NCBI RefSeq assembly: GCF_036322585.1
Contig: NZ_AP024600.1
Span: 5,642,001-5,706,000, forward strand
From: Luteolibacter sp. LG18
GTDB lineage: Bacteria; Verrucomicrobiota; Verrucomicrobiia; Verrucomicrobiales; Akkermansiaceae
Length of the DNA stretch: 64,000 nt
Direction of reading: 5' to 3'
Shown here: piece by piece, positions 1 to 64,000 of the stretch
Numbering within the stretch: the first letter of the stretch is position 1
Layout of the letters: every line of letters begins with the position of its first letter
Made by a program: the position numbers and the translations under genes
The notes under the pieces: generated by a model
The model's database searches: none
Told to the model about the DNA's origin: nothing
What the model saw: the letters and a program-made list of their open reading frames with translations, nothing else

Positions 1-1412
1 TTTCCATCGAAACGCTCAAGAAAACCGGCGTGCAGAACAACGCGCTGGTGTTCATCAGCGATGGCGAGAAACACGACGGTTCGCTCGACGCGGTGCTGGC
101 CGAAGCCGAGAAGGCGGGCGTCTACATCTTCACCGTGGGGGTGGGTACCGAAAACGGCGCCTACGTGCCACAGACCGGCATGCCCGACGACAAGTTCCGC
201 GACCGCGGCGGTCGCACGGTCCTGAGCCAGATGCACCCCGAGATCCTCAAGCAGATTGCGGACGGCACGAAAGGCCGCTTCGTCGTCGCAGGCTCCGGCG
301 TGGACATCCCCGCCTTGGCGGAAACGGCGCTGGCGGGCATCGACCAGTTCGAGCTCCAAGGCCGTGAAAAGAAGGTCGTGATCGAGTTCTATCAATGGCC
401 CCTCGGGATCGCGATCGTCTCCCTGATCATCTCCATCCTGACCGCCACCCGCTGGCGTCCGATCGCCGCACGCACGGCGGTGGCCGCCACCATGGCCGGC
501 ACTATCTCGACTTCCGGGGCCGCCACCCCGCAGGACGCGACGGCCTCGCTCGCCGGCGGGCATTTCGATGAAGCCCGGCAGCATTTCCACGATCTGGCGG
601 AAGGCTCGAAGCGGGAGGAAGACGCGTCCCGCTACCGCCTCGGCGAGGCGGAGGCTTCCTACAAGGCGGGCGAATACCGCAAGGCGGCGGAGGCTTACAG
701 CCGCGCGCTGATGTCCGACAACAAGGCGGTCGAACGGAACGCCCACCTCGGAGCCGGAGCCTCTCTTTTCCACCTCGGTTGGCAATCGCTGGGCAGCGGC
801 GAATCCTATCCGGACCCGGCTCCGGAGGACACCAAGGCCTTCGACGACCTGGTGAAAGCGAAGCTCAAAGAGCTGGCGGAGAAGGAAGTGCCCGATGGTG
901 GCGAAACCGAAAGCTTCACGTTCTTCAACGCGCTGATCGTCAACTGGACCGACGCCGTCCGCCATTTCAACTCCGCGCTCAAGTTGTCCCCCGGCGACAA
1001 GGATGCCTCCCAGAACCGCGCCCTGACGGTGCGCTATCTGGAACGGCTGGAGGAACTGCTCAAGGAGCAGTCCGAGGAATCCCAACAGCAGATCCCCCAG
1101 GATCAAGGGCAGGGACAAGGCCAGCCGCAGGAGCAGGAAGGCGAGGGCGAAGGCAAGGGCCAGCCGAACGAAAACGGCCAAGGCGGCGAAAAGGACGACA
1201 AGGGCCCGAACGGCGACAAGGACCAGAAGGACAAAGGTCCGAACGGCGACAAGGAGCAGGACAAGGGCAAAGGCAAGGGCGACAAGAAGGATCGCCCGGG
1301 CGAGACCCCACAGGAGCGCGCCAAGCGCCTGCTGGAGGAGAACGAGGACATGCAGAAAGGTCCGCTCGCTCCCGGCCGCAGAGAGTTTCAAATTCCCGAA
1401 AAAGACTGGTGA
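1..1412 (+). CDS. VWA-TPR protein, BatB/BatC-like fusion (5' end outside window)
   Basis: The frame is open from the first bases, so the true start lies upstream; the GTG at 30 is internal. The visible part begins inside a von Willebrand factor A domain (LVFISDGEKHDG, then FTVGVGTENG). A membrane segment follows near GIAIVSLIISIL, then TPR-like helices over roughly nt 540-1050. The C-terminal tail is very rich in Gln, Gly, Lys and Glu and ends in EKDW, typical of Bat proteins. In classical Bat operons BatB (VWA) and BatC (TPR) are separate; here they appear to be one polypeptide. The next gene, BatD-like, starts one base after the stop, so the two are surely co-transcribed. Bat proteins are membrane or periplasmic and are linked to aerotolerance and stress, but their biochemical role is unclear. 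The family is confident, the exact function is not. Confidence 0.85.
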   Translation, partial: SIETLKKTGVQNNALVFISDGEKHDGSLDAVLAEAEKAGVYIFTVGVGTENGAYVPQTGMPDDKFRDRGGRTVLSQMHPEILKQIADGTKGRFVVAGSGVDIPALAETALAGIDQFELQGREKKVVIEFYQWPLGIAIVSLIISILTATRWRPIAARTAVAATMAGTISTSGAATPQDATASLAGGHFDEARQHFHDLAEGSKREEDASRYRLGEAEASYKAGEYRKAAEAYSRALMSDNKAVERNAHLGAGASLFHLGWQSLGSGESYPDPAPEDTKAFDDLVKAKLKELAEKEVPDGGETESFTFFNALIVNWTDAVRHFNSALKLSPGDKDASQNRALTVRYLERLEELLKEQSEESQQQIPQDQGQGQGQPQEQEGEGEGKGQPNENGQGGEKDDKGPNGDKDQKDKGPNGDKEQDKGKGKGDKKDRPGETPQERAKRLLEENEDMQKGPLAPGRREFQIPEKDW

Positions 1413-1413
1413 C

Positions 1414-3876
1414 ATGATGATTCCAGATTTCATCCGCACCGCCGGACGCGCCCTCGGGGTGCTGGCGATCCTGACGTCGGTGGCAGCCGCCCAAGCGGCG
1501 GTGCAGGCCACCATGTCGAGCCGTTTCCTCGCCCGCGGAGAGACAGCCGTTTTCGAGATCGCGATCTTGAACGGAATGCCCCGCATCGAATCGAAACCCG
1601 CGGTCGCGACGGTGCCGGACGTCAAAATCGAAGCCGCGGGATCGGGACAGCGAATGGTGCCAGGTCGCCGCATGGCCTACGTCTTCCAATACTCGGTGTC
1701 TTCCTATGCGGTGGGGCACCACGTCATCCCGGCCGTCACCTTCCAGCTCAACGGGAACCCGGTCACCACCCAGCCGCTCGAGTTCGAGGTCTTCAATCCG
1801 GACGACCTGAAGTGGGCGGAAGCCACGGTGAGCCAGCAGAAGTTCCGCTACTCGGCCTCGTTTCATCCGCTGAAAAGCAATCCCTACGAAGGCGAAACGG
1901 TGCCGGTGGAGATCAAGCTCTACGTGCCGCGCGACCTAGCGGTGGCGGACTGGGGGATTCCCGAGTTCGAACGCGACGGGGTGGCGTGCTGGCGCTTCGA
2001 GCCGAACGACATGGCCGGTGACATCAATGTCCTCGGACGCGCCTACAAATCCATTTCCTATCCGAGTTCGATGACGGCCACCCGCTCGGGCACTGTCAGC
2101 ATCGGCCCGGCCAATCTCCGGCTCATCATCCAGGAAACCGGCCTCTTCGGCCGCTGGGACCACACCGAGGTCTTCCTCGCGATCCCGAAATCCGACCTCC
2201 AGGCCAAGAAACTCCCGCCCGGCGCACCGGATGGCTTCGCCAATGCGGTCGGCTCCTTCACCATGACCTCCCGCACCACCCAAACCGAACTCCGCGAGGG
2301 CGACCCGCTTTCGGTGGACGTCACGGTGAGCGGCCGGGGCAATCTCGACGGCATGGCGGCCCCGAAGCCGAAGGATTCCCAGGGTTGGAAGATCTACGAG
2401 GCGGCCGCCGGACAGCGTGGCGACGAGCGCCGACAGGAAAGCGGCACCATCACCTTCAGCCAGTTCATGCGCCCGCTCGGCGACAAGGCGGCGGTGCCAG
2501 CCTTCCAACTGGTCTATTTCGATCCGGCACTGGAACAGTACAAGACCATCGAAACGCCGCCGATCCCGCTGAAGCTGCTGCCCTCGCTGAAGGAAAAAGC
2601 GCCCGCCGCGGCCGCGCTCGCTCCCCCGCCCGCCTTGGACATGCCGGTGGAGAAGATGAATGACATCCTCGGTCTGCTCCAACCGGCGCAGGTGCTAGTG
2701 CCCGGCACCACCGTGCTTCCGCCCTGGACCGGCCATGCGGTGGCCGGACTGGCTGCCCTTCTCCTGATGATCAAGGCATTCTGGATGCGAATCGCGCCAA
2801 AGGTGCGCAAGGATCCCGCCGAACTGGCCCGCCGCCAGGCGCTTCGCGATCTCGAACGCGCCCCGGCCAACGACCACCCGGCATTCTTGCGCTTGGCGGG
2901 CCGTTTCATCGAGCAGTGGCTCGGCAAGGCCTCCACCCAGAATCCGGCCCTGCACGCGATCCTGGAGGAACGCGATGCCACCTGCTACCGGGCGGAATCC
3001 CGTGGCAGCGATGCCAAGACCGATCGCTCCCGCCGCAGCGAGATCCTGAAGGTGCTGCGGAAAGCGACCTGGGTGTGGCTGGCCGTGGCATGGATGGGCC
3101 TTCCCGTCCGCTCGGAAGCCGCCGGGGACCAGCAGCTCCAATCGAACGCCGTCTCCGCCTACGACTCCGCCGAGTATGAGAAGGCGATCCAAACGTGGCT
3201 GGACGCCGGTCCTTTCGACCGCCTTTCCGCCGACACCCTCTACAACATCGGCAATGCCTGCTACCGGCTCGGTGCCCCGGGCCACGCCGCGCTCTACTAC
3301 CGGCGGGCGCTCCAGAAGGACTCTTCCCACGCCGAAGCGCTGCAAAACCTGCGCTTCATCGAGCGAAAGAACGGAGCCGTGACCGTGAAGTGGAAGGAAT
3401 ACCAGTACGCGCTGGCCAAAATCCGCCTCGAATCCTGGCGGAACACGCTCTGGACCGGCGCGTGGATGGTCGTGCTCGGCCTGCTGGTGTGCCTGGCCAC
3501 CCGGACAGGCTCGAAGGCCCGTGTACCCGCGGTGGCGGCCCTGATTTTCGGTCCGATGGTGGCGGCGGTCGGCGCACTGGGATGGCACTACTACCCGGAC
3601 GACTCGCGCTTCGCGCCGGTCGAAAGACAGGCCGTGGTGGTGGGCGAAAAGGCCACCCTGCATTCCGAGGCCTCCCGGACCTCGTCGGAAATCATCGACG
3701 CGCCCGCCGGCTCGCTCTGTGAGATCGTCAAGGATCGCGGAAACTGGCTCTACGTGAGCTTCGCGACCAAGACCCACGGTTGGATCCCGGTGGAGAACGT
3801 CGAGAAGATCATCCCGGACAAGAAGCCCGAGCCGCCGAAGCTCCACAAACCGGACGCCGACAGCCGCAGCACGTGA
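1414..3876 (+). CDS. BatD-BatE-like fusion protein (oxygen tolerance)
   Basis: An 820-residue protein begins with a signal peptide (cleavage near AAQAA). The N-terminal ~430 residues are BatD-like beta-rich domains (SSRFLARGETAVFEI is typical). A membrane segment lies near residue 440 (HAVAGLAALLLMIKAFW). A second half starts near residue 555 with a signal-like hydrophobic segment, then TPR repeats (about 574-650, LYNIGNACYRLG), two more membrane helices and an SH3-like domain (about 742-795, ending near GWIPVENVEKI). TPR plus membrane helices plus SH3 is the usual layout of BatE, so this looks like BatD fused to BatE. It follows the VWA-TPR gene with a one-base gap. ATG at 1414 was chosen; ATG at 1417 is equally possible. 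It probably forms a membrane complex with the upstream product. Confidence 0.85.
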   Translation: MMIPDFIRTAGRALGVLAILTSVAAAQAAVQATMSSRFLARGETAVFEIAILNGMPRIESKPAVATVPDVKIEAAGSGQRMVPGRRMAYVFQYSVSSYAVGHHVIPAVTFQLNGNPVTTQPLEFEVFNPDDLKWAEATVSQQKFRYSASFHPLKSNPYEGETVPVEIKLYVPRDLAVADWGIPEFERDGVACWRFEPNDMAGDINVLGRAYKSISYPSSMTATRSGTVSIGPANLRLIIQETGLFGRWDHTEVFLAIPKSDLQAKKLPPGAPDGFANAVGSFTMTSRTTQTELREGDPLSVDVTVSGRGNLDGMAAPKPKDSQGWKIYEAAAGQRGDERRQESGTITFSQFMRPLGDKAAVPAFQLVYFDPALEQYKTIETPPIPLKLLPSLKEKAPAAAALAPPPALDMPVEKMNDILGLLQPAQVLVPGTTVLPPWTGHAVAGLAALLLMIKAFWMRIAPKVRKDPAELARRQALRDLERAPANDHPAFLRLAGRFIEQWLGKASTQNPALHAILEERDATCYRAESRGSDAKTDRSRRSEILKVLRKATWVWLAVAWMGLPVRSEAAGDQQLQSNAVSAYDSAEYEKAIQTWLDAGPFDRLSADTLYNIGNACYRLGAPGHAALYYRRALQKDSSHAEALQNLRFIERKNGAVTVKWKEYQYALAKIRLESWRNTLWTGAWMVVLGLLVCLATRTGSKARVPAVAALIFGPMVAAVGALGWHYYPDDSRFAPVERQAVVVGEKATLHSEASRTSSEIIDAPAGSLCEIVKDRGNWLYVSFATKTHGWIPVENVEKIIPDKKPEPPKLHKPDADSRST

Positions 3877-3892
3877 AGCGGCCCTGCGGGAC

Positions 3893-3927
3893 GAAATTCA
3901 AAATCCTAAATCTAAAATTCTAAACGG
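3893..3927. repeat. AT-rich intergenic repeat, copy 1
   Basis: This AT-rich stretch fills the gap between the convergent BatD-like gene and dinB. On the minus strand it reads CCGTTTAGAATTTTAGATTT and continues TAGGATTTTGAATTT. It closely resembles the spacer at 63942 (CCGTTTAGGATTTTGGATTT, two differences over 20 bases) and shares TTTAGGATTTAG-type units with 62528. The stop codon TAG of dinB lies inside it. Function unknown. Confidence 0.6.
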
Positions 3928-4972
3928 AAGAGTCGCCGAAGAACTCCATCTGGGCGGTGGCGTCCGGGTCTTCGAAACGGAGGGCGACGCCGATCAGGCG
4001 AACCGGCTTTCCCTCTCCCCGCTTCCAAGCCTCGGCGAGGAGTTCCTCGAAGATCTCCTCGTCGATCCGGGGATGAGCCCGTTCGGCGGTGGTGCGGGTG
4101 AAGTCGGAGAACTTCAGTTTCACCACCAGGCTCTTCACCACCCGGTCGGAGTGGTGGCGGGCGAGATCCTCCTTCAGCCCCTCGAGCAGCGCGCGCATCG
4201 GCGGAATCGCCGCCTGGGCGGTGAGCACGTTCTCGGAGAAGGTTTCCTCGGAACCGAGTGACTTGCGGGTGCGGTCGGGCTGCACCACGCGGTCGTCGAT
4301 GCCGCGGCAGAGGTTCCAGAGTTCCAGCCCCCACTTGCCGAACCGGCGGGCGAGTTCGATACGGTCGAATTTCCGAAGGTCGGCGCAGGTTTCCACGCCC
4401 AGCACCGCCAGCTCTTCCCGGCCGCGCTTGCCCACGCCCCACAGCCGCCCAACCGGCAGGGCTGCGACGAAGGCATCGACCTCTTCCGGCGTCACCTCGA
4501 ACTGGCCGTCCGGCTTGTTCCAATCGCTGGCGATCTTCGAGACCATCTTGTTCGGCCCGATCCCGGCGGAGGCGGTGAGGCCGGTTTCCTCGCGGATCTG
4601 GGCGCGGATTTCGCGGGCGATGGCCGCGCCGCCGCTCTGGAGGTGGGAGACGTCGAGGTAGGCCTCGTCGAGCGACAGCGGCTCGATGGCATCGGTGAAA
4701 CGACCGAAGATGGCGCGGATGCGGGCGCTTTCCGCCCGGTAGAGGTCGAACCGGACCGGCACCAGCACGAGTTGGGGGCAGAGCTCCAGCGCCTTGAACA
4801 CCGGCATGGCGGAGCGGCAGCCGAATTTCCGGGCCTCATAGTTCGCGGTGGTGAGGACCCCGCGGCGGCGGCTCCCCCCGACCGCGACCGGCCGACCGCG
4901 CAAGGCCGGGTTCTCCCGGACCTCAATGGCGGCGTAGAAGCAGTCCATGTCGATGTGGATGATTTTCCGCAT
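3920..4972 (-). CDS. dinB: DNA polymerase IV (Y-family translesion polymerase)
   Basis: The 350-residue product matches the usual Pol IV length (about 351). It extends primers past damaged template bases without proofreading. The start at 4972 gives MRKIIHIDMDCFYAAIE, with catalytic Asp at residues 8 and, in the motif SLDEAYLDV, Asp102 and Glu103; these are the expected metal-binding carboxylates. The frame is open 77 codons further upstream, but that extension has no homologous features and overlaps the divergent cyclophilin gene. The gene is divergent from the cyclophilin gene with only 46 bases between starts. No clear LexA box was recognised there, so SOS control cannot be claimed. The last codons run into an AT-rich repeat that supplies the TAG stop. 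Confidence 0.96.
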   Translation of the reverse strand: MRKIIHIDMDCFYAAIEVRENPALRGRPVAVGGSRRRGVLTTANYEARKFGCRSAMPVFKALELCPQLVLVPVRFDLYRAESARIRAIFGRFTDAIEPLSLDEAYLDVSHLQSGGAAIAREIRAQIREETGLTASAGIGPNKMVSKIASDWNKPDGQFEVTPEEVDAFVAALPVGRLWGVGKRGREELAVLGVETCADLRKFDRIELARRFGKWGLELWNLCRGIDDRVVQPDRTRKSLGSEETFSENVLTAQAAIPPMRALLEGLKEDLARHHSDRVVKSLVVKLKFSDFTRTTAERAHPRIDEEIFEELLAEAWKRGEGKPVRLIGVALRFEDPDATAQMEFFGDSSV

Positions 4973-5018
4973 GAGGGTCTCTTGCGCGGGCGGCGGGTTT
5001 GACCTAGGGATGTAGACG

Positions 5019-5666
5019 ATGAAACGACGTTCCGCCATTTTCGCGCTCGCCCTGCTTCCGCTTTGCTCGTTCGCCGAGGAAGCCAAGGACAAACCAGCCG
5101 CCGAGGCCAAGCCGCAAGCCCCCGCGAAGGTGGAAAAAGTGCGCTTCAAGACCAACAAGGGCGAGTTCGTGGTGGAACTGAACCGCGAAAAGGCCCCGAT
5201 CACGGTGGAGAACTTCCTGAGCTACGTGAACAAGAAGCATTACGACGGCACCGTCTTCCACCGCGTGATCCCCACCTTCATGATCCAAGGCGGCGGCTTC
5301 TCCCAGCAGTCCGGCCGGCTCTTGGAAAAGGCCGTCGACAAGCCGATCAAGAACGAGGGCCAAAACGGCCTGAAAAACCTGCGCGGCACCATCGCCATGG
5401 CCCGCACCAATGACGTCGACAGCGCGACCAGCCAGTTCTTCGTGAACGTGAAGGACAATCCGGATCTCGATTACCCGACCAATGGCGGCTACGCGGTCTT
5501 CGGCAAGGTCGTGGAGGGCATGGACGTGGTCGACAAGATCAAGGCCGTGCCGACCCACACCGCCGACATCTCGATGAAGCATCCGGTTACCGGCCAGGCG
5601 ATGCGGATCCCGGCCCAGGATGTACCGGTGGAGGACGTGGTGATCGAATCCGCAAAGGCGGAATAA
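5019..5666 (+). CDS. Secreted cyclophilin-type peptidyl-prolyl isomerase
   Basis: The 215-residue protein starts with a signal peptide ([21 protein letters not shown]), so it probably acts in the periplasm. A short Ala/Lys/Pro linker is followed by a cyclophilin domain from about residue 40. Recognisable family motifs are [37 protein letters not shown] and [17 protein letters not shown], including the active-site Arg in FHRV and the SQFF segment. It catalyses cis-trans isomerisation of prolyl bonds to help exported proteins fold. It is transcribed divergently from dinB and is followed by a strong intrinsic terminator, so it looks monocistronic. PpiA or PpiB cannot be assigned from sequence alone. 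Confidence 0.93.
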
Positions 5667-5690
5667 GCCCCCGAGCGGCGCAGGCATTCC

Positions 5691-5723
5691 AAAAGGCACG
5701 GGCCGCGCGGCCCGTGCCTTTTT
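5691..5723 (+). terminator. Rho-independent terminator after cyclophilin gene
   Basis: A perfect 10-bp GC-rich stem (GGCACGGGCC, loop GCGC, GGCCCGTGCC; arms 5695-5704 and 5709-5718) is followed by TTTTT and preceded by AAAA. It sits 25 bases after the cyclophilin stop codon. The flanking A and T runs could let it work in both directions, but no minus-strand gene ends here. Confidence 0.9.
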
Positions 5724-5787
5724 CGTTCCCGGGGAGGCCAGCTAATGGGGGTGACAGCGGGGCGGGTTTCCATTACCCAAGGCGCCG

Positions 5788-6501
5788 ATGCAACTCTGGC
5801 TCTGCCCGCTCATCGCCTTTCTCCTCGGTTCCGTGCCCTTCGGCCTGCTCATCGCGAAGGCGAAGGGCATCGACATCCGCCAGCACGGCTCCGGCAACAT
5901 CGGTGCCACCAACGTGCTGCGGGTGGTGGGCAAGAAATACGGCATCACCTGCCTGTTCCTCGACGCGCTCAAGGGCCTGATCCCGACCATGTTGGGCCTC
6001 ACCCTGATCCGCTACACCGGGGCGTCCGAGGCGATGACGATCAAACCGCTGCTTTCCCAAGCGCTGGAGCTCCCCTCCGATCTCCAATGGAAGGCCCAGT
6101 TGTTCCAAGTGGTGACCGGGCTGTGCGCCATCCTCGGCCACAACTACTCGCCGTGGGTTGGCTTCAAGGGCGGCAAGGGCATCGCCACCTCGGCCGGGGT
6201 GCTGATCGCGTTGATGCCCGCCGCGGTGGTGATCCTGATCGTGGTGTGGTTCATCCTGTTCAAGACCACCCGCTACGTCTCGGTGGCCAGCATCGGAGCC
6301 GCCGCGTTCCTGCCGATCCTCACGATCGGAGGCTCCGCCTATCACGGCAAGCTGGCGAACGGCAACTGGAACAAGCCGTTGTTCGCGTTCTCCGTGGTGA
6401 TCGCCGTGCTGGCGATCTGGAAACACCGGGCGAACATCCATCGCCTGATGAAGGGCACGGAAAACCGTTTCCAGCCGAAGTCGAAGCAGACCAACGCCTG
6501 A
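5788..6501 (+). CDS. plsY: Glycerol-3-phosphate acyltransferase PlsY
   Basis: A 237-residue integral membrane protein transfers an acyl group from acyl-phosphate to glycerol-3-phosphate, the first acylation in phospholipid synthesis. The three conserved PlsY loops are visible: GSVPFGLL with HGSGNIGATN near the N-terminus, GHNYSPWVGFKGGKGIATS in the middle and KHRANIHRLMKGTENR at the end. Several hydrophobic helices alternate with these loops. It is slightly longer than typical PlsY (about 200), through an insertion around residues 75-105. gpsA, which makes the substrate glycerol-3-phosphate, begins 10 bases after its stop, so the two form a functional pair. Confidence 0.96.
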   Translation: MQLWLCPLIAFLLGSVPFGLLIAKAKGIDIRQHGSGNIGATNVLRVVGKKYGITCLFLDALKGLIPTMLGLTLIRYTGASEAMTIKPLLSQALELPSDLQWKAQLFQVVTGLCAILGHNYSPWVGFKGGKGIATSAGVLIALMPAAVVILIVVWFILFKTTRYVSVASIGAAAFLPILTIGGSAYHGKLANGNWNKPLFAFSVVIAVLAIWKHRANIHRLMKGTENRFQPKSKQTNA

Positions 6502-6511
6502 TCCCGATTTC

Positions 6512-7528
6512 ATGTCCGCCATGACTTCCGCCGCCATCCTCGGCTCCGGCTCCTTCGGCACCGCCCTTGCCACCCTGCTCGCTCCGAAGCTGCGTGAGGT
6601 GGTGATCATCAGCCGCGATCCCGCCACCGCGGAGACGATCACGACCGGGCACCGGAATCCGCATTACCTCAAGGACGTGACGCTCGCGGACAACATCCGC
6701 GCCACCACCACCCTCGCTACCGCGGTGGAGCATCCGCTGGTGGTCTTCGCCGTGCCGACCTCGGCCACCCGCGGTATCGCAGTGGACTTGGCGAAGCTCG
6801 GACTCCCCTCCTCCGCCGTGCTGCTGTCCTGCGCCAAGGGCATCGAAAAAGCCACCGGCGAGCGCATGAGCCAAATCCTGCGCGACGTGTTTCCGGGCAA
6901 TCCCATCGCCGCTCTTTCCGGCCCGAACCACGCCGAGGAGATCGCCCACCGGCTGGCCACCTGCGCCGTGATCGGTTCGAATGATGCCGCCTTGGCCATT
7001 CGCCTTCAGGAGCTCTTCACCCTACCGCATTTCCGCTCCTACACCAGCGATGACGTCGCCGGCATGGAGCTGGGAGGAGCGGTAAAGAACGTCTTCGCCA
7101 TCGCCGCAGGGATCGCCCACGGATTGGGAGTGGGCGACAACGCCGTGGCGGCGCTGGTCACCCGTGCACTGGCCGAAATGACCCGCCTCGGCGTGGCGCT
7201 CGGCGGCCAGATCGAAACCTTCGCGGGACTGTCCGGGATGGGTGACTTGATCGTGACCTGTTTCTCCGAGCACTCGCGGAATCACCGTGTGGGCTTCGCC
7301 CTCGGCCAGGGCAAGACGCTGGAAGAAGCCGTCAACTCGCTGGGGATGGTGGCGGAAGGCGTGCCTAACACGCTTTCGATCCACGACGCGGCCCGCAAGG
7401 CCGGTGTCCGCACCCCGATCATCGACGCCGTCCACGGCATCCTCTACGAAAACAAACCGGCCGCCCGGGCCATGCACGAGCTGCTGACCCGCGATCCCCG
7501 CCCGGAGACCGATTCCAGCCAGTCCTGA
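6512..7528 (+). CDS. gpsA: NAD(P)-dependent glycerol-3-phosphate dehydrogenase
   Basis: The 338-residue cytosolic enzyme reduces dihydroxyacetone phosphate to sn-glycerol-3-phosphate for phospholipid synthesis. The N-terminal Rossmann motif GSGSFGTALA is clear. Also visible are the substrate-domain signatures LSGPNHAEE (family: GPxxAxE), LGGAVKNVFAIAAGI with the catalytic Lys, and GLSGMGDLIVTC. Length agrees with the family (about 330-340). The start at 6512 (MSAMTSAA) or the ATG at 6521 (MTSAA) are both plausible. It lies 10 bases after plsY and 13 bases before a DedA-family gene, suggesting one operon for membrane lipid metabolism. Confidence 0.97.
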   Translation: MSAMTSAAILGSGSFGTALATLLAPKLREVVIISRDPATAETITTGHRNPHYLKDVTLADNIRATTTLATAVEHPLVVFAVPTSATRGIAVDLAKLGLPSSAVLLSCAKGIEKATGERMSQILRDVFPGNPIAALSGPNHAEEIAHRLATCAVIGSNDAALAIRLQELFTLPHFRSYTSDDVAGMELGGAVKNVFAIAAGIAHGLGVGDNAVAALVTRALAEMTRLGVALGGQIETFAGLSGMGDLIVTCFSEHSRNHRVGFALGQGKTLEEAVNSLGMVAEGVPNTLSIHDAARKAGVRTPIIDAVHGILYENKPAARAMHELLTRDPRPETDSSQS

Positions 7529-7541
7529 CCCTCTCCCCACC

Positions 7542-8201
7542 ATGAAGGAAATCCTCGATCTTTTCCTGCACCTGCAGGATCACCTGAACGATTTCACCCG
7601 CGACCACGGTTCGCTGGTCTACGGGCTGCTGTTCCTGATCGTGTTCTGTGAAACGGGGCTTGTGGTAACCCCCTTCCTGCCCGGGGACTCGCTGCTCTTC
7701 GCCATCGGCGCAATCTCCGCCAACCCGGCCTCCGGCCTGAACGTCTGGATCGCCGCGATCACCCTGCTGGCGGCGGCGGCCATCGGCGACACCACCAACT
7801 ACTGGATCGGTCGTACACTCGGCAAATGGCTCACCCGCCGGTTTCCGAAAGTCGTCAAGCCGGCCTATCTGGAGAAGACCCACCGGTTTTACGAAACCTA
7901 CGGTGCCAAGACCCTGATTATGGCCCGCTTCGTGCCGATCGTCCGCACCTTCGCCCCGTTCGTGGCGGGCAGCGGCACAATGCCGTTCCGCAAGTTCATC
8001 TCGTTCAGCTTCTGCGGCTCGCTGCTGTGGGTGGGGCTGCTCGTCCCCCTGGGATGGTTCCTCGGGGGATACGAATGGGTCAAAGCCCACTTCGAATCCG
8101 TGGTCATCATGATCATCGCCATCTCGCTGCTACCGATGGTGATCGAGGTGATCCGCGCCAAACTGCGCGCGAAGAAGAGCATGGAAGGCGCGGCGGAATA
8201 A
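7542..8201 (+). CDS. DedA family (VTT domain) membrane protein
   Basis: A 219-residue polytopic membrane protein carries the DedA/VTT signatures: the re-entrant segment ETGLVVTPFLPGDSLLFAIG and the motif around RFVPIVRTFAPFVAGSGTMPFRKF. Family members are flippases or scramblases for undecaprenyl phosphate or phosphatidylethanolamine and affect envelope integrity; the substrate here is not known. It follows gpsA after 13 bases, which fits a lipid-related operon plsY-gpsA-dedA. It ends 28 bases from the convergent ACT-domain gene, with no obvious terminator between them. Confidence 0.92.
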   Translation: MKEILDLFLHLQDHLNDFTRDHGSLVYGLLFLIVFCETGLVVTPFLPGDSLLFAIGAISANPASGLNVWIAAITLLAAAAIGDTTNYWIGRTLGKWLTRRFPKVVKPAYLEKTHRFYETYGAKTLIMARFVPIVRTFAPFVAGSGTMPFRKFISFSFCGSLLWVGLLVPLGWFLGGYEWVKAHFESVVIMIIAISLLPMVIEVIRAKLRAKKSMEGAAE

Positions 8202-8229
8202 ACGCCGCGCCATGGGAGCCCGGAACCAG

Positions 8230-8688
8230 TTACCGGCTCAGATCCTCCTGATACATCAGCTTGAAGCCGCTGGTCTGGAGCACGGTGACGGCGAATTCGT
8301 AGTCCTCCACGTGCATGGCCAGCATGGAACGCCCCTCCGGGCCGGGCATGAGCGAATAGGCGAAGTCGATGTTCGTCTCCGCGCCCATCAGGTGGTCCAG
8401 ACACTGGAGCAACCCCGGACCGGATTCACGCAGGGCGACGACGATGACCTCGCAGGTGGTGTGCGGGATCCCCTTCTCGATGAAGATGTGTTCGGCGGTG
8501 TCCGGATCGCTGAGAATCAGACGGGCGATGGTGGCATCCCGCGAGTCCTGGACGCTGAGGCCGAGGACCTCGATGGCGGACGTGCGGAGCAGTTTCACAA
8601 GCGCGGCCAGAGCTCCGGCGCGGTTCGGCAGCATGACGGCGAACTGCCGGACAGGGGAGCCGGGTTCAACAATGACGGGTGGTTCCAT
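8230..8688 (-). CDS. ACT-domain protein (tandem, putative regulatory)
   Basis: The 152-residue protein appears to be made of two small ACT-like ligand-binding domains. The first starts at QFAVMLPNRAGALAALVKLL, the classic beta-alpha Pro-Asn-Arg-Ala-Gly pattern; the second is degenerate, around EVIVVALRESGPGLLQCLDHL. No enzyme domain is attached. Stand-alone ACT proteins usually bind amino acids and regulate metabolism, but no target can be named from this context. It lies 14 bases downstream of the ankyrin lipoprotein gene on the same strand, so co-transcription is likely. Confidence 0.8.
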   Translation of the reverse strand: MEPPVIVEPGSPVRQFAVMLPNRAGALAALVKLLRTSAIEVLGLSVQDSRDATIARLILSDPDTAEHIFIEKGIPHTTCEVIVVALRESGPGLLQCLDHLMGAETNIDFAYSLMPGPEGRSMLAMHVEDYEFAVTVLQTSGFKLMYQEDLSR

Positions 8689-8702
8689 GGATGAAAATCG
8701 TT

Positions 8703-10181
8703 TCAGCCGCGCGGGCCACGGAGCGGCAGGGTCTGCACCGCGCCGGTTTCCTTGTTCTCGATGACGATCTGGTTCGGCCGGACGTCGGCGACCGTGTAGT
8801 GGCTGCCGTCCGCACCGGTGAAGCGCTGGCCGGGGGAAGCGAGGTAGCGTTGGCCGGTGGCCGCGTCCTCGACGAGCGCGACCGGATCATGAGCGCTGGA
8901 AGGCGTCCCGGCGATCAGATTCCGCCGAACCCCGCTGGCGGTGTCCTCGACCTCCACGATGGAGACCTCGGCGGGCTTCGCGGCGCTGTCCTTCACGCTT
9001 TCATAGCGGCGCTGGACGCGGATCACCTTGAGGCGGGAGCCGGGAATCACCTCCCCTTCCGACACCTTGATTTCACGCGCCCCGCCACCGCGCACCTGGA
9101 GCCGGGCGGTGGTCCCCTCGACATGCTGGACCTCGATCGGGAGTTCCCGCTGGCGGAAATGGCGCATCACCAGACCCACCGGACCGGTGGCCGGGGAAGT
9201 CGCTGGAGCAGCCCCCACCGGGCTGGAAACCCCGAGGGCGCGACCTTCGATGGCAACCGCCGGGTCATGCGGACGCCCCTGACGGGCTTTGGGAGAAGAG
9301 GAGCCGGTTCCAGCGTCCACCGGAGCATCGCCCGCCTCCGCTTCATCCACGAACGAGGTCATCTCCTTGCCGATTTGCTCGTCGGACTTCAGGGCGAAAT
9401 CCTGCTGGCCGGGCTCCGAGGAAAGTTGCTTGGCAAGATCGGCATGGCCCGCGGCGGCAGCCAGATCCGCGGCGGTGTGCCCCTCCGGATCCTTGGTGAA
9501 ACGGTTCGATCCGATGTCGACGAGCAACTTGGCCGCCTCGGCGTGACCGTTTTCCGCCGCCACCATCAGCGCGGTGCGGCCATCGTCCATGCGGGCATAG
9601 ACCGAAGCACCGTATTTGGTGAGTTCATCGATGACGGCTGCCTTCCCGAGCAGGGCGGCGGCGAGCAAAGCGCCATCGAGGTCGTCGCGATCGGAGGCAG
9701 CGAGATCGCCGATCATTTCGGCACGGCCCTCCTTCACCGCCAGCATCAGCGGCTTGTAACCCTCGGCGTCCTTGGCTTTGGGATTCGCTCCCTGGCGAAG
9801 CAGCCAGCGAACCATGTCCACCTTCCCCGCCCGGATCGCCTCCATCAGCGGGGTTCGGCCACCGGCACCGGGCTCGTCGATGGCCAGTTTCCGGTCGAGG
9901 AGAAACTTGGCGGCCTTCTGGGCACCCGCCGCCGCCGCCACATGTAGGGCCGTATTGCCCTCCGGATTCTTCGCCCCGAGGGCGATTCCCCCTCGGAGGA
10001 ACTTCTCCAAGGCGGCCGCATCGTCGTCGGCCGCGGCCCGGAACCAATCGTTCTCGGTCAGTTGGTACCCAGCGTCGGAGAGATCCCGCTTGCTCGCCTT
10101 CTCCTTGTCTCCACAGCCCGCCAGCGTGACCGCCGTGGCCAGGAGCAGAATCCGGGGCAACCGCTGGAGATTCGCCTTCAT
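8703..10181 (-). CDS. Ankyrin-repeat lipoprotein
   Basis: A 492-residue protein starts with a lipoprotein signal (ATAVTLAGCGDKE; lipobox TLAGC), so it is probably anchored in the periplasm. Ankyrin repeats occupy roughly residues 45-270, with consensus pieces such as EGNTALHVAAAAG, GGRTPLMEAIRAG, EGYKPLMLAVKEG, DGRTALMVAAENG and EGHTAADLAAAAG. The C-terminal third is unrelated and contains two DxxTG-type segments (VEDTASGVRRNL and VEDAATGQRYLA), perhaps a duplicated small beta domain. It follows trmO by 57 bases on the same strand. Binding partners are unknown; a protein-interaction scaffold is the only safe inference. Confidence 0.88.
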   Translation of the reverse strand: MKANLQRLPRILLLATAVTLAGCGDKEKASKRDLSDAGYQLTENDWFRAAADDDAAALEKFLRGGIALGAKNPEGNTALHVAAAAGAQKAAKFLLDRKLAIDEPGAGGRTPLMEAIRAGKVDMVRWLLRQGANPKAKDAEGYKPLMLAVKEGRAEMIGDLAASDRDDLDGALLAAALLGKAAVIDELTKYGASVYARMDDGRTALMVAAENGHAEAAKLLVDIGSNRFTKDPEGHTAADLAAAAGHADLAKQLSSEPGQQDFALKSDEQIGKEMTSFVDEAEAGDAPVDAGTGSSSPKARQGRPHDPAVAIEGRALGVSSPVGAAPATSPATGPVGLVMRHFRQRELPIEVQHVEGTTARLQVRGGGAREIKVSEGEVIPGSRLKVIRVQRRYESVKDSAAKPAEVSIVEVEDTASGVRRNLIAGTPSSAHDPVALVEDAATGQRYLASPGQRFTGADGSHYTVADVRPNQIVIENKETGAVQTLPLRGPRG

Positions 10182-10238
10182 GACGGGAGATTACTTAGGG
10201 TTTGTTAATCATGCAAGACGGGCCTGCCCGGTTTCCCA

Positions 10239-10928
10239 TCATTTGAGGCGGGAAAGGGAAACGATCTCACAACTCCCGCCGGTGATGCGGAATTGCACGT
10301 CGTGGCCACAGAGTTTCGCCCCGAAAACCCGGTCCTCCTTGGCGGTTTGCACGGCGGGACGCGGGTCTTGGGCCAAGCACTCCCGGAGCACGGCCTGGGC
10401 GCGGGCCGGGAGGCGCTCGAACGCCTTTGAAGCAGCGGCCGAAACGATCACCTCCAGCATGGGAGGGGCCTCCGCCGCGAACCCGCCGACCGCGTCCGGC
10501 AGGGCCTCCGCGTAGGGCAGGTAGGGCTTGATGTCGTAGATGGGCGTGCCGTCGATCAGGTCCAAGCCTCCAAGCCGCAGGATCGGCCCCTCATCCGTGG
10601 AAGGCTCAACCGCCTCCAGCCGGACCAAGGACAAGCCGAGCCCATTCGGACGGAAGGTCGAGCGGCTGGCGAACACCCCCACCCGCTTGTTTCCTCCGAG
10701 CCGCGGCGGGCGCACGGTGGGAGTCCAGCCCTGTCCCGCGGTCCCGTGGAAGCCGAAGACCAGCCACACATGGGAGAATCCCTCCAATCCGCGAACCGTG
10801 GACGGATCCCGAAAATCCTCGTGGAAGACCAGTTCGCCCCACGCGCTGGGGCACAAGCCGGGCTGACGAGGAACGGCGAACTTTTCGCCGAAACAGGAGC
10901 GCACGGTGCCGATCGGGACGATTTCCAT
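10239..10928 (-). CDS. trmO: tRNA t6A37 methyltransferase TrmO (TsaA family)
   Basis: The 229-residue protein has the TrmO beta-barrel signatures: IGTVRSCFGEKFAVPRQPGL at the N-terminus, then GLEGFSHVWLVFGFH, RPPRLGGNKRVGVFASRS and RPNGLGLSLVRL. The middle carries LDLIDGTPIYDIKPYLPY. These are the SAM-binding and structural motifs of the family, which N6-methylates threonylcarbamoyladenosine at position 37 of threonine tRNA. Length agrees with E. coli TrmO (about 235). It is followed by the ankyrin lipoprotein gene on the same strand; no functional link is evident. Confidence 0.93.
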   Translation of the reverse strand: MEIVPIGTVRSCFGEKFAVPRQPGLCPSAWGELVFHEDFRDPSTVRGLEGFSHVWLVFGFHGTAGQGWTPTVRPPRLGGNKRVGVFASRSTFRPNGLGLSLVRLEAVEPSTDEGPILRLGGLDLIDGTPIYDIKPYLPYAEALPDAVGGFAAEAPPMLEVIVSAAASKAFERLPARAQAVLRECLAQDPRPAVQTAKEDRVFGAKLCGHDVQFRITGGSCEIVSLSRLK

Positions 10929-10938
10929 GGGGAGTGAA

Positions 10939-10974
10939 ATGAAACAGCGGAGCCATCCCCGGGGACGGCTCCGC
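10939..10974 (-). terminator. Terminator of the large lipoprotein gene
   Basis: A near-perfect palindrome at 10947-10974 has arms GCGGAGCC-A-TCCCC and GGGGA-C-GGCTCCGC with one A/C mismatch. On the minus strand it is followed by TGTTTCATTTC, a T-rich tract. It lies 45 bases downstream of the minus-strand lipoprotein gene ending at 11019 and before trmO. Confidence 0.7.
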
Positions 10975-11018
10975 CATGGTCGAGGTCACCGCCTTTCCGG
11001 CGGGACCGTGATTGAAAC

Positions 11019-13265
11019 TCAGTGGGTCTTGAAGTGGACCGTGCCGCGGAGGCGGCCGTCCTCACGGCGGACCCAGCTCGAGACCGAGTCGTAGTCCTCA
11101 AGGGCCTTGATGGCCTTTTCGATCTTCGGCTTGTTCTCGGTGAACTGCTTGAGCTCGTCCTCGTTCTCCGCGAAGAGCTTGGCGGAGTTCTCATCGACGA
11201 GCTTCACCCAATCGAGGCTGAACTTGCGGAGCGGATCGAAGCGGAAGGTCATCGTGAAACCGGTGCCCGGGGTGCTCTCCTTGTCGGCGGCCTGGCCGAG
11301 CTCGATGGCGTGGACCTTCGAAGTGGAGGCGATGAACCACTTGTCGCTGACCGTCACGGACGGCATGAACTCCTCGTTGAAGAACGGCATCGAGAAGAAC
11401 CAGGTGGTGAACCCGGCCTTCTCCGAGCTGACCGGCTTCTGCATCGGGATCTCCTTCCCGTTGATCTCGCTGATGGTCTTGAGGATGTTGGTGGCGGAGC
11501 CGTTGATCTTGTTCCAGGAGCTCTCGATCTTGCTGCGGTCGGCGACCGGAGAGATCCACGAGGCGCGGACGAACTTGCCCTTGTCCGCGACCTCCTGCGG
11601 AATGCCAGGAACGGTCGGCACGCCGCCCTTCAGGTCCACTACGATGGCGGACTCGTTGCCGAGGGCGTCGGAAAGGTCACCACGCAGGGCATCGACGAGG
11701 GACACCGTGTCCGTGCGGAACTTGGTGTCGAACAGCTTCATGCCTTCCTGGAACTTCTTGAACTCCGGGTTCTCGGTCTTGATCGGCGCGTCCGAGAATT
11801 TTTTCGCCACGGCGTAGCTGGTTTCCACGAGGGACTCGGCGTATTCGCGGGCCTTGGTGTCGTAGGTCGTGTCCGTGCCGAAGTTCGCGAAGAACAGCAC
11901 CTCGTTCGAGCTGCCGAGACCGCCGAGGCGGGTCGGGGTCTTCCAGTCGATCACGCCCTTGTCGATGCCGCCGAAGGTCTCGATCTTCAGGCCCTGCTCG
12001 AAGAACGCCACCACGCCGGAGGTGTCGGTGGTGGTCAGCTTCTGGAGCGCCTGTTCACGCTCGCCGACGATCTGGAGCATCGCCTCGATGTCGCGGGTGT
12101 CGCCCAGGCCCTCGGCACCGGCGAGACCGTCGCGCAGGCCGTTGGTGAGATCGGACAGGCCGGTGTTGAGCTGGCCGGCAACCTCCGAGAGCGACTTGGT
12201 GTTGTAGGTCAGCGCGGCGAGTTCCTTGCCCGCGTAGCCATCGACATAGGAGATATCATTGGAGGCGGCGAGGCCGTCCTTCGCCTCGGCGACGAGCTGG
12301 CAATCCTCCGTCGAACCGCCGATGAAGGCGATCACGTAGTCACCCACCACCGCGGAGGCGCCCACGATGTTCTTCTTCGCGATGGCGGCGAGCATCTTGT
12401 CCACGGTCTCGGGATCGAGGTCCTTCTCCATGTCCGCGCGGGCCTTGGCGAGCTGCTTGGAGAACTTCTCACCGAGCAACTTGTAGCCCTTGAAGGTGGC
12501 ACCGGCGGAGGTGAACTCGACCGGCTCGACCATGTCCTCGGCCATGCCCATGTATTCGACGACGGAGGCCACCATCTGGGCGACCTGTTCACGGTCGGCC
12601 TGGGCGGTCTTGAAGCCGATGTAAACCGGCGGGAGCTGGACCTTGTCGAACAAGGCCATGCCGGACTGCGGATCCTTCGCAAGGTCCAGGAAAGTTTGCT
12701 CGCTGAGCTTGGAGGACTCCTCCATGCCCTTCTCCTCGCCCTTGGCGGCGGCCACGAGCATCTTGGCGAACATCTTGCCTTGGAAATAGTTCATCCGGTG
12801 GCTGACGGTCACGAGGTGGCCGAGCTGGTCGGACGTGCCCTTGCCGGTGGCGAGGAACACCTCGTGGCCGAGCAGCGCGCCCGGGCCGGAGGGGGCATCC
12901 TTCGCCTCGCCGTCGGCGGGCTTGTCCAGGTTGTCCAGGGCACCGTCGGACTCCTCCTTGATGACCGTCCAGAGTTTGGTCTTCTTGAGGCGGTCCGCCA
13001 TCTTGATGCCGTCATAGACGGAGAGAAGGCTCTCGGTGTTCTTCGGCAGGTGCTTGATGATGCCGAACTTCGCGGCGCGCTCGTCCGCGGAAAGGGCCGG
13101 GACGGCGGGTTTCGCGGCGGGAGCGGCCTCCGCTCCCTTGCCAGCGGCAGGTGCCGCCTTCTCGGCGGCGGGTTGATCCTTCGCGGCGGCGGGCTCTTCC
13201 TTCTTGCAGGAAGCGGCGATCACGGCGCAGGCGGGCAGGGCCAACCAGAGGGGACGAAATTTCAT
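11019..13265 (-). CDS. Large hypothetical lipoprotein
   Basis: I do not recognise a firm family; the repeated beta-alpha character faintly recalls DUF3352-type secreted proteins. The 748-residue product begins with a lipoprotein signal (PACAVIAASCKKEE; lipobox AASC) and an Ala/Lys/Pro/Glu-rich linker to about residue 58. It is otherwise globular, with no membrane helices. Segments such as FLATGKGTSDQLGHLVTVSH and AVVGDYVIAFIGGSTEDC suggest repeated alpha-beta units. It has its own terminator and is divergent from the PhnA-like gene. A periplasmic or outer-membrane location is inferred from the lipobox only. Confidence 0.82.
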   Translation of the reverse strand: MKFRPLWLALPACAVIAASCKKEEPAAAKDQPAAEKAAPAAGKGAEAAPAAKPAVPALSADERAAKFGIIKHLPKNTESLLSVYDGIKMADRLKKTKLWTVIKEESDGALDNLDKPADGEAKDAPSGPGALLGHEVFLATGKGTSDQLGHLVTVSHRMNYFQGKMFAKMLVAAAKGEEKGMEESSKLSEQTFLDLAKDPQSGMALFDKVQLPPVYIGFKTAQADREQVAQMVASVVEYMGMAEDMVEPVEFTSAGATFKGYKLLGEKFSKQLAKARADMEKDLDPETVDKMLAAIAKKNIVGASAVVGDYVIAFIGGSTEDCQLVAEAKDGLAASNDISYVDGYAGKELAALTYNTKSLSEVAGQLNTGLSDLTNGLRDGLAGAEGLGDTRDIEAMLQIVGEREQALQKLTTTDTSGVVAFFEQGLKIETFGGIDKGVIDWKTPTRLGGLGSSNEVLFFANFGTDTTYDTKAREYAESLVETSYAVAKKFSDAPIKTENPEFKKFQEGMKLFDTKFRTDTVSLVDALRGDLSDALGNESAIVVDLKGGVPTVPGIPQEVADKGKFVRASWISPVADRSKIESSWNKINGSATNILKTISEINGKEIPMQKPVSSEKAGFTTWFFSMPFFNEEFMPSVTVSDKWFIASTSKVHAIELGQAADKESTPGTGFTMTFRFDPLRKFSLDWVKLVDENSAKLFAENEDELKQFTENKPKIEKAIKALEDYDSVSSWVRREDGRLRGTVHFKTH

Positions 13266-13367
13266 AGGTGCCCAAGCCTAACAACAGATCCCCCAACTTC
13301 GCAAGGAGAATGGTTGGACTCAAAAATCACTCCCCACCGCCGCCACATCCGCTAACATCCCCCGCAC

Positions 13368-13775
13368 ATGGCGAAAGGATACGAGATCCATCAGGCCCGG
13401 GCCGCGGCCCTGCAGGCGCTGGGCAAGGACCTGGCACGGCGCGCGAAGTCGAAATGCGAGCTGACCGGCGCGGCCGGGGTGCCGCTGCGTGCCTACGAAG
13501 TGCCACCGGTGGGGGCTGAACCGGACCTCGACCGCACGCTGCTGGTGTCCGAACCCTGCCTGGAGGCGCTGGAGCGCCCGAAATCGCTGGCGGGCCAGGA
13601 ATGGCGTTGCCTGGTGGAAACGGTGTGGGCGGAACTCCCTGCCGCCCAGGTGGTGGCGTGGCGGATGCTGAAAGTGCTCGCCGCCCGCGAGGACTGGGCC
13701 CGCGACGCGCTGGATGAAGTTTTTCTCGATGACGCCGTCCAAGAATGGGCGGAATCTTCACCATTGGAGCCCTAA
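13368..13775 (+). CDS. PhnA-like protein with reduced zinc-ribbon remnant
   Basis: The 135-residue protein resembles PhnA/YjdM proteins. Near the N-terminus RRAKSKCELTG followed by YEVPP matches the region that in relatives reads CELCG...YEVPP, but the second cysteine is missing here. The middle segment LAGQEWRCLVETVWAELPAAQ and the C-terminal WARDALDEVFLDD fit the family. PhnA proteins are often annotated with phosphonate use, but the true role is unknown and no phn genes are nearby. The gene begins 102 bases from the divergent lipoprotein gene and ends 40 bases before the preferred start of the sigma factor. Confidence 0.7.
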   Translation: MAKGYEIHQARAAALQALGKDLARRAKSKCELTGAAGVPLRAYEVPPVGAEPDLDRTLLVSEPCLEALERPKSLAGQEWRCLVETVWAELPAAQVVAWRMLKVLAAREDWARDALDEVFLDDAVQEWAESSPLEP

Positions 13776-13815
13776 TCCGCAACTTTCCGGCGCGCCGCGG
13801 GTTGCACACGCAATC

Positions 13816-14454
13816 ATGTTGAGCGCCGGAGTCGCCACACTGCCGCAGATCGCCATGGCCGACACGGACACGCCATCCCTACCCGCTGAGGAATCCCTCG
13901 ACGCGGTACTGATGGCGCGTGCCGGCAACGGGGATCACGCGGCCTTCCGCCAGATCGTGGAACGCCACCAACACGCGGTGGTGGGCACGGTGGCGAAGAT
14001 GCTCGGGGATCCGGCCGAGGCCGAGGACATCGCCCAGCAGGTGTTCCTGCGGCTGTGGCGCCACGCGAAGCGCTACCGCCCCGAGGCGAAGTTCACGACC
14101 TATCTCTTCACCATCGCCCGCAACCTGGTTTTCAACGAAAGCCGCCGCCGCGGACGCCGCAAGGAAGTCTCGGTGGAGGAACGCGAGGACTCGGCGAATT
14201 TCCATCTCCCCGCCCCCACCGAACGCGAACCGGATTCCGCGCTGCTGCAGGGCGAACTCCAGGCCGCTGTCGACAAGGCCATCCAATCGCTGCCGGAAGC
14301 CCAGCGGGTGGCGGTGATCCTGCGCCGCTACGAGCAGATGCCGTATGAAGAGATCGCCAAGGTATTGGAACTGACCGTGCCGGCGATCAAGAGCCTGCTG
14401 TTCCGCGCGCGAACGACGCTGCGCGAGGCGCTGCGGGATTATTTGGACGATTGA
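13816..14454 (+). CDS. ECF-type RNA polymerase sigma factor
   Basis: Sigma region 2 is clear (AAFRQIVERHQHAVVGTVAK, then AEDIAQQVFLRLWRHA and TYLFTIARNLVFNESRRR). Region 4 follows a short linker (LPEAQRVAVILRRYEQMPYE, then LTVPAIKSLLFRARTTLREA, the DNA-binding helix-turn-helix). This two-domain layout is typical of extracytoplasmic-function sigma factors. The reading frame is open back to 13714 inside the PhnA-like gene. ATG at 13816 or 13855 are the better starts, because the conserved part begins after residue 860-equivalent bases (nt ~13900). No anti-sigma gene is adjacent: downstream is a convergent PEP-CTERM gene. Its trigger and regulon are therefore unknown. Confidence 0.92.
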   Translation: MLSAGVATLPQIAMADTDTPSLPAEESLDAVLMARAGNGDHAAFRQIVERHQHAVVGTVAKMLGDPAEAEDIAQQVFLRLWRHAKRYRPEAKFTTYLFTIARNLVFNESRRRGRRKEVSVEEREDSANFHLPAPTEREPDSALLQGELQAAVDKAIQSLPEAQRVAVILRRYEQMPYEEIAKVLELTVPAIKSLLFRARTTLREALRDYLDD

Positions 14455-14491
14455 TGGGGAGCGCGGCGAACAATCGCCGCACTCCATGAAA

Positions 14492-14519
14492 GAAGACGGG
14501 ACAAGAATGTCCCGTCTTC
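14492..14519. terminator. Hairpin between convergent sigma factor and PEP-CTERM genes
   Basis: A perfect 12-bp stem (GAAGACGGGACA, loop AGAA, TGTCCCGTCTTC) lies 37 bases after the sigma-factor stop and 9 bases from the end of the convergent PEP-CTERM gene. There is only a short T run on either strand, so it is a likely but not classical bidirectional terminator. Confidence 0.65.
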
Positions 14520-14528
14520 CAGCTATCA

Positions 14529-15128
14529 TCACTTCCGCCTGCGGCGGAACAGCACCACCGACCCAACGCCGAGCAGGGCGAAGGCCGAGGGCTCCGGCAC
14601 CGCGACCACGGAGCCGACGGTGATCGCCGAGCCGTTCGTTTCGTAGGCCCAGTCCCGGATCAAGCCCGCCGAACCGTCGTTGGCGAAGGTGACGCGCATC
14701 CAGCCGTAGAAGGTGCCGCTGTTGTCATTCGGAGTGAACTGGAACCCGATGTAGCCCTCGCCGCCGGAGGTGAACTGCCCCGGGCCCGTGCCGACATGCG
14801 TTTCCGACCCGCCAAAGCCGGTCAGGAAATTCAGCGAGCCATCAACCGTGGAGCCGAGGGCGAGATTGAGGATCGGGGCATCGAGTGCGATGGTGGTGCG
14901 GGCGGGCTGGAAGGCGGCGCTGTTCGCCACGCCTTCACCGCCGAAGAAGGGATTGATGTCCCAGCCGGTGGTCTCGCTGCCACTGGTGGTGCCGGCATCG
15001 ACGTCGAGATAGACGCCGTCGAAGGTCGTGGTGACCGGGATGTCCCGCAGGCCGCTGTAGACGATGGCCGCATGGGATGAAGCCGCGGAGAACAGGGCAG
15101 CGAAGACGAGGGAGGAGATGGTTTTCAT
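14529..15128 (-). CDS. PEP-CTERM sorting-domain surface protein
   Basis: A 199-residue exported protein with an N-terminal signal peptide (MKTISSLVFAALFSAASSHA) and a C-terminal PEP-CTERM signal: VPEPSAFALLGVGSVVLF followed by RRRRK. Such proteins are processed by an exosortase and anchored or released at the outer surface. The middle is beta-rich with Gly, Thr and Asn (FTPNDNSGTFYGWMRV) and has no enzyme motif. It lies 25 bases downstream of the metallophosphoesterase gene on the same strand, so it may be co-transcribed. The exosortase gene is not in this window. Confidence 0.93.
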   Translation of the reverse strand: MKTISSLVFAALFSAASSHAAIVYSGLRDIPVTTTFDGVYLDVDAGTTSGSETTGWDINPFFGGEGVANSAAFQPARTTIALDAPILNLALGSTVDGSLNFLTGFGGSETHVGTGPGQFTSGGEGYIGFQFTPNDNSGTFYGWMRVTFANDGSAGLIRDWAYETNGSAITVGSVVAVPEPSAFALLGVGSVVLFRRRRK

Positions 15129-15153
15129 GACAAGGAGAGGTTTCAGGGTTTCC

Positions 15154-18100
15154 TCAGTGGCTGGTGCTGACCTTCACCCGGAAGAACCGGGCCTTCTTGC
15201 CTCCCACGAAGAGCGGATAGCGGATGCTCACCGCCTCCACATCACCGCCATCCGCCACCACCGTCGGCGTGGCCGTGCTGTCCGTCCAGGTGGTGAGGTC
15301 ACCGCTGAACTGCGGAGTATAGACGAGGCCCTCGTCCTGATAGGTCTTGCGGCGGACAAAGAGCACGCGGAAGTCGGTGCCGTTGTTCGTGGCCTGATAC
15401 CACGTGGCCGGCATGCCGCGCTTCGTCAGGGAGTGGGAGCCAACGTTCACGTCGATCGGGGTGGTGTCGCCGGTGACACTCGCGTTCAGGCCGAAGGCGA
15501 ACTGGAGGAAGTTCGAGACCCCGTCGGCATCCTTGGTGGAGGACGCGTCGTCCGAGTAACGGTTGAGGCCGTTGGCGAGCTCGTATTCATCCGGAATGCC
15601 GTCGCCATCGGTGTCCGCGGCACCCTTCTTGATGATCGTGAAGTTGTCGGGAGTGGCGCCGCCGGACTGCACGTAGGTGGCCTTCAGCGTGGTGCCGTTG
15701 ACGTCGATGTTCACCGTGCCGACGGTGTTGTAGGAGATGTACATCGCGGCGTGGTTGATCGATCCGGCGTCGGCCAGACCGGACATGCCGGCGGTGTTGT
15801 AAACGGTGCCGAAGTGGTCGCGCGGGCCGGTGAGGGGCTTCACATAGGCGCCGTCACCCGGGATCACGGTCCCGGCGGTGGTGGCGGTGGCGGTGAAGTT
15901 CGGAGCCTGGCGGATCACGCCGGACGCGCCGGTGGTGATGCCGGTCACACTGCCGTTGCCGGCGTTCTTCTTCATGCCGCTGGTGATCGTGCCGCTGGTA
16001 CCGTAGTGGCCGTCGATGAGGAAGCTGCGCTCGTAGTTGTGGCTGTGGCCGACGAACACAAGGTCCACCCCGCCCTGCTCGAGGATCGGATTGAAGCGCG
16101 TGCGCATGTTCACCATCTGCGTCTCGCTGTCCGAATCGTGGCTGCCCTTCGAATACGGCGGATGGTGCCAGAAGGCGATGATCCAGGTGGCGGTGGTGCT
16201 GGCGAGGTCCTGGCGCAGCCAGGCGGCCATCGGGCCGTCCTCGTTCACGCCGGTGGTGGCGGCGTTGTCCACGGTGGTGTCGCTGGCCTGGGAGTCCAGG
16301 CAGATCATGTGCACGTTGCCGTAGTCGAAGCTGTAGTAGTGCTCCGTGCCGGACGCCACGCCGCCGCACTCCGCCGCCTTCGGGAAGGTGAACATGTCGA
16401 AGTAAGGGAAGTTCGCCGTGGTGCTGGTGGAACCGTTGTTCGCGTCGTGGTTCCCGAGCGTGCTCCACTGCGGCATCTTCCGGAAGTAGTCGGCATACAT
16501 GTTGAAGTAGCCGGTCTGGTATTCAGTGTCGGTGCCGCTGTTGTAGGCGTTGTCGCCGAGCTGGAGGTTCAGGTCCGGGACGCGGGAACCGGCGAAGGTG
16601 TAGTAGGCCTCGCGACCGTTCGCCTGGATCTGGGTGCCGCGGCCGCAGTCGCCGACCACCCAGATGCGGGTGTCCACCGCCGTGCCGGGAACCGGCGAGG
16701 TACGGAAGGTGTAGTCGGCCGCGGTTGGCAAAGGAGAGCCGGTCGGCTTGAAGGATGTCGTTTCCGCGGATTCCGGCGTGAGGGCGTCCTGCGACGAACC
16801 GACGCTGTAGTAGTAGCGGGTGTAGGGCGTGAGGCCGGTGAGGCGGATCTCGTGGTCCGTCTTCGCGCTGGCTTCATCGGTGCTCAGCGTGAGCGCATCC
16901 GGGGTAAGGCCGTAGCGGACACGGCCGATCACGGACTGGCTGCTGCGCCAGCGGACGACGATGCTGTTCTGGTTCGCCATGTTCAGATACGGCCCGCGCT
17001 GGAGCGTGCCGGACGGACCGGTGCTGACGGTGATGCTTACCGCGGACGAGGTGCCGGTGCCGCCAAGATCGTCCGTGGCGACCGCGGTGAGGCTGTAGGT
17101 GCCGGCGGTGACGCCGTTCCACGTGTATTGCCACGGGGCACTGGTCGCCTGGCCAAGCTTCGTCGCACCGTTGTAGAACTCCACCTTGGTGATCGTGCCG
17201 TCGCTGTCGCTGGCGTCCGCGGTGATCTGCACCGGATTGCCGAGGAACGACGTGCTGCCATTGGCCGGGGACGTGAGCTGCACCACCGGCTTGGCATTGC
17301 CGCCTTCGGTGATCACGTTCAGGTCCATGTCGAACCCGAGGTCCGAGCTGGTGTTGTCCCGCTGGTGGATTTCCACGGCGATGGTATTGGTCCCGGTCAC
17401 CAGCGAACCGAACGGCATCGTGAGCGGGAAGAAGGTGGTCTCATCCGTGCTGTCGACGATCGTCGAGGAATTGGTGAGATAGTTGATTGCCCCGGAAGGC
17501 ATGTTGCTGCGGGCAACCTCCACGCCATTGATGTAAATCACCGCGCCATCATCCCGCTGGAGCGTGGCCGAAAGGCCGATCACCTTCGACACGTCCGCGA
17601 CGGTGAAGGTCTTGCGGAAGTAGTAGGTGATGTACTTCGTGCTGCTGGTCATGCCGGACGGCCCCTGGCGGAGCAGCGTCACCTGCGTGTCCCCGTATCC
17701 GAGACGGGCCGCACCGGAAGCCCAGGCGCTGTCATCGAACGCCGTAGCCGCCCAGGCGGTGCCTTGGTCGGTGCCGTCATCGAGGTACTTCCACGTCGCA
17801 CCGCGGGCGAGCGCGGCGTTGTCGGTGTAGGCGGTGGCGATGACGTTCACCACGGTGGAGGTGGTGATGCCGCCGTCGTTGTCGGTCGCCTTCGCGGTGA
17901 GGGTGTAGTTACCCACGGCGATGCCGGGCAGCGTGAGGGTGTAGGGCGCGGTGGTGCTTTCACCGAGCTTGGTCGCGCCGTTGTAAAACTCGACCTTCGA
18001 GATCACGCCATCGGTGTCCGAGGCGGAGGCTGTGAGTGTCAGCGACGACGCGGGAATCTTCTGGCCGTCCGTGTGCGAGGTCAGCGCCACCGTGGGAGCG

Positions 18101-19110
18101 ACGTTCGAAGGATTCGTCACCGTGATGTTCACCGCCGTGGAGGTGGTGGACGCGCCGTCGTTGTCCGTGGCCTTCGCCGTGAGCGAATAGGAGCCGGAGA
18201 TCATGCCGGTCCACGAGTATTGGAACGGCGACGAGGTGGCCTCACCCAGCTTGGTGGCGCCTTGGTAGAATTCCACCTTGGCAACGGTGCCGTTCGCGTC
18301 GGCGGCGCTGGCCACGAGATTCACCGGTGCGGGGATGGCCACGGTGTCTCCGTTCGTCGGAGCGGTCAGGCTGACGGTCGGGGCTGGTTGCCCGCCGCTG
18401 ATCACCACGTTGTCGAGGCCGATGATCTGGTCCGGGGAAGTCTGAGTGGCGTTGTCATCCACCCAGCGCAGCAAAAGCGTGGAACCGGCGGCCCAGTTGG
18501 CCGAAAGGCTCACCGTCGTGGCCGCCACGGAGGTCACGCCCGTCGTGTTCGGCACCACCACGCCGGAGGAGCCGGAAACCGTGGGGTTCAGCGCGGAGAC
18601 GTTGGTCCAGGTGGTGCCGTTGTCGAGGCTGTAGAACAACCAGTAACCGGGCAATTCGTTGACCGTTCCAGCGACCGTGTAGCGCCGGGTATCGTAGGCC
18701 ACCGAAATGCTGGAAACCGCGCCGCCGGTGCCGTTGGTCAGGGAGAGCTGCGACGCCACCCCCGAAATGCTGGTCGGGGAAGTCGCGAACACCCGGTCGG
18801 AGGACGACGCGCCTTGCGCGTTGTAGCCACTGTTGTTTGAGACTCCCGATGGGGCATTGCTCACCGTGAGCGCGCTGGCGGTGGTGCCGGTGGCGGAGAG
18901 GGAACTCGCGGTGATGCTGGATGTCCAGGTGGCATTCGTTCCAGAAGGAGCGATCCAAGTGGTCCACCCGGTAGGGCGGGTGGTGCCGGCCGTTCCCATC
19001 GAATCGAAGTTCTGGGAATACGTGCCGGTGAAGCTGACGGACTGGGCGCGCGCCACACCGGACAGCGTGGCGATGGCGACCGCCAGCGGTGGGAGGAATC
19101 GGAGGTTCAT
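15154..19110 (-). CDS. Secreted modular metallophosphoesterase (purple acid phosphatase-like)
   Basis: The start at 19110 gives 1318 residues with a signal peptide (MNLRFLPPLAVAIATLSGVA). In order I see an N-terminal beta domain, Ig-like modules of the VEFYNGATKLGEST type near residues 250-330, 335-425 and 605-690, with a galactose-binding-like domain at about 430-605. A purple-acid-phosphatase N-domain follows (about 700-800), then the calcineurin-like phosphoesterase core (about 810-1110). The core has metal-ligand motifs VVGDCG, LGDNAY, LGNHDA, FWHHPP and GHSHNYER. A TSP3/EF-hand-like DTDGDGIPDEYE near 1170 precedes a C-terminal beta domain ending RFFRVKVSTSH. The enzyme probably releases phosphate from extracellular esters. 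The start overlaps the stop of the upstream TPR gene in an ATGA, implying coupled translation. The open frame extends 74 codons upstream but lacks a signal peptide. Confidence 0.93.
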   Translation of the reverse strand: MNLRFLPPLAVAIATLSGVARAQSVSFTGTYSQNFDSMGTAGTTRPTGWTTWIAPSGTNATWTSSITASSLSATGTTASALTVSNAPSGVSNNSGYNAQGASSSDRVFATSPTSISGVASQLSLTNGTGGAVSSISVAYDTRRYTVAGTVNELPGYWLFYSLDNGTTWTNVSALNPTVSGSSGVVVPNTTGVTSVAATTVSLSANWAAGSTLLLRWVDDNATQTSPDQIIGLDNVVISGGQPAPTVSLTAPTNGDTVAIPAPVNLVASAADANGTVAKVEFYQGATKLGEATSSPFQYSWTGMISGSYSLTAKATDNDGASTTSTAVNITVTNPSNVAPTVALTSHTDGQKIPASSLTLTASASDTDGVISKVEFYNGATKLGESTTAPYTLTLPGIAVGNYTLTAKATDNDGGITTSTVVNVIATAYTDNAALARGATWKYLDDGTDQGTAWAATAFDDSAWASGAARLGYGDTQVTLLRQGPSGMTSSTKYITYYFRKTFTVADVSKVIGLSATLQRDDGAVIYINGVEVARSNMPSGAINYLTNSSTIVDSTDETTFFPLTMPFGSLVTGTNTIAVEIHQRDNTSSDLGFDMDLNVITEGGNAKPVVQLTSPANGSTSFLGNPVQITADASDSDGTITKVEFYNGATKLGQATSAPWQYTWNGVTAGTYSLTAVATDDLGGTGTSSAVSITVSTGPSGTLQRGPYLNMANQNSIVVRWRSSQSVIGRVRYGLTPDALTLSTDEASAKTDHEIRLTGLTPYTRYYYSVGSSQDALTPESAETTSFKPTGSPLPTAADYTFRTSPVPGTAVDTRIWVVGDCGRGTQIQANGREAYYTFAGSRVPDLNLQLGDNAYNSGTDTEYQTGYFNMYADYFRKMPQWSTLGNHDANNGSTSTTANFPYFDMFTFPKAAECGGVASGTEHYYSFDYGNVHMICLDSQASDTTVDNAATTGVNEDGPMAAWLRQDLASTTATWIIAFWHHPPYSKGSHDSDSETQMVNMRTRFNPILEQGGVDLVFVGHSHNYERSFLIDGHYGTSGTITSGMKKNAGNGSVTGITTGASGVIRQAPNFTATATTAGTVIPGDGAYVKPLTGPRDHFGTVYNTAGMSGLADAGSINHAAMYISYNTVGTVNIDVNGTTLKATYVQSGGATPDNFTIIKKGAADTDGDGIPDEYELANGLNRYSDDASSTKDADGVSNFLQFAFGLNASVTGDTTPIDVNVGSHSLTKRGMPATWYQATNNGTDFRVLFVRRKTYQDEGLVYTPQFSGDLTTWTDSTATPTVVADGGDVEAVSIRYPLFVGGKKARFFRVKVSTSH

Positions 19111-19961
19111 GGGGCTTTCGTGGAGACGAAGGGATTGGGGGAGGTCTGGGGGGAAAGGGAATCGAGCGCGGCGATCGCCTCGCGGGCCTGCTGGGCCAGC
19201 TTCGACATCGAATGCGAACCACGCTCGGCCTCGGGCAGCGCCTTGAGGTGATCGGAAAGCGCCAACCATGCGGCCCGGGCTTCGGTCAGCCGGTTCGCCT
19301 CGGTGAGAATCGACGCGCGGCGCGCCATCCACGGCTCCGGGCGCGGGGCGAGGCGCTGCAAGGTGGACACGCGGACCAGCGCGGCATCGAAACGCTCCGC
19401 CAGCACCTCGATCTCCAGCACTTTCATCTGGAGCGACGGAATCGGGCCGAGACGCTTGAGGCCGTTTTCCAGCACCTTCACGGCTTCATCGGTGTGGCCG
19501 TTCGCCGCCATGCACGCGGCGGTTTCCTGCACGAGATCCGGCTCGGCCTCGCGGTTCGAGGCGAGCGCGGCGGCGTAATCGAGCAACGCCTTCTCGTGGA
19601 GGGACAGCTTCGTTTCCACCCGGGCACGGGAAGCCAGCGCGCCCCAATGGGTGGGGTTCGCGGCGAGATGGGTATCGAGAGCCGCCTTCGCTTCCTCGGG
19701 CTTGCCCTGGGCATCGAGCACCTGGCCCTTCACCCACAGCACCGGGAACTTGCCCGGCGCGCACTCCTCGGTCTTCTCCAAATCGCGCAGGGTTTCCTCG
19801 TAATCCTCGTGCTCCAACTCCAGTTCGGCCCGCCGATACCACAGCTCGCCGTTGCGGGGCTCTTTCTCTAGCTGCGCGTCCACCAGCGCCATCAGGTCGC
19901 TGTGGACCCCATGCGCGTGCGAAACACCGGCCAAGGAACCGATCACCGCGACCAAACACAT
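19107..19961 (-). CDS. Secreted TPR protein coupled to the phosphoesterase
   Basis: Tetratricopeptide-like helical repeats cover most of the protein (NGELWYRRAELELEHEDYEE, THWGALASRARVE, IPSLQMKVLEIEVLAERFD). The start is uncertain. ATG at 19961 gives 284 residues beginning MCLVAVIGSLAGVSHAHG, a plausible signal peptide without positive charges. ATG at 20069 gives 320 residues with a basic N-region. Its stop codon overlaps the start of the large phosphoesterase (ATGA). TPR proteins mediate protein contacts; the tight coupling suggests it works with the phosphoesterase, but this is inference. The gene is divergent from the multicopper oxidase gene. Confidence 0.8.
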   Translation of the reverse strand: MCLVAVIGSLAGVSHAHGVHSDLMALVDAQLEKEPRNGELWYRRAELELEHEDYEETLRDLEKTEECAPGKFPVLWVKGQVLDAQGKPEEAKAALDTHLAANPTHWGALASRARVETKLSLHEKALLDYAAALASNREAEPDLVQETAACMAANGHTDEAVKVLENGLKRLGPIPSLQMKVLEIEVLAERFDAALVRVSTLQRLAPRPEPWMARRASILTEANRLTEARAAWLALSDHLKALPEAERGSHSMSKLAQQAREAIAALDSLSPQTSPNPFVSTKAP

Positions 19962-20206
19962 CAACGCGAGGCGTTTCCGTGAGATCGAGGCACGACATTC
20001 CAAGGCCGGCTTTCTTCCACACAAAAAAATGAGAATCCCGGGGGGCAACACGGGTGCGAAATGAAGCACCGATTCCCCATCCGCCTAACATTCCATCGTG
20101 ACGGAATAATCAGTGAACACCGCGTCACCTCCCGGGAAAAACCGCGAAACGAAACCGTCACCAACGAACGCGCATTTCCGCGAACCCGCCGGATTATGAG
20201 AACGCC

Positions 20207-21862
20207 GTGTCCCGTCGCTCCCCCGCCCTGCTGCTGCTCACTGCAGCCGCGTTGATCCTTACCGCGCTTCCTGCCCGCGCCTGCCCGTGGTGCCAGGTGA
20301 ATCCGGTGATGAAACCCACCGTGTTCGAAGGCGACCCCGATCCCGGCGGCAAGTACTTCGGCCGGACGCCCGACCCCGCGCGCGTCCGCCACTACTACCT
20401 CGCCGCTGAACCCGAAATCTGGAACTACCTCCCGGAAGGCAAGGATCCGGTGATCGGCGCGAAGATCCCGCCGCAGATCACCGCGAACCCGAGCTACCCG
20501 AAAATGCGCTACCGGCAGTACACGGACGCGACCTTCACCACCCGGTCCCTGCCGGACGACCGCCTCGGCATCCTCGGTCCGGTGCTGCGCGGCATGACCG
20601 GGGACTACATCGTGGTCACGCTGCTCAACCGCCTCTCCACCCCCGTTTCCCTCCACCCCCACGGCGTCCGCTACGACAAGGACAGCGAGGGCTCCAGTTA
20701 TCTCACGGAACGCGGTCTCGGTGCCGCCATCGCCCCGCAGGCCCGCTTCACCTACGTGTGGTATCTCGACGAGGCCAGCGCACCCGGACCGGACGAACCG
20801 AGTTCGAAACCCTGGCTCTATCACAGCCACGTGCTGGGCGATGAGGAGATCAACTCCGGACTCTCCGGGTTCATCGTGGTGACCGACGCCAAACGAGCCC
20901 GCCCGGATGGCACGCCCGCCGACATCGACCGCGAGATGGCGATGCTGCTCCAGAACTACGATGAAAGCGGCATGAAGGAGAGCACCGAACTCTACGAACA
21001 GGTGACCGCGCCGGATGGCAAGGGCATCGACGGAGGCCCGCCCCCCGCCGGTCCACCGCCGTGGGCGGAAGCCGCGGAACTGCGCGAACTGGCGATGCGC
21101 CACGCGATCAACGGTCGCATCTTCGGCAACACCCAGGGCTTCGACATGAAGGAGGGAGAACGCGTGCGCTGGTATCTCTTCGCCCTCGGCAATGAAGCGG
21201 ACGTCCACACCGCCCATTGGCACGGTGCCCGCTTGCGCGGACCGGGCGGGCACATGACCGACGTGGTGGAGCTCATGCCCGGCACCATGAAGGTGGCGGA
21301 CATGGTGGCGGACAATCCCGGCAGTTGGATGATCCACTGCCACGTGGGCGAGCACATGATGGAAGGCATGTACGGCCACTACCAGGTGCTCAAGAAGGAC
21401 GGCCCCGCCATCGAGGCAGCCCCCTTCTTCGGCCTCCTGAAGGAAAACCAGAGCGTCGAGTGGATCTCGGCCGAAGGCAAACTCGACCCCGCCAATCCGT
21501 CCCTGAAACTGCGCGCCACCCTCACCGCCTACGCCAATCTCCCGCTGTGGAATACCCGGCTCGGCCTCACCCTCGGCGAGCGCAAGGCCGGCACCCGCCT
21601 CGACCGCAGCGGTGCCGGCGCGAACAACGGCGTGAAGTTCAAGGTCCTCAATGGCGATCCCTCCGGCCTGGTGCAGAGCGACAAGCTGGACGTCGAAATC
21701 ACCTTCGAATCGAAGGAATGGGGCGATGATTTCAAAAAGCGGATGGAAGACAAATCCCCGCAACCACTTCCCGTGAAACTCTCACTCGACGATACTGTGC
21801 ACGAGGTTCCGCTCTCCATTGAGATCAAGGACCAGGCGCTACGACTCAAGGCGCTTCATTGA
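20207..21862 (+). CDS. Multicopper oxidase
   Basis: The 551-residue protein starts at GTG and has a signal peptide ([18 protein letters not shown]). The first mature Cys pair is CPWC. All four copper-binding histidine motifs are present: HPHG near residue 150, WLYHSHV near 203, HTAHWHG near 335 and [12 protein letters not shown] near 375. The last contains the His-Cys-His of the type 1/type 3 sites and an axial Met. The protein is thus predicted to be catalytically competent, oxidising a substrate and reducing oxygen to water in the periplasm. The C-terminal 130 residues are an added beta domain. The closest types are ceruloplasmin-like or copper-resistance oxidases, and the substrate is unknown. 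An ATG at 20196 is out of frame, which is why GTG was chosen. Confidence 0.92.
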
Positions 21863-21881
21863 TCCCACATCCCGGATCCCG

Positions 21882-21964
21882 TGCCTCCGGCCGGACTCGA
21901 ACCGGCACGCCCTTGCGGGCAACGGATTTTAAGTCCGCAGCGTCTACCATTCCACCACGGAGGC
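21882..21964 (-). tRNA. tRNA-Leu (anticodon UAA)
   Basis: On the minus strand GCCTCCG at the 5' end pairs with CGGAGGC at the 3' end, followed by discriminator A. The anticodon loop CTTAAAA has TAA, reading leucine UUA codons. A long variable arm (GCCCGCAAGGGC) marks a class II tRNA, and GGTTCGAGTCC forms the T loop. The CCA tail is not encoded. It lies downstream of the multicopper oxidase on the opposite strand. Confidence 0.97.
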
Positions 21965-22061
21965 GTGGGATTCCCGGCGCGGGCCGGTCAGGTGACGGGG
22001 ACGCTAGCGGTCCGGCCTCCGGGCGTCCAGAGGCGAACCGCGCGGACATGAAGATTCCCGG

Positions 22062-23522
22062 TTACCTCAACCGCGCCTCGGGAATCACGAGCGTCTGCAC
22101 CGACTTCTCCGGCATCGGAAAGGACAGCACGGAACCCGCCAACGGCACCTGCGGCAGCACTTGATAGCGCGCTTGTCCCTCCGGCTGGGTGAGCCACACA
22201 TCCGCCTTCCGCCCCACCGCCGCGAATTTCGAAAGATCCACGCGAACGGTCCGCGCCTGGGAGTTGTCATTGAGGCAAACCAGCGTGAGACGGCTCTGAT
22301 TGGCCTCGTAAGCAGCCACCACCGACTCGTCCCCGGTGGTGAGAATGACAGCCCCCTCCGGAATGCCACGCGTGTAATGCGCCAGCACCTGCCACTTCGG
22401 GTTCACCTGGACCATGCGTGCCCGCCGCAGATCCCCCGCGATGAGCCCCCAGCCGCCGCCATCCACCACCTGCCAATACGACCACGACACCGGCTTCAAG
22501 TGGGACACGTCGCGATGGAGATTGCGGGCCATGTTCAGCCCGGTCGGATCGCCATCGCCATATTCCGAGTTCCACACCACCTTGCCATCGGCCTCGGCCA
22601 GGCGATGGAGTTCCGCCCGGTTGCCCTTCGCTTCCTGATACCCGTGCACGTTCAGGTGGCTGACGAGGTTCTTCACCGCTGGCGTGAAACTCCGCCACGT
22701 TTCGATCGCATGATCGTAGTAGGTCTCCTCCGAGGCCGTAATGGGCAACGACTTCAAGCCGCGGCGGTCCAATTCCTCCCGCACCAGCGGGAGGATCCGG
22801 GCCTGCGCGGGCGCGGACACATGGCAGCCCTCCTGCTTGCAATCGGCGAACCACCAGTCCGAGCGGGGCTCATTGAAGGGCGCCACCGAGGTGAACGTGA
22901 TCCCCCAATGGTCCGCGGCGCGGCGGGCGACGGTCGCCAGATAGATCGCGAAATCCCGCTCATGGGCCACGGCGAGGTTGTCGTCCGTGGGCTTTGGACC
23001 GCCGGAGGGATTGTCGTTCTTCGTCATCCACCACATCGGCGAGTTGGAGAACAACTCGAAGTGCTTCACTCCCCGCTCCTTCGCTTTCCCCAGCATCAGG
23101 CGTTGGTTGGCATCCACCGACCAGTTCCAGGATGACGACTCCGGATCGGAACTGCGGCCATCCAGCCAGAATCCTTCCATCTGGCGGTAGCGGTGGATGA
23201 TCTTGGAAGCGACCATCTTCCGTCCATCGATCTCGTTCCAACTGCATGCCCCGGCGTTGTAGCGGACGAAATTCAGCCCGAGCCCGGGAACCAGCCCCGG
23301 CCCCACCTTCACAGCCTTGGTCGTGAAAAGCGCGTCGGCCAGATCGTCCCGATCGCCGAAGACCCCGGCCCACCAGGCAAGCGAAACACCCCAGCCCTGC
23401 CAGTTGCCCTGTCGTGCCGCCGGATCGATCGTCACCACTCCGGAACCGGACTCCGCGGCGGATGACACAACCGGCAGAGCCACAAGACCGAAGCAGAGAA
23501 GAATGGAAGAGAAGCGGATCAT
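22062..23522 (-). CDS. GH30-like secreted glycosidase (possible beta-1,6-galactanase)
   Basis: A 486-residue secreted enzyme with signal peptide (ILLCFGLVALPVVSSAAE). Features of glycoside hydrolase family 30 include GWGVSLAWWAGVFGDRDDLA near the N-terminus, FELFSNSPMWWMTKNDNPSG, the acid/base Glu in FNEPRSDWW and the nucleophile Glu in VVWNSEYGDGDPTG. The C-terminal beta domain follows. The Trp-rich start and PMWWM segment are like endo-beta-1,6-galactanases, but substrate specificity is inference. The gene stands alone between tRNA-Leu and a small unknown gene. Its promoter lies in the spacer 23523-23631, where no clear motif stands out. Confidence 0.88.
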   Translation of the reverse strand: MIRFSSILLCFGLVALPVVSSAAESGSGVVTIDPAARQGNWQGWGVSLAWWAGVFGDRDDLADALFTTKAVKVGPGLVPGLGLNFVRYNAGACSWNEIDGRKMVASKIIHRYRQMEGFWLDGRSSDPESSSWNWSVDANQRLMLGKAKERGVKHFELFSNSPMWWMTKNDNPSGGPKPTDDNLAVAHERDFAIYLATVARRAADHWGITFTSVAPFNEPRSDWWFADCKQEGCHVSAPAQARILPLVREELDRRGLKSLPITASEETYYDHAIETWRSFTPAVKNLVSHLNVHGYQEAKGNRAELHRLAEADGKVVWNSEYGDGDPTGLNMARNLHRDVSHLKPVSWSYWQVVDGGGWGLIAGDLRRARMVQVNPKWQVLAHYTRGIPEGAVILTTGDESVVAAYEANQSRLTLVCLNDNSQARTVRVDLSKFAAVGRKADVWLTQPEGQARYQVLPQVPLAGSVLSFPMPEKSVQTLVIPEARLR

Positions 23523-23631
23523 CGTTCGGCCTTTGGGTCCGGAAACAACGATTCAACCCCGCTCCACGTTTCGCGGATCAGCCAAAATGCCGATATTGTG
23601 GTTTTCCTTGGGTTTCATCCTTCACCGATAA

Positions 23632-23666
23632 AATCGGCCCCCTCCCACGGGTGGAGGGGGCCGATT
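23632..23666 (-). terminator. Terminator of the 278-residue unknown gene
   Basis: A perfect 14-bp stem (AATCGGCCCCCTCC with GGAGGGGGCCGATT, 7-base loop) lies 119 bases downstream of the minus-strand gene ending at 23785. On the minus strand it is followed by TTTTAT. It separates that gene from the GH30 gene. Confidence 0.8.
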
Positions 23667-23784
23667 CATTGCATCGTACCCGGGAAAGCCGTGTCGCGCG
23701 CGAGTCAAAGCGCCTTCATAAGGGAAGGGCGGCAATCCACGGCGAAACCCGACACCGGCGTATGACTTTATCGGCAGGACTGCC

Positions 23785-24621
23785 CTATTCCCCTACGGGA
23801 GCCGCCAGATGGCGGCTCAGATTCTCCAGCTCGTCCCGTGCCCGCGCACGAAGACCCGCATCGGTGAATCCGTCCGCCCAACGACCTGCCGCGGCGGGAT
23901 CCCGGAGACCCCATTGGTGCAGGACCGCCATGGCGGCCTCGCCCTGCAATGGCCCCGGCTCAAGCCCCGCCACCAGGCCTGCCGCCGCCATCGGGTCCGA
24001 TTTCGCCACGACAAACGATGCCCTGGCCAGAATGCGATCCCGCCAGAGGCCCGGAGGCTGATCCCGGCCCCATTCCACCACGGCCTCCGGCTCCCGGGCC
24101 GCCCACTGCATCGCCAGGTTTTCCAACAGGCTATCTCCCCCCGCTTCATCGGCATGATGGGCCACGGCGCGCTCGATCGCTACACGGGGGTCCCGTTCCG
24201 CCACGGCATAACAAACCACGGAGCGGGTGGAGCGGCGTTCACCGGAATCCTCCAGCCCAGCGCTCCAGGCCAAGGCGTCATCGGGCGCTTTCACCGCCCA
24301 CCCGCGGAGCAGATCCCGCATCAAGGCGGTTCTCTCCTCCCCTGCCACGAGCCCACGGGCAAACGCCATGGCCCCCTGCGGATCGGCATCGATCCAGCGG
24401 GACGCCAGTCTCCGCCGCGCTGCGGCCGCCGCCACGGAATGCCTATCCGCCATGATACGCCGGTATTCCAACTCCGGTGCAAACCGTACTTGGACCCGTC
24501 CACCCGGAACACGGCCCTCCGGAACGGTAAAGCCGCTTCCCTTTCCCGAGGTGAAAAGAGCTGCCCACACGCAAAGCGATGCAACTCCGGCGAGCGGGAC
24601 CAACATGATCAGGCGTTTCAT
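23785..24621 (-). CDS. Unknown secreted or anchored protein with WA/DPxAA-type helical repeats
   Basis: I do not recognise a named family. The 278-residue protein begins with one hydrophobic segment (LIMLVPLAGVASLCVWAALF), either a membrane anchor or a signal. The rest is helical, with loose ~35-residue repeats: ASRWIDADPQGAMAFARGL, DALAWSAGLEDSGERRSTRS, AVVEWGRDQPPGLWRDRI and RDPAAAGRWADGFTDAGLR. Trp-Ala pairs, Asp-Pro-x-Ala-Ala and Arg-containing helices recur. Proteins with such repeats occur commonly in Verrucomicrobiota (general recollection, not a search result). It sits directly after the terminator of the alginate-lyase-family gene, so it has its own promoter. Confidence 0.75.
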   Translation of the reverse strand: MKRLIMLVPLAGVASLCVWAALFTSGKGSGFTVPEGRVPGGRVQVRFAPELEYRRIMADRHSVAAAAARRRLASRWIDADPQGAMAFARGLVAGEERTALMRDLLRGWAVKAPDDALAWSAGLEDSGERRSTRSVVCYAVAERDPRVAIERAVAHHADEAGGDSLLENLAMQWAAREPEAVVEWGRDQPPGLWRDRILARASFVVAKSDPMAAAGLVAGLEPGPLQGEAAMAVLHQWGLRDPAAAGRWADGFTDAGLRARARDELENLSRHLAAPVGE

Positions 24622-24630
24622 CTCCAGAAG

Positions 24631-24658
24631 AAAAGCCGCGCCCCGGATGAGGCGCGGC
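24631..24658 (-). terminator. Terminator of the alginate-lyase-family gene
   Basis: An 8-bp stem (GCCGCGCC 24635-24642 with GGCGCGGC 24651-24658) with an 8-base loop is followed on the minus strand by TTTTCTT. It lies 19 bases after the stop of the gene at 24677. Confidence 0.8.
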
Positions 24659-24676
24659 GGTGGATAAGTAGTGGAT

Positions 24677-27568
24677 TCAAGGAGCGATGGAGATCAGCCA
24701 TTGCTGGTTGGTTCCGCCGGTGTAGTTCCATTGGATCACGGACGCGCCATCGGCGGTGCTGGCACCGCTCACGTCCGCGGCCTTGCCGGTGGCGTGCATC
24801 GGGGTGAGGCGGTAGAACCCGTCGCCCGCCGGGGTCACCGTCCACTTCTGGTTGTTGCCGCCATTCCACGGCCAGATGTCGATCGCGGGCCCGTCACCGG
24901 TTCCATTCCCCATCACCTCGAGCGCCTTGCCACTGGCCACACCCAGGATTTGATACTGGCCATTGCCCTGATCGGTAAATGTCCACTTCTGGTCGCTGCC
25001 GCCATCATAGCCCCACTGGACCGCCGGGGTGCCATCGGCCGTGGAACCGCCGTTCACATCGAGCGCCTTGTTGCTTTTCCGGTTGAACAACCGGTAGGTG
25101 CCGTTCGGAACGGTGCGGCCCTGGTTGGTTTCCAACGCGATCTCGCCGACCTGCAAACCGGTGGCATCACCGTTGTTCGCGGTGACGTTGAGGCGGTAGT
25201 AGCGGTAGGCGGTGGTGTTGGTGAAGTCGAATGACTTCGTCTGGTAGCGGTAGGTGAAGCTCTGGCCGCTCCGCGTATCCAGCGTGGTCCATGTGGTGCC
25301 ATTGTTGGAACCCTGGAATTGCCAGGCCGCCGGATCACGCCCCGCGACATCGCCCGCGCTGGTGATGCCATAACGCTTCACCGTTTGCGCGAGGCTCGCT
25401 CCGAAGTCGTATTGCACCCAGCCGGTGGTGCCCGCATTGCCATTGAACCACTTCGAGCCCGGATTGCCGTCGAACGCCTTCGCCGCGCCCTCGGTGCCGG
25501 AACCACCGTTGGCACTCGCGGTCGCGGAGCCATTGACGGCGACGTTGGTCATGGCGGCGATCGGAAGCGCGGCGTCCTGCGGGGAATTCGAGCTGTCCCC
25601 CGCGGCATTGGCCGCGGTGACGACATAGTAGTAGGTCGTTCCATTGGCCGCCGTGGTGTCGATGTAGGCCGTATTGCCCACCGTGGCCAGGGTGGTGTAT
25701 CCGCTGCCGCTGGTGGTCGAGCGCTTCACCTTGTAGCTGGTGGCTCCAAAGGACTCGGTCCAACGCACGGTGACCTGATTGTGGCCGGGAGAGGTCACGA
25801 TCGCCGAAGGTGACGCCGGCGTGACCGCGCCCTGCCCGCCATCCCCGCCGGTCATGCAGACGTTGGTGAACGTCGAGGTGCTGGAGGCGCCGGTGACCTG
25901 CGAGGTGCCGAAAAGGCCGGCATACACCGTGGATGGCATCCCCGAGAAATCCGCCGTGCCCGCGGGACTCCAACAACCACCGTCCTTCGAAACGAAGGTC
26001 TGGATGCGGTTTCCGACACGCTCCATTTTCACCCAATACGGCAACGACTGCACGGCGAAGGACAGCGAGGCGGCATTGCTGCCATAGGGCAGGGTCGTGT
26101 AACCGCGCATCCCGCGCTCGTAGGTGCTGTTGGGCGTGATCGCGACAAATACCTGCCGCGCCGCGGTGCCGGTGGCCACGTCACGCAGCAGGATGCCCGC
26201 CTTCGCGCTGGTGCTGCCGACATTCGCCACCGAGGTGACCTTCGCCAGCAGTGTGAAGTCACCCGTGACCGCGCGGTAGCTGAAGTGGACCGAGGGAGCG
26301 CTCGATCCCCAGATATCCACCCCGTTGTAACCGCCGCCAAGCGTCCAAGTCCCGCCACTGTATGAACCGCTGCCCGCGGGCGTGCTGCCGTTGAGATCGG
26401 CATTGGTGAGACCGTTCGTCACCGTCGCCACCGCGGGGTAGACGGGTAACGTCGGCGGCGTGGCGGTGGAGGAATCGGCGCTCTTCAGAAAAAGGAAGCT
26501 GTTGCCATCTTCCGTCTGATCCACCCGGTAACGCTGGATCCACGGTGCGCTGATCCCCTTCCGCACGGCATAGGCTCCGTGCAGGAGGTTCAGGGCTCTG
26601 CGTCCCTGCACCGTGGAACGCGGCGCGCCGCTGATGCTCGGGAACGTGCCCCAGAACGGCGCGCCGAAACTCACGAAACCCGGCGCGGTATCCGGCAGGT
26701 TATAGCGCGCATAGTATTCCCCCGCCGCGAGGATGCGGTTGTCCATGATCGAAAACACGTCGATCCCTTGCTTCCAGAGGATCTCCCCGATGAACGCGAG
26801 GTTGTTGACGAATAGCGAGGTGTGTCCCTGATCGCGCCCGGTGTCGCCGACCTGACCATTGGGAAGGGTGTCCCGCAACCCGGCGTCCCCATCCCTGAGA
26901 AGCGCCGACACCACCTGATCCAGCTTCGTTTGGTCATCGTTGAACACCGCGATCGCCGTGGCCGCCAGCAGCGGCTCCATGCCCTGCGAGCCCGTGGTCA
27001 GCGGTCCCGGCAGCGAAAGATTGGGCCAATACACATTGGAAAAAAAGTTCTGCACCGTGGTGGTATCACTGGCCGTCCAGCCGGGCCAGGTTCCGCGCAG
27101 GATGTCCGCCCCGCCCACGTAACAATAGGCGTAGTCGCCGATATCGAAGGAGCTCTCCACCCCGGTGAATGCCGTCTGGGTGGTGGCCCACGCCAGCAGG
27201 ATGTCATGCGCCTTTTGCGCGTAGGCATTGTTTCCGGTGAACTGCCACATCAGGGACAGGTTGAAGATCGCCTGCATGTCGTTCTTCCACGCCCCTTCAT
27301 TCGCATAGGATCCCGCGTCATTCCGGCTCACCGTCGCGAACGGTCCCTGCATCGTGTAGCTGGCGGAGGAACGGCCATCCGCCTGCAAGGCCGCGTAACC
27401 GGACTTCCACGGTTCGGTGTTCAGATTCGCCTTGAGGGTATTCAGGTCATCCACGGTCAGCGGGATACCGGGATGGGTGAAGGCATCGGCGGTGGTGATA
27501 CCGGCCCCGGCCAATGGCCAGGCGACAGCGGCAAGCGTCCTCACGGACGCCAGGAGGCGTTTTTTCAT
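24677..27568 (-). CDS. Secreted alginate-lyase-family protein with discoidin and ricin-type lectin domains
   Basis: The 963-residue protein has a signal peptide (residues 1-29). The alginate-lyase superfamily domain spans about 30-380, starting HPGIPLTVDDLNTLK and containing QVGDTGRDQGHTSLFVNNLA near 240, where the Arg-Asp-x-x-His cluster is typical of the family's catalytic region. A concanavalin-like/DUF1349-type domain (about 383-573), a fibronectin type III domain (586-665), an F5/8 type C sugar-binding domain (676-815) and a ricin-type beta-trefoil lectin (823-963; LDVNGGSTADGTPAVQWGYD) follow. Such architectures bind and cleave algal or bacterial polysaccharides outside the cell. The gene is divergent from a sulfatase gene 270 bases away. 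Exact substrate is inferred, not shown. Confidence 0.9.
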   Translation of the reverse strand: MKKRLLASVRTLAAVAWPLAGAGITTADAFTHPGIPLTVDDLNTLKANLNTEPWKSGYAALQADGRSSASYTMQGPFATVSRNDAGSYANEGAWKNDMQAIFNLSLMWQFTGNNAYAQKAHDILLAWATTQTAFTGVESSFDIGDYAYCYVGGADILRGTWPGWTASDTTTVQNFFSNVYWPNLSLPGPLTTGSQGMEPLLAATAIAVFNDDQTKLDQVVSALLRDGDAGLRDTLPNGQVGDTGRDQGHTSLFVNNLAFIGEILWKQGIDVFSIMDNRILAAGEYYARYNLPDTAPGFVSFGAPFWGTFPSISGAPRSTVQGRRALNLLHGAYAVRKGISAPWIQRYRVDQTEDGNSFLFLKSADSSTATPPTLPVYPAVATVTNGLTNADLNGSTPAGSGSYSGGTWTLGGGYNGVDIWGSSAPSVHFSYRAVTGDFTLLAKVTSVANVGSTSAKAGILLRDVATGTAARQVFVAITPNSTYERGMRGYTTLPYGSNAASLSFAVQSLPYWVKMERVGNRIQTFVSKDGGCWSPAGTADFSGMPSTVYAGLFGTSQVTGASSTSTFTNVCMTGGDGGQGAVTPASPSAIVTSPGHNQVTVRWTESFGATSYKVKRSTTSGSGYTTLATVGNTAYIDTTAANGTTYYYVVTAANAAGDSSNSPQDAALPIAAMTNVAVNGSATASANGGSGTEGAAKAFDGNPGSKWFNGNAGTTGWVQYDFGASLAQTVKRYGITSAGDVAGRDPAAWQFQGSNNGTTWTTLDTRSGQSFTYRYQTKSFDFTNTTAYRYYRLNVTANNGDATGLQVGEIALETNQGRTVPNGTYRLFNRKSNKALDVNGGSTADGTPAVQWGYDGGSDQKWTFTDQGNGQYQILGVASGKALEVMGNGTGDGPAIDIWPWNGGNNQKWTVTPAGDGFYRLTPMHATGKAADVSGASTADGASVIQWNYTGGTNQQWLISIAP

Positions 27569-27837
27569 GTTCTGGGTTTTGGGTTGGGTTTGGGGAGAGC
27601 CACCAGGCGGTCACCCTCCACCACCTTGCCGGAGGAAAAGGCTCCACTCCGTCAACATGGCATCTAACACCTGCCCAATGGCCCTCGCCGAAACCACCGC
27701 CCCGGCAGGCACACTGGTAAATGCCGTCTTCACCCATGCCCGGCCGGTCTTCCGGAAACCGAGCCCTTCAAAAAATTGGATGAAACAATTACCCTCCCGG
27801 ATTCGTTTTGAGGGATGGTCTTCCATCCGACCGGTCC

Positions 27838-29220
27838 ATGATGAATCCCGTCCTTCGCTCCGTGCGACGATGCGCCTTGAGCCTCGCCGCCCTCCTGTTG
27901 GGAACACCCGCGTATTCCGTGGAACCCGCGCACAAGCCCAACCTCGTCATCTTCATCTCGGACGACCACACGGCGGGCGACTCCACGGTTTATGGCTCCA
28001 AGGACATCGCAACGCCGAACATGTCGCGTCTCGCCGCCGAAGGCATGACCTTCGACCGCGCCTTCGCCGCGTCCCCCACCTGTGCGCCCAGCCGTGCGGC
28101 GATGCTCACCGGCCTCATGCCCGCCCGCAACGGTTCCGAGGCGAACCATTCGGCTCCCAAGCCGGAGATCAAGAAGCTCCCCGCCTACCTGAAGGAACTC
28201 GGCTACGAGGTGGTCGCCTTCGGCAAGGTCGGGCACTACCAACAAACGAAGGACTACGGTTTCGACCTCAGCGAGCACAACGGATTCCACGACGATGTCG
28301 CCGTGCCCGAGGCGCTGAAATGGCTGGAAGCGCGGAAGAGCGACAAGCCGCTCTGCCTCTTCGTCGGCACCAACTGGCCGCACGTGCCGTGGCCCGACAC
28401 ACCCGAAGGCCACGAGCCAAAGGACGTCAACATCCCTCCGAACCACGTGGACACCCCCGCCACCCATCAGGCACGGGCGCGCTATTACGCGGCAATCACC
28501 CGCATGGACAACGAGCTGGGGCAGGTGCACGACCTCGCCCGCAGGAAATTCGGGGACGATCTGTGTTTCCTGCACTTCTCCGATCAGGGGGCGCAATGGC
28601 CCTTCGGCAAATGGACGCTCTACGACGAAGGCATCCGTGTTCCCATGATCGCCGTGTGGCCGGGCCATGCCAAGGCCGGCTCCCGCAGCAACGCGTTGGT
28701 CTCGCCGGTGGACGTGCTGCCGACCTTGGTCGACGTGGCCGGAGGCAAGCCACCGGAGACCATCGATGGCCGCTCGTTCGCCGGAGTCCTCACCGGAAAG
28801 ACGCAGGATCTCCGCGAGCGGGTCTACGTCACCCACAGCGGCGACGGCGATTTCAATGTCTATCCGGACCGCTGCGTGCGTGACGGGCGTTGGAAGTACA
28901 TCCTCAACCTCCATCCCGAGTTCAAGTTCACCAGCCATATCACCAAGGCCGGGGAAGCCGGTTCGAAATACTGGGAGAGCTGGATGAAGAAAGCCCAGGA
29001 TAACCCGGTGGCGGCCGCCAAGGTGGAGCGATATCAACGGCGTCCGAAGGAGGAGCTTTACGATCTCCAAGGGGATCCGCTCGAGCTGCACAACCTGGCG
29101 GAGGAACCGGCCCAAGCCGACCGGCTTTCCTCCATGCGCGCCGATCTGGAACGGTGGATGAACGAACAGGGCGACCAGCGCACGGTCTTCGGGAAGCCGA
29201 CCCTGTTGGAGGCAAAGTGA
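27838..29220 (+). CDS. Secreted sulfatase (type S1, SGSH-like)
   Basis: The start at 27838 (or 27841, the next ATG) gives about 460 residues with signal peptide (RRCALSLAALLLGTPAYS). The sulfatase signature TCAPSRAAMLTGLMPARNG near residue 81 contains Cys in CxPSR, to be converted to formylglycine by maturation enzymes. Upstream NLVIFISDDHT holds metal-binding Asp residues. The C-terminal EELYDLQGDPLELHNLAEEP matches sulfatases of the heparan N-sulfatase-like class. It removes sulfate from sugars outside the cell; substrate and maturase gene are not shown here. It is divergent from the alginate-lyase-family gene. A small inverted repeat GGATGG/CCATCC lies at 27813-27828, just before the start. 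Confidence 0.93.
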   Translation: MMNPVLRSVRRCALSLAALLLGTPAYSVEPAHKPNLVIFISDDHTAGDSTVYGSKDIATPNMSRLAAEGMTFDRAFAASPTCAPSRAAMLTGLMPARNGSEANHSAPKPEIKKLPAYLKELGYEVVAFGKVGHYQQTKDYGFDLSEHNGFHDDVAVPEALKWLEARKSDKPLCLFVGTNWPHVPWPDTPEGHEPKDVNIPPNHVDTPATHQARARYYAAITRMDNELGQVHDLARRKFGDDLCFLHFSDQGAQWPFGKWTLYDEGIRVPMIAVWPGHAKAGSRSNALVSPVDVLPTLVDVAGGKPPETIDGRSFAGVLTGKTQDLRERVYVTHSGDGDFNVYPDRCVRDGRWKYILNLHPEFKFTSHITKAGEAGSKYWESWMKKAQDNPVAAAKVERYQRRPKEELYDLQGDPLELHNLAEEPAQADRLSSMRADLERWMNEQGDQRTVFGKPTLLEAK

Positions 29221-29381
29221 CTCAAACGGGCTGCCTGGCAGGCGCGACGATCGCTCCCGCCATTTGCCCATCCGAGTGAAGAATCGCCAAGTTGTAGCAA
29301 TCCACGACATCCACCCCAGTCACCGCTGCACGAGCTGGATCGCTGGTTAGTCGACGAGGTGATCTTGGGGGCAGGGGCTCA

Positions 29382-31085
29382 TCAGGGAAAGCGCCAAACC
29401 GTGGTTGCAAGCCTGGCCAGTCTTTTCTGGCGCTCATTGATCGCCGCCGGAGTCCATTCATCCAAGCTACCGAGTTCTTCAGTCAGCCCATACTGGCTCG
29501 TTTCGAAAATAGCCGTTTTATCGGCGAACGGCTGTTGCCCGATTTTTTTGTTCTTCCCGTATTCCAAAAGGGCGTAATTACCGAGCCGCTCCACATAACG
29601 GTCGTGTTCGACCTCGGAAAAAATCGTCGCCCAATGATCATCTAGGCTATCAGGAAGGATGTGCTCGATTGTTGCGTTCGCGCTGCTCCAGCTCAGATCC
29701 TGACCGGAGTTCTGTCGCTCAAGTTCACAGAGAATATACCGGATAATCTTCTTTCCCTTGCTGTTGACGGACTGCCGAAAAACCTCGAAATCCGCCCGAA
29801 ACTGGTCGTCGTCCACATAGACCGCGTGCAGTAATCCACGAACCTCCGACGCCTTGGTCACGCTTCCATTTTGCAACCCGAGGGCGGCTTCGTTGAAACG
29901 CTTCTCCAATTCGTGTGTTCCTAGCCGACTGATTACATTGAAACGGAACGAGAGAGTCACACAGTCTTTGAGAACCTTTACCCCTTCATCGCCCCCAAGC
30001 TTTCGAAACGCAGCCAACGCAAGCGGCTTGTATTGACTCACGCCAAACAACACCAAAGCGCGAACCTGTTCCGTCGCGCCGGGGAAATCGAGCCAAAACT
30101 CGTCTTCAGCGTCGCCAAGCGCACGATAGCATACTGAAGCCCGTTCCAAATCCTTAACCAGTTCCATCGCACCCTCCGCCGAAGAAACCTCCTCACGGAT
30201 TCTGCGGAAAAGTCTCTCCTGCCGGACAAATCGATAAAGCGAGTTGAAATAGTGCCTCAAAAACTCCGGCAGCCGCCGCACGCCGATCTGGCCAGTCACC
30301 CTCTGCCAGCGCTTGAGCACATGTTCGAGATCTCCCTTGCCCTTTTTGGACACGAGCGACATCAGGTAGTTTTTGATCAGATCGCTGGCCGTAAGTTCCA
30401 GTCCGCGCGCATTGAGTGTCTCAAAAACCGTGTAGGCTCCCATATCGTCCTCAACGACGACCTGAATGAAAAGCAGCCGCACTGATACCAGCGCATCGAT
30501 CCACTCCGCCAATTGCTGCCCGCTGTAATCCGAAAGCTCCTCACCGATGCGTTTGGAGAAATATTTGAATGCTCCCCACAGCTGCTTTTCGGAATCACCC
30601 AGCGAACGCTCGCTGACCGGCTTCTCAAGCTGCACCAGCGTGCCTTGATAAAAATCATCGTCGTTCCGGTTAAGCGTGAGTTTGCTCGCCTCCACCAGCG
30701 AACCGGGTTGCTTGGCTCCAATGAAGCTGCCCCGCAACAACGTCGCCCGCTCCCTGTTTGCGTCCGGCTCCACTCCAGCATCTGCGAGTTCCCTCAACCT
30801 GGCGATCACGCAAAGAATGAGAATGCTCAAGGTCGCGATCCGCTGCTGGCCATCGATGATGGTGTATTCCTCCGGATTCTCGTTCTGCATCAGAACCAGC
30901 GATCCCATATAATGCTGCAATGATCGCTTGGCCGTGAGATCCTGCAAATCCAGCCACAGATCCTCCCAATGCTCCTCCTTCCATGAGTAGTCCCGTTGAA
31001 ACGACGGCACCCGGTAAGATCGCCCATTCCCAAGCAGGTTCTTGAGGTTCGGGGTGCTGGTGGCGAGAAGATTTGAGGCAGCCAT
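29382..31085 (-). CDS. GmrSD-like DUF262/DUF1524 protein (putative type IV restriction/defence)
   Basis: The start at 31085 gives 567 residues, beginning MAASNLLATSTPNLKNLLGN. The N-terminal DUF262 domain has YRVPSFQRDYSW (residues 25-35) and IIDGQQRIATLSIL (77-90), where DGQQR is the family signature. The C-terminal DUF1524 nuclease-like domain has IEHILPDSLDDHW (His475) and LGNYALLEYGKNKK, an HNH-type arrangement. This pairing is that of GmrSD-like enzymes that cut modified DNA; a single-chain form is common. Its GC content is visibly lower than its neighbours, and it lies next to tRNA-Asn. Both hint at horizontal gain and a defence role. Activity and target modification are inferred. Confidence 0.85.
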   Translation of the reverse strand: MAASNLLATSTPNLKNLLGNGRSYRVPSFQRDYSWKEEHWEDLWLDLQDLTAKRSLQHYMGSLVLMQNENPEEYTIIDGQQRIATLSILILCVIARLRELADAGVEPDANRERATLLRGSFIGAKQPGSLVEASKLTLNRNDDDFYQGTLVQLEKPVSERSLGDSEKQLWGAFKYFSKRIGEELSDYSGQQLAEWIDALVSVRLLFIQVVVEDDMGAYTVFETLNARGLELTASDLIKNYLMSLVSKKGKGDLEHVLKRWQRVTGQIGVRRLPEFLRHYFNSLYRFVRQERLFRRIREEVSSAEGAMELVKDLERASVCYRALGDAEDEFWLDFPGATEQVRALVLFGVSQYKPLALAAFRKLGGDEGVKVLKDCVTLSFRFNVISRLGTHELEKRFNEAALGLQNGSVTKASEVRGLLHAVYVDDDQFRADFEVFRQSVNSKGKKIIRYILCELERQNSGQDLSWSSANATIEHILPDSLDDHWATIFSEVEHDRYVERLGNYALLEYGKNKKIGQQPFADKTAIFETSQYGLTEELGSLDEWTPAAINERQKRLARLATTVWRFP

Positions 31086-31255
31086 CGCGTTGGGCCTGAA
31101 CTTAGTGGAAAAATGGTAGGTTGCCAGTCTCGGAATCAACGACCTCAAACTCAGCGTTTTCGGAAGCTGAGGCGGCCTTTCCTTGCAAGGGTGGGCGGAA
31201 TCCGAAGCACGCATAGCCCCCTGTAGCAGCCCCCAAAGTATCAAGCTCCATTGCC

Positions 31256-31299
31256 GAGAAAAAGGCGAAGGCCCTGATTCGTTGAGAATCAGGGCCTTC
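31256..31299 (-). terminator. Terminator of tRNA-Asn
   Basis: A perfect 14-bp stem (GAAGGCCCTGATTC 31267-31280 with GAATCAGGGCCTTC 31286-31299, loop GTTGA) lies just downstream of the tRNA. On the minus strand it is followed by GCCTTTTTC, a T tract. It also separates the tRNA from the GmrSD-like gene. Confidence 0.85.
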
Positions 31300-31302
31300 A
31301 AT

Positions 31303-31377
31303 TGGCTCCGGCGGTAGGGCTCGAACCTACGACCTAGTGGTTAACAGCCACCCGCTCTACCGCTGAGCTACACCGGA
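31303..31377 (-). tRNA. tRNA-Asn (anticodon GUU), CCA encoded
   Basis: On the minus strand the sequence begins TCCGGTGTAGCTCAGC, has anticodon loop CTGTTAA (GTT, asparagine), T arm GTAGGTTCGAGCCCTAC and 3' CGCCGGA plus G and an encoded CCA. All four arms pair. tRNA genes are frequent integration sites, and the lower-GC GmrSD-like gene lies downstream. Confidence 0.97.
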
Positions 31378-31470
31378 TTTGCCATTGTCGCCCCGGCTTG
31401 CGGGGCGGGCGGAAGATGATCGGGGACCCGGGTTTCGCGCAAGGCAAAAATGACACGAAACCCGATGATT

Positions 31471-33396
31471 TTATCCCTTCGCGTAACGTTCGCGGAATTG
31501 ACGCAGCAATTCATCCACGCGATCGGTTTCCGGAGCGGGAGTATCCGGGGAAGCCGAAGGCGAAACCGGCACCGGCGGAGGAATCACGGCGGCCGTCTCC
31601 AGCGGGGTCGGAGCGAAAACGGGCACCACGGCGGGCACCGGAGATTCCCCCATGGGCTGGAATGGAGAAGGAGAAGACTGCCCCACGGGAGCAGCCTGCG
31701 GAGAAGGCCAGGACAACGGAGGTGCCTCATGCGCGGCTTCCGAGGCCAACACATCCGCCAATGGAGTTTCGTGGAACGCGGCCGGCGCGGGAGCGAACGA
31801 AGGTTGAGGCGCTTCGTCCACCACGGGCCAAGCCGACGGCAAGGACGGCTCGGGCGCGGAAACCGGCGCCGCCGCCTCTGGAACCAACGTGGCCACTGGA
31901 ACTGGAGCCGCTTCCGGAACCACCGGCTCGTACACCACCGTCGCGACCGGGATCGGAGGCTCCGGAAGTGGCGGAGGACTCACATTCCAGACGATCGCTT
32001 CCGGCTCCGGAGCAGGAACAAACGCCGCCACGGGTTCGGGAGCGGGTGGCACCTCGGGTAACACGACCGGCTGCTCGACGGCGTGGGCCACCACTTCGTC
32101 CCGTGCGAGGACGGGAGGCGTTTCGTCTCCGGTTTCCGAGGCTACGGCGGCGGAGGCAGCCGCCATCGCGGCGGCCACTGCGGCCGGAGGAGTCACCGTG
32201 ACCGCATGGGCAGGCTCCGGAGCGGGAAGATCCAATTCGGGCTCCGGCACCTCCTTCACGTGATGGTTCGGCTTGGACTGTGGTTTGTTCTGACGGGCAG
32301 CCTGAACCCAAGCCTCGCCGGCGGAACGCAGGATCCCGCGCGCATGATGAATGCCGTTGGTGAGGTCCAGCCGGTCATAGACCCGCTCTCCCAGTCCGGG
32401 CGCGCGGGCATCCAGCAAAGCAACAATCTCATGGCGCGTCAGTGGCTCCAACTCCACCACCACCTCGGCCAGTCGATCCGCCAAACCGGCACTGAGCCGC
32501 GGCAAGAACGCGCTGTCCCAGATGTCCCGGTTGACCGACACGATCGCGTCGATGCGGCCCGCGGCGTGGCGCAGCGAACCAAGGAATGCGGCCAAACGCA
32601 GCGCCGAGGATTCATCCGCCGAAAAGCCCTCGAGGTCGTCCGCCACCAGCACCACACGCACAAGCTGGCTCACCAGATCCAGCAGCGTCGCAAGGCGCTC
32701 GAAAACCTGGGCGTCCGGCTGGCCGGGAACGGACACCGCTTGAATCAGGGCACCGGTACGCAGCGGATGATCGACCGGGGTGGAAGCGAAGCGAAACAAG
32801 GCGTCCACCCAGAACATCACCTCCCGCAGCGGGGTGCCATCGCGCTGGGCCAGCTCAAGGGCCAAGCGCGGCCCGAGCACCTCGAAATTTTCCTTCGCCC
32901 AATGGGCGGTCACCGCATTCGGATGATGGAAATCAAAGGTCTCCACGGGACGATTGCGGAGCGCCGCCAAAGCCCCTTCCCGATCCTGGCAAGGCACCTC
33001 GCCGGATCGCACGAGCGGCTGGAGCGCCTGGGCGAACAACCGGCGCACCAGTAGATCGAGTACCGTCAAACCACCGCCAGCCGGCAACGCGCGGCCCAAC
33101 CGGGCAAGGGTGTCCGCCATGACGGTGGAAGCATCGATATGGCTGCCATGCGCCGCGTGGAGGGCGATGAACTCGTGCCCCTGCCCGAGATGATGCTGAA
33201 GACGGGAAAGGAGATGGGTCTTGCCATGACCGGCCCGGGGCGCGCGCAGGAGGATGCAACGCCCGGGATGCTCCGTCTCGACGGCGAGCAGATCCCACAA
33301 TTGCTCATAGGCCTGCTGGTTGACGGGCTCGGCATGAACGACCGGCAAGCGGCCGAGGGTTTCGAAAAGAGCTTGGAACGGGTGCTCGATGGCCAT
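31471..33396 (-). CDS. P-loop ATPase with Pro/Ala-rich tail
   Basis: A 641-residue cytoplasmic protein without membrane segments. The N-terminal ~370 residues form an NTPase domain. The segment CILLRAPRAGHGKTHLLSRL contains a GKT P-loop, though its first position is Pro/Arg rather than the canonical Gly. VVLVADDLEGF serves as Walker B. A Pro/Ala/Glu/Val-rich low-complexity region spans about residues 385-600. A conserved-looking tail DRVDELLRQFRERY ends the protein. It may be AAA-like, acting on a partner. It follows the AsmA-like membrane protein and the secretin on the same strand, 101 bases from the former, so an ATPase for that system is possible but unproven. Confidence 0.75.
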   Translation of the reverse strand: MAIEHPFQALFETLGRLPVVHAEPVNQQAYEQLWDLLAVETEHPGRCILLRAPRAGHGKTHLLSRLQHHLGQGHEFIALHAAHGSHIDASTVMADTLARLGRALPAGGGLTVLDLLVRRLFAQALQPLVRSGEVPCQDREGALAALRNRPVETFDFHHPNAVTAHWAKENFEVLGPRLALELAQRDGTPLREVMFWVDALFRFASTPVDHPLRTGALIQAVSVPGQPDAQVFERLATLLDLVSQLVRVVLVADDLEGFSADESSALRLAAFLGSLRHAAGRIDAIVSVNRDIWDSAFLPRLSAGLADRLAEVVVELEPLTRHEIVALLDARAPGLGERVYDRLDLTNGIHHARGILRSAGEAWVQAARQNKPQSKPNHHVKEVPEPELDLPAPEPAHAVTVTPPAAVAAAMAAASAAVASETGDETPPVLARDEVVAHAVEQPVVLPEVPPAPEPVAAFVPAPEPEAIVWNVSPPPLPEPPIPVATVVYEPVVPEAAPVPVATLVPEAAAPVSAPEPSLPSAWPVVDEAPQPSFAPAPAAFHETPLADVLASEAAHEAPPLSWPSPQAAPVGQSSPSPFQPMGESPVPAVVPVFAPTPLETAAVIPPPVPVSPSASPDTPAPETDRVDELLRQFRERYAKG

Positions 33397-33497
33397 GGGG
33401 ATCTAGGTCCGAGTCGGACCCGAACACCATGGCTGCGGGGACGGTTTCTCACAAGGAAGAAACAACCTTGGCACTCTCCAACAATCCGTTGGATCCC

Positions 33498-35018
33498 TTA
33501 CCGGGGCTGGGTCAGCTTCTCGAACTCGGAGGCAGCGGGCTCCTTCGGAGCTTCCCCTGAAGAGCGGATCGCCCCTTGGGCAAAAACCTTCTTGTCGAAA
33601 TCATCGACAGGTGCGGCGACCGTTCCGGACACCGTCACCTCCAGCCAGCGCATATCCTCGCGCTTCGGGCCGAAAGCCGCGTCAAGCCGCGGCTTCCCCG
33701 CCACCAGAGGAGCGGGGAGGCCCACTTCCAGACGCCCCGAGAGCGCCTTGCCGGCGGACATCGAAATACCTCCTCGGATCATCAAGCGCCCTTTCGATTC
33801 AAGGCGCAGATCATCCAGCGAGGTCTCCGCGCCGTTGATCCGGAGCACCCCGGACGAGCCGCTTTCAAGATCCAGGTCCTGGAACCCCTCATCGTTGAAC
33901 ATCGTCCGCAATTGCGCCAAAAACGGCAGTTGCGCCAACTGCATCGAGGAACCGAACCCGCCTTGAAAGGAAATCACCACACGCTGCGCATCCGGCTTCG
34001 CGGGATCGAAGGTCAGGAAATTCGAGTTCGGCGTGCTGCGGGTCTCGATCCGGCCATGCAGCAGGCGGCCAAGCTCCGGTCCAGCGAGATACTCCAACGG
34101 CAGATCCTTGGCGGCGACATCCAACGTGGTGGCCCGGCCCGATCCGCCGGATTCCACCTGCCCGACCAACTCCACCGAGCCTTTCCCGTCACCGGACTCA
34201 CGAAGACGGAGGCTCACGATATCAAGCTGGCGTCCCGTCACCCCGATCAAGGCGCGATCCAGGGCGAAGTCCGGCAGGTTTTTACGGAACTTGACCGTGC
34301 CACGGTTGAGACGCAGCTCCGGACGGCCGTCCGAACCTTTCGGATAGAGCGAGACCTCGCTGCCCAGGATCGACATCGCCGGCCCACGGGGATCGCCGAA
34401 ATACATCGAAAGGTTCGAACACCGGAACCGGTTGAACTTGAAATTGGAGCCGCCGGTGCTGGCGATTTCACTGCCCTCCGAAGGAACACCAACCAGCAGC
34501 TCGCCCTTCTGGGCCGTCACCTCCTCACCTGTCCAAGGCTGGCCGAGGAAGCTCGTAACCCTCAGCTCCGCCGATACTCCCTGGAGATTGAGTTTTTTGA
34601 GCGGCACGGAATCGGGCCAATCGAACGAAAGGGTCATCGCGTTCGCTCCGATGGGCGTCACCCGGAACTGGGTGGCATCCACCTTGGCTCCGGAAGCGGC
34701 CCCGGCCTTCGCCATCACGCCGTTCCGGTAACCCGAGCCATTCATGTACACCACCACGCCCCCGGCCACCACCAGCAGCAATCCCAGCACGACCACGACG
34801 GCCACAAGCTGGACGGCGCGCATCCGCCGGGCCCGCTGCTCGTTCTCACGGTGCGGCTGGTGGCTCCGGCGCTTGCGGCTCCGGACCTTGATGGCCTGGG
34901 TGCCATCGGCGCGGGTGACCAGTTCGCCGTTGGAACGGTCACCATTGGACCGCTCCTTCAAGCGGTCCATCATCTCACTGATGCTGTAGTTCTCCGGCTC
35001 GCGGGGATCGGAAGACAT
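33498..35018 (-). CDS. AsmA-like membrane protein of unknown function
   Basis: ATG at 35018 gives 506 residues (MSSDPREPENYSIS). The frame also opens 7 codons earlier. The N-terminal ~65 residues are basic and cytoplasmic-like, followed by one membrane helix (VQLVAVVVVLGLLLVVAGGV) and a ~410-residue periplasmic beta-rich domain. The latter has AsmA-like character (repeated LxLxxGxVxF-type strands such as LRLNRGTVKFRKNLPDFALD). I cannot assign a defined family with certainty. It lies between the secretin and ATPase genes, with 55- and 101-base gaps, suggesting one transcription unit. Possible roles are envelope lipid transport or assembly of a pilus-like system. Confidence 0.75.
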   Translation of the reverse strand: MSSDPREPENYSISEMMDRLKERSNGDRSNGELVTRADGTQAIKVRSRKRRSHQPHRENEQRARRMRAVQLVAVVVVLGLLLVVAGGVVVYMNGSGYRNGVMAKAGAASGAKVDATQFRVTPIGANAMTLSFDWPDSVPLKKLNLQGVSAELRVTSFLGQPWTGEEVTAQKGELLVGVPSEGSEIASTGGSNFKFNRFRCSNLSMYFGDPRGPAMSILGSEVSLYPKGSDGRPELRLNRGTVKFRKNLPDFALDRALIGVTGRQLDIVSLRLRESGDGKGSVELVGQVESGGSGRATTLDVAAKDLPLEYLAGPELGRLLHGRIETRSTPNSNFLTFDPAKPDAQRVVISFQGGFGSSMQLAQLPFLAQLRTMFNDEGFQDLDLESGSSGVLRINGAETSLDDLRLESKGRLMIRGGISMSAGKALSGRLEVGLPAPLVAGKPRLDAAFGPKREDMRWLEVTVSGTVAAPVDDFDKKVFAQGAIRSSGEAPKEPAASEFEKLTQPR

Positions 35019-35073
35019 GGTCTCTTGGAATGATATCAAATCCCGGTTTGCCCCGGGGCAGCGGAACTACTGA

Positions 35074-37515
35074 TCAACGCTGATTGATCGGCCGTCCAGT
35101 CGGATCGACCAATTTCACGTTGACCATGAAAAGCACGACCTTCTTGACCGGAGCCTGGACGTGGGACTGGAACATCCGTCCCACCACCGGAAGATTCCCC
35201 AGCAGCGGGGTCTTGTCCTCCACCCGTTGCGCGCGCTCCTGCACCAATCCGCCGATCACGACGGTGGCACCATCGGCCACCGCCAGGCTGGGCGTGTTGA
35301 TCGCGATCTTGCTGAACACCGGCATCAGGATCGCGTTCTGCGTGATCGGGGTGTTCTGCGCCGCACCGGTGGCATCGAAACCGATCGTGTTGATCGGAGT
35401 GCCGTAGTTCACAAAGCCATCGAAGTCCTTGATCGTCGGCTTCAACTGCAGGTCCACCGTGCGCTTGTCCGCCGAAACCGTCGGCAGCACCTCGAGAACC
35501 GTGCCCACTTCCGCGGTCTCAAACGCCGTCGGATGGGACGGCGTCACCGGGAAGATGCCCCCGCTGTCACCGTTGTTGTTGTTATTGCCGTTGTTGTTGT
35601 CGAGATCCGAGAACCCCACCCGGTTCGGGACTTCCGGGGGTTCGTATTCGGTCGGATACTTCATTTCCTTCACGACCCGGATGCTGGCCGCTTGGCCGCT
35701 GCGGGTGACCACGGAAGGAGTGGACATCAGGTCGATCCCGCGCTTCTGCGCAAGGCCGCGCATCACGCCTTCATAGGCGGTGCCATTGAGCATCCCGTTC
35801 AAGCCGAGCACACCAGGTGCGCGCTTGGGGGTGCTGGCAAAACCCTGGGCGTTGTTGGCGATCGCTTCATCGATCGCGTCCGCGGTCACCGCGTAGTCGC
35901 CGCTGCGGTTCCCCGCCGTGATCGGGTGGCGGTTGACGCCGGTCGGCACCGAAATGTCGCTGAGATCGCCGCCGTTCCCCTGGGTGCCACCGGAAAGGAT
36001 GAGTTCGTTGGAGATCCCAGACTCGTTGAGCAGCCAGTCGAACCCGAGTTCGTCCATGCGGTGCTCCTCGGCCTTCAGCATCGTCACGGTGACCACCACC
36101 TGGACCGGCTCGGTCTTCGCGACCAGCTCCACCAGTTGGGCCACCATGTCCTGGTTCGCCTCGGTATTGCGCACCATGAGCAGGTTGGTGGAGGCATTCA
36201 GGGTGGCCGTGGCCCCCTCCGGGAAGGTGATGCCCTTCGACTTCAGCACCTCGAGGATGCCGCGTCGCTTGGCCAGCAAGCCTTCCGCCGGTTTGTCGCC
36301 CGTGCTGGCGAAGGGATCCTGGGTCGTCGAGGCCGAGCCAGCGGTCGCGCCACCCTCGCTGATGTTGGAAAGGAAATCCGGCGGCACCCGGTAGGTCCGC
36401 GTGGTCAGCTCGGTGGTCATCGCCCCGAGGGAACGGATGATCACGGAAAACTCGTCGGTGGTGTAGGCCGTCTGCGTCAGCTCGTTGATGTATTTCAACG
36501 CACCCGAGATCGGAATGTTCTTCAGACGGAGATTGAAGCGCTTCTTGGAAACCCGGTCCGCGACCTCGCTGCCCGGCGGGCCGAGGTCGATGTTGATGTT
36601 CACGCCCTTGTGCTTGGGATCCAATTCGAAGGTGTCGAGCTTGGTCGCCTGCGCACGCAGGTATTCCACGGCCTCTTCGAGGTTCACCTGCTCCAGGGTC
36701 ATCGACGGCAGGATCATCCGGTCGATCTTGTTGGAAATCGAAATCCGGCCCGCATCCGCCGCCTGACCTTCCGCCAGGCTGCTGATCTTATCGCCCACAT
36801 ACGGCGGTTGCAGCTCCCAGGCCGCGTCCACCTGCCCGAGCATCTCGCCGCGGGTGTTGTCATAGGCGGCGCGCAGGTAATCGCTCTTCGCCCCGGCCAC
36901 GCGCTCCATGCCACGGCGGGCGGCGGAGTTGGTGGCATCGATGCGGAGCACCTTCTCGTAGGTGGACTTGGCCTCGTCGTATTTGCCGAGGTTGAAAGCG
37001 CCTTCGGCGGTATAGAGCAACTTGCGGACCTCCTCGACATTCTTGCCGTGGTCGCCAGTCATCGCCGGATTGGTCCGGATCGGATCGTTGAGCTGGTTCT
37101 TGAACTCGACAGCCCCCAGATGGTTCGGAGCGACGTTTTCCGCCAGCACCTTGTCCACCGCGGCCTTGGCCCCGGCCACATCGCCCTTGCGGACCAGTTC
37201 ACGGCCATACTCGACGGACGCCTGGGCATAGCGCTCGGTGGCGGCTTCCCGCAGTTCGACGGTGACGGGCGCGTCCGGGATCAGATCCCGGGCGCCGGAG
37301 TAAGCGGTGACGGCGTCGCTGTAGCGACCGGCGGTGTAGGCTTCATCGCCCTTTTTCAAGAGCTCCTGGGCCTCCTCAACACCTTGATAACGCTTGGCTT
37401 GCTCTCGCTCAAACAAGCCGGGCGTGTCTCCGCCGAGCACCGGCACCACCAGAAAGGCGGTAGCCAGGAGCGCGGCGCGACCGCACGAGGGTAGGATTCT
37501 GCAAACGGATGCCAT
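35074..37515 (-). CDS. TPR-secretin (type IV pilus/type II-like outer membrane protein; Amuc_1098-like)
   Basis: The start at 37515 gives 813 residues with signal peptide (LLATAFLVVPVLGGDTP). TPR-like helices cover about residues 35-230. A second region (about 280-440; YLRAQATKLDTFEL and LKNIPISGALKYINELTQTA) resembles secretin N-domains. The C-terminal secretin core spans about 440-780, ending VADGATVVIGGL with TPLLGNLPVVGRMFQS and VLFMVNVKLVDPTGRPINQR. An Asn-rich stretch lies near residue 640. Secretins form gated outer-membrane rings for type II secretion or type IV pili. TPR plus secretin is like Akkermansia Amuc_1098, though the other Amuc_1099-1102-type genes are absent. The frame is open 76 codons upstream, without a signal. 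Confidence 0.88.
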   Translation of the reverse strand: MASVCRILPSCGRAALLATAFLVVPVLGGDTPGLFEREQAKRYQGVEEAQELLKKGDEAYTAGRYSDAVTAYSGARDLIPDAPVTVELREAATERYAQASVEYGRELVRKGDVAGAKAAVDKVLAENVAPNHLGAVEFKNQLNDPIRTNPAMTGDHGKNVEEVRKLLYTAEGAFNLGKYDEAKSTYEKVLRIDATNSAARRGMERVAGAKSDYLRAAYDNTRGEMLGQVDAAWELQPPYVGDKISSLAEGQAADAGRISISNKIDRMILPSMTLEQVNLEEAVEYLRAQATKLDTFELDPKHKGVNINIDLGPPGSEVADRVSKKRFNLRLKNIPISGALKYINELTQTAYTTDEFSVIIRSLGAMTTELTTRTYRVPPDFLSNISEGGATAGSASTTQDPFASTGDKPAEGLLAKRRGILEVLKSKGITFPEGATATLNASTNLLMVRNTEANQDMVAQLVELVAKTEPVQVVVTVTMLKAEEHRMDELGFDWLLNESGISNELILSGGTQGNGGDLSDISVPTGVNRHPITAGNRSGDYAVTADAIDEAIANNAQGFASTPKRAPGVLGLNGMLNGTAYEGVMRGLAQKRGIDLMSTPSVVTRSGQAASIRVVKEMKYPTEYEPPEVPNRVGFSDLDNNNGNNNNNGDSGGIFPVTPSHPTAFETAEVGTVLEVLPTVSADKRTVDLQLKPTIKDFDGFVNYGTPINTIGFDATGAAQNTPITQNAILMPVFSKIAINTPSLAVADGATVVIGGLVQERAQRVEDKTPLLGNLPVVGRMFQSHVQAPVKKVVLFMVNVKLVDPTGRPINQR

Positions 37516-37791
37516 GGATGGGTTTCCCGGGCTTATAGAGGGCCATTTCGGGGAGGGTAAGCGGAAAATCCGGAAAAACGGGAGAATTTCGCCCTTCCCG
37601 CGCCGTGCATTCCGCCCGGCCGCCGCCACCGCCCCGGCACTGTCAGGAAATCCAGCAGGGGCGCGGGTTTTCGCCTCACCCTGGTTACTCACAGAGACCG
37701 AGGACACACGCCCCCTACCCCGCCCGCCCCCGGACACCCTCACAAGGTGCCAACCCGGCGGATGAACAGGGTTTCAGGCATTCACTGCCCA

Positions 37792-39771
37792 TCAAGACTC
37801 CACCGTCGGATCGTAGTCCTTCGGCGCACGCACGATCTTCTCGATCGCGTGCTTGGTCACCAGGTTGCCGCCGGAGGAGCGCCCCTTGATCGCGAACTCG
37901 GAGAACAGCAGCGGGCGGATCAGGTTCCGCATCCGCAGCGCGGGCTTCAAGTGGACCAGCAGCATCTGGGACTCGCTCTCCGCCTCGCTCTTGTGAAGGG
38001 CGAAGTAGAGCACGCGGGTGCCCGGGGTGCCCTTGGTAAGGTCGTATTCCTTGTCGCGGGTGATGCCACCGAGCTTGAAGCGCTTGGCGAGGATCGCGCC
38101 GTCCTTGCCATCGCGATAAATCATCGAATAGATCAGATCCTCGTCCTTGCGGAGAATTGCGACGTGGATCGGCTTCTGGCCGACGAAGACCTTCTCCGCG
38201 ACCTTCACCACGCGCATCTTGCCGTCCTGGGTGAAGGTGACGAGATCATCGAGCTTCGAGCACTTCTCCAGCGGTTCCTCCTTCTTCAGACCGTAGCCGG
38301 CGAAGCCGTTCTTGCGATCCAGATAAAGCGTCTCGGTGGCCAAGACGACCTGGGTCCGGTCCACCTTCTCAAAGGACGAGATTTCAGTGCGGCGCTCCCG
38401 GCCCTTGCTGTATTTTTTCCGGATTTCCTCGAACCAGCGGATGGTGAACTTGGTGAGATTGCGGAGGTTCTTCTCCGCCTCGTCGATTTCCTTTTCCAAG
38501 GACTTGATCTCCTCATCGGCCTTGAAGGCGTCGAACTTCGAGATGCGCTTGATCTTGATCTCGGTGAGGCGGACGAGGTCGTCCTCGGTCACCTCGCGTT
38601 TGAGCAGCTTCTTGAACGGCTTCAGGCCATCATCGATCGCCTTGAGCACCGCGTCCCAAGTCTCGCACTCCTCGATGTCACGGTAGATGCGATTCTCGAT
38701 GAAGATCTTCTCCAGCGAGCTAAAGTGCCATTTCTCCGCGAGTTCGGCGAGGCGGATCTCCAGCTCCTGCCGGAGGATGTCGCGGGTGTGCTCGGCGTTG
38801 TGTTTGAGGATCTGTGAAACCCCGAGGAACTGCGGCTTGCCATCGGCAATCACGCAGGCATTCGGCGAGATCGGCATCTCACAGTCGGTGAAGGCGAAAA
38901 GCGCGTCCCGCATCGTGTCCGGATCGGCGCCAGACGGCAGATGGACGAGGATATCGGCATCGGCGGCGGTGTTGTCCTCGATGCGCGCGATCTTGATCTT
39001 GCCCTTGTCCGCGGCCGCGACAATCGAATCCATCAGCGCACCGGTGGTGGTGCCGAAGGGAATCTCGACGATCCGCAGGGTGCCCTTCTTGTCGGCATCG
39101 ATGCGGGCGCGGACCCGGACCTTTCCGCCGCGCAGGCCATCCCGGTAATCGGTGGCATCCATGATCCCGCCGGTGGGAAAATCCGGCAGCAGGGTGAAAG
39201 GCTCGCCGCGCAGCGCCGCGATGCTGGCATCGATGATCTCGATGAAATTGTGAGGCAGGATCTTGCACGCCAGGCCGACCGCGATGCCCTCGACGCCCTG
39301 AGCGAGAAGCAGCGGGAACTTCACCGGCAGCGTGAAGGGCTCCTTGCGGCGGCCGTCGTAGTTCGTGACCCACTCGGTGACCTTCGGGCTGAAGACGACG
39401 TCCAGCGCGAATTTCGTCAGACGGGCCTCGATGTAACGGCCGGCGGCCGCGCCATCCCCGGTGAGGGTGTTGCCCCAGTTGCCCTGGGTATCGATCAGCA
39501 GGTCCTTCTGACCGAGCTGGACCATGGCGTCCTTGATGGAAAGGTCCCCATGCGGATGGTAATTCATCGTGTGGCCCACCACGTTCGCCACCTTGTTGTA
39601 GCGCCCGTCGTCCAGCTCGTCCATCGAGTGGAGGACGCGACGCTGGACCGGTTTCAGGCCGTCGTTCACGTGCGGGACCGCGCGCTCCAGGATCACGTAG
39701 CTGGCGTAATCCAGGAAATAGTCCGAGTACATCCCTCCGAGGGAGGTGTGCTGGTCCGGGTCGTGCATCAT
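37792..39771 (-). CDS. parC: DNA topoisomerase IV subunit A (ParC/GyrA family)
   Basis: The start at 39771 (or 39768, a neighbouring ATG) gives about 659 residues. The breakage-reunion domain is at the N-terminus: DYASYVILERAVPHVNDGLK, KVANVVGHTMNYHPHGD and AAGRYIEARLT, where the Tyr forms the covalent DNA link. A coiled-coil region (DEEIKSLEKEIDEAEKNLRN) precedes a short C-terminal domain of about 180 residues. That length suits ParC-type subunits from Bacteroidetes-like lineages more than full-length GyrA. Subunit B (ParE) is not adjacent. The enzyme decatenates chromosomes using ATP through its partner. The naming parC rather than gyrA is inferred from length. Confidence 0.9.
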   Translation of the reverse strand: MMHDPDQHTSLGGMYSDYFLDYASYVILERAVPHVNDGLKPVQRRVLHSMDELDDGRYNKVANVVGHTMNYHPHGDLSIKDAMVQLGQKDLLIDTQGNWGNTLTGDGAAAGRYIEARLTKFALDVVFSPKVTEWVTNYDGRRKEPFTLPVKFPLLLAQGVEGIAVGLACKILPHNFIEIIDASIAALRGEPFTLLPDFPTGGIMDATDYRDGLRGGKVRVRARIDADKKGTLRIVEIPFGTTTGALMDSIVAAADKGKIKIARIEDNTAADADILVHLPSGADPDTMRDALFAFTDCEMPISPNACVIADGKPQFLGVSQILKHNAEHTRDILRQELEIRLAELAEKWHFSSLEKIFIENRIYRDIEECETWDAVLKAIDDGLKPFKKLLKREVTEDDLVRLTEIKIKRISKFDAFKADEEIKSLEKEIDEAEKNLRNLTKFTIRWFEEIRKKYSKGRERRTEISSFEKVDRTQVVLATETLYLDRKNGFAGYGLKKEEPLEKCSKLDDLVTFTQDGKMRVVKVAEKVFVGQKPIHVAILRKDEDLIYSMIYRDGKDGAILAKRFKLGGITRDKEYDLTKGTPGTRVLYFALHKSEAESESQMLLVHLKPALRMRNLIRPLLFSEFAIKGRSSGGNLVTKHAIEKIVRAPKDYDPTVES

Positions 39772-39832
39772 GTGGGCGGAGGATGTAGGGGCCGGACCCG
39801 GCCGGTGCAAGCCCGTCGTTCTTCCCCCACCC

Positions 39833-42589
39833 TCAGGGAGCCGGAGCCAGATCCGCGCTCACGTCCAACGAGTAAAGCTCGGTTCCCTTCGCCGCCGTGG
39901 TGGCCCGGAACAGCAACCGATTGCCCAGCAACGACAAGTTCAGCGGCCTGGACCCGTCGATGTCCGCCGTGAGATCGCTCACCTGGCGGGTTCCCTCCGG
40001 GGTTCCGTCGCTTTTCCACAACTCGTAGCCATTCAGATCGCTGAAAGCCGTGAAATAGAGCCTGTTGCCAACCGCCAGCAGACCCTCCGGCAAAGACGCC
40101 CTCGGTCCAACATTGAGGTCCTTGACCATCATCGTCCCCGCCTCCGTTCCGTCGGTCCTCCACAATTCGACGCCGTGCTCAGCATCCTCGCCCACGAAAT
40201 ACATCAAGCCGCCGATAGTCACGAGATCCGAGGCATGGGAAGTCCTCATGAAGGCATTCTCCTCCGTGGCCGGATGGAGCAATCGGGTGCCTCCAGCCGT
40301 CCCATCGCTCAACCACAACCCCTTGCCGTTGGTGGCCCCATTGGCGAAAAAGAGAACCGTTTGACCCAGCGTTCCGAGCCTGGGAATCTCCGCTCCCGGG
40401 CTGGTTTCATACGGCCCGGGATGACCGAAAATGGGATCAACCGGGTTGATGTCCTTCACCATCCAGGTTCCCTCCGTTGTTCCATCCGTCCGCCACAGCT
40501 CCTCGCCGTGGGCGGCATCGCTCGCCAGATAATACCACACTCCGCCGATCCGGTGGAAATCCCTGGCCTTGTAGCCTTGGGGTGGAGTTCCATACCCGTT
40601 TGCCTGGACAAACCGGGTGCCAGCCACCGTGCCATCCGTCATGACCAACGAACCGTTGGTCAGCGAAATCTCCGGAAAGAACAAGGTCCCGGCGGAAGCG
40701 GGCGGCATATTCGCCACCGGATAATTGGTCGTATCGTCGGAAGGCGTCGCCGTCGTTCCGGCCCTGGTTCCATCCGTCAGCCAAACCACCCCGTCGAAGT
40801 AGTCCTTGCCATTGATGAAGCAGGCCTTCCCCGAAATACTTCCGATGAAAGATGGCATCGGTTGGGTGTATGCCGGTTTCCCCGCCATGTTCAATAGCGC
40901 CACGGTTCCCCGGGTGGAACCGTCCGAGCCCCACACATTCACGCCCTTTTTTCCATCGGAAGCGACAAAGCACGCCCGGCTGCCTGCTGGAGCGATGTCA
41001 TAAATGATCCCCGTCGGCCATTGGCTGGTCACGGCCTTCAACATCGTAGTACCAGCGGCGGTGCCATCCGTCACCCAGAAGCCGGTGCCGCGGGATCCAT
41101 CCTGGGCACAGAAGTAAGCCTTGTTTCCGGCAGCCACGATCTTGGGCGTGTAGGACGCGACCGAACTACCCGTCCCCGCCTTGAACTGGGTCAGCCGGAC
41201 GGTTCCTTTCGTGGAAGCCGTGGCATCGGTTTTCCAGAGTTGGCCCGCAGCCACGAAAAACAAGTTCGCCCCCAAGGCGGTTGGCTGGCTGGCATTGGAG
41301 CCAGCCTTGCCGGACTGAATGTCTTTCACCAGCCGGGTACCCTTCGCGGTGCCATCCGTCGTCCACAGCTCCCGGCCACGGGTCGGTTCGTTCCGGGAAA
41401 AGAACACCCGCCCCCCGAGGGCTCCCACATCCCCCACGCCGATATCGGCTGCACCGGCAGCGCGCGAATCCTTGAGATCGCTCACCACCACGGTGCCCTG
41501 GGCGGAGCCATCCGATTTCCACAATCCCGGCCCGATGCCGGATCCGTAAGCCCGGATGTACATCACTCCGCCCGCCGGGGTGAACCCTCCCAGAAGAGGT
41601 GTGTCTCCTCCTCCGTAGCAGATGATGTCTTTGACGAACCCCGTTCCGGCCGGGGTTCCATCGCTCTTCCACAAATCAACCCCGTGGTTCGCATTCAATC
41701 CGCCGAAAAACAACGTGTTGCCCACTGTCCCCGAGGAAGCATTGCGATACCATCCCCCCACATCCGCCAACTTCGAGGTGTTGCCGACAGAGCCATCCGT
41801 TCTCCACAGCTCCATCTGAACCGCGCCGCGGCCGAAGAAATACAGGAAATCCGCCGCCGGGGCGAAGGAGTAGGTCGTATCGGCCACCCCGCCGTTGGCA
41901 ACCACCGCGATCCGGACGAATCCGGTGCCCGCTTCATTTCCAACCCAGAGCTCCTGGCCGATTCCCACGAAGATCCTGCCACCATATCCAGCCATCGACC
42001 CGATGGTGTCGGTGTCGAGCGGGGATGGATTCGCAGTGAATCCAATGACCGGCACCGTGCCTCCGGTCGTCCCATCGCTTTTCCAGAGCTGGTCATCCTC
42101 TCCTTCGATATCGGAGGGCATCACGAAAAACAGCGTGTCACCCACCGCGGTCAGCAGTTCGGGGGCGACTTCGGGAGCCCCGCCACCGAAGTCCTTCACC
42201 AGAACGGTGCCCGCGGCCGTGCCATCGGTCTTCCAAAGCTGGAAGCCATGCACCCAGTCATCCGCCACGAAAAACACCTGCGATCCCACCACCGTGGGAT
42301 TCCGCGGAAACGAGGATCCCGGCCCCGGATTGAGATCCTTCACCAGCACCGTGCCGGCGGGCGTGCCGTCGCTTTTCCATAACTCCTCCCCCACCGCCGC
42401 GTCGTAGGCGGCAAAAAGCAACGTGTTCCCGAAGGGAGTCAAGGCATGCACATCGGTTTGCATGCCAGTGGCATCGATCACCGGGTTGATATCCTTGACC
42501 AGGACCGGAACCGGCTCCGCCGCCATCGCTCCCTGGGAGACGATGGAAACCAAGGAGACAAGACAGGGGAAGCGATGAAGATGGATCAT
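39833..42589 (-). CDS. Secreted ELWxxDGT-repeat protein (beta-propeller-like)
   Basis: ATG at 42589 gives 918 residues with a signal peptide (LVSLVSIVSQGAMAAEP). More than ten degenerate ~50-residue units share ELWxxDGTxxGTxLVKDLNPG, for example EELWKSDGTPAGTVLVKD, QLWKTDGTAAGTVLVKDFGG, RELWTTDGTAKGTRLVKD and VELWRTDGTEAGTMMVKDLN. The repeats probably fold as beta-propeller blades or a solenoid and are typical of surface-exposed proteins in several phyla. No enzyme motif is visible. It is divergent from fucI across a 137-base intergenic region and could be a carbohydrate-binding or adhesive surface protein, though function is unknown. Confidence 0.88.
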   Translation of the reverse strand: MIHLHRFPCLVSLVSIVSQGAMAAEPVPVLVKDINPVIDATGMQTDVHALTPFGNTLLFAAYDAAVGEELWKSDGTPAGTVLVKDLNPGPGSSFPRNPTVVGSQVFFVADDWVHGFQLWKTDGTAAGTVLVKDFGGGAPEVAPELLTAVGDTLFFVMPSDIEGEDDQLWKSDGTTGGTVPVIGFTANPSPLDTDTIGSMAGYGGRIFVGIGQELWVGNEAGTGFVRIAVVANGGVADTTYSFAPAADFLYFFGRGAVQMELWRTDGSVGNTSKLADVGGWYRNASSGTVGNTLFFGGLNANHGVDLWKSDGTPAGTGFVKDIICYGGGDTPLLGGFTPAGGVMYIRAYGSGIGPGLWKSDGSAQGTVVVSDLKDSRAAGAADIGVGDVGALGGRVFFSRNEPTRGRELWTTDGTAKGTRLVKDIQSGKAGSNASQPTALGANLFFVAAGQLWKTDATASTKGTVRLTQFKAGTGSSVASYTPKIVAAGNKAYFCAQDGSRGTGFWVTDGTAAGTTMLKAVTSQWPTGIIYDIAPAGSRACFVASDGKKGVNVWGSDGSTRGTVALLNMAGKPAYTQPMPSFIGSISGKACFINGKDYFDGVVWLTDGTRAGTTATPSDDTTNYPVANMPPASAGTLFFPEISLTNGSLVMTDGTVAGTRFVQANGYGTPPQGYKARDFHRIGGVWYYLASDAAHGEELWRTDGTTEGTWMVKDINPVDPIFGHPGPYETSPGAEIPRLGTLGQTVLFFANGATNGKGLWLSDGTAGGTRLLHPATEENAFMRTSHASDLVTIGGLMYFVGEDAEHGVELWRTDGTEAGTMMVKDLNVGPRASLPEGLLAVGNRLYFTAFSDLNGYELWKSDGTPEGTRQVSDLTADIDGSRPLNLSLLGNRLLFRATTAAKGTELYSLDVSADLAPAP

Positions 42590-42726
42590 CTTAAGGTAAT
42601 GTCGCGCGCAGCTATCCAAGCCCTACCAACCAAATACGAGCGAAATCCTCTGCCGAACAAAATTTGGCTTTTTCTGCTAAAATCTCCGCTTGCCCGTGAA
42701 TTGGGATGCGCCATGCTGGGGGTCGA

Positions 42727-44523
42727 ATGAAGTCCGCTACCGTTTTCAGCTCGTTCCCGAAAGTCGGGATCCGTCCCACCATCGACGGCCGCTACGGCGG
42801 CGTCCGCGAATCCCTCGAAGGCCGCACGATGGACATGGCGAAGTCCGCCGCCGCGCTCATTTCCAAGGAGCTGCGCAATCCGGACGGTTCCCCGGTGGAG
42901 TGCGTGATCGCGGACACCTGCATCGGCGGCGTGGCCGAGGCCTCCGCCGCCGCGGACAAGTTCCGCCGTGAAAACGTGGGCCTCACGCTGACCGTGACTC
43001 CCTGCTGGTGTTACGGTTCCGAGACCATGGACATGGACCCGCTGCACCCGAAGGCGGTGTGGGGCTTCAATGGCACCGAGCGTCCGGGCGCGGTCTATCT
43101 CGCCGCGGTGCTCGCCGGCCACACCCAGAAGGGCATTCCGGCCTTCGGCATCTACGGCCAGGACGTCCAGGCCGCCACCGACACCTCGATCCCCGAGGAC
43201 GTTTCGGAAAAGATCCTCAATTTCGTCCGCTGCGGCCTGGCCGTGGCGAACATGAAGGGCAAGGCCTACCTCTCGATGGGCGGCACCTCGATGGGCATCG
43301 CCGGGTCGATGGTGGACTACGCGATGTGGGAGAAGTACTTCGGCATGCGCGTCGAGGACATCGACATGACCGAGTTCGTGGGCCGCATGAACAAGGGCCA
43401 GTTCGACCAGGCCGAGTATGAAACGGCGCTCGCCTGGGTGAAGGAGCACTGCAAGGAGGGCGACGACTACAATTCCGAGGCCACCAAGCGCAGCCGCGAG
43501 CAGCTCGACGCCGAGTGGGAAACCAACGTCAAGATGGCGCTCATCGCCCGCGACCTGATGGTGGGCAATCCGAAGCTCGCCGAAATGGGCCTCCACGAGC
43601 AGGCGCGCGGCCACCACGCGATCGCCGCCGGTTTCCAAGGCCAGCGCCAGTGGACCGACCACTTCCCGAACGGTGATTTCCTCGAGGCGATCCTCAATTC
43701 CTCCTTCGACTGGAACGGCGCGCGCGCGCCCTACATCGTGGCGACCGAGAACGACGCGCTCAACGGTGCGGGCATGCTGATGGGCTGGCTGCTCACCAAC
43801 ACCGCCCAGATCTTCGCCGACCTGCGCACTTACTGGAGCCTCGATGCGATCAAGACCGCGTCCGGCGTGGAGCTGGACCATGAGCTGATCTCGGACGGCA
43901 TCCTCCACCTCATCAACTCCGGCCCGGCCGCGCTCGACGGCACCGGCCAGTGCACCGACGCCGAGGGCGAACCGGCGATGAAGTCCCACTGGGACATCAC
44001 GGCGGAGGAAATGAAGAAGTGCCTGGAAGCCACCACCTGGCACCCGTCCATCACCGAGTATTTCCCGGGCGGCGGCATGAGCACCCGCTACAAGACCCGC
44101 GGCGGCATGCCTGCGACCATGATCCGCCTGAACCTCGTCGACGGCCTCGGCCCGGCGCTCCAGATCGCGGAAGGCTACACGGTCGAGCTGCCGGAGGACG
44201 TCCACAACTCCCTCGACCAGCGCACCAACCCGACCTGGCCGACCACCTGGTTCTCCCCGATCCTCACCGGCGAGGGTGCCTTCACCAGCGCCTACGACGT
44301 GATGAACAACTGGGGTGCCAACCACTGCGTGATGACCGCCGGCCACGTCGGCCACCTCTACATCACGCTGGCCTCGATGCTCCGCATCCCGGTCTACATG
44401 CACAACGTCGAGGACCACCGGGTGTTCCGCCCGGCCTCGTGGCGAGCCTTCGGCACCGCCGATCTGGAGGGGGCGGATTTCCGCGCCTGCCAGACCTACG
44501 GTCCGCTCTACGGCCGCCGTTGA
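42727..44523 (+). CDS. fucI: L-fucose isomerase
   Basis: The start at 42727 gives 598 residues, near the 591 of E. coli FucI. It isomerises L-fucose to L-fuculose in the cytosol. The manganese/substrate ligands are conserved: Glu in ATENDALNG (about 341) and Asp in IFADLRTYW (about 365), matching E. coli Glu337 and Asp361. Other family segments are [19 protein letters not shown] and [20 protein letters not shown]. The frame opens 7 codons earlier but ATG at 42727 matches the family start. It has its own terminator and heads a fucose-related cluster; fuculokinase and aldolase are not in the window. Confidence 0.97.
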
Positions 44524-44553
44524 TTTCAGCCGATCTTCATTCCCATCTTCGAG

Positions 44554-44585
44554 AGAGCCACGCGACCCCGCGTGGCTCTTTTTTT
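44554..44585 (+). terminator. Rho-independent terminator after fucI
   Basis: An 11-bp perfect stem (AGAGCCACGCG with CGCGTGGCTCT, loop ACCC) is followed by seven T residues. It lies 30 bases after the fucI stop and isolates fucI from the beta-strand-repeat gene. Confidence 0.93.
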
Positions 44586-44752
44586 GCCCCCGGAGCACCC
44601 GCCCTGTCCGGAAATACCAAAAACCGGAGAATTCATCGGACGCTGATCGCGAATCAGCCAACCGCCCTCAAATAGCCACATTTCCGGCCATAAGAAGAAG
44701 GCGTTCCCCACGGAGGCCCTTGACACACGCCGCCGATGACACCAGTAAGTAA

Positions 44753-51721
<6,969 letters not shown>

Positions 51722-51830
51722 GCACCGCCGACAAGGATCGCCTTGTTGTTGAACGCAAAAAAGAATGAAATAATGTTGGGGCATCTGCGTATTTTTGGAT
51801 ATTTCTGCGATACGCGAATTCCCCAATCCC

Positions 51831-54263
51831 ATGCGCCGTCATCTCTCGCTCCTCCTGCTGGCCTCCGCCACCTGCCTGCACGCCAAGGAACCCTCGATCA
51901 CCGGTGACCGGACACCGCCCACGGAGCCATCGAGCCTGTGGTTCACCGCCCCGGCCCGGGTGATGGACAAGCCGCGGGTGGCCATCGCCGAGGGCACCCA
52001 GTCCGAGATCGCGAAGGAAGCGCGGAAATACGATTTCTGGGAGTCGCTGCCGGTGGGCAATGGTCGCCTCGGTGCGATGGACTGCGGCGGCGTCGACCTG
52101 GAACGTGTGATCCTGAATGAGTCCAGTGTCTGGTCCGGGGGCGATTACGACGGCAACAAGTATGACGCGAGCAAGAGCCTGCCGGAGATCCGCCAGAAGC
52201 TGTTCGCCGGTGACATCGCGGGCGCGGAGGAGGCGCTCAACAAGAACTTCGGCTGGGTGGGCAAGCGCTTCGACCCGACCCAGTTCGGCAGCTATCAGAC
52301 GCTCGGTGACCTGCTGCTGAAGTTTCCGGACAGCGAGGAAGCCGCCACCGGCTACCGCCGCGATCTGAATCTCCGCACCGGCGTGGTGACCACCACCTAC
52401 CAGCGTGGCGGCGTGACCTTCACCCGCGAGCTGGTGATTCCGAAGAAGGAAGAGGTCATCGCGATCCATCTCAAGGCCGACAAGCCGGGCGCCCTCACCT
52501 TGCTGGCGACCCTTGCCCGCCCGACGCAGGTGAAGACGCGCAAGGACGGCGACCGCTTCGTGATGGAGGGCCAGCTCACCTTCGACTGGCCCGGCAAGGA
52601 GGGCGTCCGCTATCAGGCGCTGCTCGGCGCGAAGACCAAGGGCGGCAAGGCCGTGACCGGGGACGACGGCATCCAGATCACCGGGGCAGACGAGGTGACG
52701 CTCTACGTTTCCGCGGGCACCGACATGCGGACGAAGGATTTCACCGCGCCGATCGCGAAACGCCTGACCGGGGCGCTGGCCGCGGATTTCAAAACAGTGC
52801 GCGATGCCGCCGCGAAGGATCACCAGGCCTACGCCGACCGCTGCCAACTCACGCTGCCCGCCACCGACGCGGCGAAGCTGCCGACGCCCGAGCGCGTGAA
52901 GCAGGCGGAGAAAACCGCCGATCCGGCGCTGGAGGCGATCTACTTCCAATACGGCCGCCACCTTCTCATTTCCGGGTCCCGCCCGGACTCGACCCTGCCC
53001 ACCAACCTCCAGGGCATCTGGTGCGAGGAGACCAAGGCTCCGTGGAACGGCGACTTCCACAGCAACATCAACCTCCAGATGAACTACTGGCCGGCGGAGG
53101 TGACGAACCTTTCCGACTGCCATCTGCCATTGTTCGACCTGATCCGGCTCACCGCGAAGCAGGGCGTGAAGTCGGCGAAGGCCTACTACAATGCGCCGGG
53201 CTGGCTGTGCTTCCACACCCAGAACCCATGGGGCTACTCGGCGCCGACCAACCTCTCGGCGGGCTCCGGCTCCACCTGCGGCGCCTGGCTGGCCCAGCAC
53301 ATCTGGACCCACTACGACTACACCCGCGACGAGGCTTTCCTGCGCGAGAACTATCCGGTGCTGCGCGAGGCCAGCCGCTTCTTCCTCGCGACCCTGGTGG
53401 AGGAGCCGAAGAACCACTGGCTGGTGACCAGCCCCTCGAACTCTCCGGAGAACGACTACGTCATCCCCGGCATGAACAAGGATGACAAGAAAAGCCACAC
53501 CTCGCTGACCTACGGCGCGACCTACGACATGCAGATCATCCGCGACCTGTTCGCCAATACCTCGGCGGCCGCCAAGGTGCTGAAGACCGATGCGGATCTG
53601 GTGAAGAAGATCGAAGCCGCCGAGGCGAAGCTCGCGCCCACCCGCGTCAACAGCGAGGGCCGCATCATGGAGTGGATCGAGGACTACCAGGAGACCGACA
53701 TCCACCACCGCCACAGCTCACCGCTGTGGGGTCTGCACCCCGGCAACCAGATCACCGCCGGCACGCCGGAGCTCTTCAAGGGCGCACGGCTGCTCCTCGA
53801 GCGCCGTGGCGATGCCTCGACCGGCTGGTCGATGGCGTGGAAGTCGAACTTCTGGGCACGCCTCCGCGATGGCGACCGCAGCCGCAAGCTGCTCTCGATG
53901 CTGATCGGCCGCGGCGCGGGCAACCTCTTCTGCCTCCACCCACCGTTCCAGATCGATGGCAATTTCGGCGGCACCGCGGCGATCGCGGAAATGCTGCTCC
54001 AGAGCCAGCAATCGGACGCCAAGGGCGCGCCGGTGATCGACCTGCTGCCCGCCCTGCCCACCGCGTGGTCGGATGGCAAAGTCAGCGGGCTGAAGGCGCG
54101 CGGCGGTTTCACCGTGGACGTCGAATGGAAGGACGGCAAGCTGGTGAACGCGACGATCGTGTCCGCGCTCGGCGGCCCTGCCACCCTGCGGAACGGCGAC
54201 ACCACCGTGACCGTGACCACCGCCAAGGGCCAGACGCTCAAGCTGGGTGCCGACCTGAAGTGA
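51831..54263 (+). CDS. Secreted alpha-L-fucosidase, GH95
   Basis: ATG at 51831 gives 810 residues; the open frame from 51795 begins with TTG and lacks the signal. Signal peptide: [15 protein letters not shown]. The N-terminal domain starts [20 protein letters not shown]. The catalytic region shows [20 protein letters not shown] (about 409-430, Asn pair), [14 protein letters not shown] (about 533, acid Glu) and [19 protein letters not shown] (about 706, catalytic Asp). These match the residues proposed for the family (inverting 1,2-alpha-fucosidases). It hydrolyses terminal fucose, supplying substrate to FucI encoded upstream. A GH141-like gene starts 22 bases after its stop, so they are co-transcribed. 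The upstream 109-base spacer has a weak AT-rich promoter candidate. Confidence 0.94.
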
Positions 54264-54285
54264 TCTCCTTTTCCCTCTGCATCGC

Positions 54286-56685
54286 ATGTCTTTGAAACAG
54301 TCCCTCGTCGCGCTCGGCTTCCTGTGCACGCCCGCGCTGGCGGCCGACCTCTACGTTACCCCGTCCGGAAAAGACACCAATCCCGGCACCCAGGCCGCGC
54401 CGCTGGCCACGCTCGATGGCGCCCGGCTGAAAGTCCGCCCGCTGGCGGGCAAGGAGAAGGTCACTGTTCATTTCGCCAAGGGGGTCTACTACCTGCCCGC
54501 CACCGTCCGCTTCACGGCGGAGGATTCCGGCGCGGAGGGAAAGCCCGTCATCTATGAAGGCGAGGACGGCGCGGTGATCAGCGGCGGCAGCCTGCTGAAG
54601 CTCGATTGGCAACCGGACGGCAACCGCTTCAAGGCGACCACGCCCGCCGGACTGGAAATGGACCAGCTTTGGATCAACGGTCGGCGCGAGCCGATGGCCC
54701 GCTTCCCGAACCGCGAGGAGGGCAAGAACCTCTTCGATGCCTGGGTGCTGGAGCACACCAGCACGCCCGATCCGGAAAAGGATCCGCTCAAGCCGGAACG
54801 CGTCGCCAGGTGGTCGAACCCCGCGGGAGCCTATCTCCACGCCATGCACATCTCGCTGTGGGGCGACATGCACTGGCTGGTGAAGGGCAAGAAGGCGGAT
54901 GGCTCGCTGGACATGGAAGGCGGCTGGCAGAACAACCGCCCGTCCCGCATGCACCCGCGCTACCGGATGGTGGAGAATGTGTTCGAGGAACTCGACGCGC
55001 CGGGCGAGTGGTTCCACGACCGCGCGGCCAACACACTCTATTACCAGCCGCCCGCGGGCACGGACGTGAAATCCGCCGCCGTGGAAGTGGTGCGGTTGCC
55101 GCGGTTGCTCTCCTTCGAGGGCGAGCAGGGCAAACCGGTGAAGTTCATCGGCCTGCGCGGCCTGACGTTCCGCCACGCCGCCCGCACCTTCATGGCGAAC
55201 AAGGAGCAGCTCCTGCGCACCGACTGGACCGTGTGCCGGGATGGCGCGGTGTTCCTCCAGGGCGCGGAGAACTGCGCGGTGGAAAGTTGCACCTTCGACC
55301 AGGTCGGCGGGAACACGGTTTTCGTGAACGACTACAACCGTCGTATCACCGTGCGGAGCTGTTACATCCACGACAGCGGCGCGAACGGCGTCGCCTTCGT
55401 CGGCAACCCGGAGGCCGTGCGCAGCCCGCTCTTCCGCTACGGTTCACAGGACTTCGCGAAGATCGACCGCACGCCCGGCCCGAAGAACGACCGCTACCCG
55501 GCCGATTGCCTGGTGGAGGATTGCCTGATCACCCGCACCGGCCGCGATGAAAAGCAGACCGCGCCGGTGGAGATCGACATCGCCGCGCGCATCACCGTGC
55601 GCCATTGCTCGCTCTACGATGTGCCGCGCGCCGGACTGAACATCGGCGACGGCTGCTTCGGCGGCCACGTGGTGGAAGACTGCGACATCTTCAACACCGT
55701 GCTCGAGACCGGCGACCACGGCTCGTTCAACTCGTGGGGCCGCGACCGTTTCTGGGACCCGGGCATCGGCAAGTTCTCCGCGGAGGTGGCGAAGGACCCC
55801 AGCCTGCCGTTCCTCGACGTGATCGAGCCGATCACGCTGCGCCACAACCGCTGGCGCTGCGACCACGGCTGGGACATCGACCTCGACGACGGCTCGACCC
55901 GCTACGTGATCGAGAACAACCTGCTGCTCAACGGCGGGCTGAAGATGCGCGAGGGCTACAAGCGGATCGCCCGCAACAACGTGATCGTGAACAACGCCCT
56001 CCACCCCCACTGCTGGCCGGTGGACAACGGCGACCTCTTCACCGGCAACATCGTTTCCGCCGCCTACAAGCCCGCCGCGATCCACGGCGGCAAGTGGGGC
56101 GAGACGGTGGACAAGAACCTCTTCACCACCAGCGACGCGGACCGGACGAAGTACGCGAAGAACGGCTGCGACGCGAACTCGATCGTGGGCGATGCGCTGT
56201 TCATCAACCCGGCCAAGGGTGACTTCCGCGTGAAGGACGGTTCACCCGCCTTCAAGATCGGCTTCAAGAACTTCCCGATGGACAACTTCGGCGTCACCAG
56301 CCCGAAGCTGAAGGCCATCGCCAAGACGCCGGACATCCCGGAACTGCGGAAGGCCGCCACGGAGGCCGCGGGCGCGGACGAGAAGCAGGTGACATGGATG
56401 GGTGCCCGGCTGCGCGACATTTCCGGCGAGGAGTTCTCCGCCTACGGCGTGAGCAAGGAATCTGGCGGCGTGGCCGTTGCCCAGGTTTCCGGCCCTCTCG
56501 CCCAAGCTGGATTCAAGCCCGGCGACCTGATCCAACAGGTCGAGGGCAAACCGGTTTCCAACCTCGCGGCCTTCAAGGCGGCGCTGGAGAAGCTCCCCGC
56601 GAAACCGGAAACCGCCTTCGGCATCATCCGCAACCAGATGCCCGCCACCCTCACGGTGAAGGGCAAGGTCGAGCCGTTGAAGTAG
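54286..56685 (+). CDS. GH141-like beta-helix protein with C-terminal PDZ domain
   Basis: A 799-residue secreted protein with signal peptide (LVALGFLCTPALA). The body is a right-handed parallel beta-helix: LYVTPSGKDTNPGTQAAPLA at the start, then PVKFIGLRGLTFRHAA, NCAVESCTFDQVGGNTVF and HVVEDCDIFNTVLETGDHGS. This matches GH141-like proteins (which include alpha-L-fucosidases and xylanases), but I cannot identify catalytic residues with certainty. The C-terminal 100 residues (about 701-799) form a PDZ domain (GPLAQAGFKPGDLIQQVEGK). It follows the GH95 fucosidase by 22 bases. It ends three bases before the stop of the convergent trypsin-like gene. Role in fucan degradation is inferred. Confidence 0.85.
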   Translation: MSLKQSLVALGFLCTPALAADLYVTPSGKDTNPGTQAAPLATLDGARLKVRPLAGKEKVTVHFAKGVYYLPATVRFTAEDSGAEGKPVIYEGEDGAVISGGSLLKLDWQPDGNRFKATTPAGLEMDQLWINGRREPMARFPNREEGKNLFDAWVLEHTSTPDPEKDPLKPERVARWSNPAGAYLHAMHISLWGDMHWLVKGKKADGSLDMEGGWQNNRPSRMHPRYRMVENVFEELDAPGEWFHDRAANTLYYQPPAGTDVKSAAVEVVRLPRLLSFEGEQGKPVKFIGLRGLTFRHAARTFMANKEQLLRTDWTVCRDGAVFLQGAENCAVESCTFDQVGGNTVFVNDYNRRITVRSCYIHDSGANGVAFVGNPEAVRSPLFRYGSQDFAKIDRTPGPKNDRYPADCLVEDCLITRTGRDEKQTAPVEIDIAARITVRHCSLYDVPRAGLNIGDGCFGGHVVEDCDIFNTVLETGDHGSFNSWGRDRFWDPGIGKFSAEVAKDPSLPFLDVIEPITLRHNRWRCDHGWDIDLDDGSTRYVIENNLLLNGGLKMREGYKRIARNNVIVNNALHPHCWPVDNGDLFTGNIVSAAYKPAAIHGGKWGETVDKNLFTTSDADRTKYAKNGCDANSIVGDALFINPAKGDFRVKDGSPAFKIGFKNFPMDNFGVTSPKLKAIAKTPDIPELRKAATEAAGADEKQVTWMGARLRDISGEEFSAYGVSKESGGVAVAQVSGPLAQAGFKPGDLIQQVEGKPVSNLAAFKAALEKLPAKPETAFGIIRNQMPATLTVKGKVEPLK

Positions 56686-56688
56686 GCC

Positions 56689-57603
56689 TCACGGCGTTTC
56701 CTTCGGATCACGCTTCAGAAGCAGCATCACTCCCCGTGCGGGAACCGCCTCGTGGAGCGTGATCATCGTCTGGCCACCGGCCTTTTTGGTATCGTTGCTC
56801 AGTGTGGAGATCGTGGACACGTGGCCGATGGCGTTTCCGCAGGCATCGACAAGCGCCGCGCCACTGGAACCGGGAGCCCACTCGGTGCTGGCGTTCATGC
56901 GCAGCCGCACGGCGTCCTCGAACTTCATCGCGTCTCCGCTCTCGCCCTTCTTCCAGTAGAAACGGCTCACCACGCCTGCGCTGAAATAGCCGAGGTGACC
57001 GAAGGGCTCGCTGTAAAGGTAGGCGGCATCGCCCGGTGACACCTGGTCCTGCAGCGGCAGCGGTTCCAAGGCGGAGCCCTCGATCCGCAGCACCGCGGCA
57101 TCCAGTTCCTTTTCCGCGGCGATCACCGAGGTGACCGCGTAGACCTTTTCCTCCGCGTCCACGGCGATCAGGTAGCCCTCCCGCATTTCATGATCCGGAC
57201 GCACGCAGTGATGGCAGGTCACCACCGCGCCCTTGCGGTCGATGACGTAACCGCCCGCGAGGTTGAGGTGCCAGTGGTCGCACTTCGGGCACAGGTAGAA
57301 CCAGCCGATGCGGACGAAGCCCTTGGTGGCGGCGATGGCCACGTCCCGGCTGACCAGCGGTTGGGTCTTGGCGGGAAGGAGCTCGACCGGTTCCGCCACC
57401 GGTTTTTCGACCAATTCGGCGATCTTCTCCTTCGACAGCAGCTTACCCGCGTCCTTGAGCGCCTCCGCCTGCTGGACGATGCCGGGGTTGTTCGAAAGCG
57501 GCACGCCGGGTTCGATCGGAACGCCGGGGGCCTGGGCGAAGGCGGGAAGCGCACCGGCCGCCAGCAGCACGGCACAAACGGAGGAAACGGATTTCAGAAA
57601 CAT
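56689..57603 (-). CDS. Secreted trypsin-like serine protease domain protein
   Basis: ATG at 57603 gives 304 residues; upstream open frame adds 22 residues without a signal. Signal peptide: SSVCAVLLAAGALPAFA. The trypsin-like core shows a His-containing VVTCHHCVRPDHE, Asp in ELDAAVLRIEG and Ser in APGSSGAALVDACGN, forming a plausible His-Asp-Ser triad. The segment CPKCDHWH resembles a metal- or redox-sensitive knuckle preceding the core. It is a possible HtrA-like protease but has no PDZ domain. It is convergent with the GH141-like gene, which has a PDZ domain, three bases away. Its upstream region contains the tmRNA terminator. Confidence 0.85.
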   Translation of the reverse strand: MFLKSVSSVCAVLLAAGALPAFAQAPGVPIEPGVPLSNNPGIVQQAEALKDAGKLLSKEKIAELVEKPVAEPVELLPAKTQPLVSRDVAIAATKGFVRIGWFYLCPKCDHWHLNLAGGYVIDRKGAVVTCHHCVRPDHEMREGYLIAVDAEEKVYAVTSVIAAEKELDAAVLRIEGSALEPLPLQDQVSPGDAAYLYSEPFGHLGYFSAGVVSRFYWKKGESGDAMKFEDAVRLRMNASTEWAPGSSGAALVDACGNAIGHVSTISTLSNDTKKAGGQTMITLHEAVPARGVMLLLKRDPKETP

Positions 57604-57713
57604 CGGAGTCGAACGGTGAAACCTCCATTCCAAAACCGCCGGACCACCGAACGCCCGCCTTTTCTTCAAAATTGCATCCCACGCGAGGTGCTAAGGATTT
57701 CTCCGGATGGGTT

Positions 57714-57757
57714 TCACCCAAAAAAGAGACCCTCAACAGCGTTACCTGTTGAGGGTC
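57714..57757 (-). terminator. Terminator of tmRNA
   Basis: A perfect 12-bp stem (GACCCTCAACAG 57728-57739 with CTGTTGAGGGTC 57746-57757) lies four bases beyond the encoded CCA of tmRNA. On the minus strand it is followed by a T-rich tract (TCTTTTTTGGG). Confidence 0.9.
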
Positions 57758-57760
57758 AAA

Positions 57761-58117
57761 TGGTGGAGGCGAGGGGAGTCGAACCCCTGTCCGAAACGCC
57801 TTCAGCACTGGCTTCTACACGTTTAGTCCGCGGTCTGGTGTTTCGGAAGGACTGGGCCCGCGAACGGCGTTGTCTTTCCTAGAAACCTGTTTGATCTCGA
57901 CCGGACGCCCGGTTACCCGGCTTCCAGCCCAGCCTGTTGAGTGTCGTCTTCTCCCTTAACAGGCGTCAGGGGTCGGACGTGGCCGTCAATTAAGCAGCCA
58001 ATGCGAGCTCGTGAGAGTCTGCATTTATTTGTTTTGATCGGCTTTTCAAGAGGCCAACCGATCAACCTCCACGTGCCACCAGCGCGTCAAACATCCCGTC
58101 GAAACCGGAACGCCCCC
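57761..58117 (-). ncRNA. ssrA: tmRNA (transfer-messenger RNA)
   Basis: A 357-base tmRNA on the minus strand. The 5' end GGGGGCGTTCCGGTTTCGAC, followed by GGGATG, is the hallmark start; it pairs with CGCCTCC, discriminator A and CCA at the 3' end. The T loop is GGGGTTCGACTCCCC. The mRNA-like part encodes a degradation tag ending ...NADSHELALAA-stop (GCATTGGCTGCTTAA); the exact resume codon is not certain. It rescues stalled ribosomes. It is divergent from efp across 168 bases, an unusually close pairing of two stall-relief factors. Confidence 0.96.
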
Positions 58118-58285
58118 GTTTGCTGTGTGGGGTGAGGATACACCGCCCGGACCGGGGTTCAACCGGAATCCACGGATCCAGGCCGCGGATTTTCCCGCGC
58201 CGATTGATTCTGAGCCATCTGCGGCGCGGAAAAAGCACTTCCGGCTTGCTTCGACCCGCTCCGCCGCCTATCCCCCGCGCCAGCC

Positions 58286-58849
58286 ATGGCCTCAACGCCC
58301 GTCATCAACCTCCGCAAGGGACACGCCGTCCGCCACAACAACGAAGTCTGCGTCGTCGTCAGCCACGAGCTGAAGACCCCGCCGCGCATGGCCTCCTACG
58401 TCCAGATGTCGATCCGGAGCGTGGGCACCAAGAAGATCTTCAATCTCCGCCTGACCTCGAACGACTCGATGGAAGGCGTGCTGCTCGAGCGCATCCCGCA
58501 CGAGTATTCCTACAAGGACAGCAGCGGCTACCACTTCCTCAACCCGGAAACCTACGAGGATGCCGCCGTGTTCGAGGACATCGTGGAGCCGGTGAAGGAT
58601 TACCTCATGGAGGGTTCCATCTACACTCTTCTGTTCACCGACGGCACCGTGGCCTCGATCGACCTTCCGGCCTCGATGGTCATGACCGTCACCGAATCCT
58701 CGGAAGGCGTGAAGGGCGACTCCGCCAACAACGTCTACAAGCCCGCCACCATGGAAACCGGCCTGATCGTGCAGGTGCCGCTTTTCATCAACGTCGGCGA
58801 GAAGATCAACGTGAAGACCGAGGACAACAGCTACCTCGGCCGCGCCTGA
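58286..58849 (+). CDS. efp: Elongation factor P (Arg34 type)
   Basis: The 187-residue protein has the three-domain layout of EF-P: N-terminal KOW-like domain, then two OB-type domains (GTVASIDLPASMVMTVTES and GLIVQVPLFINVGEKINV). It stimulates peptide bond formation at polyproline stalls. The tip loop is KTPPRMASYVQ, placing Arg at position 34 where E. coli has modified Lys34; the usual PGKG is replaced by PPRM. Length fits the family (185-190). Its neighbour, divergent, is tmRNA. It has its own terminator. Whether the tip Arg is modified (for example rhamnosylated by EarP) is unknown, since no such gene is in the window. Confidence 0.95.
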   Translation: MASTPVINLRKGHAVRHNNEVCVVVSHELKTPPRMASYVQMSIRSVGTKKIFNLRLTSNDSMEGVLLERIPHEYSYKDSSGYHFLNPETYEDAAVFEDIVEPVKDYLMEGSIYTLLFTDGTVASIDLPASMVMTVTESSEGVKGDSANNVYKPATMETGLIVQVPLFINVGEKINVKTEDNSYLGRA

Positions 58850-58872
58850 TCCCAGCCCAGCCCCATTTTCCA

Positions 58873-58904
58873 AAGCCGGACTCCAACAGGGGTCCGGCTT
58901 TTTT
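58873..58904 (+). terminator. Rho-independent terminator after efp
   Basis: A 9-bp stem (AAGCCGGAC with GTCCGGCTT), 10-base loop, followed by a run of T (58899-58904), 24 bases beyond the efp stop. It isolates efp from the nuo operon. Confidence 0.9.
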
Positions 58905-59038
58905 GTTGGATCTGTTGGACGGCGAACCCTTGCGCCTTGTGAAACTTTTCACAAAGTGGCTTGCCGGGACGCGGAGCGGCCACTCATAGTTTGGATCGAA
59001 TCTGGCGGGCTACGTTCCCGTCCGGGACCCATCGAGCC

Positions 59039-60796
59039 ATGAGCGAAAACCCTTCTGCCACCGCGGAAAAGAAGCTGCCCAAGGACCTTGCCGCTGAAAA
59101 GGGCATGGTCAACGTCCAGATCGACGGCGTTTGGCACCAGTTTCCCCGGGGAACGCGCATGATCGAGGCCTGTTCCCAGGCGAACATCCACGTCCCGCGC
59201 TACTGCTACCACCCGAAGCTCTCCGCTCCCGGCAACTGCCGCATGTGCCTCGTGCAGATGGGCATGCCCCCCCGCCCCGCCCCCGGCCAAGAGCCGGCGC
59301 GCGATGAGGATGGCTATGAGATCATCGGCTGGATGCCGCGCCCGGTGATCGCCTGCGCGAACACGGTGGGCGAGAACATGGGCATCCGCACCCAGGGCGA
59401 GCTGGTGGAGAAATGCCGCGAGGGGGTGATGGAGTTCCTGCTCATCAACCACCCGCTGGATTGCCCGATCTGCGACCAAGCCGGCGAGTGCCGCCTCCAG
59501 GAATTTTCCGTCGAACACGGCCGCGGTTCGTCCCGGTTCGTGGACATGAAGGTGAAGAAGCCGAAGAACGTGGACATCGGTCCGCGGGTCCGGCTCGACG
59601 ACGAGCGTTGCATCATGTGCAGCCGCTGCATCCGCTTCATGGACGAGGTGGCCGGTGATCCGGTGCTCGGATTCACCCAGCGCGGCACCCACACCACCCT
59701 CACGGTCCATCCGGGCCGCCTGCTGGACAGCAACTACTCGCTGAACACGGTCGACATCTGCCCGGTCGGTGCGCTGACCTCCAATGACTTCCGCTTCCAG
59801 ATGCGTGTCTGGTTCCTGAAGGAAACCAAGTCCATCGACGTCAACTGCGGCACCGGCACCAACATCATCGTCTGGGCCCGCGGCAACAAGGTCCACCGCA
59901 TCACCCCGCGCCGGAACGACGAGGTGAACTCGACCTGGATGCCGGACTCGCACCGCCTGGCCTTCCACGCGCTGGATTCCGACGCCCGCCTGACCGAGCC
60001 GCTGGTGAAGGTCAGCGGACCGCACACGCCGCTGGCGTGGAAGAACGCGCTGGAGATCGCTGCAAACAACCTCAAGACTTTCCAGTCCGGCGAGATCGCC
60101 ATCGTCGCCTCCGGCCGGATGACCAACGAGGAGCTTTTCATGGCCCGCGCACTGGCCGCCGAGATCGGCACCAATGCGCTGGCGATCGTGCCGCGCCACG
60201 GCGAGGCCGACACCCTGCTGGTCGCCGCCGACCGCAACCCGAACACGACCGGCGCGAAGCTGGTGTGGGAAACGGAGGACCCCGCCGCCGCGCTGGCCAG
60301 CATCCGCTACGGCCTCGACAACGGCTCGATCAAGGCGCTCATCGCCCTTGGCGAGGACCTGCTCGGCGACGCCGGGTTCACCCGCGAACAGGTCGGCAAG
60401 GCCACCTTCCTTCTCCAGATGGCCACCCTGGCCAACCCCACCGCCGAACTCGCCACCGTGGTGCTGCCGTCCGCCGGCTTCACCGAGAAGCGCGGCTCGA
60501 TGGTCAATCTCTCCGGCCGTCTCCAGCGCCTCAACCGCGCCGTCGAACCGCCCGCGGGTGCCCGCGACGACTGGGAAATCCTCCGCGACCTCGTCCTCAC
60601 GCTGAGTGGCGAGAAGAACGAGGTTCACATGATCGAGGACGTCTTCAAGGCCATGGCCGAGGCGATTCCCGCGTTCAATGGACTCTCCCTTTCCAAGATC
60701 GGCGACCAAGGCAAACCGGTCGTCGAAACCGGCTACCAAATCCCGCTTCTCGTGAACGAGCGCGCCCGCAAGGCCGCTGGCATCATTAATGGTTAA
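59039..60796 (+). CDS. nuoG: NADH-quinone oxidoreductase subunit G (short form)
   Basis: ATG at 59039 gives 585 residues. The N-terminal [2Fe-2S] domain has CYHPKLSAPGNCRMCLVQ (55-72) and VIACANTV. The His-Cys3 [4Fe-4S] site is HPLDCPICDQAGEC (139-152), and the following cluster CIMCSRCIRFMD with CPVGAL (about 190-245). The C-terminal molybdopterin-like domain is short: typical NuoG has about 780-900 residues. It transfers electrons within the peripheral arm of complex I. It is the first nuo gene in the window, and its stop lies inside an inverted repeat flanking an inserted gene. nuoE/nuoF are not seen upstream. Confidence 0.94.
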   Translation: MSENPSATAEKKLPKDLAAEKGMVNVQIDGVWHQFPRGTRMIEACSQANIHVPRYCYHPKLSAPGNCRMCLVQMGMPPRPAPGQEPARDEDGYEIIGWMPRPVIACANTVGENMGIRTQGELVEKCREGVMEFLLINHPLDCPICDQAGECRLQEFSVEHGRGSSRFVDMKVKKPKNVDIGPRVRLDDERCIMCSRCIRFMDEVAGDPVLGFTQRGTHTTLTVHPGRLLDSNYSLNTVDICPVGALTSNDFRFQMRVWFLKETKSIDVNCGTGTNIIVWARGNKVHRITPRRNDEVNSTWMPDSHRLAFHALDSDARLTEPLVKVSGPHTPLAWKNALEIAANNLKTFQSGEIAIVASGRMTNEELFMARALAAEIGTNALAIVPRHGEADTLLVAADRNPNTTGAKLVWETEDPAAALASIRYGLDNGSIKALIALGEDLLGDAGFTREQVGKATFLLQMATLANPTAELATVVLPSAGFTEKRGSMVNLSGRLQRLNRAVEPPAGARDDWEILRDLVLTLSGEKNEVHMIEDVFKAMAEAIPAFNGLSLSKIGDQGKPVVETGYQIPLLVNERARKAAGIING

Positions 60797-60809
60797 AGGC
60801 TAGAGGTTA
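60792..60809. repeat. Left arm of 18-bp imperfect inverted repeat around four-helix-bundle gene
   Basis: GTTAAAGGCTAGAGGTTA pairs with the reverse complement of the right arm at 61225-61242 with 15 of 18 matches. The arm overlaps the nuoG stop codon (TAA at 60794-60796). Confidence 0.75.
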
Positions 60810-60831
60810 AAAGTTATTGGAAAGAGAAGCG

Positions 60832-61227
60832 ATGGACCACGAATCATTGAGGACATTCGAAGATCTGGAATGCTGGAAAGCATGCCGGGAACTTCGTGTT
60901 TTCGTGGCGAGGACCATTTGCAAAGCCCTCCCGAAGGAAGAGAGCTTCCGACTGGGCGACCAAATTCTACGAGCTGCACGGTCCAGCACAGCCAATATCG
61001 CCGAGGGCTACGGTCGCTTCCACTACCTCGATAATGCGAAGTTTTGCTCCAACGCCCGGGGTTCCTGCTGGGAAGTAGTAGACCACCTCATTACCGCCCA
61101 TGACGAAGGCATCATCGCCACGGACATGCTTGAGCAAGGACGTGCTCTCGCGGCAACGGCCATCGCGCTGCTAAACGGCTACATTTCGTATCTCCGGCGT
61201 GCATCACGGGAAAGAGACACCCAATAA
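60832..61227 (+). CDS. Four-helix-bundle protein (S23/IVS-encoded type) inserted in nuo operon
   Basis: ATG at 60832 gives 131 residues; the TTG-initiated extension from 60817 is less likely since AGAGAAG lies just upstream of ATG. The sequence shows the family pattern FEDLECWKACRELRVFVART, IANEGYGR-like SSTANIAEGYGRFHYLDNAK, FCSNARGSCWEVVDHL and LNGYISYLRR. Relatives are found in 23S rRNA intervening sequences, near diversity-generating retroelements (Avd) and as solitary mobile-like ORFs. Here it separates nuoG from nuoH and is bracketed by an inverted repeat whose right arm includes its stop codon. Lower GC than neighbours supports insertion. Its function is unknown. Confidence 0.88.
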   Translation: MDHESLRTFEDLECWKACRELRVFVARTICKALPKEESFRLGDQILRAARSSTANIAEGYGRFHYLDNAKFCSNARGSCWEVVDHLITAHDEGIIATDMLEQGRALAATAIALLNGYISYLRRASRERDTQ

Positions 61228-61242
61228 CCTCTAACCCATAAC
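61225..61242. repeat. Right arm of 18-bp imperfect inverted repeat
   Basis: TAACCTCTAACCCATAAC is the inverted partner of 60792-60809 (15 of 18 matches). It begins with the TAA stop codon of the four-helix-bundle gene and lies 14 bases before nuoH. Confidence 0.75.
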
Positions 61243-61256
61243 GTCTAACTTTCCCC

Positions 61257-62522
61257 ATGGACCCGCTTCTTCTCACCATCCTCATCACGCTGGCGAAAAT
61301 CATCGGCCTGACGTTCCTCGTCGTGCTGCCGTTGGTGCCGATCTCGGTTTACTTCGAGCGCCGTTTCTCCGCGGTCATCCAGGACCGCGTCGGCCCGAAC
61401 CGGGTTGGCATTCCGCTCAGCCTGATCGGTCTGAAGGACTTCTCGTTCGCCGGTCTGATCCAGCCGATGGCGGACGGCGTGAAGCTGTTCTTGAAAGAGG
61501 ACTTCACCCCGACTCATGTCCGCAAGGCCTTCTACTGGCTGGCTCCGGTGCTGACCGTGGCCCCCTCCCTGATCACGCTGGCCGTGATCCCCTTCGGTTC
61601 CTCCATCACCCTTGGCGGACAGAAGATTGACCTCGCCATCGCCAACCTCGACGTCGGTCCGCTGTTCATCTTTTCGATCGCCTCGCTCTCGGTTTACGGC
61701 ATCACGCTCGCCGGGTGGTCTTCGAACTCGAAGTTCCCGTTCATCGGCGGCGTGCGCTCCACGGCCCAGATGATCTCCTACGAAATCTGCCTCGGCCTCT
61801 CGATCATCCCGGTGCTGCTCTATTTCGGCGACCTGAACCTCGGCAAGATCGTCCAGGAACAGTCCGAGCACGGCTGGCTGCTGCTGCCGTTCTGGGGCCA
61901 TGACGCGGCCCATCCGCTGTCCTCGAAGCTGCTGTTCTGGATCCCGGCTTTCATTTCCTTCCTGATCTTCACGATCTCGATCTTCGCGGAAACCAACCGC
62001 ATGCCCTTCGACCTTCCGGAATGCGAAACCGAACTCGTCGGCGGCTACCACACGGAGTACTCCTCGATGAAGTTCGCGATGTTCTTCATGGGTGAATACG
62101 CCGCGATGGTGGTGGGCTCCGCGCTGATCATTACCCTTTTCTTCGGCGGCTGGTCGGCGGGCCCGCTCGACCCATACATCAACGATTTCTCGTTGTTCGG
62201 CGCCAAGCTCGGCGGACTGCTCCATCTGGCGGTATTCCTGACCAAGCTCATCGTCTTCATCCTGTTCTTCATCCTCGTCCGCTGGACGGTACCCCGCTTC
62301 CGCTACGACCAGCTCATGAAGCTCGGTTGGGTGATCTTCTTCGAAGCCGCGCTGGTGAACGTCTTCCTCGCCGCCCTCGTCATCGCCGCACCTTACCTTT
62401 CCGCCGGGATCATCGTCCTCGGGTTCATCCTGCTGGTGATCCTCTGCGCCGCCATCATCTGGGTGGCGAAGGTGTCCGAGGAGCCATCCAAACCCAACTC
62501 GGGCCTTCTTGGACAGAACTGA
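61257..62522 (+). CDS. nuoH: NADH-quinone oxidoreductase subunit H
   Basis: A 421-residue integral membrane protein with about eight helices. Family signatures are RVGPNRVGIPLSLIGL, LIQPMADGVKLFLKED and the quinone-site region FAETNRMPFDLPECETELVG, followed by EYSSMKFAMFFMGEYAAM. It forms part of the quinone-binding and proton-channel junction of complex I. It is somewhat longer than E. coli NuoH (325), through extra loops such as residues 195-220. It follows the inserted four-helix-bundle gene, with only 29 bases between, and precedes nuoI by 44 bases containing an AT-rich repeat. Confidence 0.96.
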   Translation: MDPLLLTILITLAKIIGLTFLVVLPLVPISVYFERRFSAVIQDRVGPNRVGIPLSLIGLKDFSFAGLIQPMADGVKLFLKEDFTPTHVRKAFYWLAPVLTVAPSLITLAVIPFGSSITLGGQKIDLAIANLDVGPLFIFSIASLSVYGITLAGWSSNSKFPFIGGVRSTAQMISYEICLGLSIIPVLLYFGDLNLGKIVQEQSEHGWLLLPFWGHDAAHPLSSKLLFWIPAFISFLIFTISIFAETNRMPFDLPECETELVGGYHTEYSSMKFAMFFMGEYAAMVVGSALIITLFFGGWSAGPLDPYINDFSLFGAKLGGLLHLAVFLTKLIVFILFFILVRWTVPRFRYDQLMKLGWVIFFEAALVNVFLAALVIAAPYLSAGIIVLGFILLVILCAAIIWVAKVSEEPSKPNSGLLGQN

Positions 62523-62527
62523 CCCGG

Positions 62528-62561
62528 GTTTAGGATTTAGTGCTTTAGATTTTAAATTTTC
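62528..62561. repeat. AT-rich intergenic repeat, copy 2
   Basis: The spacer between nuoH and nuoI reads GTTTAGGATTTAGTGCTTTA then GATTTTAAATTTTC. It shares GGATTTAGTGCTT with 63942 and TTTAGGATTT with the reverse complement of 3893. It ends five bases before the nuoI ATG. Confidence 0.6.
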
Positions 62562-62566
62562 TTCCC

Positions 62567-63133
62567 ATGGCTGTCATCAAGGTCAAACGCCCGCAACTGA
62601 GCTTCGGTGAGAAGGTCTACTTCGGCGCGCTCATCAAGGGCTTCCTGCTCACGATGAAGCACGCCGTCGATTCGATGCGCGGCAAGTCCCGCGGCGCGAA
62701 GGAACTGGCCTCGTCCGGCCTCGGCGTGACGATGCAGTATCCGGAACAGAAGTGGGACGAGCATCTGCCGGAGCACTACCGCGGCGCACCCGCGCTGGTG
62801 ACGGACGAGCAGGGCCGTGAGCGCTGCGTGTCCTGCCAGCTCTGCGAGTTCATCTGCCCGCCGAAGGCGATCAAGATCACCCCGAGCGAGATTCCCGCCG
62901 AGGACCAATGGGCGAAGGTCGAGAAGCGCCCGCTGGAGTTCGACATCGACATGATCCGCTGCATCTACTGCGGCATGTGCGAGGAAGTCTGCCCGGAGCA
63001 GGCCATTTTCCTGCGCAAGGACTACGCCATCACCGGCCTGACCCGGCAGGACATGGTCCACAACAAGAAGAAGCTCTACGAAATCGGCGGTGTCCGCGAG
63101 GGCCTCGTCAACAAGTGGAACGAGCTGAAGTAA
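62567..63133 (+). CDS. nuoI: NADH-quinone oxidoreductase subunit I
   Basis: A 188-residue subunit with two [4Fe-4S] ferredoxin motifs: CVSCQLCEFICPPKAI (about 87-102) and CIYCGMCEEVCPEQAI (about 132-147). The N-terminal helical segment (VYFGALIKGFLLTMKHAVDS) docks on the membrane arm. It carries electrons to the quinone site (clusters N6a/N6b). Length and spacing match the family. It is followed after 14 bases by a small membrane protein gene. Confidence 0.97.
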   Translation: MAVIKVKRPQLSFGEKVYFGALIKGFLLTMKHAVDSMRGKSRGAKELASSGLGVTMQYPEQKWDEHLPEHYRGAPALVTDEQGRERCVSCQLCEFICPPKAIKITPSEIPAEDQWAKVEKRPLEFDIDMIRCIYCGMCEEVCPEQAIFLRKDYAITGLTRQDMVHNKKKLYEIGGVREGLVNKWNELK

Positions 63134-63147
63134 GCACCCGACGACCC

Positions 63148-63330
63148 ATGAAAGCGATCTCCTCCTCCATCGTGGTAGCGGCCGGCGTATACGCCATGAC
63201 CCAATCCATGCCGCTTCTGGCCATGCGGGCGGGCGGCGTCCTCCCGAGCCTCTTCGCTTTCGCAGCGTCCCTCGTGGTCATCGGCCTTGGGCTGACCGGC
63301 TGGTGGGCATCCTTGAAATACGACCGCTGA
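63148..63330 (+). CDS. Small hypothetical membrane protein between nuoI and nuoJ
   Basis: ATG at 63148 gives 60 residues: two predicted membrane segments (ISSSIVVAAGVYAMTQSMPL and VLPSLFAFAASLVVIGLGL) and a C-terminal WWASLKYDR. I do not recognise a family. Gaps of 14 bases to nuoI and 23 bases to nuoJ, same strand, and the hydrophobic nature suggest an accessory subunit or assembly factor of complex I, but this is inference. It could also be a neutral ORF. Confidence 0.65.
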   Translation: MKAISSSIVVAAGVYAMTQSMPLLAMRAGGVLPSLFAFAASLVVIGLGLTGWWASLKYDR

Positions 63331-63353
63331 GATCCCTTTCCCCCATCACTCCC

Positions 63354-63932
63354 ATGCCTTCCCCACTCTTCTGGATCTTCGCCCTGCTGATGCTGATCGG
63401 CGGCGTGGCCGTCCTCTGCTTCCGCAACCCGGTCTCGAGCGCGCTGTCGATGGTGGTGTCGTTCGTCGGCATCGCCGGCCTGTTCGTCGGGTTGGACGCC
63501 TACTTCACCGGCATCATCCAGATCCTGGTCTACGCGGGCGCGATCATGGTGTTGTTCCTGTTCATCATCATGCTGCTGGACCTCAAGGACGAGGTGAAGC
63601 GCAAGACGCGGATCGCGCCGATCGCTGCCGGGCTGGTGCTGGTGCTGGCCTTCGTCATCCAACTCGCGGGCGTGCTTTCCAGCACTCCGGACGTGCAGGC
63701 CCATAAGCTCGATCTCGCCAAGGGCGCTGCTTACTACGCGGAGCAAAAGAGCCCGAAGATCGCCGAGTCGCTCGCCCCGCAGGACCCGACCAAACCGGCG
63801 AAACTCCCGGACGTCCACATCGTCGGCCAGACCCTCTTCACCGGCTACAATCTGCCGCTCCAGATCCTCGGCGTGCTGCTGCTGGTCTCCACCGTCGGCG
63901 TGGTGGTCCTCTCCAAGCGGCAAACCACCTAA
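63354..63932 (+). CDS. nuoJ: NADH-quinone oxidoreductase subunit J
   Basis: ATG at 63354 gives 192 residues. Helices typical of NuoJ are visible (FWIFALLMLIGGVAVLCF, SALSMVVSFVGIAGLF, YFTGIIQILVYAGAIMVLFL with the pi-bulge region, and IMLLDLKDEV). The final helix LPLQILGVLLLVSTVGVVVL is followed by a short tail. It is part of the antiporter-like membrane arm. It is followed by the AT-rich repeat and the start of nuoK. The frame is open 17 codons upstream, which overlaps the small gene; the ATG at 63354 fits the family. Confidence 0.96.
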   Translation: MPSPLFWIFALLMLIGGVAVLCFRNPVSSALSMVVSFVGIAGLFVGLDAYFTGIIQILVYAGAIMVLFLFIIMLLDLKDEVKRKTRIAPIAAGLVLVLAFVIQLAGVLSSTPDVQAHKLDLAKGAAYYAEQKSPKIAESLAPQDPTKPAKLPDVHIVGQTLFTGYNLPLQILGVLLLVSTVGVVVLSKRQTT

Positions 63933-63941
63933 CTGACTCTT

Positions 63942-63980
63942 CCGTTTAGGATTTTGGATTTAGTGCTTAGTGCTTTCCCC
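63942..63980. repeat. AT-rich intergenic repeat, copy 3
   Basis: The spacer between nuoJ and nuoK begins CCGTTTAGGATTTTGGATTT and contains TAGTGCTTAGTGCTTT. It matches the reverse complement of 3893 with two differences over 20 bases and shares GGATTTAGTGCTT with 62528. The nuoK ATG is two bases beyond it. Confidence 0.6.
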
Positions 63981-63982
63981 AT

Positions 63983-64000
63983 ATGGCCAGTCTTCACCAA
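63983..64000 (+). CDS. nuoK: NADH-quinone oxidoreductase subunit K (partial, N-terminal 6 codons)
   Basis: ATG at 63983 opens a frame (MASLHQ) that runs off the window. The position right after nuoJ and the start resemble NuoK, which usually follows nuoJ. Too little is visible for a firm call. Confidence 0.6.

Follow-up and report, generated by a model that had tools for sequence, protein, structure and literature searches.

The gap between nuoG and nuoH in the complex I operon of Luteolibacter sp. LG18 holds an S23-type gene lying between two inverted arms built of 7-nt repeats, and this feature probably belongs, as a single copy, to a large class of elements of about 0.45 to 0.5 kb, similar to the intervening sequences (IVSs) of rRNA, that occupy intercistronic gaps of operons. 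Stem-flanked S23 elements have so far been described mainly from rRNA genes. A first-pass annotation of the window (the whole 64,000-nt stretch of DNA analyzed here) had reported a 131-residue S23-type gene bracketed by an 18-bp imperfect inverted repeat and had read it as a mobile IVS-like element or a domesticated regulator of nuoH. Our analysis confirmed the observation, partly supported the interpretation, and greatly extended it. The element and its host genes, in window coordinates, are as follows.

58961..60796, + strand: nuoG, host operon gene 5′ of the element (NCBIfam NuoG, 7.6e-138)
60792..60820, + strand: left arm, a run of degenerate heptamers, four in number: GTTAAAG GCTAGAG GTTAAAA GTTATTG (repeat search, lag-7 test)
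60820..60829, + strand: purine-rich inner arm end GAAAGAGAAG, putative ribosome-binding site of the S23 gene (sequence)
60832..61227, + strand: S23 / 23S_rRNA_IVP four-helix-bundle gene, 131 aa (PF05635, 2.8e-25)
61221..61249, + strand: right arm, complementary heptamers, includes the S23 stop (repeat search, period, lag-7 test)
61257..62522, + strand: nuoH, host operon gene 3′ of the element (NCBIfam NuoH, 1.6e-106)

NuoG and NuoH were the best NCBIfam matches and both passed the strict cutoffs of those models. The S23 gene runs from an ATG at 60832 to a TAA at 61225-61227; as described at first pass, the left arm includes the nuoG stop (60794-60796) and the right arm the S23 gene's own stop. 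The right arm ends 7 nt from the nuoH start. The reported repeat was recovered as the core (60792-60809 / 61225-61242, 18 nt, 15/18 matches or 83%) of a longer pair (60792-60820 / 61221-61249, 29 nt, 76%), whose heptamer construction had been missed. Both arms are heptamer arrays by lag-7 identity (29/44, a value reached by 0 of 20,000 shuffles), the stretch 61219-61249 in the right-arm region forms an array with a 14-nt period, and GAAGAG tails resembling GAAAGAGAAG were present at many other arms.

When the 50 nt alongside were shuffled by mononucleotide, 4 of 5000 shuffles paired as well as the window arms. With nuo orthologues excluded, 8 of 233 foreign right flanks paired equally well with the left flank of the window copy, as did 8 of 233 foreign left flanks with its right flank. 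The window arm score of 23 was lower than the 95% threshold of 25.0 set by the pooled control described below; the window copy, taken alone, is thus weak, and as an isolated inverted repeat it is only moderately unusual. The arm scores of six nuoG-nuoH orthologues were 37 to 52. Folding of the transcript, suggested at first pass as a check, gave no stability in excess of shuffled sequences (z = −0.27). An ordinary small operon gene with an inverted repeat arising by chance would fit the weakness of these arms taken alone, but we consider this scarcely credible because it is contradicted by the window lag-7 test and, as presented below, by the arms and 7-nt period of the surveyed loci, the link between arms and protein, and the coevolution of the arms.

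The window protein matched PF05635 with 89 bits (cutoff, 33.8) and so belongs to that family. The AlphaFold2 model of its 106-aa core (pLDDT, 92) consists of four helices, and Foldseek matched it to 2gsc (TM 0.92, E 1.6e-5) and also to 2rld, both of them four-helix-bundle structures of S23. More distantly, the model resembled the Avd protein of diversity-generating retroelements (DGRs), with matches to 8ub7 (TM 0.83, E 0.06) and 4dwl (TM 0.79, E 0.16). This resemblance, together with the strong sense bias reported below, would suit a retroelement, in which an Avd-like S23 protein cooperates with a reverse transcriptase and the operon transcript serves as the source for spread, thereby accounting for the bias. 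However, the RVT_1 profile had no match in the LG18 genome, the control search having given matches in 3 of 14 known genomes, and we regard this explanation as very improbable.

We then scored the arms of S23 loci at large. Among 37 loci from the LG18 genome and its relatives, 31 arm scores were at or above 26, the 95th percentile in a control of 200 mismatched pairings. When the 80 named loci were considered by themselves (79 were usable), the 95th percentile was reached by 42 and the 99th by 23. The pooled set comprised 242 loci (3 of 245 were dropped for too little flank) from Verrucomicrobiota, Bacteroidota, Chloroflexi, Cloacimonadota and others. Compared with 1210 mismatched, GC-matched pairings, and with somewhat longer flanks scored, inverted arms were above the 95th percentile in 190 of the 242 and above the 99th in 154; the scores of 52 were not above the 95th. 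The loci were mostly best hits, and the 80 were drawn by a search with a nuo-type profile, making the sample nonuniform; since the loci are mutually related and were picked as best hits, these counts do not represent independent draws. Across the 154 loci with strong arms, lag-7 identity was 0.50 in either arm versus 0.306 ± 0.005 after shuffling, with values of 0.46 to 0.47 at lag 14, 0.36 at lag 8, and 0.26 to 0.32 at the remaining lags from 3 to 19. The median left arm measured 33 nt and the median element span 480 nt. Judged by sequence, the anatomy of the S23 element is common across phyla, and the earlier reading of an IVS-like, stem-flanked S23 ORF in mRNA spacing was supported as general among the surveyed loci.

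At least 900 nt was available on each side of 214 of the 242 loci, and both neighbors could be called, as longest ORFs, at 203 of these. The neighbor orientations were ++ at 154 loci, −− at 10, +− at 21 and −+ at 18, i.e., the S23 gene lay sense between codirectional genes 154 times versus 10 times antisense. At sense loci the left arm started a median of 5 nt past the stop of the preceding gene and the right arm ended a median of 11 nt ahead of the next start. The sense bias is compatible either with action at the RNA level or with a need for host transcription. ORF-less hairpins and solo arms exist beside the full elements.

The LG18 genome matched PF05635 at eight places, seven of them above the cutoff, with neighbors named by Pfam and by reading:

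S23 copy between nuoG and nuoH (the window copy)
S23 copy between a class-III aminotransferase gene (read as argD) and a gene of the OTC family
S23 copy between metK and ahcY (ahcY by reading)
S23 copy between nrdB and a gene for an ATP-cone (nrdA-type) protein
S23 copy between MoxR-type ATPase and DUF58 genes
S23 copy between DUF58 and BatA genes
S23 copy 3′ of a branched-chain ABC ATPase gene
S23 copy 3′ of thiC

Five of these copies had strong arms (scores of 46 to 82), each with a different unit; the thiC copy had 9-nt units (by eye), and no repeat units were seen at the copy after the ABC ATPase gene. Two solo arms lie in the window itself:

3891..3932, + strand: solo left-type arm (heptamers, then GGAAGAG), separate from the nuo element (repeat/array scan)
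63937..63975, + strand: solo right-type arm CTCTTCCGTTTAGGATTTTGGATTTAGTGCTTAGTGCTT in the nuoJ-nuoK gap, separate from the nuoG-nuoH element (array scan, genome matches)

The second belongs to another family, its type equaling the arms of the S23 copy L007, and this type had 22 matches in the LG18 genome versus 1 in the reversed control (overlaps counted separately). The 20 inspected loci of the CTCTTCCGTTTAGGATTTTGGATTTAGTGCTTAGTGCTT-type arm lay mostly beside stops and starts, according to crude ORF calls. Arms and hairpins of a TTTTCAG type had 50 matches in the LG18 genome versus 0 in the reversed control. Across seven same-genus genomes (reversed control, 0; overlapping matches again counted separately), this type had 27 to 76 matches in four (G000, 50; G024, 40; G002, 76; G012, 27) and 1 to 3 in three (G032, 1; G007, 2; G031, 3). 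The window's own arm type had 4 matches, itself included, versus 1 in the reversed control, so that dispersed copies of it in the LG18 genome did not clearly exceed the control. A de novo count of heptamer arrays over 464 kb of this genome (16/21 matches) found 1 intergenic and 3 coding arrays at lag 7 and 0 to 3 arrays in total at each of nine other lags; it was set aside as uninformative because the crude coding mask had left 5% of the sequence as intergenic. The GxxExxY gene after nuoK, considered as a second type of cargo, was rejected since no pair of arms flanked it (SW 18); 5′ of that gene there is a separate hairpin without an ORF.

In REP/RAYT systems, short repeats, inverted or solo, are dispersed over intergenic gaps and have a partner that is a coding gene. 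An origin of this kind, in which Y1 (PF01797) transposases of the genome move the arms and the S23 gene is a passenger, would account for solo arms and hairpins dispersed as REPs are, and the LG18 genome has 16 Y1_Tnp matches. However, at the best 8 of these 16 loci the transposase was nowhere flanked by either of the two arm types searched for; 6 of the 8 had long inverted repeats of their own (scores of 94 to 127) and 2 had short ones. Together with the tracking of S23 subfamily by arm type, this makes such an origin improbable.

That tracking emerged when arm similarity was compared with S23 identity over 17,695 pairs of loci with nonhomologous neighbors (190 loci; Spearman correlation, 0.215). 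The corresponding values were 0.001 on average and 0.064 at most over 300 permutations and 0.03 in a flank control using all pairs. In a nearest-protein test of 185 loci, the mean percentile was 0.74 for arms versus 0.60 for the flank control. These comparisons indicate that arm type follows S23 subfamily, also at loci with unrelated neighbors, a link that could reflect common descent of the unit instead of binding.

Within elements, the left and right arms paired better with each other than across species in four orthologous groups, the observed value being reached in 8 (nuoG-nuoH), 0 (nuoI-nuoJ), 19 (metK-ahcY) and 58 (sdhA-sdhB, where the effect was small) of 5000 permutations. Thus, the arms of an element change together. 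A stem in the sense RNA as the sole constraint was rejected by a wobble test, which went in the opposite direction (118 G-U mismatches on the sense strand versus 189 on the antisense strand, P = 6e-5). Because the arms coevolve but show neither sense G-U enrichment nor excess stability, their pairing is either copied or maintained, and RNA as its level of action is our inference.

The history of the window copy bears on whether it is better regarded as an operon-resident regulator, i.e., a domesticated nuo S23 protein that binds its own heptamers and tunes the complex I operon, any mobility being ancient and irrelevant here. Thirteen of 15 nuo-located S23 genes formed one long-stemmed clade (support, 100/100), and the remaining two, both at nuoI-nuoJ, fell in another S23 clade. 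A nuoI-nuoJ copy (L091) is present in L. pohnpeiensis KCTC 22041. Four nuoG-nuoH copies had pN/pS values of 0.14 to 0.18 at pS values of 0.77 to 0.87, a sign of purifying selection that the term "domesticated" in the first-pass annotation fits. S23 identity tracked Nuo identity within junctions (rho = 0.52 and 0.40) and weakly across them (0.19). Close kin of the window S23 lie in another respiratory operon, between sdhA and sdhB of Bacteroidota, where nine loci align over about 1.1 to 1.2 kb including flanks (the gene names were checked in one locus, that of Flavobacterium pectinovorum). The main clade, the low pN/pS, the tracking within junctions, the sdhA-sdhB kin, and the lack of dispersal of the window's arm type speak for a resident regulator. 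Against it, the members of the 13-gene clade are found at nuoG-nuoH, nuoI-nuoJ or nuoK-nuoL depending on the genome, other S23 lineages of the LG18 genome reside in unrelated operons, and most relatives lack the gene at this junction.

This last point came from 30 same-genus nuoG-nuoH loci (LG18 included), 2 of which were unreadable at contig ends. Among the 28 readable sites, 5 were occupied, 1 held a remnant (the C-terminal part of S23 joined directly to the end of nuoG), and 22, with gaps of 16 to 54 nt, had no S23 gene. An arm-like stretch was detected in 10 of these 22 gaps (shuffle test, at most 4/200) and no arm remnant in the other 12 by the same test. Apparent insertions inside nuoG and nuoI of L085 were discarded as runs of N in the assembly. 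The presence-absence comparison suggested at first pass thus found the gene missing from most relatives, and the repeats were kept, and coevolved, among the copies, so that neither outcome named in the annotation as refuting it was observed. We consider a regulatory role of this kind unlikely as the explanation of the feature. For the window copy, the best reading is that of a long-term resident in the nuo operon; it is under purifying selection, belongs to an operon-specific S23 lineage, and has arms with no dispersed relatives above control.

Membership in a class of gap-dwelling elements agrees with what was seen at other sites. One Cloacimonadota genome carried an element at two unrelated sites (91% identical in protein and 86% in DNA), and a third site held a copy at 78%. 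Between G012 and G024, whose flanks are 96 to 97% identical, the nuoI-nuoJ gap held a nuo-type S23 element in the former and an ORF-less TTTTCAG hairpin in the latter, and the nrdB-nrdA gap held S23 elements with different heptamers and extra right arms in tandem. The sdhC-sdhA gap (named by reading; flanks 78 to 90% identical) was occupied in G002 and short and plain in G000. Element boundaries in the compared gaps lay near stop and start codons. Close relatives therefore differ in the occupant of one gap, and replacement through recombination could explain the differences between G012 and G024. The occurrence of one unit at unrelated sites points to mobility of the S23 element family; the mobility proposed at first pass holds at that level. 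The window copy, whose own arm type is not dispersed and which is common to several relatives, did not bear it out.

Each unit consists of four to five heptamers with a purine tail or ribosome-binding site, the S23 gene, and the complementary heptamers, and lies sense between a stop and the following start. A toroid of S23 would recognize its own heptamer array, and pairing of the arms in the operon transcript would make the insert tolerable; RNase III may cut the paired arms, as in rRNA IVSs, which this enzyme excises with no religation. Such elements would spread and be lost between operon gaps, some copies (nuo, sdh and metK-ahcY) having perhaps become long-term residents. The Xanthomonas S23 protein is described in PMC4990558 as a toroidal homopentamer, and its five subunits make a suggestive match to the four to five heptamers of each arm. 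A bolder and more tentative idea, which we think possible, is that the heptamers are a recognition code for the ring-shaped S23 protein, with a subfamily-specific 7-nt unit repeated four to five times per arm to suit the pentamer. The elements would then form a bacteria-wide, nuclease-free selfish system in operon transcripts, with the S23 element as coding partner and hairpins and solo arms as dependents, and rRNA IVSs would be merely the fraction seen first.

The "four helix bundle proteins" of PF05635 owe their name to rRNA insertions and are common proteins without an assigned function; heptamer arms would give them a definable unit and offer a direct test of what S23 binds. Packaging as an element would explain why S23 genes occur in operons that are not related (nuo, sdh, metK-ahcY, nrd, arg, and perhaps cas loci), claims of functional association from gene neighborhood would need correction for such insertions, and it becomes possible to test how stem-flanked inserts are tolerated in the mRNAs of essential operons.

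Among known systems, DGRs share with the element the similar fold of Avd and S23, and PMC10053308 notes a homology of Avd with PF05635, but the LG18 genome, lacking a detectable RVT_1 match, does not contain the reverse transcriptase of a DGR. REPs are GC-rich palindromes, whereas S23 elements have heptamer arrays and an S23 partner without a nuclease. Cyanobacterial STRRs are intergenic 7-nt repeats. Heptamer direct repeats of Beggiatoaceae, Cyanobacteria and Bacteroidetes are likewise intergenic and near start codons (PMC4679880), but that paper does not connect them with S23 genes, its main text containing neither "S23" nor "four helix". Genes of the 23S_rRNA_IVP family (PF05635) in cas loci, e.g., between cmr3 and cmr2, are presented as an associated function in PMC3936711; like the window gene they lie between operon genes, and the passages on them do not mention arms. 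PF05635 also occurs in rRNA insertions of CPR bacteria (PMC11270868). In the openly licensed PMC literature, partially covered and exclusive of preprints, we recognized no paper that connects heptamer arms with S23 genes located elsewhere than in rRNA, an absence that carries little weight.

The closest parallel is the rRNA IVS, and we compared heptamers and purine stretch with that of Coxiella, as the single IVS considered. According to PMC4990558, the Coxiella IVS in 23S helix 45 has AGAAGA, then tandem GACAGAT heptamers whose number varies among strains, then the S23 ORF, with a terminal stem of 28 bp; it is about 430 nt long, cotranscribed with its host gene, and patchily distributed, as the operon elements are. 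The AGACAGA unit at metK-ahcY in relatives of LG18 resembles its GACAGAT. The S23 gene is reported to be decaying in the Coxiella IVS, whereas that of the window element is under purifying selection, and operon elements differ in forming several families per genome, each with its own heptamers. An rRNA IVS sits in an rRNA helix, within 16S or 23S, while the window element sits in the mRNA gap between nuoG and nuoH; because of this location we call it IVS-type and do not file it as an rRNA IVS. It has the terminal inverted repeats (weak in the window copy alone), the purine stretch, and the heptamers adjoining an S23 ORF. With AGAAGA, heptamers, S23 ORF and stem in common, the Coxiella rRNA IVS and the operon elements share one anatomy.

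Inserts of the heptamer-element kind, that is, heptamer arms with or without an S23 gene, were found in at least four gaps of the nuo operon from nuoG onward: nuoG-nuoH, nuoJ-nuoK, nuoK-nuoL, and the position preceding nuoN. The ORF-less hairpins among them, in the LG18 genome, were as follows.

5706340-5706890 (genome coordinates, outside the window), nuoK-nuoL gap: ORF-less hairpin CCACTGATTACACTGATT ... AATCAGTGTAATCAGTGG, with a GxxExxY-type gene (PF13366) 3' of it
5710305 (genome coordinate), immediately 5' of nuoN: ORF-less heptamer hairpin (L306), judged by eye

The arms themselves showed a strand asymmetry. Across the 154 strong-arm loci, left arms were richer in A where the partner implied G than vice versa (left arm versus partner-implied base; A/G mismatches, 135; G/A mismatches, 81). 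At the nrdB-nrdA loci L066, L345, and L062, inspection by eye revealed two to three tandem right arms 3' of the S23 gene, which look as if arms had been added one by one.

The Y1_Tnp transposase (PF01797) of the rival REP/RAYT reading had 16 matches in the same genome, and long GC-rich inverted REP-like structures bracketed six of the eight loci examined (L389 to L396, the best 8 of the 16).

PF05635 genes are also reported in cas loci, for example, in cmr3-cmr2 of a Pleurocapsa (PMC3936711); these genes may be heptamer-armed S23 insertions instead of carrying CRISPR functions.
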